NCBI RefSeq assembly: GCF_001458735.1
Contig: NZ_CZQA01000015.1
Location: forward strand, 1 to 64,000
Direction of reading: 5' to 3'
Length of the DNA: 64,000 bases
DNA from: Candidatus Nitrospira nitrosa
GTDB lineage: Bacteria; Nitrospirota; Nitrospiria; Nitrospirales; Nitrospiraceae
Part shown: in pieces, positions 1-64,000 of the stretch
How positions within the stretch are numbered: the stretch's first letter is position 1
Layout: each line of letters starts with the position of its first letter
Notes under the pieces: generated by a model
What the model saw: only the letters and a program-made list of their open reading frames with translations
Database searches by the model: none
Told to the model about the DNA's origin: nothing
Program-made: the position numbers and the translations under genes

Positions 1-70
1 GTATCCTGCACCCCTTGAAATTGAGACCACCTTCACGACATGGTCCTGAGCGGACCGAGGAGGTGGCGAG

Positions 71-397
71 ATGGCAACAGACACAACCGAACCGATTGAA
101 CGGTGGACGGCCAAACGGCGCGTGGCGCTGGTGGTCAGTCTCCTGAAGGGAGAGACGTCGGTGGCCGAAGCAGCCCGGCTGCATGGGCTGACGGTGGCCG
201 AGATCGACGACTGGCGGGAGAAGTTTCTGGTGGGAGCGGAGAACGCGCTTCGGACTCGGCCACGGGACGAAGAGGCGCTTAAGGACGAGCAGATCAAGAA
301 GTTGAAACAGAAGATCGGCGATCTGGTCCTGGACAACGACATCTTACGGGAGGCCTTGAAACCCTACCCTTTGGACCGGAAGACATCCGACGCGTGA
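71..397 (+). CDS. IS3-family transposase OrfA
   Basis: This 108-residue protein is the helix-turn-helix OrfA of the IS3 element. Residues about 10-55 (including RVALVVSLLKGETSVAEAA) form the DNA-binding region that recognises the element ends. Residues about 75-95 (KIKKLKQKIGDLVLDNDILR-like heptads) form the leucine zipper typical of OrfA. An RBS-like GGAGGTGGCGAG precedes the ATG. Its stop overlaps the OrfB start as GTGA. In this family OrfA and OrfB are often joined by -1 frameshifting to give the active OrfAB transposase. I did not identify a clear slippery heptamer, so translational coupling through the overlap is the alternative. Confidence 0.85.
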   Translation: MATDTTEPIERWTAKRRVALVVSLLKGETSVAEAARLHGLTVAEIDDWREKFLVGAENALRTRPRDEEALKDEQIKKLKQKIGDLVLDNDILREALKPYPLDRKTSDA

Positions 398-1224
398 GAG
401 GCACGGTGTCGGGTGTCTCGGAGCGGCGGAGTTGCCAGGTACTCGGTGTCAGCCGCGCGGGCCTGCCTCGGACGGCAGGGAGCGACCGGCGACGCTCTGT
501 GGCGGATCCGCCGTGGACGGAGCGATTGCGGCAGCTGATCCAACAGTATCCAACGTTCGGATATCGGCGGCTGTGGGTGCTCTTGCGATTCGGGGACGGA
601 CTCCGCATCAATCGGAAGGCCGTCTATCGTGTGCTGAAACAGAAACGGTGGTTGGTGCATCAACGCGTCTCCACCCCACGTCCTCGCGTGCAAGGCTGGA
701 CGAGTCGGGCGGATCGCAGCAACGAACGTTGGGCCATGGATGTGACGCATATTGATTGTGGACAAGATGGCTGGGCGCATCTGGCGGCGGTGATTGATTG
801 TCATGATCGGGAAGTGATGGGCTACGAGTTTGCCTTGCGCAGTCGGGCGAAGGAGGCTGAACGGGCGGTCGAAGCGGCGTGCCTACAGCGATTTGGGACC
901 TTGCGTCCGGTGGGCGCACCGGTCCTCCGCAGCGACAATGGCCTGATCTTTCAGAGCCGTCGGTTCCGGCAAGCCTGTCGAGACTATCGGCTGCAGCAGG
1001 AGTTCATCACGCCGTACACGCCGGAACAGAATGGGATCATCGAACGGTTCTTTCGGAGTCTCAAAGAGGAATGTGTCTGGCAGCACGCGTTCCAGACGTT
1101 TGAGGAGGCGCGGCGGGTCATTCGAGACTGGCTGCGGTGGTACAACGAAGAGCGCCCGCATCAAGCGCTGGGCTATCGAAGCCCCGTCCAATATCGGGCC
1201 CAACAATCAACTCAGGTGGCTTGA
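394..1224 (+). CDS. IS3-family transposase OrfB (DDE integrase)
   Basis: This 276-residue protein is the catalytic subunit of the IS3 transposase. An N-terminal HTH_21-like segment (RLRQLIQQYPTFGYRRLW) is followed by an rve integrase core. The DDE triad is visible: the first Asp in WAMDVTHID, the second in VLRSDNG, and the Glu in GIIERFFRSLKEE. The C terminus (YNEERPHQALGYRSP) matches the family ending, so the protein appears full length and probably active. Translation starts at a GTG that overlaps the OrfA stop, either by coupling or as part of a frameshift fusion. Family assignment is secure; the IS3 subgroup is not determined. Confidence 0.9.
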   Translation: MRGTVSGVSERRSCQVLGVSRAGLPRTAGSDRRRSVADPPWTERLRQLIQQYPTFGYRRLWVLLRFGDGLRINRKAVYRVLKQKRWLVHQRVSTPRPRVQGWTSRADRSNERWAMDVTHIDCGQDGWAHLAAVIDCHDREVMGYEFALRSRAKEAERAVEAACLQRFGTLRPVGAPVLRSDNGLIFQSRRFRQACRDYRLQQEFITPYTPEQNGIIERFFRSLKEECVWQHAFQTFEEARRVIRDWLRWYNEERPHQALGYRSPVQYRAQQSTQVA

Positions 1225-1278
1225 TTTTAGGGGAGCACTACATGCCCACCAGGGATTAACCACAATCAGTTACACAGA

Positions 1279-1669
1279 AAACTTGACACGCCCGGTGCTG
1301 GCCACTTCTCCGTTTCTTGGGGAAGGACATCGCAAAGTCTGGGCGCGGCTGCGGGCGCAAGGGATTCGCACGTCCAAACCCCGCGTGCTCCGACTCATGC
1401 GGCAGGTCGACCTCTTGGCTCCCAGCCGGGTGCCGCGCGTCGTGGGACTGGGGTTCACGATGGCACGATTACCACCGAGCGCCCGAATCAGATGTGGGGC
1501 ATCGATGCGACCAGTACGGTGGTGGACGGAGCCGTCACGGTCTTCATCGGCGTGGATCATTTCGACTGGTTACCGTTTTTATAATGAGCAGTGGTTGGTC
1601 GAGCGGCATCGGTTCGGCTCACCACGCCAGGTTCGTTGTGACCTGCTGGTCACCTCGGAGGGCGCGTGA
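1279..1669 (+). pseudogene. Decayed IS3-type transposase OrfB fragment
   Basis: Translation from about 1303 gives GEGHRKVWARLRAQG and LRLMRQ, the OrfB pre-core region of an IS3-like transposase. Near 1455 the similarity jumps to another frame, which reads HDGTITTERPNQMWGIDATS followed by FIGVDHFDW, containing the first catalytic Asp. It then reaches stops at about 1580. A third segment, YNEQWLVERH, is the usual C-terminal tail. The piece that would carry the second Asp and the Glu is missing. The gene is therefore frameshifted and internally deleted. It differs from the intact neighbour, so it is an older, separate insertion. The stretch 1670-1844 shows nothing I can assign. Confidence 0.65.
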
Positions 1670-1844
1670 CCAGCAGGTCGATCAATGAGGGTTGGGGGTG
1701 GCTTGTGAAGTGGCCCCTCAAAAAACGACCCCCACAGTTGGCTCAGAAACAGCGATCGCCCAGCGGCGCGACCACAGGCCTGGTCCAATATGGCTATAAC
1801 CGTGTCCAAGAAATCGTGAGCGGGTACTGTCCAACCCTAAATAT

Positions 1845-3071
1845 TCAATAGTTTTCATACCCGCCGACATCGTAAGTTGCACCCTTGGGTCTTGGGAGGT
1901 TCCTATAGTCAGTTTTTACACTGCTCAACACAACTCCCTTATTGGCGGCGGGACTGCTCGGCTGAAGTTGGAAGTTGTTGACTGGGGCATTGACAAACTT
2001 CGGATCTGTGGTGACGTTGTTGGTAAAGACTGTGCTAGTGCCAGCGTTCAGATAGTTTGCCTGGCCATTGCCGTAGCTGATATTGTTTTGAGCCACTGTG
2101 GACTTAGTCGTGGCGAATAAAGAGTTAAACCCAATTTGCAGTCCATTCCCTTTATTTCCATATAAAGTGTTGTTCCAGACCTTTGTCCCGCTGGTATAAG
2201 GGCCGACGAGAATTCCACCTGTTGAGTTGGACACTGAAGGGATGTTTTTATACACGAGGTTATTATAAATTTGAGTGTTGCTAATGTTGGACGAGGAGCT
2301 TCCCCAGACGAGGATGCCCCCAACTGTCGTATCCGGTTTCGTACTGTTATTGTAAATGGTATTGCCCCGTATGATGAGATTCGAGATGGGGCCAGGATAT
2401 GCGTGAACGCCACCACCCGGATTGTTGTAAATCCTGTTACCTTGGATTACTCCATTAGCACCATTGAAATAGATTCCGTAATGCCGGCTCGTCCCCACGG
2501 TACGCTGATCGTGGATGCTGCAATTGATGACTTGTATGTCGTTCGCTTGAACAAAGAGTCCTGATGCACGGAAGTTCTTGATTTCAATATTACGAAGAAT
2601 GAAATGGTGGTTGCCATCACGAATTTGCCAGTTGGTCTTTTCCGTGGTGTTGCTGCCGTCGAGTATAAGATTCTCAAAAATCAAGTACCCTCGATTTCCT
2701 CGAGACTTTATCGGGCCATAAGAGGCGACGTAAGGGTCAGCGTACCGAATTGTGACCGTCTCCCCTGGGTATCCTGCTATCTTGATATAATTTCCTGACG
2801 TCCCACTCTTGTTGGGCGTTAGGAGATCAATCTGTTGAGTCCATACTCCCCCACGAATATAGAGTGTGTCACCAGGACGAAGTGGGCTGATGGCTCTCGC
2901 AAAGTTTCGGAATGGTTGAGCCTGTGTGCCCGGATATGAATCGTTGCCAGAAAGCGATACATAGTATGTCGCGGCTTGCGCCGTCACGGATCCTAGAAGA
3001 GCTAGTAGAAGCGGCGCTGCACAGATTGGGAACAGGAACCGGCGTTGGAAGTAATGCGGTTGTTTTCTCAT
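1845..3071 (-). CDS. Secreted right-handed parallel beta-helix protein
   Basis: The protein has 408 residues. A signal peptide (residues 1-34, hydrophobic core LLLALLGSV, cleavage after AQA) leads into ATYYVSLSGNDSYPGT, the DUF1565 opening common to pectate-lyase-like proteins. The rest is short repeats of the pattern NN-x-I-x-x-N with beta-helix spacing, such as IQGNRIYNN, LIIRGNTIYNN and VWNNTLYGN. Such folds are found in polysaccharide lyases, C5-epimerases and adhesins. I see no residues that settle which. The ATG at 3071 is chosen because AAGGAG lies six bases upstream; the ATG at 3077 directly abuts that site. It is transcribed away from the EPS genes to its right and may modify their product outside the cell. 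Confidence 0.75.
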   Translation of the reverse strand: MRKQPHYFQRRFLFPICAAPLLLALLGSVTAQAATYYVSLSGNDSYPGTQAQPFRNFARAISPLRPGDTLYIRGGVWTQQIDLLTPNKSGTSGNYIKIAGYPGETVTIRYADPYVASYGPIKSRGNRGYLIFENLILDGSNTTEKTNWQIRDGNHHFILRNIEIKNFRASGLFVQANDIQVINCSIHDQRTVGTSRHYGIYFNGANGVIQGNRIYNNPGGGVHAYPGPISNLIIRGNTIYNNSTKPDTTVGGILVWGSSSSNISNTQIYNNLVYKNIPSVSNSTGGILVGPYTSGTKVWNNTLYGNKGNGLQIGFNSLFATTKSTVAQNNISYGNGQANYLNAGTSTVFTNNVTTDPKFVNAPVNNFQLQPSSPAANKGVVLSSVKTDYRNLPRPKGATYDVGGYENY

Positions 3072-3358
3072 CCTCATCTCCTTGACGGCAGTGTAAAATT
3101 GTGTCTTCCTATTATTTTTTTGGTAGGCGGTGAAGCCCCATGCAGAATTTCATAAGAGCATGTTTCGTGCCATTCTGGTTTAGTGTAAAATTCTAATAAT
3201 GTTGAAATTGTGAGTCGTGGTGTTTTCTGATTATCTGCAGAAGTGTATGTAGATGTGAACGCTACTGTAATGTGCAGCTTCTTCGAGAACCCTATCTTGA
3301 CGTTTGGGCATTAGAAGGTTGCATAGTGGATGAGGAATCGGGTGTTAGGAAGGTCTAT

Positions 3359-3466
3359 CCTAAGGAAGGTCTGATTTATTCTGAATTTCGATCGCGGGCC
3401 AGTCAAATATCAGGTGTTTTGAAAGTTCATTGGCCGAAAAACTGAATTAATCAGACCTTCCCTAAG
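3359..3466. repeat. Small inverted-repeat element (MITE-like)
   Basis: Two 25-bp arms, 3359-3383 and 3442-3466, are imperfect inverted copies of each other, sharing the core GGAAGGTCTGATT. They enclose about 58 bp with no coding capacity. Arms of this length around a short non-coding centre are the usual form of a non-autonomous element mobilised by a transposase elsewhere. A shorter direct copy, TAGGAAGGTCT, sits at 3346-3356. The element lies between the divergent beta-helix and GT4 genes, so it could influence their promoters. The rest of the 3072-3515 gap shows nothing I recognise. Confidence 0.5.
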
Positions 3467-3515
3467 CTGTGCCTACTCGAAACAGAATTCTAATTTGGAG
3501 AAAGGGCGATTTTGC

Positions 3516-4670
3516 ATGAAAACCCCGACCATCTGCCACATCTGTGACTATGGCTCACAATATGGTGGGACATTTATCGATTCGCTCTTGTTCCTGAGCC
3601 GATACTGTCGTGATAAATTGCAGGTCGCCACGTTCTGTATATTTCCGGACAGGGCCAAGAACCGGAGTTGGTTGTCGAATTTGGATGCGGAGGGGATAGG
3701 ATATGGTTTTGTTCCACACAAAAGGAATGTTGCAGGACCGATCCGTAGCCTTCTAGTGGGCCGGGAACCGCTGGTCTTACACAGTCATTTTTTCACGTAT
3801 GATCTGACTACAGTTCTGCTTAAGTATACAACGTTCAAAAATTCAGGGATTGTCTGGCACTACCATAACCCCTGCGGAGGCAGTGTTAAGCAAAGCATCA
3901 AAGATGTGCTGAAGATTAGATTACTTCTCAACCTCTTGGGGAATTACTGTATTGCCGTTGGAGATGGAGTGTACAAGAGCGTCAGAGATGCGGGCCTGGC
4001 TCCTGACAAAGCCATATTGCTCCACAATGGTGTCAATATAGGACGTTTTTTTAATAAATGCGAAGTTGTACCTGAAGCGCGAAAGACCCTGGGCCTCTCG
4101 AGTGAGGACATGGTTTTTTTGCTTCTGGGCTGGAGTCCGCGGAGAAAGGGTGTCGATATTTTCTTCAAGGCTGCAGAAGAGTTGGGCAGAAAGTTTACGA
4201 ATTGCAAATTTCTTGTCGTGGGAAAAGAAGAAACCCGTGAGTTTGTTTCGCAATTAAGGTACAAATCCCCCCTCAGTCCTGATGCCTTTCGAGTTGTTGA
4301 TCCAGTTGAAGATTTTAGCGTTATATTGAAGGTGACCGATGTACTGGTTTTGGCTAGTCGTAGCGAAGGTTTGCCCTACGCCGTTCTGGAGGCAATGACG
4401 GCAGGGAAGCTTGTTATATCTTCTGCTCTTCCCGCAGCTCGGGAGACCTATGGGCGCTCCAATGGGGCCTGGTTGTTTCCAACGGAAGATTGGAAGATGC
4501 TGGCCGAGCTTATGGAGAAAGGCGTATTGTTGCAAGCAGATGAGCGACGCTCCCTCGGCCAGGCGAACAGTCAGTATGTTATCGAGAACCATTCGCTGGG
4601 TCAGTGGAGCAAAAGAATCGGTGAGTTGTACGAGGGGGTCACATCAAGATACCAACGAACGCTTTCTTGA
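3516..4670 (+). CDS. GT4-family glycosyltransferase
   Basis: This 384-residue protein is a retaining GT-B glycosyltransferase. The N-terminal Rossmann half begins TICHICDYGSQYGG and contains VLHSHFFTYD. The C-terminal nucleotide-sugar half contains FLLLGWSPRRKGVDIF and the family signature EGLPYAVLEAMTAGK with the E-x7-E pair. It should add a sugar from an NDP donor to a lipid-linked glycan at the inner face of the membrane. The ATG at 3516 follows GGAGAAAGGG; an upstream in-frame TTG (3495) overlaps that RBS and is rejected. It opens the plus-strand EPS series. Donor and acceptor cannot be told from sequence. Confidence 0.85.
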   Translation: MKTPTICHICDYGSQYGGTFIDSLLFLSRYCRDKLQVATFCIFPDRAKNRSWLSNLDAEGIGYGFVPHKRNVAGPIRSLLVGREPLVLHSHFFTYDLTTVLLKYTTFKNSGIVWHYHNPCGGSVKQSIKDVLKIRLLLNLLGNYCIAVGDGVYKSVRDAGLAPDKAILLHNGVNIGRFFNKCEVVPEARKTLGLSSEDMVFLLLGWSPRRKGVDIFFKAAEELGRKFTNCKFLVVGKEETREFVSQLRYKSPLSPDAFRVVDPVEDFSVILKVTDVLVLASRSEGLPYAVLEAMTAGKLVISSALPAARETYGRSNGAWLFPTEDWKMLAELMEKGVLLQADERRSLGQANSQYVIENHSLGQWSKRIGELYEGVTSRYQRTLS

Positions 4671-4892
4671 AAACTTTAATATTTTGGGCAAGAGTAGCGA
4701 TCCGAGGGGTTCTGGAAATTCGGGCAGAGCGTTAAGTTGGGTCCTAATTCATTTTGTGATCCTAAAATTTCCCCCTACGTCTCCGGTTAAGCATGAGCCC
4801 GAAAGATCCCACTGTGGCGTCCGACCGTCTGAGGTTCGGCGTTCCACAGAGTGCCTATATTGCGTGTGAAATCATCGAGTGGGTGAGGTAAC

Positions 4893-5246
4893 GTGCGAAT
4901 TCTAGAGCGGGCCGTTGCGAGCCTGTTACCGGGAAGCATGCAGCGCTTCGTCCGAGGCGACGGCGCCTTATATGAGCAGACGGTGCTGGCGTGGTGCGAG
5001 GCCCCAGCGCGTGGGATCGGCTCTACGATCAGTGCCGATTTGGGTTCGCAGTTGTACGCCGCCATCACGCGGCTGCCGGAGTACGCCTGGCAGCGTGAGT
5101 GCGAGGCCCCAGCGCAATCTGCGAAATGTGCTGACCGACACCCTGTGACGTGCACTGAGCAGCTGGCCTTACCCGGAGATTTGTCGGAGGCACGACCAAA
5201 GCGAATGCGGTTTCTGGTTCTCAATACGGTCGGAAAGGTCATTTAG
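4893..5246 (+). pseudogene. IS1380-like transposase remnant
   Basis: The open stretch reads FVRGDGALYEQTVLAWCEA, then TISADLGSQLYAAITRLPE and YAWQRE. This resembles the middle of IS1380-family transposases, where a conserved RGDSA-like motif precedes a segment of the type ISADMSxxLRxAIxxLPE. The N-terminal catalytic part and the C terminus are absent, and there is no good RBS. It is best read as a dead fragment. The assignment is from motif memory only. Flanking DNA at 4671-4892 and 5247-5435 contains no gene I can support. Confidence 0.45.
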
Positions 5247-5435
5247 CATGCGCGCCGTACGCTGTCACGCCTCGCCACTGCAGCGCAGCTGGCCATCGTG
5301 GCGCTAGCACGAGTCCACATCCTGGCACTCAGCCCGACTTAGCTGGAGATTAGGGTTCTTGCCCTTTAGTCAAAAGCCGAAATTTGCAGGCGTCCGAATT
5401 CAGTAAATTGCGAGTGCGGGAACGGAATTTTATGT

Positions 5436-6371
5436 ATGTTTGAAGGGATGAAGTACAATACACCGGTCATCTCTATTGATGTGGAAGATTGGCCGCAGTC
5501 AACCTGGGACCGGAGTCTTCCAATTACTGAACGGGCGGCTCAGAACACCAGACGCCTTCTCCGAATTCTAGGTGAGGCGGACGTGAGAACCACGATGTTC
5601 GTCCTCGGTAAGTTTGCCGATCGCTTTCCTGAAGTCGTGAAAGACATACAGGCTGATGGTCATGAGGTAGCGTGTCATGGCCATGGACACCTGGAAGTTT
5701 TCCGGCAGTCTCCCGATGAGTTTTTTGATGATATTCGTCATTCCAAGGACGTTCTTGAGCAGATCACGGGGAAGCCAATCAAAGGGTATCGTGCCCCAGA
5801 TTTTTCCATTGTCCGAGAGACCCTGTGGGCTCTCGACGTACTTGCAGCGGCAGGATTCGAGTATGACTCGAGCATCGTCCCGGCACGACTTCCTCGCTAT
5901 GGGATCGCCGGTTGGCCGGTCCTCCCCGTCCGGGTGCAACTCAGTTCCGGTAGCAGTATTTTAGAGGCTCCACTGCCGACATTTCGTGTGCTCGGACGAA
6001 ATTGGCCGGTAGGTGGAGGTGGGTACCATCGTTTGTTGCCGGGTTTTGCAAGTCGATACTGTGCGAGAAAGGTCATGATGGAAGTTCCGTTCATATTTTA
6101 CTGCCATCCGTATGAGTTCGATATCCGAGAGCTCAGCGAGATTACTATTCCTGTTCCTCCTACGACTCGATTTTATCAAGGAGCCGGGCGGAGATGGTTT
6201 GAACAACGATTTCGGGACTTCCTGAGATGTTTTGGTGGATACTCCATGCAGGAGATGCTTTCTTCGCAGCTGTGGCAGGAATTTCGCCTGAGCAGCTTGG
6301 ATCCCGTGCTCGACCAAAGCTGGCTTCACAGTGAGAGATCAAGACCGGGTGGAGTCACTGATCGCAACTAG
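5436..6371 (+). CDS. XrtA-type polysaccharide deacetylase (DUF3473)
   Basis: This 311-residue protein belongs to the NodB-fold carbohydrate esterases. Motif 1 is SIDVEDWPQ (Asp15 to Trp19). The metal-binding histidines are in CHGHGHLEV. Motif 3 is GYRAPDFS. The C-terminal part, with GGGGYHRLLP and FYCHPYEFD, is the DUF3473 extension found with exosortase (PEP-CTERM) EPS clusters. It should remove N-acetyl groups from the growing polysaccharide. No signal peptide is visible, as is usual in this subfamily. The start at 5436 has GGAA about nine bases upstream; the ATG at 5448 is an alternative with poorer spacing. Confidence 0.85.
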   Translation: MFEGMKYNTPVISIDVEDWPQSTWDRSLPITERAAQNTRRLLRILGEADVRTTMFVLGKFADRFPEVVKDIQADGHEVACHGHGHLEVFRQSPDEFFDDIRHSKDVLEQITGKPIKGYRAPDFSIVRETLWALDVLAAAGFEYDSSIVPARLPRYGIAGWPVLPVRVQLSSGSSILEAPLPTFRVLGRNWPVGGGGYHRLLPGFASRYCARKVMMEVPFIFYCHPYEFDIRELSEITIPVPPTTRFYQGAGRRWFEQRFRDFLRCFGGYSMQEMLSSQLWQEFRLSSLDPVLDQSWLHSERSRPGGVTDRN

Positions 6372-6418
6372 CCACCTGGGATCTTGTAAGGTGAAAACGT
6401 AACGGGGAATATCAGCCG

Positions 6419-6610
6419 ATGGGCACTACAATAATGAATATTCCTGATCCTACCTGTGAAGAAGGACAGGGCAAGCTGGCGTGCCAGAGGACGGGTAAAC
6501 CAGCCAGCGAAGCCTTTGCCAGAAAAATAGCGCACATTAAGAAATATTATGATGCGAACTATGGAGGGATGCCACGAGTTCAAGGTTGGACATTCATGCG
6601 GTGCCGTTAA
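6419..6610 (+). CDS. Possible small protein, unknown
   Basis: This 63-codon open frame lies in the 346-bp gap between the deacetylase and the GT2 gene. The product is mixed charge, with four cysteines, a basic middle (FARKIAHIKKYYDANYGG) and no membrane segment. A GGGGAA precedes the ATG at about 12 bases. I recognise no family. It could be chance or the remnant of a longer gene. The 107 bp from 6611 to the GT2 gene shows nothing else. Confidence 0.22.
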   Translation: MGTTIMNIPDPTCEEGQGKLACQRTGKPASEAFARKIAHIKKYYDANYGGMPRVQGWTFMRCR

Positions 6611-6717
6611 TCTGTCGCCTGTGCGACTGGTCTTTATCCACAGATGAGTTTAGATATATTTCAGTGAGCTAGGTCTTTGCCGTTTGATGTTTGGCCATAG
6701 GCGGATCGTGAGGGGAA

Positions 6718-7767
6718 ATGACAAACGTTCAATCACCACACGTGTCAATTATTATCCCGTGCAGGAATGAGGCAAAGGGGATCCGCTCTTGCTTAGAATC
6801 AGTTGCTAGGAGCGACTATCCGAAGGGTCAGCTCGAATTGTTGGTTGTCGATGGTCAGAGTGATGATAGAACAAGAGACATTGTTGATGAGTTCAGTCAG
6901 CAATACCCCTGGATTAGACTCCTCGAGAATGCGCGAAGAATTACTCCAGCCGCTCTCAATATCGGTATTCAATCTGCAAAAGGGAACATCGTGATCCGGA
7001 TGGATGCCCATACTGTCTATCCATCTGATTATGTGTCGAAGTTGATCGAGTGGCTAGAACGAAGTGGTGCCGACAATGTCGGTGGGGTCTGCATCACGCA
7101 ACCTGCCAACGAAAGTCCGAAGGCGCACGCGATTGCTGTTGGGCTTTCCCATCCTTGGGGAGTCGGCAATTCGCATTTTAGGATAGGAGTCACCGAGCCA
7201 AAGTGGGTTGATCATGTTCCGTTTGGATGCTATCGAAGAGAAGTGTTTGACCGGATCGGGTTGTTCGACGAGCGGCTTGTACGTAATCAAGATGACGAGC
7301 TGAATCATCGATTGATCACGAAGGGAGGGGGGCGGATTCTGCTTGTCCCAGAGATCGTCTCTTACTATACCGCCAGAGATTCCCTCAAGAAGCTTTGGGT
7401 TATGTACTACCAATATGGCTACTATAAGCCGCTCGCTGTACGTATGCTTGGGACAGTGGTCACGATGCGACAACTGGTGCCATCAGCTTTTGTGATGTGG
7501 TTGCTCGTCACGGCCCTATTAGCGCCCTGGTCGTCTCTCATGGCTTTCTTCTGTGGAATTGGTGGGACTGCGTATATCCTGGTTGATCTCGGTATTGGGA
7601 GTAGTGTGGCCATTAAAAAAGGTGTCCGTTGTGGCCTGTGGTCGACAATCGTTTTCCCAATTCTGCACATCAGTTACGGGATCGGGTATTTGAAAGGGGT
7701 CCTGGACTTTCTTATTCTAAGGAAGCAAGAAGCATCTGATCCATTCGCACTTCAACTGTCACGATAG
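6718..7767 (+). CDS. GT2-family glycosyltransferase (ExoA-like)
   Basis: This 349-residue membrane-associated protein starts with a GT-A domain. The nucleotide-binding strand is VSIIIPCRNEA, then LLVVDGQSDD, the metal-binding site is in RMDAHTVYP, and the acceptor/catalytic motif is RNQDDELNHRL. The last 110 residues contain about three hydrophobic segments, including VMWLLVTALLAPW. The arrangement resembles succinoglycan ExoA-type enzymes, which build a lipid-linked repeat unit at the cytoplasmic membrane. GAGGGG precedes the ATG. It follows the deacetylase on the same strand and probably acts in the same EPS pathway. The sugar transferred is unknown. Confidence 0.87.
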   Translation: MTNVQSPHVSIIIPCRNEAKGIRSCLESVARSDYPKGQLELLVVDGQSDDRTRDIVDEFSQQYPWIRLLENARRITPAALNIGIQSAKGNIVIRMDAHTVYPSDYVSKLIEWLERSGADNVGGVCITQPANESPKAHAIAVGLSHPWGVGNSHFRIGVTEPKWVDHVPFGCYRREVFDRIGLFDERLVRNQDDELNHRLITKGGGRILLVPEIVSYYTARDSLKKLWVMYYQYGYYKPLAVRMLGTVVTMRQLVPSAFVMWLLVTALLAPWSSLMAFFCGIGGTAYILVDLGIGSSVAIKKGVRCGLWSTIVFPILHISYGIGYLKGVLDFLILRKQEASDPFALQLSR

Positions 7768-8212
7768 GTATTAGCGCTAGATGCATTCATCACATGATGA
7801 GGGATGTTGTATTCCATCCGGGTAACCGGAGAGAGCTCCGAGAACATGGAGCTAGGTTCGGAACGATGTTATTAGGCATATTGAAGCATAAGTAGTCGAG
7901 AGATAGATACTCACGATGTCAGGGGCCTCCACCACTGGGGCAAGGCCGGAGTTCGGAGGTCACTCGCTTTTCAAGACATAAATGCCTATAGCAGGTTGTG
8001 TTTATGGCAACACCTTTAGCCCATTCGGGCGTGTAGCGTTGCGCTTGGACCTAGAAATCAAGATATGAAGACTCAAAATTCCTCAATTGTTCACAGCCAA
8101 CTGATCTCAGAGTTGACGCGATGTGGAAGATTCTCAGCCTTCAGCCTGCGGTTGTCCCTGGGAAATCTCGCGCATAAGATTCCTTGGTGTTCCACAAAGG
8201 AGGGGGAGTTGC
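7768..8212. other. 445-bp gap without a recognisable gene
   Basis: No long frame or RNA gene was recognised between the GT2 and aminotransferase genes. An open frame runs upstream of the aminotransferase from 8123, but the very strong RBS AAAGGAGGGGGA at about 8197-8206 shows translation starts at 8213. The gap probably contains that gene's promoter and leader. I could not pick a convincing -35/-10 pair. Confidence 0.4.
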
Positions 8213-9349
8213 ATGGGGGTTCCTTTACTTGATCTCAAAGTACATCATGAGCCGCTTCACCAGGAAATCATGATGGCGTTGGAACAAATCTTTAAGAGCC
8301 AGGCGTTTATCTTGGGTCCCGATGTGGGCAGGTTGGAAGAGCGGATAGCCGCCTACTGCCAATCTCAATATGGAGTCGGAGTCACGTCTGGGACGGATGC
8401 ACTTTTGATTGCACTCATGGCTCTCGGGATTGCTCCAGGGGATGAGGTGATCACGACGCCCTATTCATTTTTTGCGACGGCTGGAGTTGTTGTTCGTCTT
8501 GGTGCGAAGCCGGTTCTTGTCGACATCGATCCTATAACCTATAATATTGATCCTGCCAAGATCAGCCAGGTTGTGACGACCAAAACCAAAGCCATCATCC
8601 CAGTCCATCTTTATGGTCAATGTGCTGATATGGAGCCGATCATGGAGGTAGCCAAACAGCACAAACTGAGCATTATTGAAGATGCAGCGCAAGCGATTGG
8701 CTCAGAATACCGCGATGGTCGTCGGGCCTGCAGCATAGGGACTATCGGCTGTTTGTCGTTTTTCCCGAGTAAGAACTTGGGTTGCTTAGGTGATGGGGGG
8801 ATGGCTGTGACCAGTGATCCTGAGCTTGCGGAGCGGATGAAGATTTTGCGAGTTCATGGGAGCAAACCGAAATACTACCATAAGCTGATCGGTGGAAACT
8901 TTCGGTTGGATACGATTCAGGCTGCGGTTCTCAACATCAAACTGAACTATTTGGATGAATGGACGAGAAAGCGGCAGAAAAACGCGATCCGGTACGGAGA
9001 GCTCTTTAAGCTGAGCGGGCTCCTGGATAAGGCAAAGGTACGGTTGCCAGCACCGGTTTATCGAGAATCAGGTGTTCATCATTACCACATCTACAACCAA
9101 TTTATTCTTCGAGTAGATCGACGAGATGCGCTGGTGGCATACCTCAAGCAGAAGGAGATCGGGGTGGAAATCTACTATCCGGTTCCCTTCCATCTCCAGG
9201 AATGTTTTGGGTATTTGGGATATAAGGAAGGGGATTTCCCTGAGTCCGAGCGCGCGGCCAAAGAAACGATCGCTCTTCCGATCTATCCGGAGTTGACGAT
9301 GGAACAGCAAGTTGAGGTGGTTGAGACGGTGACGGCCTTCTACGGGTAG
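8213..9349 (+). CDS. DegT/DnrJ/EryC1/StrS sugar aminotransferase
   Basis: This 378-residue PLP enzyme should convert a keto-sugar nucleotide to an amino sugar, using glutamate as donor. The phosphate-binding TSGTDAL (58-64), Asp157 in IEDAAQA, and the Schiff-base Lys187 in FFPSKNLG are all in place. The sequence is closest in feel to the WbpE/3-keto-GlcNAcA aminotransferase branch (PLLDLKVHHEPL opening, IYYPVPFHLQ near the end). Length is normal. It supplies amino-deoxy sugar precursors for the surrounding glycan genes. A second family member lies 2 kb downstream, suggesting two different amino sugars. The exact substrate is not determined. Confidence 0.88.
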   Translation: MGVPLLDLKVHHEPLHQEIMMALEQIFKSQAFILGPDVGRLEERIAAYCQSQYGVGVTSGTDALLIALMALGIAPGDEVITTPYSFFATAGVVVRLGAKPVLVDIDPITYNIDPAKISQVVTTKTKAIIPVHLYGQCADMEPIMEVAKQHKLSIIEDAAQAIGSEYRDGRRACSIGTIGCLSFFPSKNLGCLGDGGMAVTSDPELAERMKILRVHGSKPKYYHKLIGGNFRLDTIQAAVLNIKLNYLDEWTRKRQKNAIRYGELFKLSGLLDKAKVRLPAPVYRESGVHHYHIYNQFILRVDRRDALVAYLKQKEIGVEIYYPVPFHLQECFGYLGYKEGDFPESERAAKETIALPIYPELTMEQQVEVVETVTAFYG

Positions 9350-9403
9350 CTACGAAGGGCGGTACTCGTAATAGGAGCACTATTCTCAACAATGTTGCAG
9401 GGC

Positions 9404-9433
9404 TTAGCGCGCAACAGTGAGGTTGTGCGCTAG
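9404..9433 (+). terminator. Hairpin after aminotransferase gene
   Basis: TTAGCGCGCAAC (9404-9415) pairs with GTTGTGCGCTAG (9422-9433) across a 6-base loop, with one G-T pair and one end mismatch. It lies 55 bp after the aminotransferase stop. There is no clear T-run, so it may be a weak or Rho-assisted terminator or simply an mRNA-stabilising hairpin. Confidence 0.4.
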
Positions 9434-9577
9434 TGAGCGCCTGGTATGGTATGTTTTGTGAGTTTTGAGGCTGCAAGAGCACGATATAGGCCACTGCAAT
9501 TAGAGATTCCGTGGTTCATGTGTCTTCATGTTGCGTTACCCTGAATAATGGTTGGTGGTTTCAACTGGGTATGTATA

Positions 9578-10204
9578 CTAAGCTCTAGCAGGTGGTGTTA
9601 TTATAGCTGTTTCGTTCGAGCATGGACTTTCATGACTGGAGTATGAACTCACAGCAAAGAAATAGGGTGTGTTAGGTTCAAGCTCCGTAATCGTAACAGA
9701 GGGCGATTCAACCGAATATCTCTCCTCATAGGAGCATACTCCTGGTTCTCCAGAAGATTGTTTCCCGTAGTATATGTAGTAGCCATTCACGTTTGAATCT
9801 GTACTTGGTTGCCACGTCACTTCCGCCGTGGCTCCCGACGGCGTTGAATTTAAAGCTACCAGAGGGGTTCCTGTAGGGGCTTGTGGCGGAGGACTATCTG
9901 CTGCTGGTTCCTCAGCAGAGCCAGCAGTCAAACTTGCATCAGGGGTGAGAGCGAGTGCATCTTCTGGGGCCTCTGCATCACCGGCGTGTAACTCATCAGG
10001 GAGGGACGCTACATCTGATGATGGTGAGTCCGCTTCTCTGGAGGCGGAGCCTGCTTCAGCAGACGGTGTTGTGGAGAGACTAGATGGTAAGGGACTGTTT
10101 TCTCCACCCCCTCCGCATCCCAAGATAGTCGACAACGCGAAAGGAACCGTGATTGCTATTAGTATACGATAGCCTAAAATTAACCACGTTTTATTCTTTA
10201 ACAT
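9578..10204 (-). CDS. Lipoprotein with fibronectin type III domain
   Basis: This 208-residue protein has a lipoprotein signal with lipobox LSTILGC, giving a lipidated Cys30. A low-complexity region rich in Ser, Ala, Asp, Glu and Pro (about 35-110) acts as a flexible spacer. The C terminus (about 112-205) is a fibronectin III fold: VTWQPSTDSNVNGYYIYYG, then VTITELEPNTPYFFAVSSYS. It is likely tethered to a membrane with the Fn3 domain displayed in the periplasm or outside. It is transcribed opposite to its EPS neighbours. The Fn3 strand pattern resembles the Fn3 domains in the NHL-repeat protein at 19094. A glycan- or protein-binding role is inference. Confidence 0.75.
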   Translation of the reverse strand: MLKNKTWLILGYRILIAITVPFALSTILGCGGGGENSPLPSSLSTTPSAEAGSASREADSPSSDVASLPDELHAGDAEAPEDALALTPDASLTAGSAEEPAADSPPPQAPTGTPLVALNSTPSGATAEVTWQPSTDSNVNGYYIYYGKQSSGEPGVCSYEERYSVESPSVTITELEPNTPYFFAVSSYSSHESPCSNETAIITPPARA

Positions 10205-10592
10205 TAGAGAGGTCTTCCTATATCACCTGGTTACTCGAAAAGTGGTAGGTGCACTAGCCCATTGTGGTATGCCAAACCAGACCCCAACATCATCATTCAT
10301 CGTCCAATTTTTGCTGGCAAGCCAGGAAAAAGCAAAACATATGCCAGTAAGAATTGTTATCAAACTCCTTAAAATTATGAGGATAGTTTTTGATACTAAA
10401 CTTTGGCAGTGTAGTGAGCTGAAGGGGGCACCCTTCACAATCGTCCAGGTGAATGCCGTGGATGAAGGTACCGATCCCGATTGGTGGAGCATCACAGCTC
10501 ATTGCCGTGTTCTGCTATGGTTACCGACAGACATGGGAGGCAGGTCTAGGCGATTCTTGTGCGTGTGAGGTGCCAATTTAGCCAAGATCCTG
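10205..10592. other. 388-bp gap upstream of lipoprotein gene
   Basis: This stretch contains the 5' side of the minus-strand lipoprotein gene and leads into an IS remnant. Several short open frames exist on both strands but none has an RBS, a family motif or convincing composition. Nothing else is seen. Confidence 0.35.
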
Positions 10593-11190
10593 TTGTGTAG
10601 GACACTTTTGGTGTCCCCAAGCGGCTACCCTGCCTGGTCAAAACCCCAATTCTCCGAAACGCGCTCAGAAGGCCGTGCGTTTAGAAGTGGCGATTCAGGC
10701 CGCACATGTGCGCGCCGGGCAGATTTATGGGCCGGAGCGCCTCCAGGCAGAATTCCGTTACGGCGGGTTCCTTGTTGGGGTCCGGAGCATTAGGCAGCTG
10801 TGGAAGAAGCTGGACCTAGGCTGCACGCAGGTGTGCCGGGTTCATGACCACAACGGGGCAAAGCACTTACTGCTGGTGGGGAGGGCCTAATTAGCTAAAA
10901 TGGTTGTCACCGGGTGACCGGATAAGGTCTGGGGCATCGATATTGTACATGTGTGCTGACTGTGGAAGGGTGGCCATATCTGGCTGTGCCCATCTGATTG
11001 CACGGGCCCGACGACTTCGATTCCGGTTTGCTGTGCGCCTGTAGGGGTGGGCAGTGTTGTTCCACTACCTGCATCGCCCTCCGCGGGGCTGCCCATTACG
11101 GTGTAGGTGGACTGAGAGTTGACTGAAGGCGGATGATGCTCGGTAGCTCCAGCATGGGCTAGCTGTCCATACCGTGCTGGTCATCCAAAT
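10593..11190 (+). pseudogene. Decayed IS3-family OrfB transposase
   Basis: The first frame gives CRTLLVSPSGYPAW, the start of an IS3 OrfB. A frameshift near 10660 leads to RLEVAIQAAHVRAGQIYGPE and RLQAEFRYGGF, the HTH_21 region. After a stop at 10890 a third segment translates as PDKVWGIDIVHV, then EGWPYLAV, which contains the first catalytic Asp of the integrase core. The remainder to about 11190 is too degraded to follow. Multiple frameshifts and stops make this inactive. It is a different lineage from the intact element at 7-1237. The 279 bp up to the next gene show no further gene. Confidence 0.6.
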
Positions 11191-11469
11191 GTACGCCGTA
11201 CGCCCACGGCATCTCTTCCTGATTGTCTATTTTACCCCCTATTCGTGGAATTGTTGATTATAACGCTTTAATCTCGATATTCTCTAATAGCCTTAAGTTT
11301 CCTAGTGTTGTATTATGACGAGGGTAGACTGTGTTCCACTCAAGAAAGCCTCCCTTCAGGGTAGCCGTGTTTCTTCTGCCCCCCCCAAAGAAGGATTGTG
11401 AATTTTTGAAGTTATGGGAAAGTGTGTCTTGTTTGGTGAGCGGCCTTTAGCCAGAGAGGAGTTCAGTGA

Positions 11470-12627
11470 ATGAAAGACTTTCTGCCGTTTCATAGGTCTG
11501 ATGTGGGTGAAGAGGAAGTCGCTGAAGTCGTTGAAGTTCTTCGATCCGGCTGGCTGACAACGGGTCCTAAGGTGCGAGAATTCGAGAGAGAATTTGCTGC
11601 GATGGTTGGGGCCCAGCATGCCATTGCTGTTAATTCTTGCACGGCTGCTCTCCATCTTGCCCTTGAGGCCATTGGCATAGGTGAAGGTGATGAGGTCCTG
11701 GTTCCAACCATGACGTTTGCGGCGACAGCCGAGGTAGTGACGTACTTTAGGGCCAAGCCTGTGTTACTGGACTGTACTGAAGGTACCTTGAACCTGAACA
11801 CGGATTTGATTGAGAAAGCCATCTCGAAGAAGACAAAGGCGATCATTCCTGTCCATTTTGCAGGACATCCGTGCGATCTCAAGCCGATTCATACGATTGC
11901 GAAAACGAATAACTTGCATGTGATCGAAGATGCGGCACACGCGCTACCGGCACGATATCACGGGAAAATGATTGGGAGTATTTCTGATATCACATGCTTT
12001 TCCTTCTACGCGACAAAGAATATTACTACCGGCGAAGGCGGAATGATTACTACGGATAACGCTGAGTGGGCTGCCCGTATGCGGATGATGAGTTTACACG
12101 GACTCAGTCGTGATGCGTGGAATCGCTATTCCTCGAAGGGGTCATGGTATTACGAAATTTTGTCACCCGGTTTTAAGTATAACTTGACGGATATTGCTGC
12201 TGCCCTCGGGTTGGCTCAGCTGAAGAAGTGCGATCGGTTTTGGAAGGGGCGCGAGCAATATGCGGCTAGGTATCGGGAAGGGTTTAAAGATCTGCCTGAG
12301 ATTGTCTGCCCTGAAGCTGCAGCACACGTGCAACATGCGTGGCATTTGTACGTGATCCAGTTGGAGTTGGACCGCCTGCGGATTAGCCGTGATGAGTTCA
12401 TTCGTCAACTTCAGGAAGCTGGTGTTGGGTGTAGTGTGCATTTCATCCCCCTTCATTTGCATCCCTATCACCGAGATAAGGGAAGCTATCGACCTGAAGA
12501 TTTCCCAGTCTCGAGCAAGATGTTCCAGCGGATCGTTTCGTTGCCGTTGTATTCAAAGATGACGGAAGATGAGATTGATCGAGTCATCGGGATCGTTCGT
12601 GATCTTGTGACGAGGAGCCGACGCTAA
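11470..12627 (+). CDS. DegT/DnrJ/EryC1/StrS aminotransferase (PglE/ArnB-like)
   Basis: The protein has 385 residues. The fold-type I PLP site is complete: NSCTAALHLAL (55-65), Asp154 in IEDAAHALPA, and Schiff-base Lys183 in YATKNITTGEGGM. That last motif and CSVHFIPLHLHPYY-like ending are typical of the 4-amino-sugar branch (PglE, PseC, ArnB). It should aminate the 4-keto product made by the dehydratase encoded next to it. Its stop codon overlaps the ATG of the next gene by one base, so the two are translationally coupled. An AGAGAGGAG RBS-like stretch precedes the ATG. Function in making a UDP-4-amino-6-deoxy sugar is strongly suggested by context. Confidence 0.9.
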   Translation: MKDFLPFHRSDVGEEEVAEVVEVLRSGWLTTGPKVREFEREFAAMVGAQHAIAVNSCTAALHLALEAIGIGEGDEVLVPTMTFAATAEVVTYFRAKPVLLDCTEGTLNLNTDLIEKAISKKTKAIIPVHFAGHPCDLKPIHTIAKTNNLHVIEDAAHALPARYHGKMIGSISDITCFSFYATKNITTGEGGMITTDNAEWAARMRMMSLHGLSRDAWNRYSSKGSWYYEILSPGFKYNLTDIAAALGLAQLKKCDRFWKGREQYAARYREGFKDLPEIVCPEAAAHVQHAWHLYVIQLELDRLRISRDEFIRQLQEAGVGCSVHFIPLHLHPYHRDKGSYRPEDFPVSSKMFQRIVSLPLYSKMTEDEIDRVIGIVRDLVTRSRR

Positions 12628-15173
12628 TGAAACGTACGTGTGATATTTGTTTGGCAACTCTTGGATTGCTCATCACCTCGCCGCTCCTGGCTCTGATTGC
12701 TCTGTTGATCAAGCTTGACTCGTCAGGGCCTGTGATCTTCCGGCAGATTCGTGTCGGGCAAGGATTCCGCCCATTCGCGATTCGAAAGTTTCGCACAATG
12801 GTCGCGACTGATTCAGTGGGCGGCCCACTTGTCACTGTTGGTCGAGATCGTCGTATCACGAGGGTTGGGCATATTTTGCGGGGGCTTAAGCTTGATGAAT
12901 TGCCACAGTTATGGAATGTCCTTCTAGGGGATATGAGCCTTGTGGGGCCAAGACCGGAAGTTCCTCGTTATGTGGAGTGTGCACGTGCGGAATTTGCCGA
13001 AGTGCTTACGGTGCGACCTGGTATCACGGACTTGGCGTCGTTGAAGTACATTAATGAAGCCGCAATTCTCGACGCTTCGGCGAACCCTGAGGAAGAGTAT
13101 CAGCATAAAGTTCTTCCGGAAAAGCTACGGCTGGCAAAGCTCTATATCCGCCATATGTCTTTGCGGCTTGATTTCGCCATTATCTTGCAGACCGTGCTTC
13201 GTATTGCCAAATTGCCCCTTGTGGTTCTTACGCTTCCGGAGCTCAAGGCTGCAGTTGAGGTTTCGACCGATTCTCCATGGTCAGGCTTGTCTGCTTTCAT
13301 TATCAGATGGAGGCGGCCCATTATTGTTGTAATCGACGTAGGGCTTATCATTCTGGCTAACTACCTAGCATTTTTCCTGCGATACGATGGGAATATTCCC
13401 CAGGGCGAGCGCTACGTCTTTGAGCAGACTGTACTGGGGTTGGTTGCCGTCAGGGGAGTTGCATTTGCTTTGTATGGCCTGAACGAAGGTTTGTGGCGAT
13501 ACACCAGCTTGTGGGATCTTCAGAATATTCTGAAGGGTGTCCTGGCGAGCACAGTCGCGTTTGTCGGCTGGGTTTATTGGGTGATGGGGATTTACAGCTA
13601 CCCTCGTTCCATATTTGCTATCGATGCCATACTCGTAGTGGGGTTCCTTGCAGGCGTGAGATTATCCTCGAGAGTTTTGCGCGATAAAGTCGTATTTCAG
13701 AAACGGCGAAGGGTATTGGTGATTGGTGCTGGAGATTCGGGCGAGCGGGTTGTGCGAGAGATGAAGACGCGCAGCGTATTTAATTGCCAACCTGTTGGGC
13801 TTGTTGACGACAATGGTCTACTCCTCAATCAGCGTATTCACGGAGTTCGCGTGCTGGGGGCCATGCAAGATATCCCTAAGCTGATGGAAACGCTCAAGCC
13901 AGAGGTTGTTGTGGTTGCGGTGCCCAATCCGACACCGGAGTTCCTTCGTGACCTGGTCATCAAGCTAGAGCCATATGATGTGTCAATTAAGACCTTGCCT
14001 GGCAAGGAAGAGCTTCTCACGGATCAAAGCGCTGTTAGTCAGATTCGAAATGTGTCCATCCCCGATCTTTTGTCTCGTGCCCCTGTGAATCTCGACAGTC
14101 GTGCCACGAGACAGCTAGTGCGAGATAAAACGGTCATGATTACTGGTGCAGGTGGATCGATTGGGTCAGAATTGGCTCGCCAAATTGCGTCGTTCGAGCC
14201 CAAGGTGCTGTTGTTGTATGAGCGTCACGAGAACAGTCTCTATAACATCCATAAGGAGCTTGATGATAAGAAGTATCCCTTCTCAATTATTCCATTGATT
14301 GGGGATATTACAGATGCACAAAGACTTTCGGCCGTACTTGAGCGATACCGTCCGCAGATTTTGTTTCATGCAGCGGCGCACAAGCATGTCCCTCTTGTTG
14401 AGGCGAATCCTGTTGAGGCCGTGAAGAATAATTGCATTGGCACGCGTATCGTGGCTGAAGCGGCCAGTCTTTATGGAGTAGAGCAATTCGTCCATATTTC
14501 GACTGACAAAGCAGTCAACCCATCGAGTGTGATGGGTGCGACCAAACGAGTGGCTGAGCTCGTTATTCAGGACATTGCCAGAACCAGCCGGACGAGATTT
14601 CTTCTCGTTCGGTTTGGAAATGTTCTCGGCAGTAGTGGGAGCGTCTTGCTTCGTTTCCAGGAACAGATCAGATCTGGTGGTCCGGTGACGGTGACGCACC
14701 CGGAGATCCGACGCTACTTCATGCTGATTCCGGAGGCGGTGCAGCTGGTTCTCCAGGCGGCCACTATTGGGGAGCAAGGTCATACCTACATTCTCGATAT
14801 GGGGGAGCAAATCAAAGTGCTGGATATTGCTCGAAGTCTTATTCGTTTGTCCGGACTTGTCCCCGGTAGAGATGTTCCTATTCGATTTGTAGGGCTTCGT
14901 CCGGGAGAGAAGCTGTATGAGGAGTTAGTCGGTGAGGGAGAGATCGCGGTGAACTCCCCGCTGGACAAGATTTTGCAAATCCGGACGGTCAATCCTCTCG
15001 ACTTCGACATATTTCGAGAGAAACTATCGGCGCTGGAAGTTGCCAGCTCTCATGATGAGCCCATTGTCGTGCTTGAACACCTGAAGGAAATTGTTCCGAT
15101 GTTTGCGACAGCGGGTACGGAGTCTGAACTGGAAGCCATTCCAAGCGGAGTCGATTCTTTCGTGAAACAGTGA
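12627..15173 (+). CDS. Fused phosphoglycosyltransferase and 4,6-dehydratase
   Basis: This 848-residue protein joins two normally separate enzymes. Residues 1-200 are a PglC/WcaJ-type phosphoglycosyltransferase: a membrane-inserted N-terminal helix, KFRTM (54-58), catalytic Asp90-Glu91 in LDELPQ, and GDMSLVGPRPE. Residues about 228-848 are a PglF/WbpM/CapD-type polytopic dehydratase: four hydrophobic segments (230-345), a CoA-binding-like domain with RVLVIGAGDSGERV, then the SDR domain with GAGGSIGSE (507-515) and the WbpM-type STDKAVNPSSVMGATK, where Met636 replaces the usual Tyr and Lys640 is kept. The first half loads a sugar phosphate onto undecaprenyl phosphate; the second makes the 4-keto-6-deoxy precursor. 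The aminotransferase for the intervening step is encoded immediately upstream with a one-base overlap. Confidence 0.9.
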   Translation: MKRTCDICLATLGLLITSPLLALIALLIKLDSSGPVIFRQIRVGQGFRPFAIRKFRTMVATDSVGGPLVTVGRDRRITRVGHILRGLKLDELPQLWNVLLGDMSLVGPRPEVPRYVECARAEFAEVLTVRPGITDLASLKYINEAAILDASANPEEEYQHKVLPEKLRLAKLYIRHMSLRLDFAIILQTVLRIAKLPLVVLTLPELKAAVEVSTDSPWSGLSAFIIRWRRPIIVVIDVGLIILANYLAFFLRYDGNIPQGERYVFEQTVLGLVAVRGVAFALYGLNEGLWRYTSLWDLQNILKGVLASTVAFVGWVYWVMGIYSYPRSIFAIDAILVVGFLAGVRLSSRVLRDKVVFQKRRRVLVIGAGDSGERVVREMKTRSVFNCQPVGLVDDNGLLLNQRIHGVRVLGAMQDIPKLMETLKPEVVVVAVPNPTPEFLRDLVIKLEPYDVSIKTLPGKEELLTDQSAVSQIRNVSIPDLLSRAPVNLDSRATRQLVRDKTVMITGAGGSIGSELARQIASFEPKVLLLYERHENSLYNIHKELDDKKYPFSIIPLIGDITDAQRLSAVLERYRPQILFHAAAHKHVPLVEANPVEAVKNNCIGTRIVAEAASLYGVEQFVHISTDKAVNPSSVMGATKRVAELVIQDIARTSRTRFLLVRFGNVLGSSGSVLLRFQEQIRSGGPVTVTHPEIRRYFMLIPEAVQLVLQAATIGEQGHTYILDMGEQIKVLDIARSLIRLSGLVPGRDVPIRFVGLRPGEKLYEELVGEGEIAVNSPLDKILQIRTVNPLDFDIFREKLSALEVASSHDEPIVVLEHLKEIVPMFATAGTESELEAIPSGVDSFVKQ

Positions 15174-15246
15174 TGGCGACAGGGAGAAGCATTACAGGTC
15201 CACATCGTGGTCGTGTCTTCCCACAAAACTTGGAGCATAGGTAACC

Positions 15247-17580
15247 ATGCAACATTTTGAGGCCCCTGTACACGTAGAGCAAGATGGCTTTCGTGCCGCT
15301 CGTGAGTATCTGGTCATCGCTTCACGTAATAAATGGGTCATTCTCGGATCACTTGCACTTTCTCTGGTCTTGGCGTTGGCGTATTACCTCATTGCCACCA
15401 AGTATTATCAATCGAACACGTTAATCGTTGCCGAAGGCCCAAAGGGCATCAATAGTGTCATCGATAGGTTCGATAGTGGAGGGAGAAAGGGCGACCTCGA
15501 AGATAAATTTGATCAAATCCTGTTTCTTATTCAGCGACAAATCATCAGCCCTGATTTTTTGGGGGAAGTTGCCAAGGAAACGGGTTTATATGCCGATGGG
15601 CTGGATGAAGAAGGGCAGGCAGATATTCTCTATCAGGTAGCCCGCAGGACACGAGTTGAACGTGTCAAAATGGATGCATCGGCTGGCTTTAGTAGCTCGA
15701 CTTTTTTGGAAGGATTTGTGATCGCTTATATGGATCAGGATCCGAAAACTGCCATGCGGGTGACGACGCGCATGGCCGACAAATTCATTGAAGATACGAA
15801 CAAGGAACGTGAAAAGGAAGTCGAGGGTGCCGGAGAGTTTTTGGATCAAGAGTTGCAGCAGATGAAGCGTGAATTGGAGAAAAAAGAAGAGCGCATCAGT
15901 CAGTTTAAGAAGACACACGTAGGAGGGCTTCCCAGCCAGGGAGAAGCCAATATGCGTTCACTGGATCGTGTGGAAGTGGATCTCGTGAAGACGAACGAGG
16001 ATCTACAGCGCCATTCTGAGAAGCTTACCATGCTGAATCAAGCGGTGCAGCAGTACCGAGCGTCTGGGCAGCAAAGTCCTAGTCTTGTAACCTCACGATC
16101 CATGGAACCAGATCCGTTGTTTAAGAGGCTTCGAGAACTGCGAGAACAACTTGTGAAATTGAGGGCTGAGTTCTGGGATGGGTATCCCGAGGTGGTTTTA
16201 GTAAAGGAAGAAATTCGACAAGTCGAGGATGAGTTAGTAAATGTGTATGGCCGAGACGCAATCCGGTCGGATAAGGCACCGCTCGATCCGTATCTTCAGG
16301 ACCTTGCGAAGTTGCAGAGTGAAGAGAGGGCAGAGATTTCGCTGCTCCAGCGGCGCCTCGGGCAATTACAAGTTTCCAGGCAAGATCTTGAAAAACGACT
16401 GGAGCGGTCGCCCATCGTTGAACAAGAACTCCTGGTTCTTGAACGCGACTACAGTAATCTGAAGGACAATTATGCAAAAATTCTCGATAAACGCTTGCAC
16501 ACACGCGTCCAGGAGAACATCGAGAAACGACAGCAAGGCGGGAAGTTCCGCATCATCGAGCATGCTATGCTCCCGCTGGCACCAGTTGCCCCAAACAAAG
16601 TGAAAGTGTTGGCGCTAGGACTTTTGTTCGGCTGTGTGTTAGGAGGAGGGCTGGCGATCCTACGCGAACGACTGACGGAACAATTCCGAAGTCCAGAGGA
16701 TGTGGAATTTCTACTTGCGGGGCCTCGATTGTTGGCTGCTATTCCTGATTTTTCATCCTTGTGGCAGACAGGTAATGGTTCAGATTCACCGCAGCGATCC
16801 GCATTGCCAAGGCTTTCCCTCGGCATGACCATGAACTCCCGATCTGAGGTTGCACTCAACAATCGATCTGCCGTAGCGCAATCGAGCTTCCAGGAGCTTG
16901 ATCGAAGATTTGTTACGAAACTCTTCCCGCGTTCCATGGCAGCCGAGCAATATCGAGTGGCCGCAGCGCGGTTACAGCTCGCCAATGGAGCGGGTGGGCC
17001 AATCGTTGTATCTGTGACAAGTGCAATTAAGGGTGAGGGCAAAACCACGACCGTGATCAATCTTGGGTATACACTGGCCCGAGATTTTGGAAGACGAGTA
17101 CTCCTCGTGGATTGTGATTTTGTATTTCCTGAAATGGCGGCGTTTCTTGAAGCACCCGTCGAGTATGGACTTGTTGATTGCTTACGAACCAATATTCCCC
17201 CACAGCAAGCGATGGGCGCCTTTTCCGATGTGTCCTGTTGGATTATGCCTGCAGGCCAATCGGTTGCTGGTTCTAATGAATTGTTACGAGCTGGGCAACT
17301 AAGCCGAGTGCTGTCACAGTTGCGAGAGGAGTTTGATTACATCCTTCTGAATGCGCCTCCCATTCTCCCCGTGGCAACCATGAATGTGCTGGAAAGCCAT
17401 TGCGACCTCCATGTGCTTGTCGTGCGGGCAAATGTGACGTCAAAGCAGGCGGTCAAGCAGGCACTTGGTTCGCTACGGGCGCAAAAGCCCATCCATGTGA
17501 TCCTAAATGGCGTGGCGTCCAACTCACTTCCAAGCTACATGCTGGATTATTCGCCAAAGGAACGGTCCGTGGCGGTATAG
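15247..17580 (+). CDS. Wzc-like polysaccharide co-polymerase with CpsD ATPase domain
   Basis: The protein has 777 residues. A Wzz domain begins with a membrane helix (about 27-47, WVILGSLALSLVLALAYY), followed by a long periplasmic coiled coil (about 190-440, rich in Lys/Glu/Gln heptads) and a second helix near 455-475. The cytoplasmic CpsD-like P-loop has Walker A SAIKGEGKTTT (about 592-602) and Walker A' VLLVDCDF. Such proteins control chain length and export of EPS. The C terminus ends SYMLDYSPKERSVAV, with two Tyr instead of the usual cluster. Autophosphorylation may thus be reduced or located elsewhere. It is the last gene of the EPS series, 73 bp after the fusion gene. Confidence 0.88.
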   Translation: MQHFEAPVHVEQDGFRAAREYLVIASRNKWVILGSLALSLVLALAYYLIATKYYQSNTLIVAEGPKGINSVIDRFDSGGRKGDLEDKFDQILFLIQRQIISPDFLGEVAKETGLYADGLDEEGQADILYQVARRTRVERVKMDASAGFSSSTFLEGFVIAYMDQDPKTAMRVTTRMADKFIEDTNKEREKEVEGAGEFLDQELQQMKRELEKKEERISQFKKTHVGGLPSQGEANMRSLDRVEVDLVKTNEDLQRHSEKLTMLNQAVQQYRASGQQSPSLVTSRSMEPDPLFKRLRELREQLVKLRAEFWDGYPEVVLVKEEIRQVEDELVNVYGRDAIRSDKAPLDPYLQDLAKLQSEERAEISLLQRRLGQLQVSRQDLEKRLERSPIVEQELLVLERDYSNLKDNYAKILDKRLHTRVQENIEKRQQGGKFRIIEHAMLPLAPVAPNKVKVLALGLLFGCVLGGGLAILRERLTEQFRSPEDVEFLLAGPRLLAAIPDFSSLWQTGNGSDSPQRSALPRLSLGMTMNSRSEVALNNRSAVAQSSFQELDRRFVTKLFPRSMAAEQYRVAAARLQLANGAGGPIVVSVTSAIKGEGKTTTVINLGYTLARDFGRRVLLVDCDFVFPEMAAFLEAPVEYGLVDCLRTNIPPQQAMGAFSDVSCWIMPAGQSVAGSNELLRAGQLSRVLSQLREEFDYILLNAPPILPVATMNVLESHCDLHVLVVRANVTSKQAVKQALGSLRAQKPIHVILNGVASNSLPSYMLDYSPKERSVAV

Positions 17581-17687
17581 GCATTGGGCCCCTGGATAAG
17601 TGTGAAATGGATAGAAATCTCCCGTCGTTCTTGAAACCAGCGGCTCCCTCCCCTCAGGCCAAAGCGGTCTGGCAGGAGGGGGGGGAC

Positions 17688-17711
17688 GCAGCCTCTCTAT
17701 TGGGAGGCTGC
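17688..17711. terminator. Hairpin between convergent genes
   Basis: GCAGCCTC (17688-17695) and GAGGCTGC (17704-17711) form a perfect 8-bp stem with an 8-base loop. It lies about 110 bp after the Wzc-like gene and overlaps the last codons and stop of the convergent cytochrome gene. It could serve both directions. On neither strand is a good T-run seen, so intrinsic termination is only probable. Confidence 0.5.
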
Positions 17712-18218
17712 AGGAAACAGAATGAACGGTTGCCTAGGTTCCTGATCTGGTGGGACGTAGGCAGGCGCTTGGTCACCAGCTGGTCCTAGATATCTGATAA
17801 ACCGGTAAATAACACGCAAGTCCTGCTCCTTCATTTCGCGCAGGACAAACCAGGGCATAGGGGGGCGAAACTCGACCGAGCGAGCAATCCGAACCCACTG
17901 CTCCTCTGAAAGCTTGTACATGTATAGCCGTAAGTTGCTTGCATAGGTGGTACCCCAGGGGCCCCGCCATCCCATCGCATCTCCTTTGAGCCAGTCTTTC
18001 TCTGGGATTTTCCCTGCAGCCTCCGCGTAGCCGGTCGTATGACAATCGTTACAACCAGCGATTTTGATGATATACCGTGCATGATCGGCAGTCTTCCTAT
18101 CCAAAGCCTGCGGCTGACCACTTGCCCTGGTCTGTTCACCAGCTATCGCTCCTGTGACGAGCGTGATAACAAGCCCGAGACATAACGGTATTGCATGGAT
18201 GACTCGTGTCATGTGCAT
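17697..18218 (-). CDS. Monohaem c-type cytochrome
   Basis: This 173-residue exported protein has a signal peptide (1-27, ending AIAGEQ). The haem-binding motif is CNDCH (Cys56, Cys59, His60). Met121 in RPPMPW is the likely axial ligand. The segment LKGDAMGWRGPWGTTYASNL between them resembles cytochromes from multi-subunit dehydrogenase/oxidoreductase clusters. No partner enzyme is encoded nearby. The ATG at 18218 has GGAGGGG eight bases upstream; a longer in-frame extension to 18275 would place that RBS inside the gene. It probably shuttles electrons in the periplasm. The redox partner is unknown. Confidence 0.87.
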   Translation of the reverse strand: MHMTRVIHAIPLCLGLVITLVTGAIAGEQTRASGQPQALDRKTADHARYIIKIAGCNDCHTTGYAEAAGKIPEKDWLKGDAMGWRGPWGTTYASNLRLYMYKLSEEQWVRIARSVEFRPPMPWFVLREMKEQDLRVIYRFIRYLGPAGDQAPAYVPPDQEPRQPFILFPAASQ

Positions 18219-18310
18219 GGTGTCGTCCCCTCCTATGCGCTTCTTTATGGATCGTGTACGGCTGAGTACAATCATCGATTGTTCATGCTGGAGTGTGGGA
18301 AGGGTAGTGG

Positions 18311-18484
18311 TTAGTAATCATCGATTTCGTCAGTTTCATCGAGCATCTCCACCATGACTTCCTCTGGCTCCGCAGTCCATTGGGCTAGTGGAATGCTTTT
18401 CGCTTTGAGAATGGCCTCCTGCTCCGTTCCTGCAGCCAAGGTGAGCTCATAGCTCACTGTCTGTTTGACTTGAAACATTCTCAT
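18311..18484 (-). CDS. Small acidic protein, unknown
   Basis: This 57-residue frame begins MRMFQVKQTVSYELTLAA and ends in the acidic tail DETDEIDDY. AAAGGTGA lies six bases before the ATG. There is no signal peptide or membrane segment. The N-terminal half looks like a beta-strand/helix unit (VKQTVSYELTLAAGTEQEA), the tail is strongly negative. I do not recognise a family. It sits between the cytochrome gene and another small gene on the same strand. RBS and protein-like composition support it as real. Confidence 0.55.
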   Translation of the reverse strand: MRMFQVKQTVSYELTLAAGTEQEAILKAKSIPLAQWTAEPEEVMVEMLDETDEIDDY

Positions 18485-18593
18485 ATTGATTCACCTTTGT
18501 GCGTATTCTTTGGTCATTGATCCAGCAACTGGGAGCTCTCCGGTCACTTCAGAATGACCCTAGACGTCATCAGCTCGGTGGACCGATGATCCG

Positions 18594-18803
18594 TTAGCAG
18601 GGTCTCTTTTTCCCCTGCATTCGTTCCTGCTCCAGCTCCGTCTGTTGCCGCATCTGTTCAAGTTGAAGCTGAAAGTGCCGCGCTCTCTCGTCGTTCAGGC
18701 CTAGAGGTCGTGTAGTCCCACCGACTCCATCTTTCCCGGCGGCTTGGACCAGTATGGTGGTGAGAACGGTGCCCACTATAACACCGAGTATGAAATTCCA
18801 CAT
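18594..18803 (-). CDS. Small single-pass membrane protein, unknown
   Basis: This 69-residue protein starts MWNFILGVIVGTVLTTILVQ, a transmembrane helix or uncleaved signal anchor. A polar, Gln/Glu/Arg-rich helix follows (about 38-66, LQLEQMRQQTELEQERMQ) that could form a coiled coil. AAAGGAG is present but about 15 bases from the ATG, longer than ideal. No family is recognised. The 290 bp between this gene and the NHL-repeat gene contain the divergent promoters and nothing else I can name. Confidence 0.5.
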   Translation of the reverse strand: MWNFILGVIVGTVLTTILVQAAGKDGVGGTTRPLGLNDERARHFQLQLEQMRQQTELEQERMQGKKRPC

Positions 18804-19093
18804 CGTTTTGCTGTCAGGCTCCTTTCTTTAGATCTATCCCACGTCCGGGGATGGGGGCGTGAGGGGATGGTCACCTTTCACGGGAGTTTCCTATCGAGTA
18901 GCAAGGGTATTTTAATCGATCCGGCCTCAGATACCATAGTGACATGTCTTGTCTGAGCTAGAAGATGTGTATGGCCACACAGTCGTTGCCTTGACTCTAT
19001 TTCCATCGCTTTGTTAGAGTGCTGAACCAATCTAAATATTTGAAAGTTCCACCGTTTCTGAACCATTTCCACGAGTAACACTGAGGCAATATT

Positions 19094-22060
19094 GTGATGA
19101 ACGCCTGGTTGTGTGATGACTTGCATCGCTTCAATCGTCGCCTATGTATCGATGGGCTCCAAGGAGAATGGGGTGCTGGAGATTCGGTAGCTGAAGAAGA
19201 AGAGCTGCCGCTGCCTCCACAAAGTGTCCATGCCAAGCCTGGGAATGGGCGCATTACCATCACCTGGGATCCGGTTCCGGATGCCATGTACTACAATCTC
19301 TACTTTCAGACAACAAAGGGTGTGCAGATCAAGTTTTCCGAGCTGACCAGACCCATCGCTGGTCCCGAAGATTTTAAGAGCGCCATCGGGGTCAAGAAGG
19401 ACAAGTCGACTTGCTTGGAAGGGGCCTCCAGTCCCTACGTCCATGACGACCTCGCCAATGGCACCTGCTACCACTATGTCGTCACGGTGGTGACGTCGAA
19501 AGGTGAAAGCCTCGAATCTCAAGAAGTCATGGCGATTCCATCGCCGTATCTCCTCGCCATGGTGATTGGATGCGAGGGAGTCGATGATGGGGAGCTCAGT
19601 TCTCCGACCGGTATCACGCTCGACAAGGAAGGCAATCTCTATGTGGCGGATACCGATAACCATTCTATTCAGAAGTTCGACAAGACGGGGAAGTTTCTGG
19701 CTCGATGGGGAGGAGAACCCAGTTCGCAAGAAGGGCAGTTCTACTACCCTCGTGGGTTGGCTGTCGGACCGGACGATGTTGTCTATGTGGCAGACAGCGG
19801 GAATAATCGCGTGCAGAAGTTCGATCTCGAAGGCAACGCCCAGAAGGCCTGGGGAAAGTTCGGGTTTGCCTGGCGCGGCGCCGAGATGGGCAGGTTCGAT
19901 GTGCCATGGGGTATCACAACGGATCAAGACGGCAATGTCTATGTGTCCGATACGAGCAACGCGCGGATTCAGAAGTTTCAAGCCGATGGGCAGCCGCTGT
20001 TGAAGTGGGGGCGAGACGGCAGCTTCGATGGTGCCTTCTTTTTCCCACGCGGGGTCGCGGTGGATTTTGTCGGAAATATCTATGTGGCCGACGAAAGCAA
20101 CAATCGTATTCAGAAATTCGACACGCGTGGAAGTTTTTTAACAAAGTGGGGGCGTGAGGGGAGTGGGCCTGGTCAATTCCGGTCTCCCTGGGGGATCGCC
20201 TGTGATGCCCTGGGGAATGTGTATGTGGTCGATAGTGGCAATCACCGGATCCAGAAGTTCGATGGGAACGGGACTTTTCTCTGCTCATTTGGCAATCGCG
20301 GGAAGACGGAGGGGCAGCTCAACTTTCCCTACGGGATCGCCGTGGACAAGGAAGGCTGTGTCTTCGTCGTCGATAGCGGGAATAACCGCATTCTCAAGTA
20401 TGTGCCGACTGAAGAGGAATTAAACCGCGGCAAAGAGCAGCCTGCACAGGCTGCCGATCCCGGAGTGGTACAGCCACCTCGCAGTCTTGCCGTCAAGGCA
20501 GGTGATACGGAGGTCTTTCTGAGCTGGATGGAGGTGTCGGGCGCGCAGGCCTACAACCTCTATTTTAGTACCTCACCCCACATTACGGTTGAGGGGGCTA
20601 CCAAGATTGAAGGCGTGACGAATCCCTACACGCACGAGGGGCTTACCAATGATACCCCCTATTTTTATGCTGTAACGGCATCGTTTGAAGATGGGACGGA
20701 AAGCGGGTTGTCCGAAGAAGTGACGGCGATGCCTGTGCTGATCGATATCACGGCTCCGCAGAACCCCTATGCCGTGATTAACCACGGGGCCTTCATGACG
20801 AATTCGCCGGATGTGGTGGTGACCATCTCCGCGACGGACTTGGACACAGGCGTCGGGGCGTATTTCATTTCCGAGAGTCCATTGACACCCATGGCCGGCA
20901 CGCCGGGATGGGTGGAAGTGACGCCGGCGATCAAGTTTGGAGCGACGATCCCGTTCATTCTGTCTCCAGCCGACGGCCAGAAAACGATTTATGTATGGTT
21001 TAAGGACATTGGAGGCAACGTCTCGACCCCGGCGAGTACCACCATCCTTGTCAATACCTCGGGCTATCTCTGTGTCGCAAAATGGGGGAAGCCTGGCCGC
21101 GGTGCATCATTGTTGCACGGCGGAGAATTCATGGCGCCGATGTACGGACTCTGCGTGGATCAGCAGGGATCGCTGTTTGTCGTGGATAACGGCAACAATC
21201 GCGTACAGAAATTCGACAGCGCGGGCAACTTTATTATCTTGTGGGGGAGTTTCGGTTCAGCGAATTCCAACTTCCATAACCCCACCGGCATTGCCTGTGA
21301 CGGAAAGGGCGATGTTTGGGTGGTCGATACCAACAACCATCGCGTGCAGAAGTTCGATGGAAAGCTCGGTGGCTATTTGATGAAGTTCGGCTCACGCGGG
21401 AATGGCGAGGGGCAGTTCAATGCCCCCTGGGGCATTGCCGTCGACCGTGTGCGGGGCTATGTCTATGTCGTCGACAGTGCCAATTTCCGCGTGCAAAAGT
21501 TCGACATGACGGGCGAGTTCATCATGGCCTGGGGCAGCTTTGGTAACGGTGATGGGCAGTTCTATTTCCCACGTGGAGTGGCCGTCGACCAAGAGGACGG
21601 AACCGTCTACGTCGTCGACATGGGCAATCACCGCATTCAGAAATTCGACACCAGTACCAACGTCTTGCCGCAGCTCTTGACGAAATGGGGAGGCAGTCCG
21701 GCAGCCGGACATGCCAGCAGTTCCTTGGCGCAGGAGGCCGGGCAGCTGCGCTCGCCATGGGGCATCACCGTTGATGGAGCTGGCGATGTCTATGTAACGG
21801 ATACGGGGAATCATCGGATCGAAAAGTTCGACCGCGAGGGCAATTTCATCACACAGTGGGGCGGGTTCGGCAACGGTGACGGGCAGTTTAATTTCCCGTA
21901 CGGGGTCACCGTCGATGCCAAAGGCAGTGTGTTTGTCATCGATAGCGGTAACACCAGAGTGCAGCAGTTCATGCCAGCGGAAGAGGGGAGCGAGCGGTTG
22001 CAAGACGAGGCAGAGGATCTGGCCGAGTTGGAAAAAACGCAACGAACTCAGAAGGTCTGA
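19094..22060 (+). CDS. Large NHL-repeat protein with Fn3 domains
   Basis: This 988-residue protein has two six-bladed NHL beta-propellers. The first (about 165-435) has blades such as [17 protein letters not shown] and [17 protein letters not shown]. The second (about 660-965) has blades such as [17 protein letters not shown]. Fn3 domains lie at about 40-145 and 455-555, with an Ig-like segment ([15 protein letters not shown] onward) to about 650. NHL propellers bind proteins, glycans or RNA, and related bacterial proteins are mostly exported. No signal peptide is visible here. The GTG at 19094 and ATG at 19097 are both possible starts. Its stop is 10 bp before guaB, so it may share a transcript. 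A scaffold or adhesion role is inference. Confidence 0.85.
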
Positions 22061-22070
22061 CGAGGGAACG

Positions 22071-23537
22071 ATGCTTGATAAAGAGCCGCGATTGGGACTG
22101 ACCTACGATGACGTGATTCTGGTACCGGCTAAGTCACAGGTTCTGCCCAATGAAGTCGATACGAGCACCTTCGTTTCCCGGAACATCAGGATCAATATTC
22201 CGCTGGTCAGTGCGGCCATGGATACGGTGACAGAGTCGCGATTGGCGATTGCGATGGCCCGTGAGGGGGGAATCGGTATTATGCATCGGGTCCTCTCTCC
22301 GGCGGATCAAGCCATGGAGGTGGATCGAGTCAAGAAGTCCGAAAGCGGGATGATCATGGATCCCGTCACGATTTCTCCTGATGAAACTATCCGAGACGCG
22401 CATCAGCTCATGGCGAAATATAGGATTTCCGGGATTCCCGTTACCAAGGGGCGCAAGCTGGTGGGGATTTTGACCAATCGAGATTTGCGGTTCGAGAGCA
22501 GAATGGACCTGAAAGTGTCGCAGGTGATGAAACGGGATCGTCTCGTGACGGCGCCGGAAGGCACGAGCCTCGAGAAAGCGCGGGAGATCCTTCACGAACA
22601 CCGGATTGAAAAGTTGCCGGTCGTCAACAAAGCGTACGAATTGAAGGGGCTCATTACCATCAAGGACATCGAAAAGCGAATCAAGTATCCCAATGCGTGC
22701 AAGGACGGGCATGGACGCTTGCGGGTCGGAGCAGCGGTCGGTGTTGGGCAGGATACTCAAGAACGCGTGACTCTGTTGAAGAAGGCAGGCGTGGATCTTG
22801 TGGTGATTGATACCGCCCACGGCCACTCACAAGCCGTGTTGAATACGGCGAAGATGATCAAAAAGCTGTATCCGGACCTTGAGCTGGTTGCGGGCAACAT
22901 TGGTACGGCAGAGGCGGCAAAGGATCTGCTGAAAGTCGGGGTCGATGCGGTGAAGGTTGGAGTTGGGCCGGGGTCGATCTGTACGACGCGGATTGTGTCC
23001 GGTGCCGGTATGCCGCAGCTGACGGCCATTGCTGATTGTGCCAAGGTTTTGCGGGGGACCGGAGTCCCGGTCATTGCGGATGGCGGGATCAAGTTTTCCG
23101 GTGACATTGCCAAAGCGCTCGCGGCGGGGGCCTCGTCGGTGATGCTCGGTGGGCTGTTTGCCGGAACGGAAGAGTCTCCCGGAGAGACCGTGCTGTATCA
23201 GGCCAGAACGTATAAGGTCTACCGCGGCATGGGGTCCATCGGCGCGATGGAGCGCGGAGGCGGCGATCGCTATGGACAGGGGGGACGCCCGGCGCAGAAG
23301 TTGGTTCCTGAAGGAATCGAAGGGCGTGTGCCGTACAAGGGGCCCTTGGCGGCTGTGGTGTATCAATTGGTCGGTGGTGTCCGATCCGGCATGGGATACT
23401 GCGGGTGTAAGTCGATTTCCGATCTCCAGAAGAACGCCACATTCATCAGGCAGTCCGTCGCCGGTCTCCGAGAGAGTCATGTCCACGATGTGATCATTAC
23501 CAAAGAAGCGCCGAACTATCGAATGGATTGGGAATAG
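22071..23537 (+). CDS. guaB: Inosine-5'-monophosphate dehydrogenase
   Basis: This 488-residue enzyme oxidises IMP to XMP with NAD+, the committed step of GMP synthesis. The TIM barrel starts [14 protein letters not shown] and includes [13 protein letters not shown]. Two CBS domains occupy about 95-205. The active-site loop [11 protein letters not shown] carries the catalytic Cys (about 304). The flap has RGMGSIGAM. Length is typical. The ATG at 22071 ([12 protein letters not shown]) has CGAGGGA upstream and is preferred over a longer in-frame extension that runs into the NHL-repeat gene. guaA follows after 106 bp, so XMP is passed to the next enzyme from the same region. Confidence 0.97.
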
Positions 23538-23540
23538 TTT

Positions 23541-23635
23541 CGGTAAGGGGTTAGGAGTAAGGAGTGAGGGGGCCGAGTCCTAACCAGTCCTGTGATGAAT
23601 AGGTCCCCCTTACGCCTCACCTCTTATTCTTTACC
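23541..23635. repeat. Long imperfect inverted repeat between guaB and guaA
   Basis: The arms 23541-23572 and 23604-23635 match at 23 of 32 positions when one is reverse-complemented. Both begin CGGTAA and end in a run of five G. The intervening 31 bp contains GTCCTAACCAGTCC. The arms are themselves built from GGAGTRAGG-like units. It may be a dispersed extragenic repeat or an attenuating mRNA structure between the two purine genes. Similar text (TTCCCTACTCCTAACTG) occurs near 39231, consistent with a repeated family. Confidence 0.45.
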
Positions 23636-23643
23636 GCATCAAG

Positions 23644-25200
23644 ATGGAACTCTGGCACGATAGAATTCTGGTTTTGGACTTCGGGTCGCAGTATACGCAG
23701 TTGATTGCCCGCCGCATTCGCGAGGCGCAGGTCTACTCGCAGATTTTCCCCTGTACGGCCTCACTGGCGACTATCCTGGCCTATCGGCCGAAGGGCATTG
23801 TGCTGTCCGGCGGACCGTCCAGCGTCTACGAAAAAAAGGCCCCGATCATTGCCAAGGAGCTATTTGATCAAAACATCCCGATCTTGGGGATCTGCTACGG
23901 AATGCAGCTGGTGACGCATCTGTCTGGAGGAGAAGTCGCCAAGTCGACCCATCGTGAATATGGTCGTGCAGAGCTCATGATCGATGATGCGAGTGATCTC
24001 TTTCAAGGCGTGGGGAGCAAGAAGCTGACGACGGTCTGGATGTCGCATGGGGATCGGATCGAACGGATGCCGCCGGGATTCCGATCGATCGCGCATACCG
24101 GTAACTCTCCCGTTGCGGCGATGAAGCGGGACGATGCCGAGCGGCGGATCTATTGTTTACAGTTCCATCCTGAAGTGGCGCACACGCCGGAGGGGACGAA
24201 GATTCTCCGCAACTTCGTGTATGAGATCTGTGGCTGCAAACCAACTTGGACCATGCAGTCCTATGTCGACACGGCGGTCAAGCAGATTCGTGAACAGGTC
24301 GGCAAAGAGCGAGTCATCTGTGCGTTGAGCGGAGGGGTGGATTCTTCTGTCGCAGCAGCGCTGACGCATCGGGCGATCGGGGATCAGCTTACCTGTATTT
24401 TTGTTGATAACGGTGTCCTGCGGGCTGGCGAACGGGAACAAGTGCAGAAGACCTTTGCCTCGCAGCTGCATTTGAATCTCCGCGTGCTTGATGGGACGAA
24501 GCCATTTCTGGCTGCACTGAAGAATGTGACGGATCCTGAACGAAAGCGAAAGATCATCGGCCGGCAGTTCATCAAGATGTTTGAGGTGGAATCCAAGAAA
24601 TTGAAAGGCAGCAAGTATCTTGTTCAGGGGACGCTCTACCCGGACGTCATCGAGAGCGTGAGCTTCAAGGGGCCTTCCGCTACGATTAAAACCCACCATA
24701 ACGTCGGTGGATTGCCGGCGCGTATGAAGCTCAAGCTGATTGAACCGCTACGAGAGCTCTTCAAAGATGAGGTGCGGGTGCTGGGAACAGAACTGGGATT
24801 GCCCGACGACATCGTCTGGAGGCAGCCGTTCCCAGGACCGGGATTGGCCATTCGTGTGTTGGGTGCGGTGACGCCGGAACGGTTGGCAATTCTTCGCGGG
24901 GCGGAAGCCATCGTCGATGAGGAAATTCGGAGCGCGGGACTCTACCGTGAAATCTGGCAGGCTTTTGCCGTGCTGTTGCCGATTCGCACGGTGGGAGTGA
25001 TGGGCGATCAGCGGACGTATGAGCACGTCGTTGCGATTCGCGCGGTGACCAGCGTCGATGGGATGACGGCCGATTGGGCGAAGATTCCCAACGAGGTACT
25101 CGGTCGCATGTCGAACCGGATCATCAACGAAGTGAAGGGTGTGAATCGGGTGGTCTACGACATCAGCTCGAAACCGCCGAGTACGATTGAATGGGAGTAG
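23644..25200 (+). CDS. guaA: GMP synthase (glutamine-hydrolysing)
   Basis: This 518-residue enzyme amidates XMP to GMP using glutamine and ATP. The N-terminal class I glutamine amidotransferase has the nucleophile Cys84 in GICYGMQLV and the His-Glu pair in FHPEV. The ATP pyrophosphatase domain has the PP-loop ALSGGVDSS (about 227-235). The dimerisation domain ends TIEWE, as in most bacterial GuaA. The start is [20 protein letters not shown]. The RBS is poor, and the repeat just upstream may be part of the leader. It acts directly after GuaB. Downstream genes are a pseudouridine synthase and aspS. Confidence 0.97.
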
Positions 25201-25287
25201 GAGGAGAGGCAACGTGCGGCCAGGTGGCTTCTGTGCTCGGCGCATGCGCGCAGTAGAACCCACATTGGTCACCCGTCGCTAGGAGTT

Positions 25288-26133
25288 ATGGAAATAAGAT
25301 TGCAGAAGCTCATCGCCAGTACTGGGCTGTCGTCTCGCCGGAAGGCGGAGATGATGATCGCCAGCGGCCGCGTGACGGTCAACGGCAAGGTCGTGACCGA
25401 ACTTGGAACGAAGGTCGATGCCGGGCGCGACCACGTGAAGGTCGATGGCAAACACCTGACTTCCGCACAACCGTTTGTGTATCTGGTGTTGAACAAACCG
25501 AAGAACGTGATGTCCACTTTAGATGATCCGGGCGGGCGCCCAACCGTGAAGGATTTTTTGCACGGTGTGCTGGTGCGAGTGTTTCCAGTCGGACGATTGG
25601 ATTTTGATAGCGAAGGGTTGATGTTATTGACGAATCATGGTGAGCTGGCCCAGGCCCTGTTACATCCGCGATACCATGTTCCCAAAACCTATCTGATCAA
25701 GGTGAAGGGCGTGTTGGGGGACGAGGAGATCAGACAGTTGGAGCAGGGGGTGAGGCTCGAAGATGGCATGACCGGTCCCGCCTATGTGAAGAAGGTGAAG
25801 AAGGCGGAGCAGAACTCTTGGCTAGAGGTCACCATCCGAGAAGGGCGGAAACATCAAGTCAAACGGATGTTGGAGTCAGTCGGACATCCCGTGCTGAAAT
25901 TACAGCGAATACGGATGGGGCCCTTGTCCTTGGGTGGGCTTGCCCCAGGTGAATTTCGATTCTTGAGCGATCGGGAAGCAAACGCACTGCGAGAGCTCGT
26001 AGAAGAACGGAAAGATGCGGTTGAGCGGGGAGAAGAGCCGACGCCAAAATCGAAGCGCCCAGTTCGGCAAGCGGGATGGGCCAAGCCGGCGCGAGCGAAA
26101 CAATTTTCTTCGAAGAAAGTCAGGGGGGCATGA
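25288..26133 (+). CDS. RsuA/RluB-family pseudouridine synthase
   Basis: This 281-residue enzyme isomerises uridine to pseudouridine in rRNA. An S4 RNA-binding domain (1-60, [18 protein letters not shown]) precedes the catalytic domain with Asp105 in [20 protein letters not shown] near residue 195 completes the family signature. The C terminus is basic ([10 protein letters not shown]...RAKQFSSKK), as in many RluB proteins, which modify 23S rRNA near U2605. RluB is therefore favoured over RsuA or RluE, but paralogues are hard to separate by eye. TAGGAG precedes the ATG. Its last four bases overlap the aspS start as ATGA. Confidence 0.9.
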
Positions 26134-27893
26134 AGATTCGTACGCATCGCTGTGGAGAGTTGAAGAAGGCCCAGGTGGGCCAGACCGTAGTCTTGAACGG
26201 CTGGGTACAGCGCCGACGAGACCATGGCATGGTCATCTTTATCGATCTGCGGGATCGCACGGGGATTACGCAGGTGGTCTTCAATGCTGAACGCAATCTT
26301 CAGTGTCATCAAGCGGCTCACTCGCTCCGCAGTGAATGTGTTGTCTCCGTGACCGGGCAGGTCATGGCGCGACCGGATGAGTCGAAAAACCCTGATCTCT
26401 CGACCGGTGACATCGAAGTCTTTGTCGACGAGGTGGAGATTCTCAACGAAGCCAAGACGCCGCCCTTCTTAATCGAAGACGATGCGGATGTCACGGAGTC
26501 CATCCGACTGAAGTATCGGTTCTTGGATCTTCGTCGCCCCAGGATGCAGCAGTTGTTGAGTCTTCGGCACGGTATTACGCAAGCCACCAGAGAATTTGTG
26601 AATGCCGAAGGCTTTTTGGAGGTCGAGACGCCGATTCTGACCAAAAGCACGCCGGAGGGGGCTCGTGATTATCTCGTGCCGAGCCGGGTGAATGCGGGGC
26701 AGTTCTTTGCGTTGCCGCAGTCACCGCAACTATTCAAACAGGTGCTGATGGTGAGCGGCGTCGATCGCTACTATCAAATCGCGCGCTGTTTCCGAGACGA
26801 AGACCTCCGCAATGATCGGCAGCCGGAGTTTACGCAGATCGATTTGGAAATGTCGTTTGTCGATCGTGAACAGATCATGAGCCTGATGGAGCGGATGATC
26901 GTCACGATTTTTCGCAACGTCGGAGGAGTGCAGTTGCCGACGCCATTTCCTAGGATGACCTATGCGGAGGCGATGGGCCGCTATGGGTCTGATAAGCCGG
27001 ATCTTCGGTTTGATATGCCGCTCCATGATATGACGGCCTTCGGCGCGGCGAGTGAGTTTAAGGTCTTCAAGGATGCGGCGACGAAGGGTGGGATCGTCAA
27101 AGCATTGGTCGTGAAGGGTGGCGCGACACTGTCCCGGACTCGAATCGATGCCTTGGGAGAAACGGCCAAGAGTTTTGGCGCGAAAGGTCTCGCTTGGTTG
27201 AAGTTGACGGCAGAAGGGCAGTTGGAGTCTGTGATTGCGAAGTTCTTGGACGCGAAGGCTTTTGCAGTGGCACTACCGGAGGCGAAGCCGGGAGACCTGG
27301 TCCTCTTTGGCGCCGACAAGCCGGCTGTCGTGCATGACGTGATGGGGCGCATCCGTCTCCTGTTGGGAGAAGAACTCAATCTCATCGACAAGACCGCCTG
27401 GAAGCCTCTATGGGTCATCGATTTCCCCATGCTGGATTATGATGCGGAGCAGAAGCGGTACATGGCCATCCACCATCCCTTCACGGCGCCGCTCGATGAG
27501 GATCTCCCGTTATTGGAGTCCGATCCGCTGAAAGCGCGGGCCAAGGCATACGATATGGTGCTGAACGGCAGCGAAATCGGCGGCGGCAGCATCCGTATCC
27601 ACCGTCGCGATGTACAAAGCAAAGTGTTTGATCTGCTTGGGATCGGGAAGGATGATGCGGTCCTCAAGTTTGGCTTTTTGCTTGAGGCGCTGGAGTATGG
27701 CGCGCCACCGCACGGCGGGATCGCCTTTGGGCTTGATCGCCTGGTCATGCTGCTGGGCAACGCCGATTCGATTCGTGATGTCATCGCGTTTCCCAAGACT
27801 CAACGCGCGCAATGTCCACTGACCGACGCACCCTCCGCTGTCGCGGCTGATCAACTGAAGGAGCTGCGCATTAAGCTAGATCTGGTCGAGTAG
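26130..27893 (+). CDS. aspS: Aspartyl-tRNA synthetase
   Basis: This 588-residue class II synthetase charges tRNA-Asp. Its layout is bacterial: an N-terminal OB fold ([35 protein letters not shown]), catalytic core with motif 2 ([14 protein letters not shown]), the bacterial GAD insertion (about 290-400), and motif 3 ([12 protein letters not shown]). The start at 26130 overlaps the preceding stop by four bases; the open frame extends 54 bp further upstream but that is inside the pseudouridine synthase gene. In organisms lacking AsnRS such enzymes may also charge tRNA-Asn; that cannot be decided here. aroC follows 15 bp later. Confidence 0.97.
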
Positions 27894-27908
27894 GGAGTGT
27901 CCCTCTAT

Positions 27909-29012
27909 ATGGCCGGTAATACATTTGGTCACATCTTTGCCGTTACCTCCTTCGGCGAAAGCCATGGGCCGGCGATCGGCTGTGTCGTCGATGGCTGCCC
28001 ACCTGGGCTGGCACTCTCAGCCGAAGATATTCAAAAAGACCTCGACCGGCGTAAGCCTGGAACTTCCCGCCATGTGACCCAGCGGCAGGAGTCCGATACC
28101 GTTGAAATTCTCTCAGGGGTGTTCGAAGGCAAGACGACTGGTACGTCGATCGCGCTCTTGATTCGGAACGAAGACCAACGGAGCCGGGATTACGGCAATT
28201 TGGTTGATACGTTCCGGCCAGGACACGCCGATTACACCTATTGGCAGAAGTACGGCATTCGCGATTATCGAGGTGGTGGACGTGCCTCGGCTCGTGAGAC
28301 AGCGGTTCGTGTCGCTGCGGCGGCCATTGCAAGAAAGTGGCTCAATGAAAAGTATGGGGTCGTGATTCGTGGCTATCTCAGCCAGCTCGGACCGCATGAG
28401 TTGCCGTTCAAAAGTTGGGATGCTGTGGGGCAGAATCCATTCTTCTCAGCCGATCCCGATGCAGTTGCCAAACTGGAAGCCTTCATGGATGAACTGCGGA
28501 AAGCCGGTGATTCCGTTGGCGCTAAGATTACGACGATCGCCGAACATGTGCCGGTTGGATGGGGCGCACCGGTCTATGCCAAATTGGATTCGGACTTGGC
28601 CGCTGCCATGATGAGCATCAATGCCGTGAAAGCGGTTGAAGTTGGATCAGGCTTCGCCTCGGTCACTCAGCGCGGATCGGAACATGGCGACGAACTGACC
28701 CCGGAAGGCTTTCTCTCCAACAACGCCGGCGGAATTCTCGGTGGGATTTCAACCGGTCAAGATGTTGTTGTGACGATCGGTATTAAGCCCACATCGAGCA
28801 TTCGCATCCCACGCAAATCTATCGATAAGCAAGGCAATCCGGTCATGGTCGAAACCAACGGCCGCCACGACCCCTGCGTCGGCATCCGCGCCACACCGAT
28901 CGCCGAAGCCATGATGGCCCTCGTCCTCATGGACCATGCGCTGCTGCATCGCGCGCAGAATGCGGACGTGAAGACAGCCACGCCTAAACTTCCCGGATCA
29001 GCTTCGAAATAG
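27909..29012 (+). CDS. aroC: Chorismate synthase
   Basis: This 367-residue FMN-dependent enzyme converts EPSP to chorismate, the last step of the shikimate pathway. Signatures are [17 protein letters not shown] (N terminus), [18 protein letters not shown] and [13 protein letters not shown], all complete. The ATG at 27909 matches the usual family N terminus; a GTG at 27897 would add four residues. GGAG lies 11 bases upstream. The last 100 bp of the gene are repeated downstream at 29827, though this copy is intact and ends LPGSASK. It closes the guaB-aspS housekeeping series. Confidence 0.95.
28908..28997 (+). repeat. Direct repeat copy A, 3' end of aroC
   Basis: This 90-bp segment encodes [20 protein letters not shown] near the C terminus of AroC. 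It is matched by 29827-29917. The first 62 bp differ at only about five positions; the last 28 are weaker but alignable. The two copies bracket the DUF559 and higA genes. Confidence 0.8.
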
Positions 29013-29018
29013 TAAAGA

Positions 29019-29465
29019 GTGCTTTCGGTTTATGCGTGTGGAAGTCGGATGGCGCAACAAGATCAAGACTTCCTCGCCCCCAACGGGGGAGAGGGCAAGG
29101 GTGAGGGGGCCAGGAGTTCTGGGCATGCCAGAGGGCTTCGCCGAAGACAGACCGAGAGTGAGCGGGTGCTTTGGCAGCGGTTGCGTGACCGGCAACTCCA
29201 TCAGTCCAAATTTCGTCGACAGCATCCCATCGGTCCATACATCGTCGATTTCTGTTGTCCGGCCTACCGACTCGTGGTGGAGCTCGATGGCGGCTACCAT
29301 GCTGCGCAGATTCGTGCAGATGAGCGGCGAACAACCTTCCTCATGCAGCGTGGCTATCAGGTACTTCGGTTTTGGGATCACGATGTGCTAGCTAATCGTG
29401 AGGCTGTATTGCAGGCGATTGAACAGGCCTTGTCCCACCCTCTCCCTCTGAGAAGGAGAGGGTGA
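29019..29465 (+). CDS. DUF559 nuclease-like protein
   Basis: This 148-residue frame contains a DUF559 domain (about 40-140), distantly related to Vsr mismatch endonucleases of the PD-(D/E)XK fold. Visible motifs are ESERVLWQRLRDRQL, SKFRRQHPIGPYIVDFCC, VVELDGGYHAAQ (acidic residues of the active site) and RGYQVLRFWDHDV. The first 30 residues are low-complexity and come from a GC-rich repeat, so the true start is uncertain and may be downstream at a non-ATG codon. The stop also lies in such a repeat. Target DNA is unknown. It is usually an accessory gene and here lies inside the duplicated aroC end. Confidence 0.75.
   Translation: MLSVYACGSRMAQQDQDFLAPNGGEGKGEGARSSGHARGLRRRQTESERVLWQRLRDRQLHQSKFRRQHPIGPYIVDFCCPAYRLVVELDGGYHAAQIRADERRTTFLMQRGYQVLRFWDHDVLANREAVLQAIEQALSHPLPLRRRG
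29072..29109. repeat. GC-rich extragenic-type palindrome, left copy
   Basis: TCGCCCCCAACGGGGGAGAG followed by GGCAAGGGTGAGGGGG forms a CCCC/GGGG hairpin with a GGGTGAGGG tail. The same family flanks the other end of the DUF559 gene. Repeats of the type CCCTCTCCC-loop-GGGAGAGGGTGAGG are dispersed in many genomes. Confidence 0.6.
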
Positions 29466-29472
29466 GGAGAGG
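29434..29472. repeat. GC-rich extragenic-type palindrome, right copy
   Basis: CACCCTCTCC, a short CTCTGAGAA loop and GGAGAGGGTG form a near-perfect hairpin, followed by AGGAGAGGG. It overlaps the stop of the DUF559 gene and could also end its transcript. Related to the copy at 29072-29109. Confidence 0.65.
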
Positions 29473-29519
29473 GCAATTCACACGATTGCCCAAAGAGCCC
29501 AAGAGGGGAAAGGTGCCAA

Positions 29520-29822
29520 ATGGCACGGAAACGGGTGCTTGAGCCGATTCATCCAGGTGAGATCTTGTTCGAAGAGTTTATGAAGCCCATGGGCATCAGC
29601 ATCAACCGGTTGGCTCGGGATATCCAGGTATCTCCGGGACGGATCAGCTCCATTGTGAATGGAAAACGCGCCATCAGTGCCGATACGGCGCTTCGATTGG
29701 GCAAGTATTTAAGGACGTCGTCGGACCTCTGGATCGGACTCCAAGGGGAATTTGATTTACGAGTGACCAAACGCACAATCGGGCCTGAAATTGAGCGATG
29801 TATTCAGGCCTATGTCGCGTGA
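29520..29822 (+). CDS. higA: HigA-family antitoxin / XRE regulator
   Basis: This 100-residue protein has the HigA opening EPIHPGEILFEEFMKPMGIS, followed by a Cro/CI-type helix-turn-helix (INRLARDIQVSPGRISSIV) and ADTALRLGKYLRTSS. HigA normally neutralises the mRNA interferase HigB and represses their operon. No higB is upstream; the place is taken by the DUF559 gene, 54 bp away. AGAGGGGAAAGG precedes the ATG. It may be a solitary antitoxin left after loss of the toxin, or the partner of the DUF559 protein (speculative). Confidence 0.88.
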   Translation: MARKRVLEPIHPGEILFEEFMKPMGISINRLARDIQVSPGRISSIVNGKRAISADTALRLGKYLRTSSDLWIGLQGEFDLRVTKRTIGPEIERCIQAYVA

Positions 29823-29826
29823 CAAT

Positions 29827-29917
29827 GCCATGATGGCCCTTGTCCTCATGGACCATGCGCTGCTGCATTGGGCGCAGAACGCGGACGTAAACACCCCCCA
29901 CGCCAAGAATTCCTGGA
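29827..29917 (+). repeat. Direct repeat copy B, truncated aroC 3' end
   Basis: It reads [20 protein letters not shown] in one frame, the AroC C-terminal segment with one replacement, then diverges. No upstream part of aroC accompanies it. It begins right after the higA stop. It is either the original chromosomal 3' end displaced by an insertion, or a copied fragment. The following DNA to 30112 has no recognised gene. Confidence 0.75.
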
Positions 29918-30112
29918 TTGGTCAAACGGATGAACTCGTAAGACAAGCTGAAACCTGCATCGAGGGTCAATCCTTATCCTACCGAAGCGTAATAGCTTTG
30001 TGTGTATGAAACACTTCTGGTCAGTCCATATGGATGGTTTGGTGTCAGCAGGGGATTTGCTGAAAATATCTACTGGGTTAGCCAGTGAAACATTGAATTG
30101 TTCTACACCATT

Positions 30113-30715
30113 ATGATCCATGCCATTCCCGGTATGGGTGCTGACCGCCGCATGTATCCAATTCCATGGTCAAGTCTGCCTGAATTCTTCGCGCACGACT
30201 GGATGCCCTATGCGAATGAGCTGAGTCTGGCCGATGTGGCTCGGTCAATGTGTGAAGCAATGTCCATTGAGGACGGCGATATCCTTGTGGGTTCTTCTTT
30301 GGGAGGGATGGTTGCATGCGAGATAACAAAAATCAGAAGCATTCCGGTTCTATACTTGATTGGCAGTGCGGTACAAAAAGAGGAGATTAACGGACTTTTG
30401 GCTCTGCTTCATCCGCTTGCGAAGATTGCCCCGATCGAGTGGCTTCGATTTTTAGCAGGCAAGATCCCGATGGATGTCGCACAGATGTTCGCGGAGATTG
30501 AGCCTTCATTTATTCGGGCAATGTGTTCAGCCATTTTCCAATGGGACGGGCTTGGGGCTACAAACACAAAGGTCTTTCGAATCCACGGTAAACACGACAT
30601 TGTTATTCCTGTACCAATGCAGGCTGATCTATTACTTGATGGTGGGCACCTAATCTCAATGACGCATGCAGAGGAGTGTGTGACATTTATCATGACTAAC
30701 CAACGGATTGGCTAA
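30113..30715 (+). CDS. Small alpha/beta hydrolase
   Basis: This 200-residue protein begins MIHAIPGMGADRRMY, with an oxyanion-like HxxPGMG, and has the nucleophile elbow GSSLGG. A candidate acid is Asp in HGKHDIVIP and the base is His in DGGHLISM, in the correct order for the catalytic Ser-Asp-His triad. No signal peptide, so it is likely cytoplasmic. The ATG at 30113 fits family N termini better than the TTG at 30098. Substrate (ester, thioester or lactone) is unknown. It stands alone between the aroC duplication and convergent genes. Confidence 0.75.
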   Translation: MIHAIPGMGADRRMYPIPWSSLPEFFAHDWMPYANELSLADVARSMCEAMSIEDGDILVGSSLGGMVACEITKIRSIPVLYLIGSAVQKEEINGLLALLHPLAKIAPIEWLRFLAGKIPMDVAQMFAEIEPSFIRAMCSAIFQWDGLGATNTKVFRIHGKHDIVIPVPMQADLLLDGGHLISMTHAEECVTFIMTNQRIG

Positions 30716-30939
30716 TAAGGGTCTGTCATGTCTCACCATGTATGTGGAAGGATTGGAGTAAGGTGTGGATCACGCGGACATAAAGTCAAAATCCGATGTG
30801 CCTATGGTAGACCGGGACTCTTGTTAATCTCAAGGCAGACGCGCTGGATAGTGTTTCCTCCATAGGATAATCCAATAAGCTTTGTCTTGCTTTATTTCAC
30901 GGACAGACATCAAAGCAGACCTTCTAAGCTACGATGTCA

Positions 30940-31611
30940 CTACTGCGTCGCCTGGAGTTTGGCGAAGGCCTCACTGGCTGCGGTGACGATCTGTGCCGGC
31001 GCCTTGTCTGGACTCCCGGCATTGAATGGGGGCTGCGGGTCGTACTCAATGAGGAGTTGTGTGAGCTGAGCGGCATCGGCGCCGAATTCTTCGGCGACCA
31101 AGGTGAGTGCCATATCAATTCCGGATGAGACGCCGGCAGCCGTGAGGACCTTCCCCTGACGGACGACTCGCTCCTTGGTCGGGATCGCGCCGAATTGTTT
31201 CAGGGCATCAATGGCGAGCCAATGGGTCGTCGCTTGCAGGCCTTGAAGCACGCCAGCTGCGGCAAGGGCTAAGGCCCCGGTACAGACCGAAGTCGTCCAC
31301 TTGGTGGTCTTGTGCGCCTGCGTGATCCACTCGATGACTTTGGGATCGCCCATCACGGCTTGCGGATAGGGTGTGCCGGGGATGAGGAGAATATCGGGTC
31401 TGGGTGTCTCGTCCAGCGAGTAGTCAGCGGTGAGGCGAAGTTTGCCAAAATCCGTTCGTTTCACACCTCGCTGAGTTGCGACAAAGCGGACATCGGTCTT
31501 GAGCCCTGGTGCCTGAAGGACTTCGTAAGGGCCGATCGCGTCCAGCGCGGTCATGCCGTCGTACAATAAGATCGCAACTTGTAAGTTCTTTCCATCACTT
31601 GCCTGTTCCAT
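30940..31611 (-). CDS. DJ-1/PfpI family protein
   Basis: This 223-residue protein has a class I glutamine amidotransferase-like fold. Strand one is QVAILLYDGMTALDAIGPYEVL, and the nucleophile Cys is in SVCTGALALAAAG. This branch includes isonitrile hydratases and the N-terminal domains of AraC-like regulators; no HTH domain is present here. AAGGAGAGGGCA directly precedes the ATG at 31611; in-frame codons further upstream (to 31638) would place the RBS within the gene. It may act as a hydratase or glyoxalase. It is 30 bp after the DUF190 gene on the same strand, suggesting one transcript with crcB. Confidence 0.8.
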   Translation of the reverse strand: MEQASDGKNLQVAILLYDGMTALDAIGPYEVLQAPGLKTDVRFVATQRGVKRTDFGKLRLTADYSLDETPRPDILLIPGTPYPQAVMGDPKVIEWITQAHKTTKWTTSVCTGALALAAAGVLQGLQATTHWLAIDALKQFGAIPTKERVVRQGKVLTAAGVSSGIDMALTLVAEEFGADAAQLTQLLIEYDPQPPFNAGSPDKAPAQIVTAASEAFAKLQATQ

Positions 31612-31641
31612 TGCCCTCTCCTTATATTTCATGGACACCCA

Positions 31642-31983
31642 TTACTTGGTCTGTCCTTGAATAGAGCGTATTTCGATCATCTGCACCGTGGTGAAGAGGT
31701 CTGTCGAGACCTGTGGTTCGAGGAAGGCGAGGAACTCTTCGACTTTGTCGCGCGTATCGATAATCTCAATGGTGATGGGGAGATTCTCAGCCAACCGTTC
31801 AATCTTGAAGGTGTGGATCACACGGGTGTGGGGCCCGAATCCCATGAGCCCTCGGTAGACGGTAGCGCCTGCTAGTTGCCGGGCATGGGCTTGAGCGACG
31901 ATCCATTCATAAAGCGGCCGCCCGTTGTGTTTGTCCGCTTCCCCTGCGTAGATTCTCAGAACACAACCGTTTTCAATAGGCAT
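31642..31983 (-). CDS. DUF190 protein, CrcB-associated
   Basis: This 113-residue protein matches DUF190 (VLRIYAGEADKHNGRPLYEW, then GATVYRGLMGFG and PITIEIIDTRDKVEEFL). The family has a PII-like ferredoxin fold and is often encoded beside crcB. A role in regulating or assisting fluoride export is inferred from that linkage. It begins three bases after the crcB stop, so the two are co-translated. Confidence 0.85.
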   Translation of the reverse strand: MPIENGCVLRIYAGEADKHNGRPLYEWIVAQAHARQLAGATVYRGLMGFGPHTRVIHTFKIERLAENLPITIEIIDTRDKVEEFLAFLEPQVSTDLFTTVQMIEIRSIQGQTK

Positions 31984-31986
31984 CGG

Positions 31987-32499
31987 TCATTTCCATAACA
32001 GATAGGCCGTGGAGTAGCCGAGCCAGACGGCGCCAAGGCCCAGGACCGTATGGCCGATGATGTTGCCGCAGGCGAGCCACAGTTCTCCATCACGTAAGAG
32101 GTTCATCGTTTCGTTCCCAAACGCTGAAAACGTGGTGAACCCACCAAGCAGCCCGACTATCAGAAAGGCTCGAGTTTCCCCAGTGATCACACCTCGTTGA
32201 TCAGCCAGTTCCGCAAGGAAGCCGACCAGTGCGCAGCCGAGAATATTGACTGCCAGGGTGCCGAACGGGAATTGAATGCTCTTGCTCAATTGTTGAGCAT
32301 AGCCGCTCACCAGATAGCGAAGGATCGAGCCGATGAACCCTCCGGTGCCGATGAGGAAAAGCGTTCGCAGAATATGACTCTCTGTAAAGGTCCACTCGAT
32401 TGACGCCTCATTGTACTGAAGTGCTTCAGTCGAGTCACGTGAACAGGTGAGAGCGAGTAGAGGGAGAATTGTTGATCTACGTTGTTTGTCGTCCCTCAT
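31987..32499 (-). CDS. crcB: CrcB/Fluc fluoride channel
   Basis: Four hydrophobic helices and the family motifs GGFIGSILRYLVSG, FPFGTLAVNILGCALVGF and GGFTTFSAFGNE identify a Fluc-type fluoride-specific channel, which works as an antiparallel dimer in the inner membrane. Homologues start near the residue pair just before LRTLFLIGTGG (about position 32373), where only ATT and CTG codons are available. The ATG at 32499 adds about 42 residues of unrelated sequence. The true start is uncertain: a non-standard start codon or a sequence error are both possible. I looked for a fluoride riboswitch upstream and did not find one. Confidence 0.87.
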   Translation of the reverse strand: MRDDKQRRSTILPLLALTCSRDSTEALQYNEASIEWTFTESHILRTLFLIGTGGFIGSILRYLVSGYAQQLSKSIQFPFGTLAVNILGCALVGFLAELADQRGVITGETRAFLIVGLLGGFTTFSAFGNETMNLLRDGELWLACGNIIGHTVLGLGAVWLGYSTAYLLWK

Positions 32500-32552
32500 G
32501 AACTTATTCTAATGCTCAGCGGTAAGTTATTGCGTCCTGTGGTGCCATGGTG

Positions 32553-32568
32553 GTAACGTATGAGTTAC
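32553..32568. promoter_or_regulatory. Candidate operator/promoter of toxin-antitoxin pair
   Basis: The palindrome GTAAC-N6-GTTAC ends eight bases before the toxin ATG. It overlaps TACTAT (32566-32571), a possible -10 hexamer. Autorepression through such a site by the antitoxin is typical of type II systems. There is no good -35 match, so this is tentative. Confidence 0.35.
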
Positions 32569-32576
32569 TATAGAGT

Positions 32577-32915
32577 ATGTTGGATATCCGTATACTTGAA
32601 TATCTTGATCTGCAGGCTCGCTCACCGTTTTCTATTTGGTTTGAGGGGCTGAATGCTGAGGCGGCTGCTAAGGTAACAACAGCGCTCTATCAGATTACTA
32701 CTGGCAATTGGTCAAATGTAAAGGGTGTGGGGTCAGTTGTCTTTGAGCGAAAGATCCATGCGGGGCCTGGGTATCGAATCTATTTTGGTAAGGACGGTGC
32801 CCAACTCGTTATTCTATTGGGAGGCAGTACAAAGCAGAGACAGCAGCAGGCGATTAAGACGGCCATAGAGCGATGGGCAGACTACAAACGTCGTAAGAGT
32901 AGCAAGATAGGTTGA
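32577..32915 (+). CDS. HigB-type (Gp49/TIGR02683-like) toxin
   Basis: This 112-residue protein resembles the 'addiction module killer protein' branch of the RelE/HigB superfamily. Family traits are FSIWFEGLNAEAAAKV, TTGNWSNVKGVGSVVFERKI, HAGPGYRIYFGKDG and ILLGGSTKQRQQQAIKTA. These proteins cleave mRNA on the ribosome. It is followed after 16 bp by the antitoxin gene, the toxin-first order usual for HigBA. There is almost no room for a leader if the adjacent -10 is used, so translation could be from a very short leader. Confidence 0.85.
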   Translation: MLDIRILEYLDLQARSPFSIWFEGLNAEAAAKVTTALYQITTGNWSNVKGVGSVVFERKIHAGPGYRIYFGKDGAQLVILLGGSTKQRQQQAIKTAIERWADYKRRKSSKIG

Positions 32916-32931
32916 CGTTTAGGGAGGTAAC

Positions 32932-33252
32932 ATGGCATTGACGAGGGAATTTAGGCATACCGTAGTGGCCCGAGTACAACGTGATCCTCGATTTCGTGAA
33001 GTTCTATTTACTGAGGCGCTCAATGCATATTTTTCTGGAGATACGACTGTGGGAAAGGCAATGTTGCGGGATCTTGTCAATGCAACGGTCGGGTTCGAAG
33101 AACTAGCCATGACTCTGAAAAAACCCAGTAAGAGTTTACATCGGATGTTGGCACCTCGTGGTAATCCCAGCACGGACAATTTCTTTAGCATTGTCTGCGC
33201 CCTCCAGAAGAAGGCGCGTGTGAAATTACGTGTGACCGCAAAAGCGAGTTAA
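32932..33252 (+). CDS. HigA-like antitoxin
   Basis: This 106-residue protein is the putative partner of the toxin just upstream. It contains [20 protein letters not shown] and [15 protein letters not shown], then a helix-turn-helix-like [19 protein letters not shown], as in the addiction-module antidote family that pairs with TIGR02683-type toxins. AGGGAGG lies upstream of the ATG. It should bind and neutralise the toxin and repress the operon, possibly via the palindrome at 32553. Confidence 0.85.
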
Positions 33253-33256
33253 CCGA

Positions 33257-34546
33257 ATGCGTAACAGGCGAATGATCGACATCTATACCGATGGAGCGTG
33301 CAGTGGGAATCCTGGGCCTGGGGGCTGGGGTGTCTTGGTGCGTGACGGGAAGACGGAAACGGAATTCTCAGGTGGCGAGCCGGCGACGACAAACAACCGG
33401 ATGGAGTTGCTCGCCGTGATTGAGGCTTTACAGTCGTTTTCTCAGCCGGTGCAGGCCCGAGTCTACACCGATTCGCAGTATGTGCAAAAAGGCATCAGCG
33501 AATGGATTCATAGCTGGAAGCAGCGTGGGTGGAAGACTGCCGGCAAGGAGCCTGTCAAGAATGAGGATCTGTGGCGGAGGCTTGATACGTTGGCTGCCAG
33601 CCATACGCTCGAATGGCATTGGGTCAGGGGGCATAACGGGCACCCTGAGAATGAGCGGGTCGATGCGCTGGCCCGAGCCGGGCTTGAGCAGGCACGCCGA
33701 GGTAGGAAACCAGCCGATCGGTCAGCGGCGGTTCCTGTCGAACCGCCTCCTCCTTCAGCCAAGACGACGGCGATCGTCGAGATTCAGCATGCGACGGTCT
33801 ATCGAGGGGACACCTGTGTCTTCTCAGATTTTTCCTTTGCGCTCTATAAGGGTGAGCATGCGGCCATCCTTGGCCCGAATGGGGCAGGGAAATCCACGTT
33901 GCTCAAGTTGTTGTCGGGTGAAGTGCACGCGATGCCGAACGATGAGACGCGGTGGGCGCTTTTCGGCGACGAACAGTGGAATGTCTGGGATGTGCGTAAA
34001 CAGATCGGTATTGTGTCGCATGACCTGCAACGAGACTATTTGATCTGTGCTGAAGGGCTGAATGTGATCTTGTCAGGATTCTATGCGAGCAACGATACCT
34101 ATGCCTATCAAGAGTTCAGCAAGACACAGATGACCAGGGCGTATGAGGTGATGCAGGAATTGGGAGTGATGGACTTGTCTGGTCGCCGCTTCGGCCATAT
34201 GTCCACCGGGGAGCAGCGGCGGTTTCTATTAGGCCGAGCCCTCGTACATGATCCGCCGGTATTGGTGTTTGATGAGCCAACCAGCAGTCTTGATCTCAAG
34301 GCCTGCTTCCAATATCTCGATCTGCTGCGCGCCCAGATGGCCAAAGGAAAGACCGTTCTCCTTGTGACCCACCATCTTCATGAAATCCCACCGGAGATCG
34401 ACCGAGTCATCTTCCTCAAAGAGGGGAACATTGTTGCGGACGGTCCCAAGTCAAAATTACTGACCAGTGAGCAGGTCAGCCGACTCTTCGATAGTAAAAC
34501 CACGCTTTTGCAAGCCAATGGATGGTATCAGGCTCTGCCTGGGTAA
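33257..34546 (+). CDS. rnhA: Fused RNase HI and ABC-type ATPase
   Basis: This 429-residue protein combines two unrelated enzymes. Residues 1-148 are RNase HI with the full acidic set Asp12, Glu50, Asp72, Asp136 ([39 protein letters not shown]); it should cut RNA in RNA-DNA hybrids. A Pro/Ala-rich linker (150-170) leads to an ABC ATPase (172-429): Walker [10 protein letters not shown] (206-214), signature MSTGEQRR (315-322), Walker B VLVFDE (335-340) and H-loop THH. The ATPase lacks membrane segments and resembles ModF/YlmA-type soluble ABC proteins. The frame is open throughout the junction. ATG 33257 or 33272 could be the start; the RBS is weak. Each domain looks intact. Confidence 0.88.
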
Positions 34547-34647
34547 TACCGTACTCGCTTCTCTGGCAATGCCTCAAAACACCGTTTTTTGACGAAATTT
34601 TGTTCGAGAGCTAGGCTTCTGATGCTGATCTTTCTTGTAAACCAGGT

Positions 34648-35541
34648 ATGCATCAAGGCTTCTCGAAATTCACGTTGCGGCGGAACCTGACCTTTCTCCT
34701 TGTCATTTGTCACTTTTGTACAATGGCCTCTACCCTTCTTAGCCCCGCCTGGGCTGAGACCTGGGTCTGTCCCAGGCCAGGGCAAGCAGATCTGTATACG
34801 GACCGTGAATACCCGGGCTGTCGGCAGCTCGGGGACGGAAAGACGTATTCCCCGCTGACTGTATCCCCAGCGTCAAAGGCGCCGCCAAGCCGCAATCTTT
34901 CCCCATCGGTTGCGAATCCCGTCTCGTCAGAATTTTCACAGCAACCATCGGGGAGAAAGCCCTTGCCCTTCTCAGACGTCACATTGTCTTTGCCCCTCTT
35001 GAGTGTTGGGCAAGATCGGGTTGGTGTGATTACTGGTTCCTGGAGGGGGTATGTGGCGCAACTTGCCGTCGGGTACAAGGCTGATGGGAAGGGGCCGGAG
35101 ATTCTTGGAGACTCAAACTTGATGCTCGTCTCTGCCCTTTCTTTTCAGACAGCGGTCGCCGTTGCCACCAAGGCGGTGGGGTACGATCCTCGCTATCTCA
35201 CGGTCCGTATCTTGGTTCCGACGCGAATGGATGGGCCCAGTGCCGGCGGGATTTTTGCCGTGGGCATTGCGGCAGCCCTACTTGGTGATTCGATCCGCCC
35301 GGATATCTGTATGTCGGGGACAATCGAATCGGACGAGCAGATTCAAGCCGTGGGGCGACTCGTGGATAAGATGAATGCTTGTCGGGAACTGAGAAAGACC
35401 ACCATGATTGTGCCCGATGCGTTGGATAACAGTCACCTGAGCTTCACCGGGGCGGAGCGGTCCATTCAGGTGATCGAGGTGCATACACTCGGGGAGGCCT
35501 ATAGTGCCGCTACCGGGCAAGCTCTGCGTCACGTTCCGTAA
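34648..35541 (+). CDS. Secreted Lon-type (S16) protease domain protein
   Basis: The protein has 297 residues and starts with a signal peptide (about 1-36, LTFLLVICHF, cleavage after PAWA). A short Cys-containing segment (TWVCPRPGQADLYTD) resembles the DUF4124 type. The C-terminal half is the proteolytic domain of Lon without any ATPase: Ser198 in MDGPSAGG and Lys241 in VGRLVDKMNA. Their separation of 43 residues equals that of Ser679 and Lys722 in E. coli Lon. It should therefore be a Ser-Lys dyad protease acting in the periplasm without ATP. No substrate is evident. It is followed after 59 bp by another secreted protein gene. Confidence 0.8.
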   Translation: MHQGFSKFTLRRNLTFLLVICHFCTMASTLLSPAWAETWVCPRPGQADLYTDREYPGCRQLGDGKTYSPLTVSPASKAPPSRNLSPSVANPVSSEFSQQPSGRKPLPFSDVTLSLPLLSVGQDRVGVITGSWRGYVAQLAVGYKADGKGPEILGDSNLMLVSALSFQTAVAVATKAVGYDPRYLTVRILVPTRMDGPSAGGIFAVGIAAALLGDSIRPDICMSGTIESDEQIQAVGRLVDKMNACRELRKTTMIVPDALDNSHLSFTGAERSIQVIEVHTLGEAYSAATGQALRHVP

Positions 35542-35600
35542 AACTGTCACGATCCGGAATGCTTCATGAGCAGCATATTTCACAAAGAGGAGGCAACGTG

Positions 35601-35966
35601 ATGAACCCCACCATACGCGTGATGGCGGTGACGCTGATGGGCCTAGCCGGGCTGGTTTCCGTCGTACGAGCAGCGGATCCGGTCTCCATCAGCTCTCTGC
35701 AGGCCTATCCCGAAGCGTACAAGATGAAGGTTGTCCAGATCACGGGGATGGTCAGTGGCTATCAGATGCACCACTTCATTGGGAGCAACTCGAAGCTGGA
35801 GAAGTGTATTCAAAACTTTCTCGTTGATGACGGGAGCGGAATGATCGAGGCCAGCTATGCGGCGCTCTGTCAGATGGGGCCGGTCCTTCTCAAAGACGGC
35901 GATCAGGTCACGATCGAGGGGCATTATTTGGGGACGTTGGACGTGAAAGCGGTGCAGAAGTATTGA
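35601..35966 (+). CDS. Secreted small OB-fold-like protein
   Basis: This 121-residue protein has a signal peptide (1-25, LMGLAGLVSVVRA). The mature part begins ISSLQAYPEAYKMKVVQITG, which resembles the nucleotide-binding-like OB-folds in periplasmic proteins, and also parallels the segment HELLSTPESYQGKVVILGG of the Slp lipoprotein at 38640. Cys residues in LEKCIQNF and YAALCQ may form a disulfide. GAGGAGG lies upstream of GTG-ATG; the ATG at 35601 is taken as start. It is likely co-transcribed with the secreted Lon-like gene. Function is unknown. Confidence 0.72.
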   Translation: MNPTIRVMAVTLMGLAGLVSVVRAADPVSISSLQAYPEAYKMKVVQITGMVSGYQMHHFIGSNSKLEKCIQNFLVDDGSGMIEASYAALCQMGPVLLKDGDQVTIEGHYLGTLDVKAVQKY

Positions 35967-36079
35967 AAAATATCATGCCAGAATTCGTACTCCTGTCTCC
36001 TGCAGAAGATCAGCAATCAAATCTTGACAAACAATCCACTGACGCGATCATCTTTACTTGTTCAAGTCTTGAAACAATA

Positions 36080-36385
36080 CTAATCTCCAATAAATCTGAG
36101 ATAGAGGTGAGGTTTGGCTCGGCATTTTTCGGTGAGGGTTAGCAGCTTGGTTAGGAATTGTTTATCCTCGTTCGTTTTAGCGATATCAGCTATGCGATGT
36201 AGCTCTTCTATGAGCACTGGTATCTGAAGCCGATTGAAAATCGTGTTTCCGTACAGATCGATAAAGCGGAGGCAAGCATACGAACTATTCGTGGCTTGGG
36301 GAATTGCAAGGAAGAGAAAAGTATCTAGCAGCAATTCTCCTTCGGGGTTACCGCTTTCGTCTTCTAACTGAATCGTTATGCCCAT
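36080..36385 (-). CDS. Hypothetical protein
   Basis: This 101-residue protein is acidic at the N terminus (ITIQLEDESGNPEGE) and otherwise helical (RLQIPVLIEELHRIADIAK, LTKLLTLTEKC). It has no signal peptide or membrane helix. I recognise no family. The length, composition and lack of a better frame support a real gene, although the RBS is poor. It might be an immunity- or regulator-like cytosolic protein; nothing in the context decides. Confidence 0.5.
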   Translation of the reverse strand: MGITIQLEDESGNPEGELLLDTFLFLAIPQATNSSYACLRFIDLYGNTIFNRLQIPVLIEELHRIADIAKTNEDKQFLTKLLTLTEKCRAKPHLYLRFIGD

Positions 36386-36475
36386 AGACCGTCTGTCATC
36401 TTTACCTACGGCTTTACCACTTCAGCATCAGAGTATGAAGCTCAAACGTTAAGGGAAATCGGGCAACAAGTTCAG

Positions 36476-36922
36476 CTACTTCTTCCGTAATCCAAAAAAC
36501 GCTCCGGCGACACCCGCACCGGCTGAGGGGAGGTAGCCAACCGCCACTTCTTTCAAACTCTGGGCTTGGCCTTGTGCCCAATTGAGCGTGCGATTCACAT
36601 CGCTCTGAATCAGGTTCCACTCGAGGTGAATCCAACCGGTGGTTTTCAGGATCGCGACGAGTGCCGCCAATGAGAGCGTAATGATCACGGCAATTTTGAG
36701 AGTCTTCCGAAAGGCCCACCCGACTAAGAATCCACCGAGAAAGCTGGCGCCCCCGCGGGCGAGCGCCGGAGACATCATATCGGTGAGCCACGCTCCGAGC
36801 CCCGCCACGGTTGTGGCGCCGGCGGCAAGGAACGGCTTCGCGGCCCATGGCGGGTCGGACAGCAAGGGCCCTAGTGTTTTCGCAAGCAGGCTGCTTTTTG
36901 CCCCAGGAGCTGGATTGCTCAT
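36476..36922 (-). CDS. FUN14-family membrane protein
   Basis: This 148-residue protein has glycine-rich helices of the FUN14 type: GGASFLGGFLVGWAFRKTLK, then IAVIITLSLAALVAIL, and a C-terminal LPSAGAGVAGAFFGLRKK. The bacterial members are of unknown function; eukaryotic FUNDC1 is a mitophagy receptor. It is an inner-membrane protein here. Its start overlaps the stop of the YpfJ-like metallopeptidase gene by four bases (ATGA), so the two are translationally coupled. Confidence 0.78.
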   Translation of the reverse strand: MSNPAPGAKSSLLAKTLGPLLSDPPWAAKPFLAAGATTVAGLGAWLTDMMSPALARGGASFLGGFLVGWAFRKTLKIAVIITLSLAALVAILKTTGWIHLEWNLIQSDVNRTLNWAQGQAQSLKEVAVGYLPSAGAGVAGAFFGLRKK

Positions 36923-37791
36923 AGCCGACTATTCTCAAACGTATTGCAGACCGCTGGGTCGCCGGATTCCAGCCCGCGCTTGAGCCAGGTCATCCGCTGC
37001 TCTGACGAACCGTGGGTCCAGCTTTCCGGTTGAACGTGTCCACGTGACTTCTTTTGCAGGCGGTCGTCGCCGATGGCTGCGGCTGCGCGGAGGCCCTCCT
37101 CGAAATCTCCAGGCTCGATTAAGTTCCGGTTACGTTTGGCGTGATAGCCCCATACACCGGCATAGCAATCGGCCTGCAGTTCCATGCGAACCGACAGGGC
37201 ATTGCCTTCCACTTCAGAAGCCCGTTGCTGGAGGCGGTGGACTTTTTCGGCGACGCCCAGGACATTTTGCACATGGTGACCGACTTCGTGCGCGATCACA
37301 TAGGCCTGGGCGAAGTCACCCGTGGCGCCCAACTGCTGTGCCAGCTGATTGAAGAACGATAGGTCGAGATAAACCCGTCGGTCGTTGGGACAGTAGAACG
37401 GGCCAACTGCCGATGACGTGGTCCCGCAGGCGGATTGCACCGCGCCGGTAAACAGCACCATGCGAGGGTCTTGATATCGTGAACCAAGGAGCTCCCGCCA
37501 GGTCGTTTCCGTGTCGGCGAGGACGACGGACGCAAAGCGCCCCAGTTCATCTTTGGGAGCCCCGACCGCTCCTGATTCAGATGGGGCTGAGGGCGCGATT
37601 GTTTCGGTCACGCTTTGCACACCCGTGAGGAGGTTCAGAACAGTCAGTGGATTGACACCGGTAAAATAGCTGACCGCCAGGGCCAGCACAATAGTCCCGA
37701 TACCAAAGCCGCCTCGTCCGCCGATCCGGGCCGGGCCCATTCCACGGCGATCTTCAATATTGTCGCTTTCGCGTTGGTCGTCGATCCGCAT
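36919..37791 (-). CDS. YpfJ-like neutral zinc metallopeptidase
   Basis: This 290-residue protein has an N-terminal transmembrane segment (about 30-46, IGTIVLALAVSYFTG) and a neutral zinc metallopeptidase domain facing the periplasm. The zinc motif is HEVGHH (168-173). Other family marks are CPNDRRVYLDLSFFNQL and RMELQADCYAGVWGYHA, whose acidic residues include the third ligand. The C-terminal LKRGLESGDPAVCNTF is also typical. GAGGGA precedes the ATG at 37791 (MRIDDQRESDN); the frame stays open further upstream, without homology. It sits 25 bp after a DUF2959 lipoprotein gene on the same strand. Confidence 0.88.
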   Translation of the reverse strand: MRIDDQRESDNIEDRRGMGPARIGGRGGFGIGTIVLALAVSYFTGVNPLTVLNLLTGVQSVTETIAPSAPSESGAVGAPKDELGRFASVVLADTETTWRELLGSRYQDPRMVLFTGAVQSACGTTSSAVGPFYCPNDRRVYLDLSFFNQLAQQLGATGDFAQAYVIAHEVGHHVQNVLGVAEKVHRLQQRASEVEGNALSVRMELQADCYAGVWGYHAKRNRNLIEPGDFEEGLRAAAAIGDDRLQKKSRGHVQPESWTHGSSEQRMTWLKRGLESGDPAVCNTFENSRL

Positions 37792-37816
37792 AACAATTCC
37801 CTCGTGCCTCGCACGA

Positions 37817-38473
37817 TCAGTCCGATTCCTTCTCCATCGTTTGAATGAACTTGTCGGCCTCAGCAATAGAACGGTTCATATCTTTCACCAGCTGATCAAC
37901 CTGCGCGTCCACTTTCACGAGTTCGCCCTTGATGGCGGAGAGTGCCCGCGCATTCAGATTGTGTTTCAGATACAGGACCTGGTCGCGCAGCGGTTTAAGA
38001 ACCGGTTCAATTCGCTGCTCTGCCCGCTTCATGGCGCCCAGCATCTCTCGGTAGCGGCCCTTGGTCTGGGTGAGTTTAGCCTGACTTTTCCGGCGGAGGT
38101 CGGCGCTGGAGTATTGCCCGAGTTCTGTTTCCCATTCGGAAAAGAGCGCATCGGCCACGCTCTCGACGTCGGAGATTTTCTTCCGGACCGCTTCGGCACT
38201 GTCCTCGCTGTTCTCGAGCTCGCCGTTCAGCTTCTTATAGGTGGCTTCCAGGTCGCCACCTTCGTAGGCGACGACTTTTCCGAATTGTTCGAGCGTAGTT
38301 TGTATTTCTTGCTTGGCATCTTCTTGTGCATCTCGCGCTGACTTGACGCGGGTGCTTAGGATATCGCGTTTGGCATAGCCCATCTTCTCCATCGTGGCCA
38401 TATAGGCCTTATCGCAGGAGGCGAGACTCAATGGTAGTAGTGATAATATGGCGGCTAGGAGGAACCTGAACAT
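37817..38473 (-). CDS. DUF2959 coiled-coil lipoprotein
   Basis: This 218-residue protein has a lipoprotein signal with lipobox LASC (Cys20). The mature part is nearly all alpha-helical and charged, with heptad patterns (DAQEDAKQEIQTTLEQF, SDVESVADALFSEWETEL), as in DUF2959 proteins. Role unknown; lipoproteins of this shape are often envelope-associated. GAGAGGTG precedes the ATG at 38473; codons upstream to 38518 are non-homologous. It is the first gene of a minus-strand set with the metallopeptidase and FUN14. Confidence 0.8.
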   Translation of the reverse strand: MFRFLLAAILSLLPLSLASCDKAYMATMEKMGYAKRDILSTRVKSARDAQEDAKQEIQTTLEQFGKVVAYEGGDLEATYKKLNGELENSEDSAEAVRKKISDVESVADALFSEWETELGQYSSADLRRKSQAKLTQTKGRYREMLGAMKRAEQRIEPVLKPLRDQVLYLKHNLNARALSAIKGELVKVDAQVDQLVKDMNRSIAEADKFIQTMEKESD

Positions 38474-38639
38474 CTTCACCTCTCTCCCTTGGGATGGCGT
38501 CAACGAGCGAGCCTGCATGCTGGGTGGCGGCTCGACACTGCATCATAACTGAAGATGTATGGCGAGAAAACCCCTAAGTTGCCGCTCTCACGAAAGCTGG
38601 TACGTGGAAACGGCATCATCTTCGCGCTATAGTGTGCCT

Positions 38640-39194
38640 ATGCGTCTTGCCTCTTTCAAGTCTTTGTGGGTGGCGGCGTTTATTCTTGTTACAGCGTGCT
38701 CTTCGCAACGGGTGGTCCCGGAGTCGCTTGAACCTCTCGTCGACCGAACTGTCAGCTTTCATGAACTCCTGAGTACTCCAGAATCGTACCAGGGGAAGGT
38801 TGTGATTCTCGGTGGGGTGGCCCTCAAGGCAAAGCGTCTGAAGGCGGGGACGCAGATCGAGCTCCTACAGTTACCCCTCGATACAGGCGAAAGGCCAATT
38901 CTTGACCGCCAACAATCACAGGGGCGATTCTTGGCGATTCAACAGGAATTTCTCGATCCTGCCACGATTGTTGAGGGAACAGCCATGACCATTGTCGGAG
39001 AAGTGTCCGTGGCCAAGACCGACTATCTCGATGACGTGGAATACCGGTACCCGGTTGTGATCATAAAACACCTCCATTCCTGGCTGGCTCCGTCGTATAC
39101 CCATACTCACCCACGGCCCAGATTCTCAATTGGGCTTGGGGGCGGGACAGGAGTCGGCCTTGGTGGGGGTGGTGGATTCGCCATTGGATTTTGA
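38640..39194 (+). CDS. slp: Slp-family outer-membrane lipoprotein
   Basis: This 184-residue protein has lipobox LVTAC (Cys16), then an Slp domain: FHELLSTPESYQGKVVILGG, IELLQLPLD, GRFLAIQQEFLDPATI, and TIVGEVSVAKTDYLDDVEYRYPV split over the core. In E. coli Slp is starvation-inducible and lies in the outer membrane. The last 35 residues are Gly-rich (GLGGGTGVGLGGGGG), seen in several Slp homologues of slow-growing bacteria. The ATG at 38640 is chosen for the signal peptide; the frame is open 81 bp further upstream. Confidence 0.82.
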   Translation: MRLASFKSLWVAAFILVTACSSQRVVPESLEPLVDRTVSFHELLSTPESYQGKVVILGGVALKAKRLKAGTQIELLQLPLDTGERPILDRQQSQGRFLAIQQEFLDPATIVEGTAMTIVGEVSVAKTDYLDDVEYRYPVVIIKHLHSWLAPSYTHTHPRPRFSIGLGGGTGVGLGGGGGFAIGF

Positions 39195-39307
39195 GTGAGG
39201 CGTTGAGGAGCCTGGACGGTGGACCGTCTCATTTCCCTACTCCTAACTGATGACTGAATGAAGAGTATCCAGTTTACTTTTTGCCATTCACATTTCACCC
39301 ATCTGAG

Positions 39308-40735
39308 CTAGTAAAAATTATATCGTAGTAGGAAGCTGGCAAGGAGTGCCCCATCATGCCACGTTTCGCTAAAGGCCTTTCCGGGGAAGAAGTACCCCAG
39401 GACGAACTTGGTCTGCAGATGCGGTATGCCTTGATAGCCCACCACAAGGTCCACTTCGCTGCCGATATGCTTGCTGAGTCCCGTCGGGTCCGTGTCAAGG
39501 TCGGATCCACCAATGCGCTTCGAGGCATGATCTTGTAGGTAATAGTGATAGACCAGGTCGAAGGAGGTCTTGGAGAACGGTTTGATTCCCAGGCCACCAG
39601 TAAAGACCATGAGGTTGGTTAGTCTGGGATCCAAGACCTCGCCATAGTATTTAAAGCGTGCAACGCCATTGAGTTTGTCAGAGTTGCCTTGAAACCCAGA
39701 CTGTCGAAACCGCGAATCGACGTGGTCGTTGGGATTGCTGTCTCCTGTCCCATAGGCGTATCCGATGGTGATGGACGGCTCCCAGGCCCTCTCGAATACC
39801 TGGGTGAGTCCGACGTCGATCGCCTCACCTCGAATGCGCTGGCCTCCATCTGAGCCACGGACCGCGGCAGTTTGCAGCCAGTATTTTAGGTTGTCGAAAA
39901 GCCGCCCACCCGATTGGAGACCGAACGTGATCGGTTGGGCCGTCCCGAGCCGTTGCTGATCCTGATAGAGTGCAAAGAGTCCGATATGGTTTTTTTTGCC
40001 GAATTTATAGTCGGCATACGCGTAATAATTGATGAACCCTTCCTCGTCCTCTTCCGCCTCCCGCCTCAGGAGATTCCGCTGAACGAGGTTCAGTTGGCTG
40101 ACTGAGAGCTCTACCGAAAATTGTTCATACTGGTAGCCCAGCCTGATCGCGTCCATGTTTTCATTGAACAGCCAACGCCGGGAGTCGATGAAGCGTTGTC
40201 GTCCGACTTGGAGTCGTGCGCCAGGGACCACGTTTTTCACGGTGAGAAAGGCAAGATTCATGTTCAACTCGGTGGTCTGTGACTTCTCCTCGATCTCCTC
40301 GACGGCAAGCGGTATTTCGAGCACTGGATTCACGTAGAGCTGCAGATATTGATTGGGCTCATATGCGAACGCGGGAGCGAAGATCGGCGTCAAGGTGGTA
40401 TCGGCTTTGCCCAAGGTCGACGAGAGGTCATAGTGACGATTGGTCTCTCCTTCGAGCGAGGTATAGCCGCCGACGAACAAATTGGGACCGATGGGGATCG
40501 TGGCTCGTGGTGGGGCGTTCGGGTCAAACGGCTCGATCGTTGAACCGGTCGCTTGACCGTTCGTGGCGCTGTAGGTTGGGAGGATCGGACCATTCGTTGC
40601 GGGAGGCTGGTTCGATGGCACAGTTGATGGATTTGTCGGTTCTTCGGTGGGTTTCGTTTCGGCATGCACCATGTTGGTGAACCCGAGGGTCAACGCTGCC
40701 GCCAGTAGAGTGAGTCGAGCTACAGAGATATGATT
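39308..40735 (-). CDS. AlgE-like outer-membrane porin
   Basis: This 475-residue protein has a signal peptide ending MVHA, a Pro/Thr-rich linker, and a beta-barrel of alternating aromatic strands ending RYNFY with a terminal aromatic. FLTVKNVVPGARLQVGRQRF, RWLFNENMDAIRLGYQYEQF and the C-terminal YHYYLQDHASKRIGG are of the alginate-export (AlgE) family. It would provide the outer-membrane exit for the glycan made by the genes upstream. The ABC exporter gene ends 70 bp before. An ATG at 40786 would add 17 residues before the signal; both starts remain possible. Substrate identity is inference. Confidence 0.82.
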   Translation of the reverse strand, partial: NHISVARLTLLAAALTLGFTNMVHAETKPTEEPTNPSTVPSNQPPATNGPILPTYSATNGQATGSTIEPFDPNAPPRATIPIGPNLFVGGYTSLEGETNRHYDLSSTLGKADTTLTPIFAPAFAYEPNQYLQLYVNPVLEIPLAVEEIEEKSQTTELNMNLAFLTVKNVVPGARLQVGRQRFIDSRRWLFNENMDAIRLGYQYEQFSVELSVSQLNLVQRNLLRREAEEDEEGFINYYAYADYKFGKKNHIGLFALYQDQQRLGTAQPITFGLQSGGRLFDNLKYWLQTAAVRGSDGGQRIRGEAIDVGLTQVFERAWEPSITIGYAYGTGDSNPNDHVDSRFRQSGFQGNSDKLNGVARFKYYGEVLDPRLTNLMVFTGGLGIKPFSKTSFDLVYHYYLQDHASKRIGGSDLDTDPTGLSKHIGSEVDLVVGYQGIPHLQTKFVLGYFFPGKAFSETWHDGALLASFLLRYNFY

Positions 40736-40805
40736 CATGTCTGTTGGACGCAATGCACGCGTCGGCGTGACCTTGTTCGTGCCCATTAAAGAGAAATATG
40801 TTGAG

Positions 40806-42638
40806 CTAGGTCAGATTGTGGGATGCAGGACGAACCAGATCATCCGACTGTTGCGCGTAGAGGTTTGCATAGAGCCCTTGGCGGTTTAGCAATTCCAGGT
40901 GTGTCCCTTGTTCGACGAGGCGGCTTTGCTCTAAAACAAAGATGCGATCGAACAGGTCCATCCCAACCAAGTGATGGGTAATGACGATCGTAGTCCGATC
41001 AGCTTGGATCCGTGCGATGGCTTCACGTACATAGGTGGCTGATCGGTGGTCCAGTGAGGCGGTGGGTTCATCAAGCATCAGAATCGATGGCTGCTTGACG
41101 AGTGCGCGTGCGAGGCAAATCCGTTGCCGTTGTCCACCTGACAAGGTGCTTCCCCGTTCCCCAATGACTGTCTCGTACCCATCGGGGAGGTCCATGATGA
41201 ACTCATGGGCATTCGCCTCCCGGGCTGCCTCGATAAGCTGCTCCTGAGTTGCCTGTTCGATGCCGTAGGCGATGTTGTCTGCGATACTGGCTCGGAACAG
41301 AAGTGTCTCTTGCGGCACCATGCCGATCGAATGGCGGAGTGACTCGCGCTCATAGTCGGCAAGACTCCTGCCGTCGAGGAAGATCGTTCCCTGAGATGGC
41401 TGATAGAGGCGGAGCAGCAGGCTGAGTACGGTCGATTTGCCGGCTCCAGACGGACCGACCAACGCGATACGCTCGCCAGGCGCAATCTGGAGGGAGAGGT
41501 CATGCAACACCGGGCACCCTTCAAGGTAACTGAATGAGACGTGCTCCAAACGAATAGCTCCCTGTAGCCGATCGGCCTTGACGGCATCCGGGCGGTCTTG
41601 AATGTCCGGTTCGTTGCCGAGCAAATCAGCGATGCGTTGGGCGCTGACCATCGCCTGGGAAAATTGGGATGAGAGCTTGGACATGTCCTTGATCGGACCA
41701 TAAATATTCTTCATGTAGCTGACGAAGACCAGCAGGTCGCCCGGAGTCATGCGTGCCTTCAGGACTTGCCAGGCCCCCAAAAAGATGGTGGCGGCAGTAC
41801 TGATTGCGCCAATGATCGATACCACCCGCGCCACTGCGGCAGTTGTTCTGGCCGTACGAAGCCCGGTGTGAAGGTGTTTGGTACTTTCCTGGTTGAACCG
41901 GTCTTGCTCTACTCGTTCTCGTCCGAAGGTCTGCACGACCGAAATGGACGACAGCCATTCATTCAGCCGGGAGGTCATGTGACTGTCCCGTTCCCGCTGA
42001 TCACGCGTGGTCGCAAGGATTTTTCGATTTAGGATGAAGAGTGCCGTGACGAGGATCGGCATCGTAGCCAGGATGATCAGGCTCAGTTCCCAATTGACGG
42101 TGAACATAACCACGAACATGCCGATGAACGTGAGCGTGTGACCGGACACGGCCAATGGAATGTCCGTGAAGGCGTTCTTCAACGTCTGGGTATCGCCCGC
42201 GAGCTTCGTCAAGAGTTCACCAGAACGGGTCTGCGAGTGGAAGGACAACGAAAGCCCTTGGACGTGAGCGAAGAGGTGTTGCCGGATCGTAAAGACCAAG
42301 CGATGGCCGATCTTGCTCGTCACAAATGATTGGGCATACGACAAGGCACCGTTCAGGGCGGCGATGACGGCAAGCGATGCGGCTAGACCGCTCAGCACGG
42401 CCAATGGCCATGACTGTATGAGCGGATCGAGGAAGGTCAATGACGGCGGCAAGGGCTTTTGCAGGAGGATGTAATCGAAAATAAGTTTGAGCGGCCAGGG
42501 CGCCACGAGCTGCATGACGGTGACACCCAGTAGACAGCCGGCGGCCAGAGCCAGATGGCGTTTGGCGGAGCGTAAGTGCGAGACGATGATAGATCGGAAG
42601 CGAGCATGGCCCCGATGAGCGATCTCCGTCTGTTTCAT
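40806..42638 (-). CDS. MsbA-like ABC exporter (permease-ATPase)
   Basis: This 610-residue half-transporter has six membrane helices (about 25-310) and an ATPase domain (about 345-590): Walker A GPSGAGKST, Q-loop MVPQETLLF, signature LSGGQRQRICLARAL, Walker B ILMLDEPTASLD and H-loop THH. It probably works as a homodimer flipping a lipid-linked glycan or glycolipid across the inner membrane. It overlaps the preceding glycosyltransferase/deacetylase gene by four bases, which ties it to that pathway. MsbA-type lipid export in general is an alternative. Confidence 0.92.
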   Translation of the reverse strand: MKQTEIAHRGHARFRSIIVSHLRSAKRHLALAAGCLLGVTVMQLVAPWPLKLIFDYILLQKPLPPSLTFLDPLIQSWPLAVLSGLAASLAVIAALNGALSYAQSFVTSKIGHRLVFTIRQHLFAHVQGLSLSFHSQTRSGELLTKLAGDTQTLKNAFTDIPLAVSGHTLTFIGMFVVMFTVNWELSLIILATMPILVTALFILNRKILATTRDQRERDSHMTSRLNEWLSSISVVQTFGRERVEQDRFNQESTKHLHTGLRTARTTAAVARVVSIIGAISTAATIFLGAWQVLKARMTPGDLLVFVSYMKNIYGPIKDMSKLSSQFSQAMVSAQRIADLLGNEPDIQDRPDAVKADRLQGAIRLEHVSFSYLEGCPVLHDLSLQIAPGERIALVGPSGAGKSTVLSLLLRLYQPSQGTIFLDGRSLADYERESLRHSIGMVPQETLLFRASIADNIAYGIEQATQEQLIEAAREANAHEFIMDLPDGYETVIGERGSTLSGGQRQRICLARALVKQPSILMLDEPTASLDHRSATYVREAIARIQADRTTIVITHHLVGMDLFDRIFVLEQSRLVEQGTHLELLNRQGLYANLYAQQSDDLVRPASHNLT

Positions 42639-44674
42639 TGTGGCACCATCTGTGACTCTCGTGTGAGCGGCAGCAAGGTTCGAAAGGTATGGAGTCGCAC
42701 CGCTGCGGATCGCGTAAGCTCAGCGAGGAGCTGGTCGAGAAAGAGGAAGGCCTCGCGCTCCATCACCTTGTGGTGGAGCAGTAGTCCCACGATCGGCAGC
42801 ATGTCCATCTGCGACATCAGGACCTGAACAATCTCATGCGGAGCCTTCATGTGGGCTCCGTGTTTCCAGGTGTAGAGATCCAGCGTTGTGGAGATCTCGG
42901 AGAACCTGTACCCAGTGATGCCGTCCTTCCCACGATCTTTGGACAAGACCTGAAAGCCGAGTTCATCAAGGACTTGATAGGTGTCTGTGGTACAGCGATT
43001 CCACGGGGGGGTGAAGGCTGGGAAAAACAAGTCCTCAAACGTGGATTCAAGAATCGCTTTCCCCTGCGCGATGTCGTTCAGTTGTTGCGTAAACGAACGG
43101 GAAGGGCCGAACTCACATTTTCTCCCCTCCATTTCATGATTTGAATGTTTCCAGCCATGTTGGTCCAGGCTTAACAACGCACGGTCGGCTCGAAGGACAT
43201 TCTTAAGAGTGGCCGTACAGGCCGGTGTGAGCCGACCGGGGACGATTTCTAGATTCATCGGCACGCCTCTGGCCAACGCGAGGTCGAGCAGATGCTTCAG
43301 CGATTCCTCGTCTTCATCGACATCGTCATCTCGAAGAAAGAGATGGAGCTCTCGACCTTCGGTCTCTTTTTCGTCCAGAAACCGTCTCAGTGCGGTGTGC
43401 CATTGCCCAGGTTGAGGCATGGAGACCGATCCCCACGCTGAGCGAGTGGTCCGATTGTCCGGCTGTTGAGCGAGCCGTTCAATCGACAGAGCCGTTTCTC
43501 GTCCACCGTTAGTATTGATGGAATGTGGAGTACGAGCGTGCGAACCACGCAGAGAGGCGAGGATCTTTTCTGCGAGATGTTCAGGGGCGAGGTCGGCGGG
43601 CCGTAGCAGGGTGAGGAGCCCACGTTGTTCCAGCTTCTGTGCTCGAATGGTTTGCTCGTCATTCTTGTGTCCAGTGAAGGGCCACACTAGTGCGCGTGTG
43701 CCGGTATTCAACAGATTCATGCAGGTGTTGTAGCCGGCCATTGAGATGGAGAGGGCGGCCTGACGCATGAGGAATTCAAACGATGAGGTGAAACGACAAA
43801 CGTGGATATGTGAGTGCTGAGCTGCAAGATCATGGAGCTCCACGTACTGTTGCTCGGGCATATAGGGACCTGTGAACACGAGCATCCGATGGGTGAGTTT
43901 CTGAATCAGTAACGCGGAGGCACGTATGCTACCGTCGAGCAGTTCGTAGCCCACGCGTCCTCCACCGACGCTGGCGAGGACCAGAGGCACACCAGGAGGA
44001 ATTGAGTCGCCTCCCGGGGTCTGACAACTCGTTACTACATCGGAGTCTTGGGTCACAAAACCCGTGTACTGAATCTCACAGTGGAGATCTTGGCAGCGTG
44101 AAAAAGTCTCGTCCAAGGTCTGGAACGTCGGATCCGAATGGATCAGGAGCACGTTGAAGTATCGATTCATGAGGCTGACCACCCAATCCTCGTGGCGAGT
44201 CTGATCCGGCTTGGTGACCAGGATGTCCCGCAGGCTACAGACGACTTGCGTTGAGGGAGCGGCAAGCCGGATATGGGCCAGCAACGGCAGGAGTTCAAAC
44301 GCAAACCGCTTTCTCCCAAATGGGAACAGCTCGATGACCACGACGTCGGGATGAAAATGATCGAAGAGCCCAAACAATACTTTCTTTCTGGCGAGTTGAA
44401 CCTGTTCAAGCGTGCTGTTGTCGCTGTGGATGTTCAGCCCTTGGAATTCACTGTCAGAGCTGATCGGCGGCAGGTTGACGACGGTGACCCACGGTGGAAC
44501 CTCCACGCCGGAAAGCGATTCCCCTCCGTTGACGAACACAACGGTGCAATGCTTCAGCGCTCGTGCGATAGCCATGCTTCGGATGAGATGGCCCATTCCC
44601 AGGACATGTTGGCAATAGATGAGGATGCGTGGTTTCTCCGTGTCATCCGTTTTGTATGTGGGCTCGTCTTTCAT
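42635..44674 (-). CDS. Glycosyltransferase fused to deacetylase-like domain
   Basis: The protein has 679 residues. Residues 1-390 are a GT-B enzyme of the MurG/GT28-like type: ILIYCQHVLGMGHLIRS at the N terminus, LVLASVGGGRVGYELLD at the domain junction, SISMAGYNTCMNLL and WPFTGHKNDEQTIRA at the donor site. Residues about 435-670 resemble a polysaccharide deacetylase: LFLRDDDVDEDEE supplies a metal-binding Asp, and QHGWKHSNHE offers the His pair, followed by FPAFTPPWNRC. The ATG at 44674 overlaps the preceding kinase stop as ATGA; the upstream open frame is inside that gene. The fusion suggests the newly added sugar is deacetylated at once. Confidence 0.85.
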   Translation of the reverse strand: MKDEPTYKTDDTEKPRILIYCQHVLGMGHLIRSMAIARALKHCTVVFVNGGESLSGVEVPPWVTVVNLPPISSDSEFQGLNIHSDNSTLEQVQLARKKVLFGLFDHFHPDVVVIELFPFGRKRFAFELLPLLAHIRLAAPSTQVVCSLRDILVTKPDQTRHEDWVVSLMNRYFNVLLIHSDPTFQTLDETFSRCQDLHCEIQYTGFVTQDSDVVTSCQTPGGDSIPPGVPLVLASVGGGRVGYELLDGSIRASALLIQKLTHRMLVFTGPYMPEQQYVELHDLAAQHSHIHVCRFTSSFEFLMRQAALSISMAGYNTCMNLLNTGTRALVWPFTGHKNDEQTIRAQKLEQRGLLTLLRPADLAPEHLAEKILASLRGSHARTPHSINTNGGRETALSIERLAQQPDNRTTRSAWGSVSMPQPGQWHTALRRFLDEKETEGRELHLFLRDDDVDEDEESLKHLLDLALARGVPMNLEIVPGRLTPACTATLKNVLRADRALLSLDQHGWKHSNHEMEGRKCEFGPSRSFTQQLNDIAQGKAILESTFEDLFFPAFTPPWNRCTTDTYQVLDELGFQVLSKDRGKDGITGYRFSEISTTLDLYTWKHGAHMKAPHEIVQVLMSQMDMLPIVGLLLHHKVMEREAFLFLDQLLAELTRSAAVRLHTFRTLLPLTRESQMVPQ

Positions 44675-46068
44675 AGACTGAATCCTCTCTCGGCCAACTG
44701 AAGTATCCGCTCGACTGTGTCCTCGAAGCCTGGCGCGAATCGCAGGTAATGTCGGTAGGCCTTGTTGATAAACTGGAGACGGGCATGCCAGGCCAAGCGG
44801 TCGATCGGGACACTCCATGTCACCTGTTGTCGATAAGCGTAATAGAGTTCCGCAGTGATCAGGCGCATGAGTTGTTTGTCGATGTTTCGGAAATGCAGGT
44901 CGACCATGAAATTGGCAAGATCTTGTACCGGGTCTCCGATGATGAGCTCGTCGAGATCGCAAAAGATGATTTGCTCCTGTCTGGCGAGCAGTTGTTCAAT
45001 ATGAAAGTCCCAGTGGATGGGGCAAAACGGGATCGCCGAGGGCTGCGGTGCGATCCGTTCAAGTTCAGCACCTAAGGCGTGCAATCTTCTGGAGAGGAGG
45101 GGAATGGCATCCGAAAGCTTCCCGAGTTTCTTCTGGATCTCTGCAATGTGGTCCGCCGGCGAGTGTGTCAGTAAGCCGGCGGCATCACTTGTGTGCAACG
45201 ATGCTAACCCTTTCGAGATCGTCCTGCTGTACTGCTCGTAGTTGGATGAGTTGAGGATCTGAAGCAGCGGTGTACCGAGGACTCCAAGTTGCCAGACGGT
45301 GTGGGTCTGTTCTGAATATCCCAGAGGGCGCGCCACAGCCATCGCATCCGGGTTGGCGAGAGACCGGTTCCAGAAGTAGTCCAAGCGTTGATTGAGGGAG
45401 CGCCCGTCCCCATTGTGGAAAGTTTTGCCGAACAGTTGGTAGGTACGGTCTTGGATCGGATCATGGAGATCATACCGGTTGGTGCACCGAATTTCTGGAC
45501 GATAGTTGACGACATGGCTTTCTAAGACCCGCGGTGTCCTACTCATGCCGATCTGGACCAGGCCTTCTGCCGGGAGGTGCCGTTTGACTGCCGTCAGATC
45601 GATAAGTTGACGCAAGTGAGGAAGGGCCGGGTCGTGGGGGAATCTCCAGATAATGGCATCGTATTCTGGGACATGGATCACGGCTTGGTCACATTCTGAA
45701 TCGGCAGATCTGTGAGTGAGGCAACGAAAGGTTTCAGCACTCCGTCCGTCAAGAAAGGCTTTGAGATAAATGAAACGTTGAGAACGTTGATTCGTTAAAG
45801 GGGCACTTGTGGTGAGTTGGTAACAAGCTGACAATGTGGATTTGATCTTGCTCGAAGACTTCACGAAGGTCTTTAGTCGCGCATCCTGAATCGTACAGGT
45901 GCTGGTTTCATGAGAATGCTGCGACAGCTCAGGCAGGCAAGACAGAAGGATCTTGGACGCGGTCGCCGGACTGGTGAACCGGTGAAATGCTCGATACATC
46001 GTTCCCCAATCGACGTCGCCCATGAGCGTATCAGCGGCTTCTGTTCTGATGGCGTGAGTACGTGCCAT
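44671..46068 (-). CDS. APH-like kinase, first of two
   Basis: This 465-residue protein belongs to the aminoglycoside/choline kinase fold. The catalytic loop is CPIHWDFHIEQLL, a variant of HxDxHxxN in which the Asn is Gln. The metal-binding site is FCDLDELIIGDPVQDLANF. An N-terminal region (1-230) is poorly conserved. It would phosphorylate a small molecule, sugar or lipid rather than aminoglycosides, since it lies between glycan genes. The ATG at 46068 follows the phosphatase stop by four bases. The Asn-to-Gln change may reduce or alter activity. Confidence 0.8.
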   Translation of the reverse strand: MARTHAIRTEAADTLMGDVDWGTMYRAFHRFTSPATASKILLSCLPELSQHSHETSTCTIQDARLKTFVKSSSKIKSTLSACYQLTTSAPLTNQRSQRFIYLKAFLDGRSAETFRCLTHRSADSECDQAVIHVPEYDAIIWRFPHDPALPHLRQLIDLTAVKRHLPAEGLVQIGMSRTPRVLESHVVNYRPEIRCTNRYDLHDPIQDRTYQLFGKTFHNGDGRSLNQRLDYFWNRSLANPDAMAVARPLGYSEQTHTVWQLGVLGTPLLQILNSSNYEQYSRTISKGLASLHTSDAAGLLTHSPADHIAEIQKKLGKLSDAIPLLSRRLHALGAELERIAPQPSAIPFCPIHWDFHIEQLLARQEQIIFCDLDELIIGDPVQDLANFMVDLHFRNIDKQLMRLITAELYYAYRQQVTWSVPIDRLAWHARLQFINKAYRHYLRFAPGFEDTVERILQLAERGFSL

Positions 46069-46072
46069 GTCC

Positions 46073-46726
46073 CTACACCATGGGCTGTGTCCTGGCACCG
46101 TCCTCTGTTTGAGCCAGGAGACGGACCATATTCATTCGTGGCTGTTTTTCCGTCATAATCTGGTACACATACCGACTTTTGAGATCCAGATCCGGCCACC
46201 CGATTTCAGGCAGGTGCATAAGTAAACCGAATAACGCTCTGTTCACGTTGCGATGTCCGACGATCAGGATGACGCCGCCGTTTTCACGGGCGAGAATGTC
46301 ACCGAATGAGGCCTTGACCCGTTTCGCAAGGTCGAGGAAACATTCTCCTCCCGGAATGCGGTAGTGGCGTTTATCTTTTTTATGTTCCTGCCAAATTGCG
46401 CTGGCTTCGGGATCACGGGTATCTCGAAAGCGGCCTTCGAGGACTCCCATATGCAGTTCATTCAATTCGGGTGTGCGCTGAATCGGTAGACCATGGTGTT
46501 CTGCCGTCAGTCGAGCGGTCTCGATTGTTCGCGTCAAGGCGCTCGTGTAGATTCCCGTTAACGCGACCTGTCGAAGCCGATCGGCAAGGAGTTGGCCCTT
46601 CTGGATACCATTTGAAGAGAGCGAGGTGTCGAGCTGGCCGGACACACGTTTTTCTCGGTTCAACAGACTTTCCCCATGCCGAACCAGGTAGACTGTGGTG
46701 TGGCGGACTGTTGTCTGGGTAATCAC
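46073..46726 (-). CDS. Histidine phosphatase (phosphoglycerate mutase-like)
   Basis: This 217-residue enzyme has the RHG motif LVRHGESLLNREKRVSGQ, YTSALTRTIETA, the acid ELNELHMGVLEG, and the second His in IVGHRNVNRALFG. All catalytic residues of the branch-1 histidine phosphatases are present. It should dephosphorylate a small substrate in the cytoplasm. Four-base overlap with the kinase before it, and four-base spacing to the kinase after it, suggest it acts on the kinase product or a sugar phosphate in the same pathway. GpmB/CobC-type functions are less likely in this context. Confidence 0.88.
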   Translation of the reverse strand: MITQTTVRHTTVYLVRHGESLLNREKRVSGQLDTSLSSNGIQKGQLLADRLRQVALTGIYTSALTRTIETARLTAEHHGLPIQRTPELNELHMGVLEGRFRDTRDPEASAIWQEHKKDKRHYRIPGGECFLDLAKRVKASFGDILARENGGVILIVGHRNVNRALFGLLMHLPEIGWPDLDLKSRYVYQIMTEKQPRMNMVRLLAQTEDGARTQPMV

Positions 46727-48213
46727 TGTCCACGGTTCCTTTCACAGGTGGTTGTCAATTCGTCAATCGGCAACAGTAATGAACCGGTCTTGGAAATGTC
46801 GTCAGCGAGGTTGAGTAGGAGTTCCATTAACCCTAATCGACCGTCCTTGAGACGAGTCACGCAACGATATGAGCGCTCGGTGACCAAGGCCATGGTGGTA
46901 AACCAGGCGAGCGTTGGATGGTCAAGCTTCCATGGTGTCCGTTGATTGTAGTGCTGGAGAAATGCCTGCAGTGGGCCTGCTAGCTGAGACAATGGCATCT
47001 GCTTCGCCAATGCCGTTGTCAGTAATCCGGCAATAAAACTGCCGATATCCTGACCAGGATGTCCCTGATAAACGTTGTCAAGATCGATCAAGGCAATGCT
47101 ATCGTGTGTCAGGAACAGATTCTTCATGTGGAGATCACCGTGAAGCGTCGCGGTCGGCCCAAGAGAAATGGTTTTGGCCTGTGCTCTTAATCGATCCCGC
47201 AGCGGAGCCAGTGTGGGGCGGCAAGATGGTCGGCACTGCATCAAGATGGATCCAACGACTTCGAGCTTGTCGAGTAGCTCCAACACTGGGGTAGACGGAA
47301 TATTCGACAAAGGGGTTGTGTGGAACGTGGCGACGGTGTGGGCCGCTTTCTTCAGAAGGGTAATGCCGGCTGGGGTTTCAATGGAGTGGTTCTCCAGCGT
47401 AGTGCCCTGAATACCTTCTTGCCAGAGGGTTTTGAGGCGTGTGTCATACCACACCGGCCGCGCGAGTCCGAGCCGCCCACTGCGTCGGGCCTCACTGTCC
47501 CAGAGTTGCCGCATCACCAGATCTGTCTGAGCCCCTTCTTCGTTGTAATAAGTCTTACCGAAGATCGTCAGTGTCTGCCTCGTCTCCTGGGATGAGTGAA
47601 TCAGTTCAAATGATGTCTGCACCGTGCAGGTGTGTTCCCCGACATAGTGCATCACACGGGATTTGGTATCGGCCACCTGCCAGCCTGTGCCTACATGCGC
47701 CAGGATCCAGCTGGGCGGAATGTTCGATGTGCTGAAGGCTGCGTGGCTGGAGGCCGGCAGTGTGTGCATCTTGCGATCGTTTGGAAAGCTCCAGAGAACC
47801 ATCTCGACCTCGGGAAGATGGATCAGTGGCTTCCCGAATCTCGGCTGCACGAGGGCCCGTGTCGAGGCCTTTTCCCATTGTGGCAGCGAGCGGCCGTCCG
47901 GGAACGCACGGCCGCAGAGAATCTGTTCCCCTCTCTCTCCCGTTTCGACGTTCTCGACGTTCAGGCGATAGCTGACCATGCAGGACGATGTCGGTTTGTA
48001 CCGGATCTGGATAATGTCGCACTGCCGGATCAGGAATCGGTCTCGAACACTGGCCGAGTCGAACATGCCATTCCACAACGTCTTTCTCATGGCTTCTGTG
48101 TCTAAGATCATCGAAAGCTGTGGCAGTCGGACATCCATTGGAATGTCGTCACGTCCATCACGCTGAGAAGTTCGAGATGTCCCTGTTGTCGGGATCACGG
48201 TGTTATTCATCAT
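46723..48213 (-). CDS. APH-like kinase, second of two
   Basis: This 496-residue protein has an intact APH/choline-kinase loop, LHGDLHMKNLFL, and metal site IALIDLDNVYQGHPGQDIG. The N-terminal lobe contains IIQIRYKPTSSCMVSYRL, with the likely ATP-binding Lys. It is a paralogue of the kinase encoded on the other side of the phosphatase gene: both have the layout kinase lobe, long spacer, catalytic loop in the C-terminal third. The ATG at 48213 starts two bases after the heparinase-family stop. It probably phosphorylates a sugar or lipid intermediate of the operon. Confidence 0.82.
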   Translation of the reverse strand: MMNNTVIPTTGTSRTSQRDGRDDIPMDVRLPQLSMILDTEAMRKTLWNGMFDSASVRDRFLIRQCDIIQIRYKPTSSCMVSYRLNVENVETGERGEQILCGRAFPDGRSLPQWEKASTRALVQPRFGKPLIHLPEVEMVLWSFPNDRKMHTLPASSHAAFSTSNIPPSWILAHVGTGWQVADTKSRVMHYVGEHTCTVQTSFELIHSSQETRQTLTIFGKTYYNEEGAQTDLVMRQLWDSEARRSGRLGLARPVWYDTRLKTLWQEGIQGTTLENHSIETPAGITLLKKAAHTVATFHTTPLSNIPSTPVLELLDKLEVVGSILMQCRPSCRPTLAPLRDRLRAQAKTISLGPTATLHGDLHMKNLFLTHDSIALIDLDNVYQGHPGQDIGSFIAGLLTTALAKQMPLSQLAGPLQAFLQHYNQRTPWKLDHPTLAWFTTMALVTERSYRCVTRLKDGRLGLMELLLNLADDISKTGSLLLPIDELTTTCERNRGQ

Positions 48214-48215
48214 GG

Positions 48216-50216
48216 CTAGGCGTGATGTTGAAATAGTGGTCGACCATCGCTGCCTGTGCGCGTGACGCACACATGATCTGTATAGGAAGGCACGAGTGAG
48301 GCATTGTCTTGGACTTGATGCTCGATAAAGACCAGTTCATCGCAATACTGATGGCTATTCGTGTGAGCGATGGTGATAGACACAGTTGCCCGATGTTTTC
48401 CTCCCACCGGTCCGACGATGTCAGAGATCTGTTGAGTAGCGATGGAAATCTTTGGTGTCTCGTGCTTGTAGGGGTACAAGACGGTCAGAAAGCACGTGCT
48501 TGAGGCATCTTGCGTCAGCTGGACGATCGGCGCCCGTTCTTTCTTGCCGTACGAAATGGAGACAAAACCTTCCTCGATGGAGGGGCGCACGGTCGGCACC
48601 AGCGGCTGTGCAAGGATTAGCTTGGGCGAGTAGACTGACAAGGTGTCGTGCGACCGCGAGAGCGAAACCTCCCCTTGTGCGGATGGTGCGAAATGGAAGT
48701 GAAGGTCATACCGGTGGGATTCGTCTGCACGCAGGAGGTCAAAAATGATCCAGTACTCTCCGTTGATGAACAGCACCTTCCGTTCATGAATCACCGGATA
48801 CTCATAGCTACGCGCTATACCATGCAGATAGTCGAGTCCGGGCTTGCTGACAAATGCGGCCACCGTTCGTTCAGGGTCCGGCCCTGAAATCTTGAACCGA
48901 TTCCTTTTCCACTCATACCGAGTTTGATTTCGCCCATCGACCAGCACAGTATTGTGGTAGGCGGTGCTACGAAAGATGCCGCGCCAGTTGACGGGGCCTG
49001 ATTCATCATAGGTATAGCGACCTGGGTCCACGATCAGTGGTCTGCCATAGGCATAGGCTTCGAAACTGAATAGATCGAGATGTCCATGATTGCCGGCGCC
49101 GAGAGGTCCGCCATCAAAGATCAAATAGCGTTCGTCCTCATAGGGTGCATCCTGGTCACCCCAGCCGCTTCGCAATACATAATAGCCGCTATGGGGAAAT
49201 CCTTTTGATCGCACAGTTGGAGCGTGTCCTTTTTCTCCTCGCGACGCGACGTACAAGAGGTCTTCCCCTCCATAGAGGTCATAGCCCTGCTGCAAGAGGT
49301 CCAGGAAACAGCGGCTATCGCCATCGCTGAGGGCGGGGATCAGGCCGTCTGGTCGATGGGAATAGAGCGAAAACTCCAAAGCCTTCCTGATCAGCTGATC
49401 AAACTGCTCCGGCATTTCGATCTGGTTGAGGCGCGCCAGCCTATTGATCCAGAGATAGTTCTTGAGTACCAAATGGTGGTAATCGGTGGATTGCTCACAA
49501 TGGACACCATCGGGTTGCAGATCAAATTGAATGTTTTTGACCAGCTCATCTCGCGACCACCGGAGCCATTCGGGGGATTCAACGAATTCGGGGAACACGA
49601 CCGCAGCCAAAAAGATCGCGCAGAGCTCCAAGGTCCGGTGGTTCCGAGACGGCGTGACATGGTCTCGAAGGTACGAGACCTGGTGGTGCAGCGATTCCAG
49701 AAAAGAACGATAGAAATCTGGGGTGACGCAGCTCGGTAGGGTAGCGTTCACAAAATAGTAGTGCGCGAAGATCCAATTCTGAATCCGCCGTCCTGCAACG
49801 TCGCTGGGGAGGAAATCGAGCGGAACCGTTCGAATCCAAGAACTCGTGAGATCAACCCATTTCTCGACGTATCGACGATCATCTGTTTCACGATAGGCCA
49901 TACCGAGCCCGACGGCGTAATAGAATTTATGCAGCAGGATCAGCCATTCCTGGTCGCTGCTGAGGTTCGTGAGCCAGAGCGGTGATGCGGTAAAGATGTG
50001 ACGTTCGCCGTTGAACTCAAACTCATTCATCAGTATGTCGTCCATCTTCGGGCGTGCCGTTTCACCCGCATCAGGGACCGGGAAATAGTGGATCGTCGTC
50101 CTGGTCTGGAAATGGTCTAGTAAGGCGTCAACGGTCAAGTCTTGGAAGGGTTCTGTAAAGAGGTGCCGGGAATCCATCTGTTCATTTGAAGGGTGCTGAC
50201 TAGTGGCAAGCTGCAT
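48216..50216 (-). CDS. Heparinase II/III-family polysaccharide lyase-like protein
   Basis: This 666-residue protein has an N-terminal alpha-toroid (about 60-290, e.g. FYYAVGLGMAYRETDDRRYV) and a C-terminal beta-sandwich (about 320-620). NHGHLDLFSFEAYAYG with RPLIVDPGRYTYDE is the heparinase II/III signature, and YHNTVLVDGRNQTRY follows. Such enzymes cleave uronic-acid polysaccharides (alginate, heparin-like). No signal peptide is visible. In synthesis operons they may trim or edit the polymer. The ATG at 50216 overlaps the preceding glycosyltransferase gene by 17 bases; the frame is open further upstream inside that gene but without homology. Confidence 0.85.
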   Translation of the reverse strand: MQLATSQHPSNEQMDSRHLFTEPFQDLTVDALLDHFQTRTTIHYFPVPDAGETARPKMDDILMNEFEFNGERHIFTASPLWLTNLSSDQEWLILLHKFYYAVGLGMAYRETDDRRYVEKWVDLTSSWIRTVPLDFLPSDVAGRRIQNWIFAHYYFVNATLPSCVTPDFYRSFLESLHHQVSYLRDHVTPSRNHRTLELCAIFLAAVVFPEFVESPEWLRWSRDELVKNIQFDLQPDGVHCEQSTDYHHLVLKNYLWINRLARLNQIEMPEQFDQLIRKALEFSLYSHRPDGLIPALSDGDSRCFLDLLQQGYDLYGGEDLLYVASRGEKGHAPTVRSKGFPHSGYYVLRSGWGDQDAPYEDERYLIFDGGPLGAGNHGHLDLFSFEAYAYGRPLIVDPGRYTYDESGPVNWRGIFRSTAYHNTVLVDGRNQTRYEWKRNRFKISGPDPERTVAAFVSKPGLDYLHGIARSYEYPVIHERKVLFINGEYWIIFDLLRADESHRYDLHFHFAPSAQGEVSLSRSHDTLSVYSPKLILAQPLVPTVRPSIEEGFVSISYGKKERAPIVQLTQDASSTCFLTVLYPYKHETPKISIATQQISDIVGPVGGKHRATVSITIAHTNSHQYCDELVFIEHQVQDNASLVPSYTDHVCVTRTGSDGRPLFQHHA

Positions 50217-52842
50217 GGGTTTCCTGGTGGTTGGTGGTGGTCCCAACAGTTTCCATCCGAAAAAGGTCAAAGAGCTGTTTCGTGGTCTGATTCGAGTCAA
50301 AGAGTCGGCACATCGTCTCACGCCCTGCGTGAGCAAGACTGTTGCGGAAGTTGGAGTCGACCAACAGTTCTTCGATGGCTTTCGCGAGTGCCACCGGGTC
50401 GCGTGGTGCGACCAGCAGGCCATTACGTCGATCTTCAATAATTTCCGGAATGCCGGAGACTAATGTGGAAATCACAGGGACTCCGGAGGCCATGGCTTCG
50501 GCGAGGACGTTCGGGATGCCGTCTCGATCACCGTTGTCCACGATATGACAGGGGAGTACGAAGACCGTCGCCTCTTGATAGATCGCACGGAGCGCGTCTT
50601 GTGTCACACCCGGTTCGATTGAGATTACTTCTTCAAGCCCATACCGGCGAATCAGGTCCTGTACCACATCGGTCTGCTCATCCGGTTCACCGACGATCCG
50701 GCAGCGGAACGGGATTCCGTGCTCATGAATGAGCCGACAGGCCTCGATCAAAAAGGGAAACCCTTTCTTTTCGACGAAGCGTCCGACCGACAGGATTGTC
50801 GGGATTGCCAGCGTCTCTCGGTCAATGGCGGGAGCGAAACGCGTCGTATCGACTCCATGATAGATGGTGTGTATGGGTGCACTCTGTGGGGAGACACCCC
50901 GTAAGTGATGATGGTTGGCTGCTGTGCAGGTCACGACGAACTTCGCTCGACGTAGCTTAAGTGACAGCAGATCGCCGGGGTTCAGTTTAGGTAGATAAAT
51001 GTCCTTGGCGTGGGCGGTAAAGCTGAAGGGGAGGTCGCTCAGCATGCTTGCGAACATCGCCATGGTTGTCGCGCCATGGCAAAAGTGGGCGTGCAGATGA
51101 CGGATGTTTCCTGAAACGAGAACGCAGTCGGCGATCGCACCAGCACGAATAAAATCCTTGTAGAACACTTTCTTGGGCCACGAGAAGAAACTGCTCCTAT
51201 AGCTCAAGCTCAATATCCAGGCTTCCCATGCGGCATGCAGATATCGGCGCGGAACGGTACGAATGAGTCGAGCATGACTAGAACAATATCGGGGAAGATT
51301 TGCGATCAGCCAGGACAGAAATCCGCTGTCTGTCTTCTCGCTATCTTCGGGCAGATAGGTGAGCGGTGAAATAAGAGCCTTTCCATGAGGACCGGTACAG
51401 TTCGTTTCGCCTTGAAACGCAGAGAAGAGGCGAAGCTGAAGCCCCATCTGCTCCAAGAGCAGAATTTCATTGTTGATGAAGGCTTCCGATCGGCGAGGGA
51501 ATCCCTTCAAGATATAGCCGATCGCGCTGTCGGACGAGTGGGTTGCTATCTTGTCTTGGTCTGGATTCGAGAAGGGTTCTACTGGCTGCGATAGCGCTGC
51601 ATCCGTCGGTGCCGTTCCCGTGAGAAAAAGCGCTTTAAGATGGTGGCTTGCATAGCCGGAGGAAAAGTGTTGCTCAATGGTCTCACGCCCGGCTTGTCCT
51701 AAGCGTTGCCGGATTGCCGGATTATCCAGAAGATGGGCGAGGGCCAGCGCTAGCGCTTCAGGGTCGCGCTGGGGAACAAGAAGACCGTTGTGATCGTGTC
51801 GGACAAGTTCCGGAATACCTGAAACTCCAGTCGTGACGACGGGGAGTCGGCATGCCATGGCTTCCATGAGGACGTTCGGAATCCCGTCGCGATCGCCGTC
51901 CTGAGCGACCTGACAGGGAAGGGCAAAGATGTCGGCACGCTGGTAGAGCCCCACGACTTCTTCGAGTGGTTGTTGTCCCATCAACATGACGAGATGTTCG
52001 AGATGGAACTCTTGAATCAGCGCTTCCATAGCGGATTGCAAGGGACCGAATCCGACGATGCAGCAGTGAAACCGGTAGCCACGGATGTTCAGCAAATGGC
52101 AGGCGTGGATGAGCGTGAGTAGCCCTTTCTTTTCTCGAAAACGTGCGACACTTATGATCGCGGGGATCGCCGACGGTGCAGTAGGATGATCGTGCTGTAG
52201 CCGGTCGAATCGGGCCAGATTCAGGCCGTGGTAGAGACGAAGCAGCGGGGTACCGTTGTCCGACAGACGTTGGAGGTACTGCCGATTATCCTCGGTGCAG
52301 GTAATGACGAATTCCGCATGGTGCATTTTCCGTTGGAGTGTGGCTGGTGGCGTGAGGAAGATATCCTTTGCGTGGCAGGTCATGCTGTACGGAATGTCTG
52401 TCAGCCGGTGAGCCAGTTCAGCGACGCTCGTGGGGGCATTCGCAAAGTGGACGTGGAGGTGACCGATGCGTTGGTTGAGAAGCGCTACAGCGAGTGAACC
52501 GGCCTGGAGAAACTTTGGCCACGAGGGCTGCTCGGTGGATCGACGCCAAAATTGAACGGTTGAGACATACCGCCGAGGGGAGATGATGAAGAGTCGAAGA
52601 TGGGCCCATAACGGATTGTGGCGCAAGGTGCCGAGCGAGCGAGGCAGATAGGTGACCGATGCGCGGACTTGGCCGACCAAATCGTGGGTGACGGGATCGG
52701 TAGGCGGCTCAAGGGCGAAGACCGACAAGTCCAGTCCCAGGGCTTCCAAGTCTAAGACTTCTTGAAGAATGAAGGTCTCTGAGACCTTGGGAAAAACCTT
52801 GACCAGGTACCCAATTGTTTTCGTCGAGGGCTGGCTGAGCAT
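50200..52842 (-). CDS. Tandem GT4-GT4 glycosyltransferase fusion
   Basis: This 880-residue protein contains two full GT4 enzymes in a row. Copy 1 (about 8-405) has GYLVKVFPKVSETFI, HVHFANAPTSVAELA, ISVARFREKKGLLTLI and VLMEAMACRLPVVTT. Copy 2 (about 440-870) has GYILKGFPRRSEAFI, HAHFCHGATTMAMFA, LSVGRFVEKKGFPFLI and VLAEAMASGVPVIST. The two are clearly paralogous and each retains the C-terminal E-x7-E region (PNVLMEAM, PNVLAEAM). A linker of about 30 residues separates them. It could add two successive sugars or act as a polymerase with alternating donors. It starts three bases after the preceding gene. Confidence 0.9.
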   Translation of the reverse strand: MLSQPSTKTIGYLVKVFPKVSETFILQEVLDLEALGLDLSVFALEPPTDPVTHDLVGQVRASVTYLPRSLGTLRHNPLWAHLRLFIISPRRYVSTVQFWRRSTEQPSWPKFLQAGSLAVALLNQRIGHLHVHFANAPTSVAELAHRLTDIPYSMTCHAKDIFLTPPATLQRKMHHAEFVITCTEDNRQYLQRLSDNGTPLLRLYHGLNLARFDRLQHDHPTAPSAIPAIISVARFREKKGLLTLIHACHLLNIRGYRFHCCIVGFGPLQSAMEALIQEFHLEHLVMLMGQQPLEEVVGLYQRADIFALPCQVAQDGDRDGIPNVLMEAMACRLPVVTTGVSGIPELVRHDHNGLLVPQRDPEALALALAHLLDNPAIRQRLGQAGRETIEQHFSSGYASHHLKALFLTGTAPTDAALSQPVEPFSNPDQDKIATHSSDSAIGYILKGFPRRSEAFINNEILLLEQMGLQLRLFSAFQGETNCTGPHGKALISPLTYLPEDSEKTDSGFLSWLIANLPRYCSSHARLIRTVPRRYLHAAWEAWILSLSYRSSFFSWPKKVFYKDFIRAGAIADCVLVSGNIRHLHAHFCHGATTMAMFASMLSDLPFSFTAHAKDIYLPKLNPGDLLSLKLRRAKFVVTCTAANHHHLRGVSPQSAPIHTIYHGVDTTRFAPAIDRETLAIPTILSVGRFVEKKGFPFLIEACRLIHEHGIPFRCRIVGEPDEQTDVVQDLIRRYGLEEVISIEPGVTQDALRAIYQEATVFVLPCHIVDNGDRDGIPNVLAEAMASGVPVISTLVSGIPEIIEDRRNGLLVAPRDPVALAKAIEELLVDSNFRNSLAHAGRETMCRLFDSNQTTKQLFDLFRMETVGTTTNHQETHAACH

Positions 52843-52845
52843 GGG

Positions 52846-54120
52846 TCAAGCCATCCATTTCTGTGCCACCACGGTTCCGATCTCTCGAAACCGAGGTGAG
52901 TGACGGAGGTGCGCCGCAGTCATCTTGTGCTGTTGAGTCGCAAGGAATAATTGTTTCATGGCTTTGGATACAGTGATCGCACCATTAAGCGGGATGCCGA
53001 TGTCCTGGGGGCGAGGAGGCCGTGGCTGTTGGAACGACCGTGTGATAGCACGGAACAGGCTGTCCGGAGTGAGTTCTGTAGGGTGAATCATGCTGAGTAG
53101 GCCCTTGGCTGCTAGTCGTTCGGCTCGGATACATTGCTCAAGTCGCGGATGGACCCTGGGCACGATGATTCCGCGTTGGTTCGCAGTTAAAATTTCTACG
53201 ACGGTGTTGTACCCGCCCATGGACACAACAACGTCAGCCGCGCGCAAGTACTCGTAAAGATGTGGGGTGAAGTCGATAACTTTGAGGGCCAAATCTTCGT
53301 CGGCGGCCTGCTTCAACACGCGGCGTTTATCTGAACACATCAACGGCCCGGTGACGATCAGTGAATCAAACTTGTGGCGACCAGGGTGAATCTTCTCGCG
53401 CAGCATGCGGACATGCGTGTCGACGATGGCATACCCGTCATCACCACCCCCTGGCGTGACGAGCACGAATCGGTCCGTACGCAACCCCAGTTCGTTTCGG
53501 ATTTGTTCCTTCGGACGTGAAGGCTGAGTTCGGCCGATGTAACCGCACGGAATGAGCTTCTGTTTGATGCAGGATGATAGTCCGTATTCCTGAACCGGAT
53601 CATACAACGAGGGGGTGCCGTACAGGAAAATGGCGTCGTAGATATGTTCGAGTAATGGGATGACGCCGGATTTATTCCATTCCTCCGCCACATGACGGGG
53701 ATCGTCCTCAATGTCACGCATCCCGAGTACGAGCTTGGTTTCAGGCAGGAAGGATTTGCAATGTCGCAGGGCGGGAAGTAATTCGCCTTTAATGCCCGCA
53801 GGGGATTTATCAACCAAAAAAATATCTGGTTTCAGCATGCACAAGCTTTCCCAAATGATTCGCTGCCGCAGCTCGATGGTAATATTGATTGGGTGAGGCA
53901 ATGACCGGGAACAGTAGAGCCCGGCTTCATTTTTGGTGAGCGTCGGGAGCTTGATGTATTCTGTGCGGGGCGGCAGCGCATACGTATGGGCCTGCATGGA
54001 GCCGGTTAAAATAACCAACGAAGCATCAGGGATGTGTTCCACCAACTGGCTTGCGATTTCCAGCGTTCGGCGAATGTGGCCGAGGCCGTAACTGTCGTGC
54101 GAGTAGAGCATGATCAGCAT
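52846..54120 (-). CDS. MurG/GT28-like glycosyltransferase
   Basis: This 424-residue GT-B enzyme starts MLIMLYSHDSYGLGHIRRT, the acceptor-side Gly loop, and includes IFLVDKSPAGIKGELLPAL, LVTPGGGDDGYAIVD at the hinge, and VVVSMGGYNTVVEILTANQ with PRVHPRLEQCIRAERL at the donor site. It is a relative of the first domain of the fusion at 42635 (same SMGGYNT / SMAGYNT pattern). It is the first gene of the compact glycan operon. The donor is not known. Confidence 0.87.
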   Translation of the reverse strand: MLIMLYSHDSYGLGHIRRTLEIASQLVEHIPDASLVILTGSMQAHTYALPPRTEYIKLPTLTKNEAGLYCSRSLPHPINITIELRQRIIWESLCMLKPDIFLVDKSPAGIKGELLPALRHCKSFLPETKLVLGMRDIEDDPRHVAEEWNKSGVIPLLEHIYDAIFLYGTPSLYDPVQEYGLSSCIKQKLIPCGYIGRTQPSRPKEQIRNELGLRTDRFVLVTPGGGDDGYAIVDTHVRMLREKIHPGRHKFDSLIVTGPLMCSDKRRVLKQAADEDLALKVIDFTPHLYEYLRAADVVVSMGGYNTVVEILTANQRGIIVPRVHPRLEQCIRAERLAAKGLLSMIHPTELTPDSLFRAITRSFQQPRPPRPQDIGIPLNGAITVSKAMKQLFLATQQHKMTAAHLRHSPRFREIGTVVAQKWMA

Positions 54121-54180
54121 AGGTTCAGTTCCATCCTTCGCTATCTGAAACCTCTGGGGCTCGATAGAAGAGACGTTTGG

Positions 54181-54714
54181 TCACGATTGCTCCGATATCC
54201 TGCTCAAGCTTGTGCTGATACATTCGGTTCTGTCCGTTTCAGATAAGGTCATGTTCGTTGGACGAGGTGAATCGCATTTCGTAAACGGTTCGGCCCCCAT
54301 TGTTTCCGTAGAGTCTCTCAGCCGTTCAAGGGGCGGCCAGCGCCGTTCGCTACGGACGCCGCTCGCTTCGAGGCGCGTGACGGTTGCGATGAGATCGTCG
54401 AAGCAGAACGGTTTCGCGAGATAGGCATCCGCACCAGCACTTCGGCTCGCCTTTTCCATTTCAGCCGTTCCCTTGGCCGTCATGAGCAGAATGGAGGATC
54501 TCACCCCTCGCTGTCTGAGGGCTCGACAGATGTCGAGTCCGTCATCAGGCCCCAGAAAGATATCGAGGATGATGACGTCGTAGGTGCAGGTTGCGGTGAG
54601 ATCCAGGGTTTGCGCTTTGCTTGACGCGATGGCGACTTCGTACGATTCAGCTTCAAGTCCGCGCTTCATGAAGCTCACAATCCGTTCATCATCTTCCACG
54701 ATTAGAATGTGCAC
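54181..54714 (-). CDS. Receiver-only response regulator
   Basis: This 177-residue protein has a CheY-like receiver (1-118): acidic pocket VEDDE, phospho-acceptor Asp in DVIILDIFLGPDDG, Thr in LLMTAKG and Lys in YLAKPFCFDDL. The remaining 60 residues are polar and carry no recognisable output domain. A GTG start at 54714 (VHILIVEDD) with AGAGGA upstream is preferred. It lies 144 bp downstream of the OmpR-type regulator and 60 bp upstream of the glycan operon. It might work by protein contact or accept phosphate from the histidine kinase nearby. Confidence 0.83.
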   Translation of the reverse strand: MHILIVEDDERIVSFMKRGLEAESYEVAIASSKAQTLDLTATCTYDVIILDIFLGPDDGLDICRALRQRGVRSSILLMTAKGTAEMEKASRSAGADAYLAKPFCFDDLIATVTRLEASGVRSERRWPPLERLRDSTETMGAEPFTKCDSPRPTNMTLSETDRTECISTSLSRISEQS

Positions 54715-54858
54715 AGCTGTCCTCTGTCTGGGTGCCGTGAAACGCACTATGGTCAGGAGGCTACTGTACGTGAACGAGATGAGAGGCGACTGAGAGCGAG
54801 ATGAGAAATTGATAAGAACTGAGATGCGTGCCCAGTTGGAATTATCTCAGTGGGTCGA

Positions 54859-55554
54859 TCAAGCTGGTTGATTGTCAGAGATCTTGTATCCGAAATCTCG
54901 CACGGTCTGAATCAGTTTTGTCTGCGAGCCGCTGTCGAGTTTTTTTCGCAGGTACCCGATGTACACATCGACGGTATTGGTCAGAGTGTCATGGTGATAG
55001 CCCCAGACCTGTTCCAGGATGGATGTGCGATTAAGTGCTTTGTTGGGATTGGACATCAGGAATGCGAGCAGATCGAATTCTTTCCTGGTCAAGGCAATCA
55101 CGTCGCCCCCTCGGCGCACTTCGCGGGAGCGTTGGTCAAGCGTGAGATCCGCTACTTGCAATAAGTGGGATGGTTCCTCTCTGTAGGAGGAGCGACGTCG
55201 GAGGAGTGCTTTGATGCGGGCGATGAGTTCTTCGAAGGCAAAGGGCTTGGTGAGATAGTCATCCGCTCCGTGGTCGAAGCCGCTCAGTTTGTCCTCCAGC
55301 GCATCTTTAGCCGTCAGAATCAGAATGGGAGTATGAATTTGTTCGCGGCGTAGATCCTGGCAGACCTCGTGCCCGCTTTTGTCGGGAAGCAGAAGGTCGA
55401 GGATGATCAGGTCATAGGGGGCCATACCTCGTTGGATGCCTTCTTGACCGTCGTGGACGACATCCACCAAATACCCTTCCGCCTCCAACCCGCGCTTGAT
55501 GAAACTCGAGATGCGTTCATCGTCTTCGATCACGAGGATGTGTGTCGCTGCCAT
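54859..55554 (-). CDS. OmpR-family response regulator
   Basis: This 231-residue regulator has a receiver with IEDDERI, Asp in DLIILDLLLPDKSG, and Lys in YLTKPFAFEEL, followed by a winged-helix DNA-binding domain (about 130-227) with VIALTRKEFDLLAFLM and VDVYIGYLRKKLD. It should be phosphorylated by the histidine kinase encoded 13 bp upstream and control transcription. Targets are unknown; the adjacent glycan operon and the porin/binding-protein genes are candidates. Confidence 0.93.
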   Translation of the reverse strand: MAATHILVIEDDERISSFIKRGLEAEGYLVDVVHDGQEGIQRGMAPYDLIILDLLLPDKSGHEVCQDLRREQIHTPILILTAKDALEDKLSGFDHGADDYLTKPFAFEELIARIKALLRRRSSYREEPSHLLQVADLTLDQRSREVRRGGDVIALTRKEFDLLAFLMSNPNKALNRTSILEQVWGYHHDTLTNTVDVYIGYLRKKLDSGSQTKLIQTVRDFGYKISDNQPA

Positions 55555-55567
55555 TAGGTTATGTCCT

Positions 55568-57832
55568 TTATGGTGTGCGTGAAGCCCAATTAGCTTCGTT
55601 ACCGGATTGTGATGTCACGGGGCGATCAAGGGGAAACCGAACAGTCACCGTGGTTCCATGGTGGAGAATGCTGGCAATCGAGATCGTTCCATGGTGTGCT
55701 TCCGCGATCCACTTGGCGATCGGCAGACCAAGCCCGGATCCACCGACAGCCGACGGACGGCCTCTCCAGACGCGATAGGCTCGTTTGACGACATGCGGAA
55801 GATCTGTTTCGGGAATTCCAAGCCCGTTGTCGGTTACGGTGATATGCGCCTCACGATCCACGGTTTCTAATCGAATCACAATCATACCGTCTTTCCGTCC
55901 GTACTTGACGGCATTGTCCGTGAGAATCATGAAGAGTTGTTTGAGTCGTTCTGTATCCCCCTGCATCATTACACCATGCGACAACCCTTCACATGTCACG
56001 GCCATGTTTCGTGACTGGGCAAGAATGTTCGTTTCTCGGCGCACGTCTTCAAGAAGCGGTGCCAGCGGGGTTGGCTTCAGATCCATCTGCAACGTGCCCG
56101 ATTCCGACCGAGCCAAGAACAGGATATCGCCGACCAACTTGTTCATTTGACTCGACAGCTGGACGATCCGTTCCAAGGTATTCCGGTATTCGGAAATCGG
56201 TTTGTCTTTTCCTCGGAGCGTCACCTCAGCCTCGCCCCTGATCACGGTTAAGGGTGTCCTGAGTTCATGGCTGATATCGGCAAAAAATTGTGACCGTAAT
56301 TGGTCGAGCGCTTTCAGTTTCTGGTGTGCATCCTGAATCGTCTCCACCGCTTGTTTCCGTTTCGTGACATCCTGTTTGATACTGACGAAGTGGCTGATCT
56401 CTCCATTCCGGTCGCGGACGGGAGTGATCGTTTCCTCTTCCGTGTAGAGGGTGCCGTCTTTTTTGCGATTGGTGCTTTCGCCGTGCCATACCTTGCCGCG
56501 CATGATTGTCTGCCACTGGTTTTGATAGAACGGTTGGTCCCGTTGCTCAGCGTTCAGGTTGCGGATGTTTTGGCCGATCACATCTTCAGATGCATAGCCG
56601 GTCAATGAGGTGAAGGAGGGATTGACCCAGGTGATGCGGCCGATTCGATTCATAATCATGACGGCATTTGCGGCGGATTCGAGTGCTGTGCCCTGCAGTC
56701 GAATTTGTTCTTCCTCTTGTTTCAGCACCGTCATGTCCTTGGCCACGCAGGCGATTCCTTCGATGTGGCCAGCCTCACCCCGCATGACGGCTGCAGACCA
56801 GAATATGGGAACGGTGCGCCCGTCTTTTGCAAGATAGGTCGTTGCCATCTGATGAATCGATCCCTGTCGAAGCATATTCTGATATGTTTCTCCGCACAGC
56901 GGGTTGTCATGTGGCGGAAATAGCAGGGTGGCGTCTTGGTCGAGCAGTTCCTGCTCTTCATACCCGAGCAGCTTGAGGGCGGCATGGTTGACGCTTCGTA
57001 TGGTGCCGTCGGGATTCAGGACGATCAAGAGATCAGTCATGGAGCGTATGACGTTGTCCACGTAGTTCTTTGACACGGTGGTGTGCAACAACTGCTCGGT
57101 CATGCTGTTAAAACATTTTGCCAACTCACCCAACTCATCGCGGCTGGATACGGGCACGGTGGCGTGCAAGTCGCCTTCGGCCACCTTCTTTGTGGCGTCG
57201 GTGAGGGGGGCGATGACCTGTAAGGATTGTCTGAGCAGAAAGATGAAGAGTCCGCCTCCGAACAAGAGCGTCAGCATGCTGGTTACGATGGTTTGGTGAA
57301 TCAATTCGTTGAGCCGTTGTTCAAGTGCGCTCCGATCCAGAAAGATTCTGACCCATCCGAGGGGCTGAGCTGAGACCGAGCTGTCTTTCCTTGCAGGAAT
57401 CGATGCGTCAGTCACAGCGCTTCCGAACGCGGAGATCCGATACCCTTCGGTGAGGACCAAATCTCTTTCCCATAGATCACCGAGTTCCGGAAAAGTCAGG
57501 TCCTCGGGAGTGAGTTGGATTCCAGAAAACTCAATCCACAGGGCCTTGGACGGGAGATAGGCGAGGATGGCGACGACATCTTCTCCCTCACCAAGCGACT
57601 GGAGAAGAGATGTCAACCCCTCAACGTCCTGCTCCTGATAATCTGTTCGCGATTGTGACGCGATGGCCTTGGCCAGCGTCCGTCCACGGATCTTGAACTC
57701 TTGGAACATTGCATTCCGGCTGGAGGTGTAGGCGAAGTAGGTCAAGCCACAGACCGCGCAGAAGAAGACGGCGAAAAAGAGGGCCATCAGCTTGTGCGTG
57801 AGAGACTGTGTGAACCACTTATGGATCAACAT
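55568..57832 (-). CDS. PAS-containing sensor histidine kinase
   Basis: This 754-residue kinase has a membrane helix (about 15-35), a periplasmic sensor, a second helix (about 178-200), HAMP (about 200-250), two PAS domains (about 258-370 and 383-495), HisKA with phospho-acceptor His in HELRTP (about 521), and HATPase_c (about 620-735, ILTDNAVKYG, VTDNGLGIP, GGSGLGLPIAKW). It phosphorylates the OmpR-type partner. The ATG at 57832 is used; the frame is open to 57859 but runs into the preceding gene. The binding-protein-like gene 10 bp upstream suggests its ligand signal. The phosphate system PhoR is a distant comparison. Confidence 0.92.
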   Translation of the reverse strand: MLIHKWFTQSLTHKLMALFFAVFFCAVCGLTYFAYTSSRNAMFQEFKIRGRTLAKAIASQSRTDYQEQDVEGLTSLLQSLGEGEDVVAILAYLPSKALWIEFSGIQLTPEDLTFPELGDLWERDLVLTEGYRISAFGSAVTDASIPARKDSSVSAQPLGWVRIFLDRSALEQRLNELIHQTIVTSMLTLLFGGGLFIFLLRQSLQVIAPLTDATKKVAEGDLHATVPVSSRDELGELAKCFNSMTEQLLHTTVSKNYVDNVIRSMTDLLIVLNPDGTIRSVNHAALKLLGYEEQELLDQDATLLFPPHDNPLCGETYQNMLRQGSIHQMATTYLAKDGRTVPIFWSAAVMRGEAGHIEGIACVAKDMTVLKQEEEQIRLQGTALESAANAVMIMNRIGRITWVNPSFTSLTGYASEDVIGQNIRNLNAEQRDQPFYQNQWQTIMRGKVWHGESTNRKKDGTLYTEEETITPVRDRNGEISHFVSIKQDVTKRKQAVETIQDAHQKLKALDQLRSQFFADISHELRTPLTVIRGEAEVTLRGKDKPISEYRNTLERIVQLSSQMNKLVGDILFLARSESGTLQMDLKPTPLAPLLEDVRRETNILAQSRNMAVTCEGLSHGVMMQGDTERLKQLFMILTDNAVKYGRKDGMIVIRLETVDREAHITVTDNGLGIPETDLPHVVKRAYRVWRGRPSAVGGSGLGLPIAKWIAEAHHGTISIASILHHGTTVTVRFPLDRPVTSQSGNEANWASRTP

Positions 57833-57842
57833 GGCGGTAATG

Positions 57843-58301
57843 CTACGGGTTATCGACAATCAGGATGATTCTGATCTGGCCATCGTTCATTTCTTTGAGT
57901 GTCGAGAGACTGATGTATCCAATGGCTCCCTCAATGGTGCCGACAAAACGCACGACGGCTTCGTCCGACCGTTCGATCACACTCTGGACGGGAACGGGTG
58001 TCCCTTGGCGATAGAACACTTGATCCGGCTTTGCGTTCAGCACTCGCAGATAGAACGTTTTTCTCTCTTCGGCAGCGATCTCACGATTGACCAGCTTGAT
58101 CCGATCGCCTGCTGGCCAGTGAAGGGTCTCGCCTCGGTACATGCTGGCGATCGCCGTCGTACTCAAGGAGGTGTTGGGATTACTTTTGTGGACGATAACG
58201 GCGAGGGGATCGGCTTGGGCGAGGGCGGGGAACGACCAAAGGAAGAGGGCAACCGCCAGCGCCTCGAGCCAGCGCGTTTTGGTACAGGATGGGCGAGTCA
58301 T
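57843..58301 (-). CDS. Short PstS-like periplasmic binding protein
   Basis: This 152-residue protein has a signal peptide (about 1-30, LALAVALFLWSFPALAQA) and a single PBP-like lobe: VIVHKSNPNTSLSTTAIASM, YRGETLHWPAGD, then VRFVGTIEGAIGYISL. It is about half the length of PstS. Similar short proteins accompany PAS-type kinases and porins. Without ABC transporter genes it is more likely to be a sensor partner for the kinase than a transport component. Ligand may be an oxyanion such as phosphate (inference). Confidence 0.75.
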   Translation of the reverse strand: MTRPSCTKTRWLEALAVALFLWSFPALAQADPLAVIVHKSNPNTSLSTTAIASMYRGETLHWPAGDRIKLVNREIAAEERKTFYLRVLNAKPDQVFYRQGTPVPVQSVIERSDEAVVRFVGTIEGAIGYISLSTLKEMNDGQIRIILIVDNP

Positions 58302-58311
58302 GCGATGGCCG

Positions 58312-59613
58312 CTAGAAGATCCACGCGATGGATGTCAGAAATCCGTCGGACGGGAATTGGTTGAATTGGCCGTTGTTAAACTGATACTCCATCTTGAAGA
58401 CATAATCCTCGACCGGGCGATAATTGAATCCGACGATGATTTGTTCGCCGGTCAGACTACCAGTCGGACTTGCCGTCGTATTCATCTTGGTGCGGCCGTA
58501 GAGACCGACGAGCGCCAATGTCGGATTATTGAAGTGTCGTCCCAGGATGGTGGAGTTCAATACCGACGGCCAGAACCGATACGTGAGCTGGATGTAATAC
58601 CCCCAGAGGCTTGATAGGGTTGGTGAGCCTTGAATATCAAACCGTGCGAATTCGCTTCTGAGCTGAAAGTTTTCCCATATTTTCACATTGCGAGGCTTGA
58701 ATTCAGTGTCGAAGGCGATGCCAGTGATCAGGTCTTGAGAGCCGGTCTTGTAGTCTCCACGGTATCCTGAAAGTCCTACTTCGTACTGATCAAAGAATTT
58801 TAGGGTTGCGCGTCCGACGACTGCCTTGTCGCCGTTATTGTCTGAGCGTAATCCTGTTCGCGCACTTTGCAGGCCTGGGTCAGGAATGTTGCCTGGTGTA
58901 GCCATAAACTTATCCGTGAGTCCGTTGATCACCTGAACTTCGTAGGTCGCTTTGACGTTATCTGAGATCGGTATGAGTCCAAAGGCGCTGAATCCCAAAT
59001 CGCCCCAGGTGGTGGGGGTCACCAGGCGTGCCACCGAAGGCGGACGTATGAGATCTCTGCGTGGATCGAAGTGATCAAGATTAAACTTGCCGAATGGGAT
59101 CAGCAATACCCCCGCACGGACATTGAATGCCTGTGCAAGGAGAAGATCGACATAGGCCTGTTCTGCATCCGCGGTTCCATGGGGAAGCCCCAGATCAATT
59201 TCGGTGTAGACCCGAATCCGATCGTGAAAGTGTCCTGAAATTAAGACTTCAAAGTTGCCGTCATGGGTGGACCGTCGATCCTGAAAACTTTCAAACCACA
59301 CAGCCCCGTAGGCACCGACTCGGATGTTCTGAGCGAGTTCGTCCGACAAGCTGCTCTGTTGTTGTTCAACCACCCCGAGACGCTCTTTCAGGTCGGCGAG
59401 GTCCTTGCGGTGCTGTTCTTCAATCCGGTGAAGCTGCTCTTGCAATTGTTCGACGGTATCCTCTTTGCCGCTTTTGGATGGCATGCCGGAGGTTTGGGCG
59501 AGGACCAGGTTTGGAATGCCTAGGCAGAGCAGGAGTGTGATTAACGCTACGACATTGTGTACGAGGGGCTGGCTATCGGGAGATAGCTGAAACCAGGGTC
59601 GGTGTTGTCTCAT
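58312..59613 (-). CDS. Phosphate-selective porin-like outer-membrane protein
   Basis: This 433-residue protein has a signal region (about 18-40), a coiled coil (about 48-95, VEQLQEQLHRIEEQHRKDLADL split by heptads), then a beta-barrel with FNVRAGVLLIPFGKFNLDHF and LVTPTTWGDLGFSAFG, ending in an aromatic (WIF). The form is of porin O/P-type proteins. It precedes the binding-protein-like gene by 10 bp. It would admit the small molecule sensed by that protein and the kinase. Ligand specificity is a guess from the neighbours. Confidence 0.8.
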   Translation of the reverse strand: MRQHRPWFQLSPDSQPLVHNVVALITLLLCLGIPNLVLAQTSGMPSKSGKEDTVEQLQEQLHRIEEQHRKDLADLKERLGVVEQQQSSLSDELAQNIRVGAYGAVWFESFQDRRSTHDGNFEVLISGHFHDRIRVYTEIDLGLPHGTADAEQAYVDLLLAQAFNVRAGVLLIPFGKFNLDHFDPRRDLIRPPSVARLVTPTTWGDLGFSAFGLIPISDNVKATYEVQVINGLTDKFMATPGNIPDPGLQSARTGLRSDNNGDKAVVGRATLKFFDQYEVGLSGYRGDYKTGSQDLITGIAFDTEFKPRNVKIWENFQLRSEFARFDIQGSPTLSSLWGYYIQLTYRFWPSVLNSTILGRHFNNPTLALVGLYGRTKMNTTASPTGSLTGEQIIVGFNYRPVEDYVFKMEYQFNNGQFNQFPSDGFLTSIAWIF

Positions 59614-59627
59614 ACTCTCATGATCCT

Positions 59628-60233
59628 TTACCGGAGGGGAGTGATGATCCAGTTCGTCATGGTGCCCTTTCCGTCCGAGCGACGTGTATAGAGCCGTTGA
59701 ATGCCGGTTGGCCGCAGCTTCCAGTTGGATACCGGTTGCTGATAGGTGTTCTGCTCTCCTTCGTATCGAGGTCGTCGTAGGTTTTCGATAATGAGATGGA
59801 CCTCTTCGTTAAGGACAAACACGAACCCTGTCGTCTGCCGATCCGGCTTTTCCGTGTCGGCGATGGTAAAGGCGGTGACCTGCTGTGGAGGGGCAAGGCT
59901 CAAGGCTTTGGATAGTTCTGGTGCCAACTGCTCTGCTTGAGACCTGGTGAAGACTTTCCTGAGGTGAGTTTTTGAAAACGGCAAAACGGTGGCTGCATCA
60001 TAGGTTAAAGATTCTAGGACATTGAATATCGCCTCAGGTGGCATCGTGTAGGGGTGGTGAAAATGGTTGATTGGAGGGTATCCCCCTGGAAGTTCTCGAA
60101 GCTCGACCGAGAAAGTCTCTGATTGATAAATCAGGAGGTTTTGGCGCAACTTGCAAGATGGCATACTCAAGAGTGCTAGGGCTATGGCCGCCATGAAGAT
60201 GTTCCCTGGCACGGTCCTATTCCGTTTGACCAT
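59628..60233 (-). CDS. Lipoprotein, unknown
   Basis: This 201-residue protein has a signal peptide with lipobox LSMPSC (Cys27). The mature part shows beta-rich segments (YQSETFSVELRELPGG, HLIIENLRRPRYEGEQ) and ends TNWIITPLR. No family is recognised. AAGGAGAGG precedes GTG-ATG, and the ATG at 60233 is taken. It is the first gene of the minus-strand porin-kinase set, 14 bp before the porin gene, and probably works in the envelope with it. Confidence 0.7.
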   Translation of the reverse strand: MVKRNRTVPGNIFMAAIALALLSMPSCKLRQNLLIYQSETFSVELRELPGGYPPINHFHHPYTMPPEAIFNVLESLTYDAATVLPFSKTHLRKVFTRSQAEQLAPELSKALSLAPPQQVTAFTIADTEKPDRQTTGFVFVLNEEVHLIIENLRRPRYEGEQNTYQQPVSNWKLRPTGIQRLYTRRSDGKGTMTNWIITPLR

Positions 60234-60539
60234 CACCCTCTCCTTCGCACCGGCGGATGTTTCATTGGCGTCCCCCCTATGCTGATTTCCTTTTGACGAG
60301 GCTGGGGCGGTTTTGTAAATACCATGGGATTTCTTTTAATTGGAATGAACCATAAGAAACAAGGCCAAGTAAAAAAACGGTATCATGCGGAATTATGTCT
60401 TGTGTATTATTAGGGTGTAGGTATTAGGCATACAATGCTGACCGTGGCATAGCGAGGAACAAGCCGGTGCCTCTTCATGTTGTGCACGAGGGACTCGTTA
60501 CGTTGAACGATCAGGTTCGAGAACTGAGGGTGTTCCGTA

Positions 60540-60683
60540 ATGAGACAATCGAGGCTCTTACGGAGGAAGCAATACTGTTGGGAGGCCGCCGATGCCCCTT
60601 GCGTGCATGGAACGGCGCATGATATCCAAAGCATATGCAACAATGGTGTGCATGAGTACATCGGGAGGGAGATGATCCAATGA
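60540..60683 (+). CDS. Possible small upstream frame
   Basis: This 47-codon frame (MRQSRLLRRKQYCW start) ends with TGA overlapping the ATG of the following gene, an arrangement suited to translational coupling. It has three Cys and basic N terminus; no family is recognised and there is no clear RBS. The rest of the 60237-60679 gap holds the promoter region of the divergent lipoprotein gene and nothing else I recognise. Confidence 0.2.
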   Translation: MRQSRLLRRKQYCWEAADAPCVHGTAHDIQSICNNGVHEYIGREMIQ

Positions 60684-60904
60684 AGCAGGAACAGCGGGTA
60701 ACAAAGCGCAAGGAGAGGGTCACACTTTCTCTCTCCGCCGATATGGTCGAACGGTTGCGAACCGTCGTGTATTGGAGTCCTAAGCTGACACTCACGGGTG
60801 TCGTTGAATCTGCGATCCAATCCACGCTCACCAAACTCGAAAAGGGAAAGCGCTTCAAGAAGCGAAAGGGGAAGCTCCCGGTTGGACGTCCACGCAAAAA
60901 TTAA
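60680..60904 (+). CDS. Small basic RHH-like protein
   Basis: This 74-residue protein is strongly basic. RVTLSLSADMVERLRTVVYW fits the strand-helix of a ribbon-helix-helix DNA-binding fold, and LTLTGVVESAIQSTLTKLEK the second helix. The tail KRFKKRKGKLPVGRPRKN is AT-hook-like (GRPRK). GGAGGGAG lies upstream of the ATG. It could be a chromatin-like or plasmid-type regulator. Family assignment is by pattern only. Confidence 0.65.
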   Translation: MKQEQRVTKRKERVTLSLSADMVERLRTVVYWSPKLTLTGVVESAIQSTLTKLEKGKRFKKRKGKLPVGRPRKN

Positions 60905-60974
60905 TCGTCCTGACGGCGGTCTCACGGTCTTGGTGTTGAGCGTGTCTGGATATGTGAAGGTTGGGGGGTGTGAA

Positions 60975-60989
60975 AGAGGTCAGACCTCT
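60975..60989. repeat. Short perfect palindrome upstream of lspA
   Basis: AGAGGTC-A-GACCTCT is a 15-bp perfect palindrome, 32 bp before the lspA start. It could be an operator or one half of a small dispersed repeat. No partner was found elsewhere in the window. Confidence 0.4.
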
Positions 60990-61020
60990 ACGGGCGCACC
61001 GGAGTGGTGTAGAATGAGAA

Positions 61021-61521
61021 ATGAAGCACCGCTTCAATCAAAGTGTGTTGCTTCTACTGCTGCTCATCCTTTCGATAGGATGTGATCAACTCACCAAAGA
61101 TGCTGCCCGTCAGCACCTGGCGCGTCAATCACCATACTCGTGGTTTCACGACACCATCCGCCTCCAATATGCTGAGAACATCGGGGCTTTCCTGAGCTTC
61201 GGTGGAGGGTTCTCGGAGGGGTTACGGGTCTTTCTCTTTCAGGTATTCCCTAGCGTGTGTCTCCTAGTTTTGGCGGTTGTGCTCTTTGTTCAACCGATGT
61301 TTCTCGATACGGTTGTTGCCTGGAGTCTGGTGCTGAGCGGCGGGTTGGGTAATCTTGTCGACCGCATCATAAACGACGGGCGTGTGATCGATTTCATGAA
61401 CATCGGCATCGGTAGTCTTCGTACCGGGATCTTCAACGTGGCCGATGTCTGCATTACTGTCGGTGTCGTAGTGCTCGTTTTTCAGGCGCTACGGCGACCG
61501 TGCAGATCAATGTTGGGATAG
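61021..61521 (+). CDS. lspA: Lipoprotein signal peptidase (SPase II)
   Basis: This 166-residue membrane aspartyl protease removes signal peptides from lipidated prolipoproteins. It has four membrane helices. Family motifs are DQLTKDAARQHL, YAENIGAFLSFG, GGLGNLVDRI (catalytic Asp) and VIDFMN...GIFNVADV (second Asp). It serves the many lipoproteins in this region. The RBS is weak. An alternative is a paralogue linked to a special lipoprotein, given its isolated place. Confidence 0.93.
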   Translation: MKHRFNQSVLLLLLLILSIGCDQLTKDAARQHLARQSPYSWFHDTIRLQYAENIGAFLSFGGGFSEGLRVFLFQVFPSVCLLVLAVVLFVQPMFLDTVVAWSLVLSGGLGNLVDRIINDGRVIDFMNIGIGSLRTGIFNVADVCITVGVVVLVFQALRRPCRSMLG

Positions 61522-61627
61522 CGCCAGGTTCCCCTCTGTTTCCCTGTCACATTTCACTCCAACTCACGTCGGTCGAAAGTTTGAGTTTGAGGCTGGGGTG
61601 TTGACTAGAAAAGTAACCTGGAGGTCA

Positions 61628-61912
61628 ATGATGAATGTGGGAGGGACGTTTGTATCAAGAAAGGGATTGATTATAAGAAATCTTGCTTTGTCAATCGGGG
61701 ACTTGATGTTGTGGCGGGTATGACAGGTTGCTCGCCGGTAGGGACTGCCTGCTCGGTGGGGTTTTCAGAGCGGGAGCAGCAGGCGGGAGTTAAGAGTATC
61801 ACCTGAAATGCGAAAGGATCGAGTTGAGGGAGACTTCAAGGCTGGGAAGATTGATCAAAAGAAATATGAGATCCGCAAAGATCAGATCGTGAGAGACTCG
61901 CTGTTGCAGTAG
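61628..61912 (+). pseudogene. Frameshifted SHOCT-type lipoprotein remnant
   Basis: A GGAGG four bases before ATG 61628 starts a short frame ending LALSIGDLMLW. In the next frame follows VVAGMTGCSPVGTACSVGF, lipobox-like, continuing to GVKSIT. A third frame reads PEMRKDRVEGDFKAGKIDQ then KKYEIRKDQI, a SHOCT-like C terminus, and stops at 61912. Two single-base frameshifts would join the pieces into one small lipoprotein of about 95 residues. It may be a real pseudogene or the result of two sequencing errors. The remainder of the 61522-61963 gap shows no other gene. Confidence 0.5.
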
Positions 61913-61963
61913 CTGGTATTCTGTTGGTGTAGCACGAATTCAGAGTGTCTTGTGTTCCTCCCG

Positions 61964-63280
61964 CTACCCGAGTCGTAATAAGTTGGTCTCGCCTTTTGGG
62001 CTATGACTCCACTGGGCCTTAAACTCAAAATCTGAAAGGGTCACATATGACTGTGGTAGTCCGGCAAAATAGCTGTCGGGAAGGGGGTGTCGTGCCATAG
62101 GGTGGTGATAGACAAATAACGCAGCGTGGAGAGCGCTGTTATGCCATCGGCGTTGGCCATAGACTACGGCACTCAGTCTGGTGTTCTGAGGAGTGTTTTG
62201 TTGATCGGGCATGAATAATCCTCCTGGTGCTAACACCCAACTCGATTCACCAGTATTTCTATTCATGCGGGATTGCCATTCCCCCCACAGCGCCCGCTGT
62301 AACGATTCTCGCGAAATGTGAAGCCTGTCACCTTCGAAGAGAAAGATTATCAGAGGAAGTTCTTGCTTTTGGACAGCTTTATACTTTTTTACTTTCTTGC
62401 GTAGGGTATTCCTTACTTGATCCGTGGCGGTAATGTTTCCTCCTTGTCCTGCAAGTCCTTCCACAATGGGTCGCCGGATATCATGTCGCTGGCTTGCAGT
62501 TAGGGTGAGATGACAACTAATGAGAGGCGGTCCGATAGCCACATCCCGTGGGCCACCATTATCCAATTTGTCGAGCCAGGCTTGGACTATTGGTCTTGCT
62601 CCATTGATCGAAAGCCCACCGGAGTTGAATCGCTCGGCATCTACAAGAACTCCCCATTGATGCTCAAAGTTCTGATTTAGCCAACTGGCAAGTTCATGCG
62701 ACTTATCATCGTCATTTTCCCGTTCGATTCTTTGGTAGGCGGTGGCGACTTCCCATACTTGTTTGTTTCCATCAGGAAACTGAACGATGAAGTCGGGACG
62801 TCTTGAGCCTAACAACGGGGAGTGCTGAATAGATGTCGAACCAACTTCCTTGGCAATCCTTGATGCCATGAGTTCGTAATAGGCACTCCAGAAGTCTCTA
62901 AAAGTAAGTGAGCGCAATCGTTTTCGCAGATCAAGTTTTTGATAGCTCTTGAGTTCTTTGTACCATCTCTCAAGCTTCTCGATCTCCTGCTCTTGGTTTA
63001 GCGCCCCATGAAATAAGTTTGGAAGAGGTCGGCGATCCCAGTGTTCGGGCCTGGGAATTGAGCGAATGAACGACTTTGGATACAAGCTTCTCATGGCAAA
63101 CAGTTGAGAGACTATCAACAAGGTGGTGTGCTTTGAAGGTATAAGAGCTCGATATAAACTGTATAAAGTTGTCGGAACACGTGAGGGTGATGCAATGGCA
63201 TGGAGACCAGTACGTAAGGTATTCAGAAACCGCTGATAATTCTCATGAAGGCCCGCTATCGGTTGCCGCAGAATTCTCAA
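61964..63280 (-). CDS. Protein with possible PD-(D/E)XK motif, unknown
   Basis: This 438-codon frame begins at a TTG with no RBS; an internal ATG at 63094 (MRSLYPKSFIRSIP) is a shorter alternative. The middle contains SRRPDFIVQFPDG then KQVWEVATAYQ, which fits the D...E-V core of PD-(D/E)XK nucleases, though the Lys is replaced. The rest is mixed alpha/beta (LASWLNQNFEHQWGVLVDAE) with no signal peptide. I do not recognise the family. It might be a restriction-type or accessory nuclease. It lies beside a toxin-antitoxin pair, a pattern common in defence regions. Confidence 0.6.
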   Translation of the reverse strand: MRILRQPIAGLHENYQRFLNTLRTGLHAIASPSRVPTTLYSLYRALIPSKHTTLLIVSQLFAMRSLYPKSFIRSIPRPEHWDRRPLPNLFHGALNQEQEIEKLERWYKELKSYQKLDLRKRLRSLTFRDFWSAYYELMASRIAKEVGSTSIQHSPLLGSRRPDFIVQFPDGNKQVWEVATAYQRIERENDDDKSHELASWLNQNFEHQWGVLVDAERFNSGGLSINGARPIVQAWLDKLDNGGPRDVAIGPPLISCHLTLTASQRHDIRRPIVEGLAGQGGNITATDQVRNTLRKKVKKYKAVQKQELPLIIFLFEGDRLHISRESLQRALWGEWQSRMNRNTGESSWVLAPGGLFMPDQQNTPQNTRLSAVVYGQRRWHNSALHAALFVYHHPMARHPLPDSYFAGLPQSYVTLSDFEFKAQWSHSPKGETNLLRLG

Positions 63281-63451
63281 ATGGGTTGTTCGTCAAGACC
63301 GCTGTGAGTTTGACTCCCGAGGCGTGTGTGGTTAATACGTCGAGGTGGACAAACGACCGACAATGAAGCCGGCGAACTGTTTCAGCGTTCTGCTCTTCAG
63401 CAATGATCGTGTGGTACCCGCTCGCGCCGGTTGGGTGCAGCCGTACTGCTG

Positions 63452-63718
63452 TTACGACTTATGCGCTTCCATGTACGCGCGGAGTAGGGCGTTAATTCTT
63501 GTCTGATACCCGGGTCCCTTTGTTTTAAACCACTCCAAGACCTGACGGTCTAAACGAATAGTGACAGCAGTCTTGGGTTCTGGGAGTCTGAGCACGGCAC
63601 GCTTGAAGAACGCCTTGCCTTGTTCCGGAATATCGGAAGTATCAATCTCCGAGTTTTTGAGGGCGTCAATTCTTGCCCAGTTCGTCCGCGATCGCTTCCT
63701 GGTAGTGGGCTTTTTCAC
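63452..63718 (-). CDS. brnA: BrnA antitoxin
   Basis: This 88-residue protein is a BrnA-family antitoxin: RTNWARIDALKNSEIDTSDIP, split domain, then the ribbon-helix-helix TAVTIRLDRQVLEWFK and GYQTRINALLRAYMEAHK. It neutralises BrnT and represses the operon. It starts at a GTG (63718) inside the brnT gene, overlapping it by 53 bases, so its translation depends on brnT being translated. Confidence 0.9.
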   Translation of the reverse strand: MKKPTTRKRSRTNWARIDALKNSEIDTSDIPEQGKAFFKRAVLRLPEPKTAVTIRLDRQVLEWFKTKGPGYQTRINALLRAYMEAHKS

Positions 63719-63959
63719 GTCTGTTAGCCTTTCTGGCTGAGATGATTCGAGTCACGTTCGGATTACGCTCAGTAAATGCGACAACTATGAGCCGCCCGCG
63801 AATGAATCCGAATCCGATCTTTCTGGCTTCTCCGTAGTCTTTGCGACTGTCAGTGCCGACCAACATCAGGCTGGTGAACATCTCCGGTACATCCAGGAAA
63901 TCGATTCCGTGTTTGGCGATATTGGTTTCTCGTTTGGCTTCGTCCCATTCAAACCTCAC
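63666..63959 (-). CDS. brnT: BrnT ribonuclease toxin
   Basis: This BrnT-family toxin (97 residues from GTG 63959) begins RFEWDEAKRETNIAKHGIDF and includes GEARKIGFGFIRGRLIVVAF and RIISARKANRREK. BrnT has a RelE-like RNase fold. The frame is open upstream to 63989, but those codons overlap a very good promoter whose predicted start of transcription is next to the GTG at 63959. That makes a leaderless or near-leaderless mRNA likely. An ATG at 63974 is the alternative start. Confidence 0.87.
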   Translation of the reverse strand: MRFEWDEAKRETNIAKHGIDFLDVPEMFTSLMLVGTDSRKDYGEARKIGFGFIRGRLIVVAFTERNPNVTRIISARKANRREKAHYQEAIADELGKN

Positions 63960-63965
63960 GGGACG

Positions 63966-63994
63966 AGTGTACATACAGAGTGTATGCACGTCAA
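63966..63994 (-). promoter_or_regulatory. brnTA promoter with candidate operator
   Basis: On the minus strand, TTGACG (63994-63989) and TACACT (63971-63966) are separated by exactly 17 bases, a near-consensus sigma-70 promoter. The spacer contains CATAC-N5-GTATG (63972-63986), a palindrome placed where a bound antitoxin would block RNA polymerase. This fits the known autorepression of brnTA by BrnA. The site itself is predicted, not tested. Confidence 0.6.
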
Positions 63995-64000
63995 GGACGA

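Follow-up and report, generated by a model that had tools for sequence, protein, structure and literature searches.

The window considered here, a stretch of 64,000 nucleotides from Candidatus Nitrospira nitrosa, contains on its forward strand, at 34648..35541, an open reading frame for a protein of 297 residues (start ATG at 34648, stop TAA at 35539-35541, the span including the stop codon), which the reading frame, Pfam, alignment and predicted fold together mark as a putatively exported protein with a Lon-type (S16) domain. The minus-strand ORFs overlapping this gene are short, mechanical by-products. After 59 bases, and on the same strand, there follows the ATG (35601) of a partner gene (35601..35966), which is preceded by a ribosome-binding site (AAAGAGGAGG, 35584-35593) and encodes a 121-residue protein with a signal peptide (MNPTIRVMAVTLMGLAGLVSVVRA, followed by A) and a predicted OB fold (pLDDT of the model 86.6). 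The site count in a promoter and terminator scan of 34300-36200 was no higher than in shuffled sequences. Upstream, at 33257-34546 (+), a single ORF joins an RNase HI part (160.7 bits) to an ABC ATPase part (88.3 bits), a fusion conserved across Nitrospira, with half-matches on different contigs in one genome (G014). Between this gene and crcB lies an apparent insertion at 32577-33252 (+), consisting of a HigB/Gp49-like gene (a weak Pfam match) and a small gene after it, which looks like a toxin-antitoxin pair and occurs in only one other of the loci compared (L038). Elsewhere in the window, judging from the translations, a long ORF at 12627-15173 (+) reads as a fusion of a sugar transferase to a FlaA1/CapD-type dehydratase, and another at 50200-52842 (-) as two tandem glycosyltransferases.

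The C-terminal part of the Lon-like protein (residues 107-297; 34966..35538, +) scores 29.6 bits against Lon_C (PF05362; Pfam gathering score 21.1), which places it in family S16 / Lon_C. Among solved structures its top sequence match is the proteolytic domain of E. coli Lon, to which residues 195-256 align without gaps, such that Ser198 (35239..35241, +) corresponds to the nucleophile Ser679 and Lys241 (35368..35370, +) to Lys722, with the Lon spacing of 43 residues. Both the domain and the dyad had been proposed in the initial annotation and are borne out. The Ser and the Lys are invariant in all aligned homologs, which span several subfamilies and are in some cases only ~30% identical. Likewise, the Lon domain has a dN/dS of 0.04-0.12, obtained, as throughout, by counting synonymous and non-synonymous changes between the window gene and seven orthologs, a procedure in which some comparisons are saturated and short segments are noisy.

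The same annotation had also stated that there is no AAA+ domain, and in agreement with this no AAA+ family in Pfam matched the 297-residue protein at E <= 10; likewise, its scores against the NCBIfam equivalogs of LonA and LonB fall far below the respective cut-offs (40.9 vs 678.8, 36.7 vs 723.3 and 22.4 vs 608 bits). The AlphaFold2 model, with 28 orthologs in the alignment, is mostly good for residues 107-297 and poor, with low pLDDT, for residues 31-102. In this model the dyad-bearing domain superposes on the E. coli Lon domain 1rr9 with Z 22.7 and an rmsd of 2.0 A over 172 residues (Foldseek, VIA-align). Next after the Lon domains, at Z 18-20, come RadA and BrxL, proteins of the same fold, and for this reason the fold alone is no proof of protease activity.

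The N-terminal residues 1-36 (34648..34755, +) are hydrophobic and fast-evolving, with a mean frequency of the commonest residue of 0.32-0.39 among 28 aligned orthologs, as against 0.87 for both the Cys segment and the Lon domain, and with a dN/dS of 0.5-1.0 against the seven orthologs, a noisy value for so short a segment. Since this variable hydrophobic stretch ends, in most of the 28 orthologs, in an A-x-A-like site directly ahead of a conserved E/D-T-W, we read it, as the initial annotation did, as a signal peptide, with predicted cleavage between SPAWA and ETW. The N-termini of the paralog families are likewise hydrophobic and export-like. A lipoprotein was considered and rejected, there being no lipobox and the cysteines at 21 and 24 lying unconserved inside the hydrophobic stretch.

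The predicted mature protein begins with a segment of 30 residues (37-66; 34756..34845, +) bearing two cysteines, C41 (34768-34770, +) and C58 (34819-34821, +), which are invariant in the orthologs and embedded in a conserved W-x-C ... Y-x-D ... C motif; a dN/dS of 0.05-0.12, noisy in view of the segment's length, points to strong purifying selection. The Cys-bearing segment previously noticed at this end of the protein is thus real. We call it DUF4124-like rather than DUF4124, because the window protein itself has no Pfam match to that family (PF13511). Matches, mostly weak, were found in 9 of 18 relatives, one paralog (L027) exceeding the cut-off with 24.3 vs 22 bits along almost the entire model and the other eight being weaker. 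Proteins that look exported but have no Lon domain carry a similar segment (in L064 and L071). In Neisseria, the DUF4124 protein TfpC is predicted to be periplasmic and is required for type IV pilus maintenance (PMC7593972). Between this segment and the Lon domain lies a variable Ser/Pro-rich linker (residues 67-106; 34846..34965, +) with a dN/dS of 0.25-0.49 and low pLDDT over 31-102. Taken as a whole, the dN/dS profile is what one expects of a signal peptide followed by a small conserved segment, a spacer and a domain under constraint. As a separate observation, other Nitrospira (L064, L065, L071) possess a third family of Lon_C proteins that stand alone and look exported, of ~220-250 residues and without the Cys pairs, and in these loci a separate, exported-looking DUF4124-like two-Cys protein without a Lon domain is encoded within a few kb of the Lon_C gene.

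A second pair of cysteines lies inside the Lon domain and flanks the catalytic Lys, one on each side: Cys221 (35308..35310, +), two residues before Ser223, the equivalent of Thr704, and Cys245 (35380..35382, +), four residues past Lys241. Their co-occurrence is strict. Both are Cys in every member of a clade comprising the window family and the DUF4124-like paralogs, including two members whose aligned sequence is without the N-terminal Cys motif, and both positions hold other residues in the remaining families and in the host genome's own Lon. The clade is supported at 97/95 in a tree in which long branches meet in this very clade. This pattern suggests that C221 and C245 could form a disulfide within the Lon domain.

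Some 30 Nitrospira genomes carry orthologs with 57-81% identity, which, together with the low dN/dS of the Lon domain, marks the ORF as a real gene. Among 395 sampled genomes of the phylum, only this genus and one other genome of the family yielded full-length matches, and the weaker relatives stayed within that family and its order. Among the genomes searched the architecture thus appears only in Nitrospirales, a statement that rests on the relatives, on the 395-genome Nitrospirota sample and on a contig scan of a kind that finds close relatives only. The other Lon_C matches in the host genome lie within frames of 490-860 residues, which by their length fit Lon proteases and RadA. No match to the gene was found in plasmid and phage collections, and hence there is no sign there of a mobile or phage origin.

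Wherever an ortholog locus reaches past the Lon-like gene, the partner lies 3' of it, even in L059, where the gene upstream of the pair was not seen. Its phyletic pattern is the same: among the Nitrospira genomes compared (G000-G022), a full-length partner is present in 11/11 with the Lon-like gene and in 0/12 without it, one of the latter (G019) keeping a truncated piece. The order in G019 is RNase H-ABC gene, partner residues 66-120 and FUN14-like gene, an arrangement which a single deletion would explain by removing the Lon-like gene together with the front of the partner. At three empty sites (L095, L097, L098) the RNase H-ABC gene adjoins the FUN14-like gene directly, with neither gene between. 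Because of this joint scar, the empty sites and the shared phyletic pattern, the Lon-like and OB-fold genes behave as one module, present or absent together at one site. That both are kept in every carrier argues for a shared function, the physical linkage making their co-occurrence non-independent evidence. Dependence of the module on the upstream gene was rejected, as the RNase H-ABC gene persists where the module is absent. The neighbourhoods of the paralog families (alanine dehydrogenase, or a Rieske-type oxygenase and a KefB-like gene) offer no common functional clue. A weak second relative of the OB-fold protein (E ~1e-10) is encoded far from the Lon-like gene in the host genome (G000:C11:68770-69015) and in two others (G006, G011).

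How does this protein relate to known Lon-type proteases? The earlier statement that these are otherwise cytoplasmic or membrane-bound ATP-dependent enzymes was too strong, as YlbL and SepM are extracytoplasmic and AAA-less and LonC is ATP-free. YlbL of B. subtilis is a membrane-tethered PDZ-Lon protein without an AAA+ domain that is thought to act outside the cell; its Ser and Lys are needed in vivo, and its anchor-less form is inactive in vitro (PMC6051672), for which reason the activity of an isolated exported Lon domain is not to be assumed. SepM of S. mutans, composed of a transmembrane segment, PDZ and Lon and likewise AAA-less, cleaves the CSP-21 peptide (PMC11197336). The window protein resembles both in having a C-terminal Lon-type Ser-Lys domain, no AAA+ module and an extracytoplasmic location, here predicted from sequence. 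However, in place of their transmembrane anchor and PDZ it has a predicted cleavable signal peptide and the DUF4124-like two-Cys segment. No PDZ family in Pfam matched at E <= 10, a sequence test applied to a protein whose residues 31-102 are poorly modelled, and the SepM-family equivalog of NCBIfam scores 13.2 bits vs a cut-off of 200.

With LonC of Meiothermus/Thermus, which degrades unfolded proteins without ATP (PMC3391209), the window protein would share an ATP-free proteolysis limited to unfolded substrates. LonC, however, retains an AAA-like domain in degenerate form, carries insertions specific to LonC and has not been described as an exported protein, whereas the window protein has only 297 residues and lacks these parts. 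Membership in LonC was rejected, since the CX3GLX(G/E) insertion that follows the Lys-bearing helix (PMC3391209) is absent, residues 195-256 being gapless against E. coli Lon. From LonA and LonB, with which it shares the S16 fold and the dyad, the protein differs in lacking the AAA+ module carried in their chain. A 2008 survey (PMC2605481) listed one PDZ-Lon_C and 39 proteins with Lon_C as a single domain; the latter resemble the window protein in having no other annotated domain, and the sections of the survey considered here mention neither export nor a Cys segment nor a partner gene. The literature on Nitrospira and Lon protease contained nothing on this protein, and the combination of signal peptide, DUF4124-like Cys segment, Lon_C and co-inherited exported OB-fold partner is absent from the limited literature searched. 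Exported motor-less Lon domains are thus already known from YlbL and SepM; what is new is the DUF4124-like rather than PDZ segment, the C221/C245 pair and the two-gene module with an exported OB-fold protein.

The reading we favour, with a probability of about 0.72, is that the Lon-like protein is a periplasmic, ATP-independent serine endopeptidase using the Lon-type Ser198/Lys241 dyad. The protein would be exported by Sec and cleaved after Ala36, and its Cys pairs would stabilise it in the oxidising periplasm. The dyad would be active and, there being no unfoldase, would cut only peptides, tails or unfolded segments, as SepM and LonC do. On its flexible linker the DUF4124-like segment may replace the PDZ of YlbL and SepM as the docking or regulatory part, and the co-inherited OB-fold protein may be an adaptor, inhibitor or substrate of the protease. 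A more elaborate and distinctly tentative version makes of this a redox-controlled periplasmic protease module, in which a C221-C245 disulfide would tie the strand before Ser223 to the Lys-bearing helix and so switch or lock the dyad, the DUF4124-like segment would dock substrates, and the exported OB-fold protein would be an inhibitor, adaptor or substrate dedicated to the protease.

It may be that an isolated Lon domain has to oligomerise, a point that counts against an active protease. It is conceivable, though quite unlikely, that the Lon domain here serves for binding or as a scaffold instead of cutting proteins, like those of RadA and BrxL, which also match the model well. The lack of measurable activity in anchor-less YlbL (PMC6051672) is in keeping with such a role, but the invariance of Ser and Lys in all aligned homologs, when most other positions vary between subfamilies, argues against it. 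A different question is where such a protease would reside. An uncleaved N-terminus would leave it as a signal-anchored enzyme on the periplasmic face of the inner membrane, like YlbL and SepM, a view that concerns location only and is compatible with activity. The single helix 7-29 in the AlphaFold model, the transmembrane-like start of one relative without the Cys segment (L028) and the anchoring of the known analogs all fit; however, the A-x-A-like site immediately before the conserved mature start in most of the 28 orthologs, and the fast evolution up to that site, make an anchor unlikely.

Self-cleavage by a Ser-Lys dyad is established for LexA/UmuD and birnavirus VP4. By analogy, the dyad could cut the linker (67-106) in cis and thereby free the two-Cys segment, so that the protein would act just once, to mature its own exported Cys peptide. 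Two conserved parts joined by a fast-evolving, low-confidence linker would suit such a design, as would the existence of the DUF4124-like segment without Lon in L064 and L071, but no cleavage motif is conserved in this linker across the orthologs, and we regard self-processing as very improbable.

If the favoured endopeptidase is indeed active, a Gram-negative nitrifier would possess an exported Lon protease in which a DUF4124-like Cys segment takes the place of a PDZ or an ATPase. With its natural empty sites and the scar of a joint deletion, the clean module of two genes provides a simple handle on the role of an exported Lon domain, and it may also assign a function to a domain of unknown function. 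The view of Lon-type proteolysis as confined to ATP-driven machines is, in this context, corrected.
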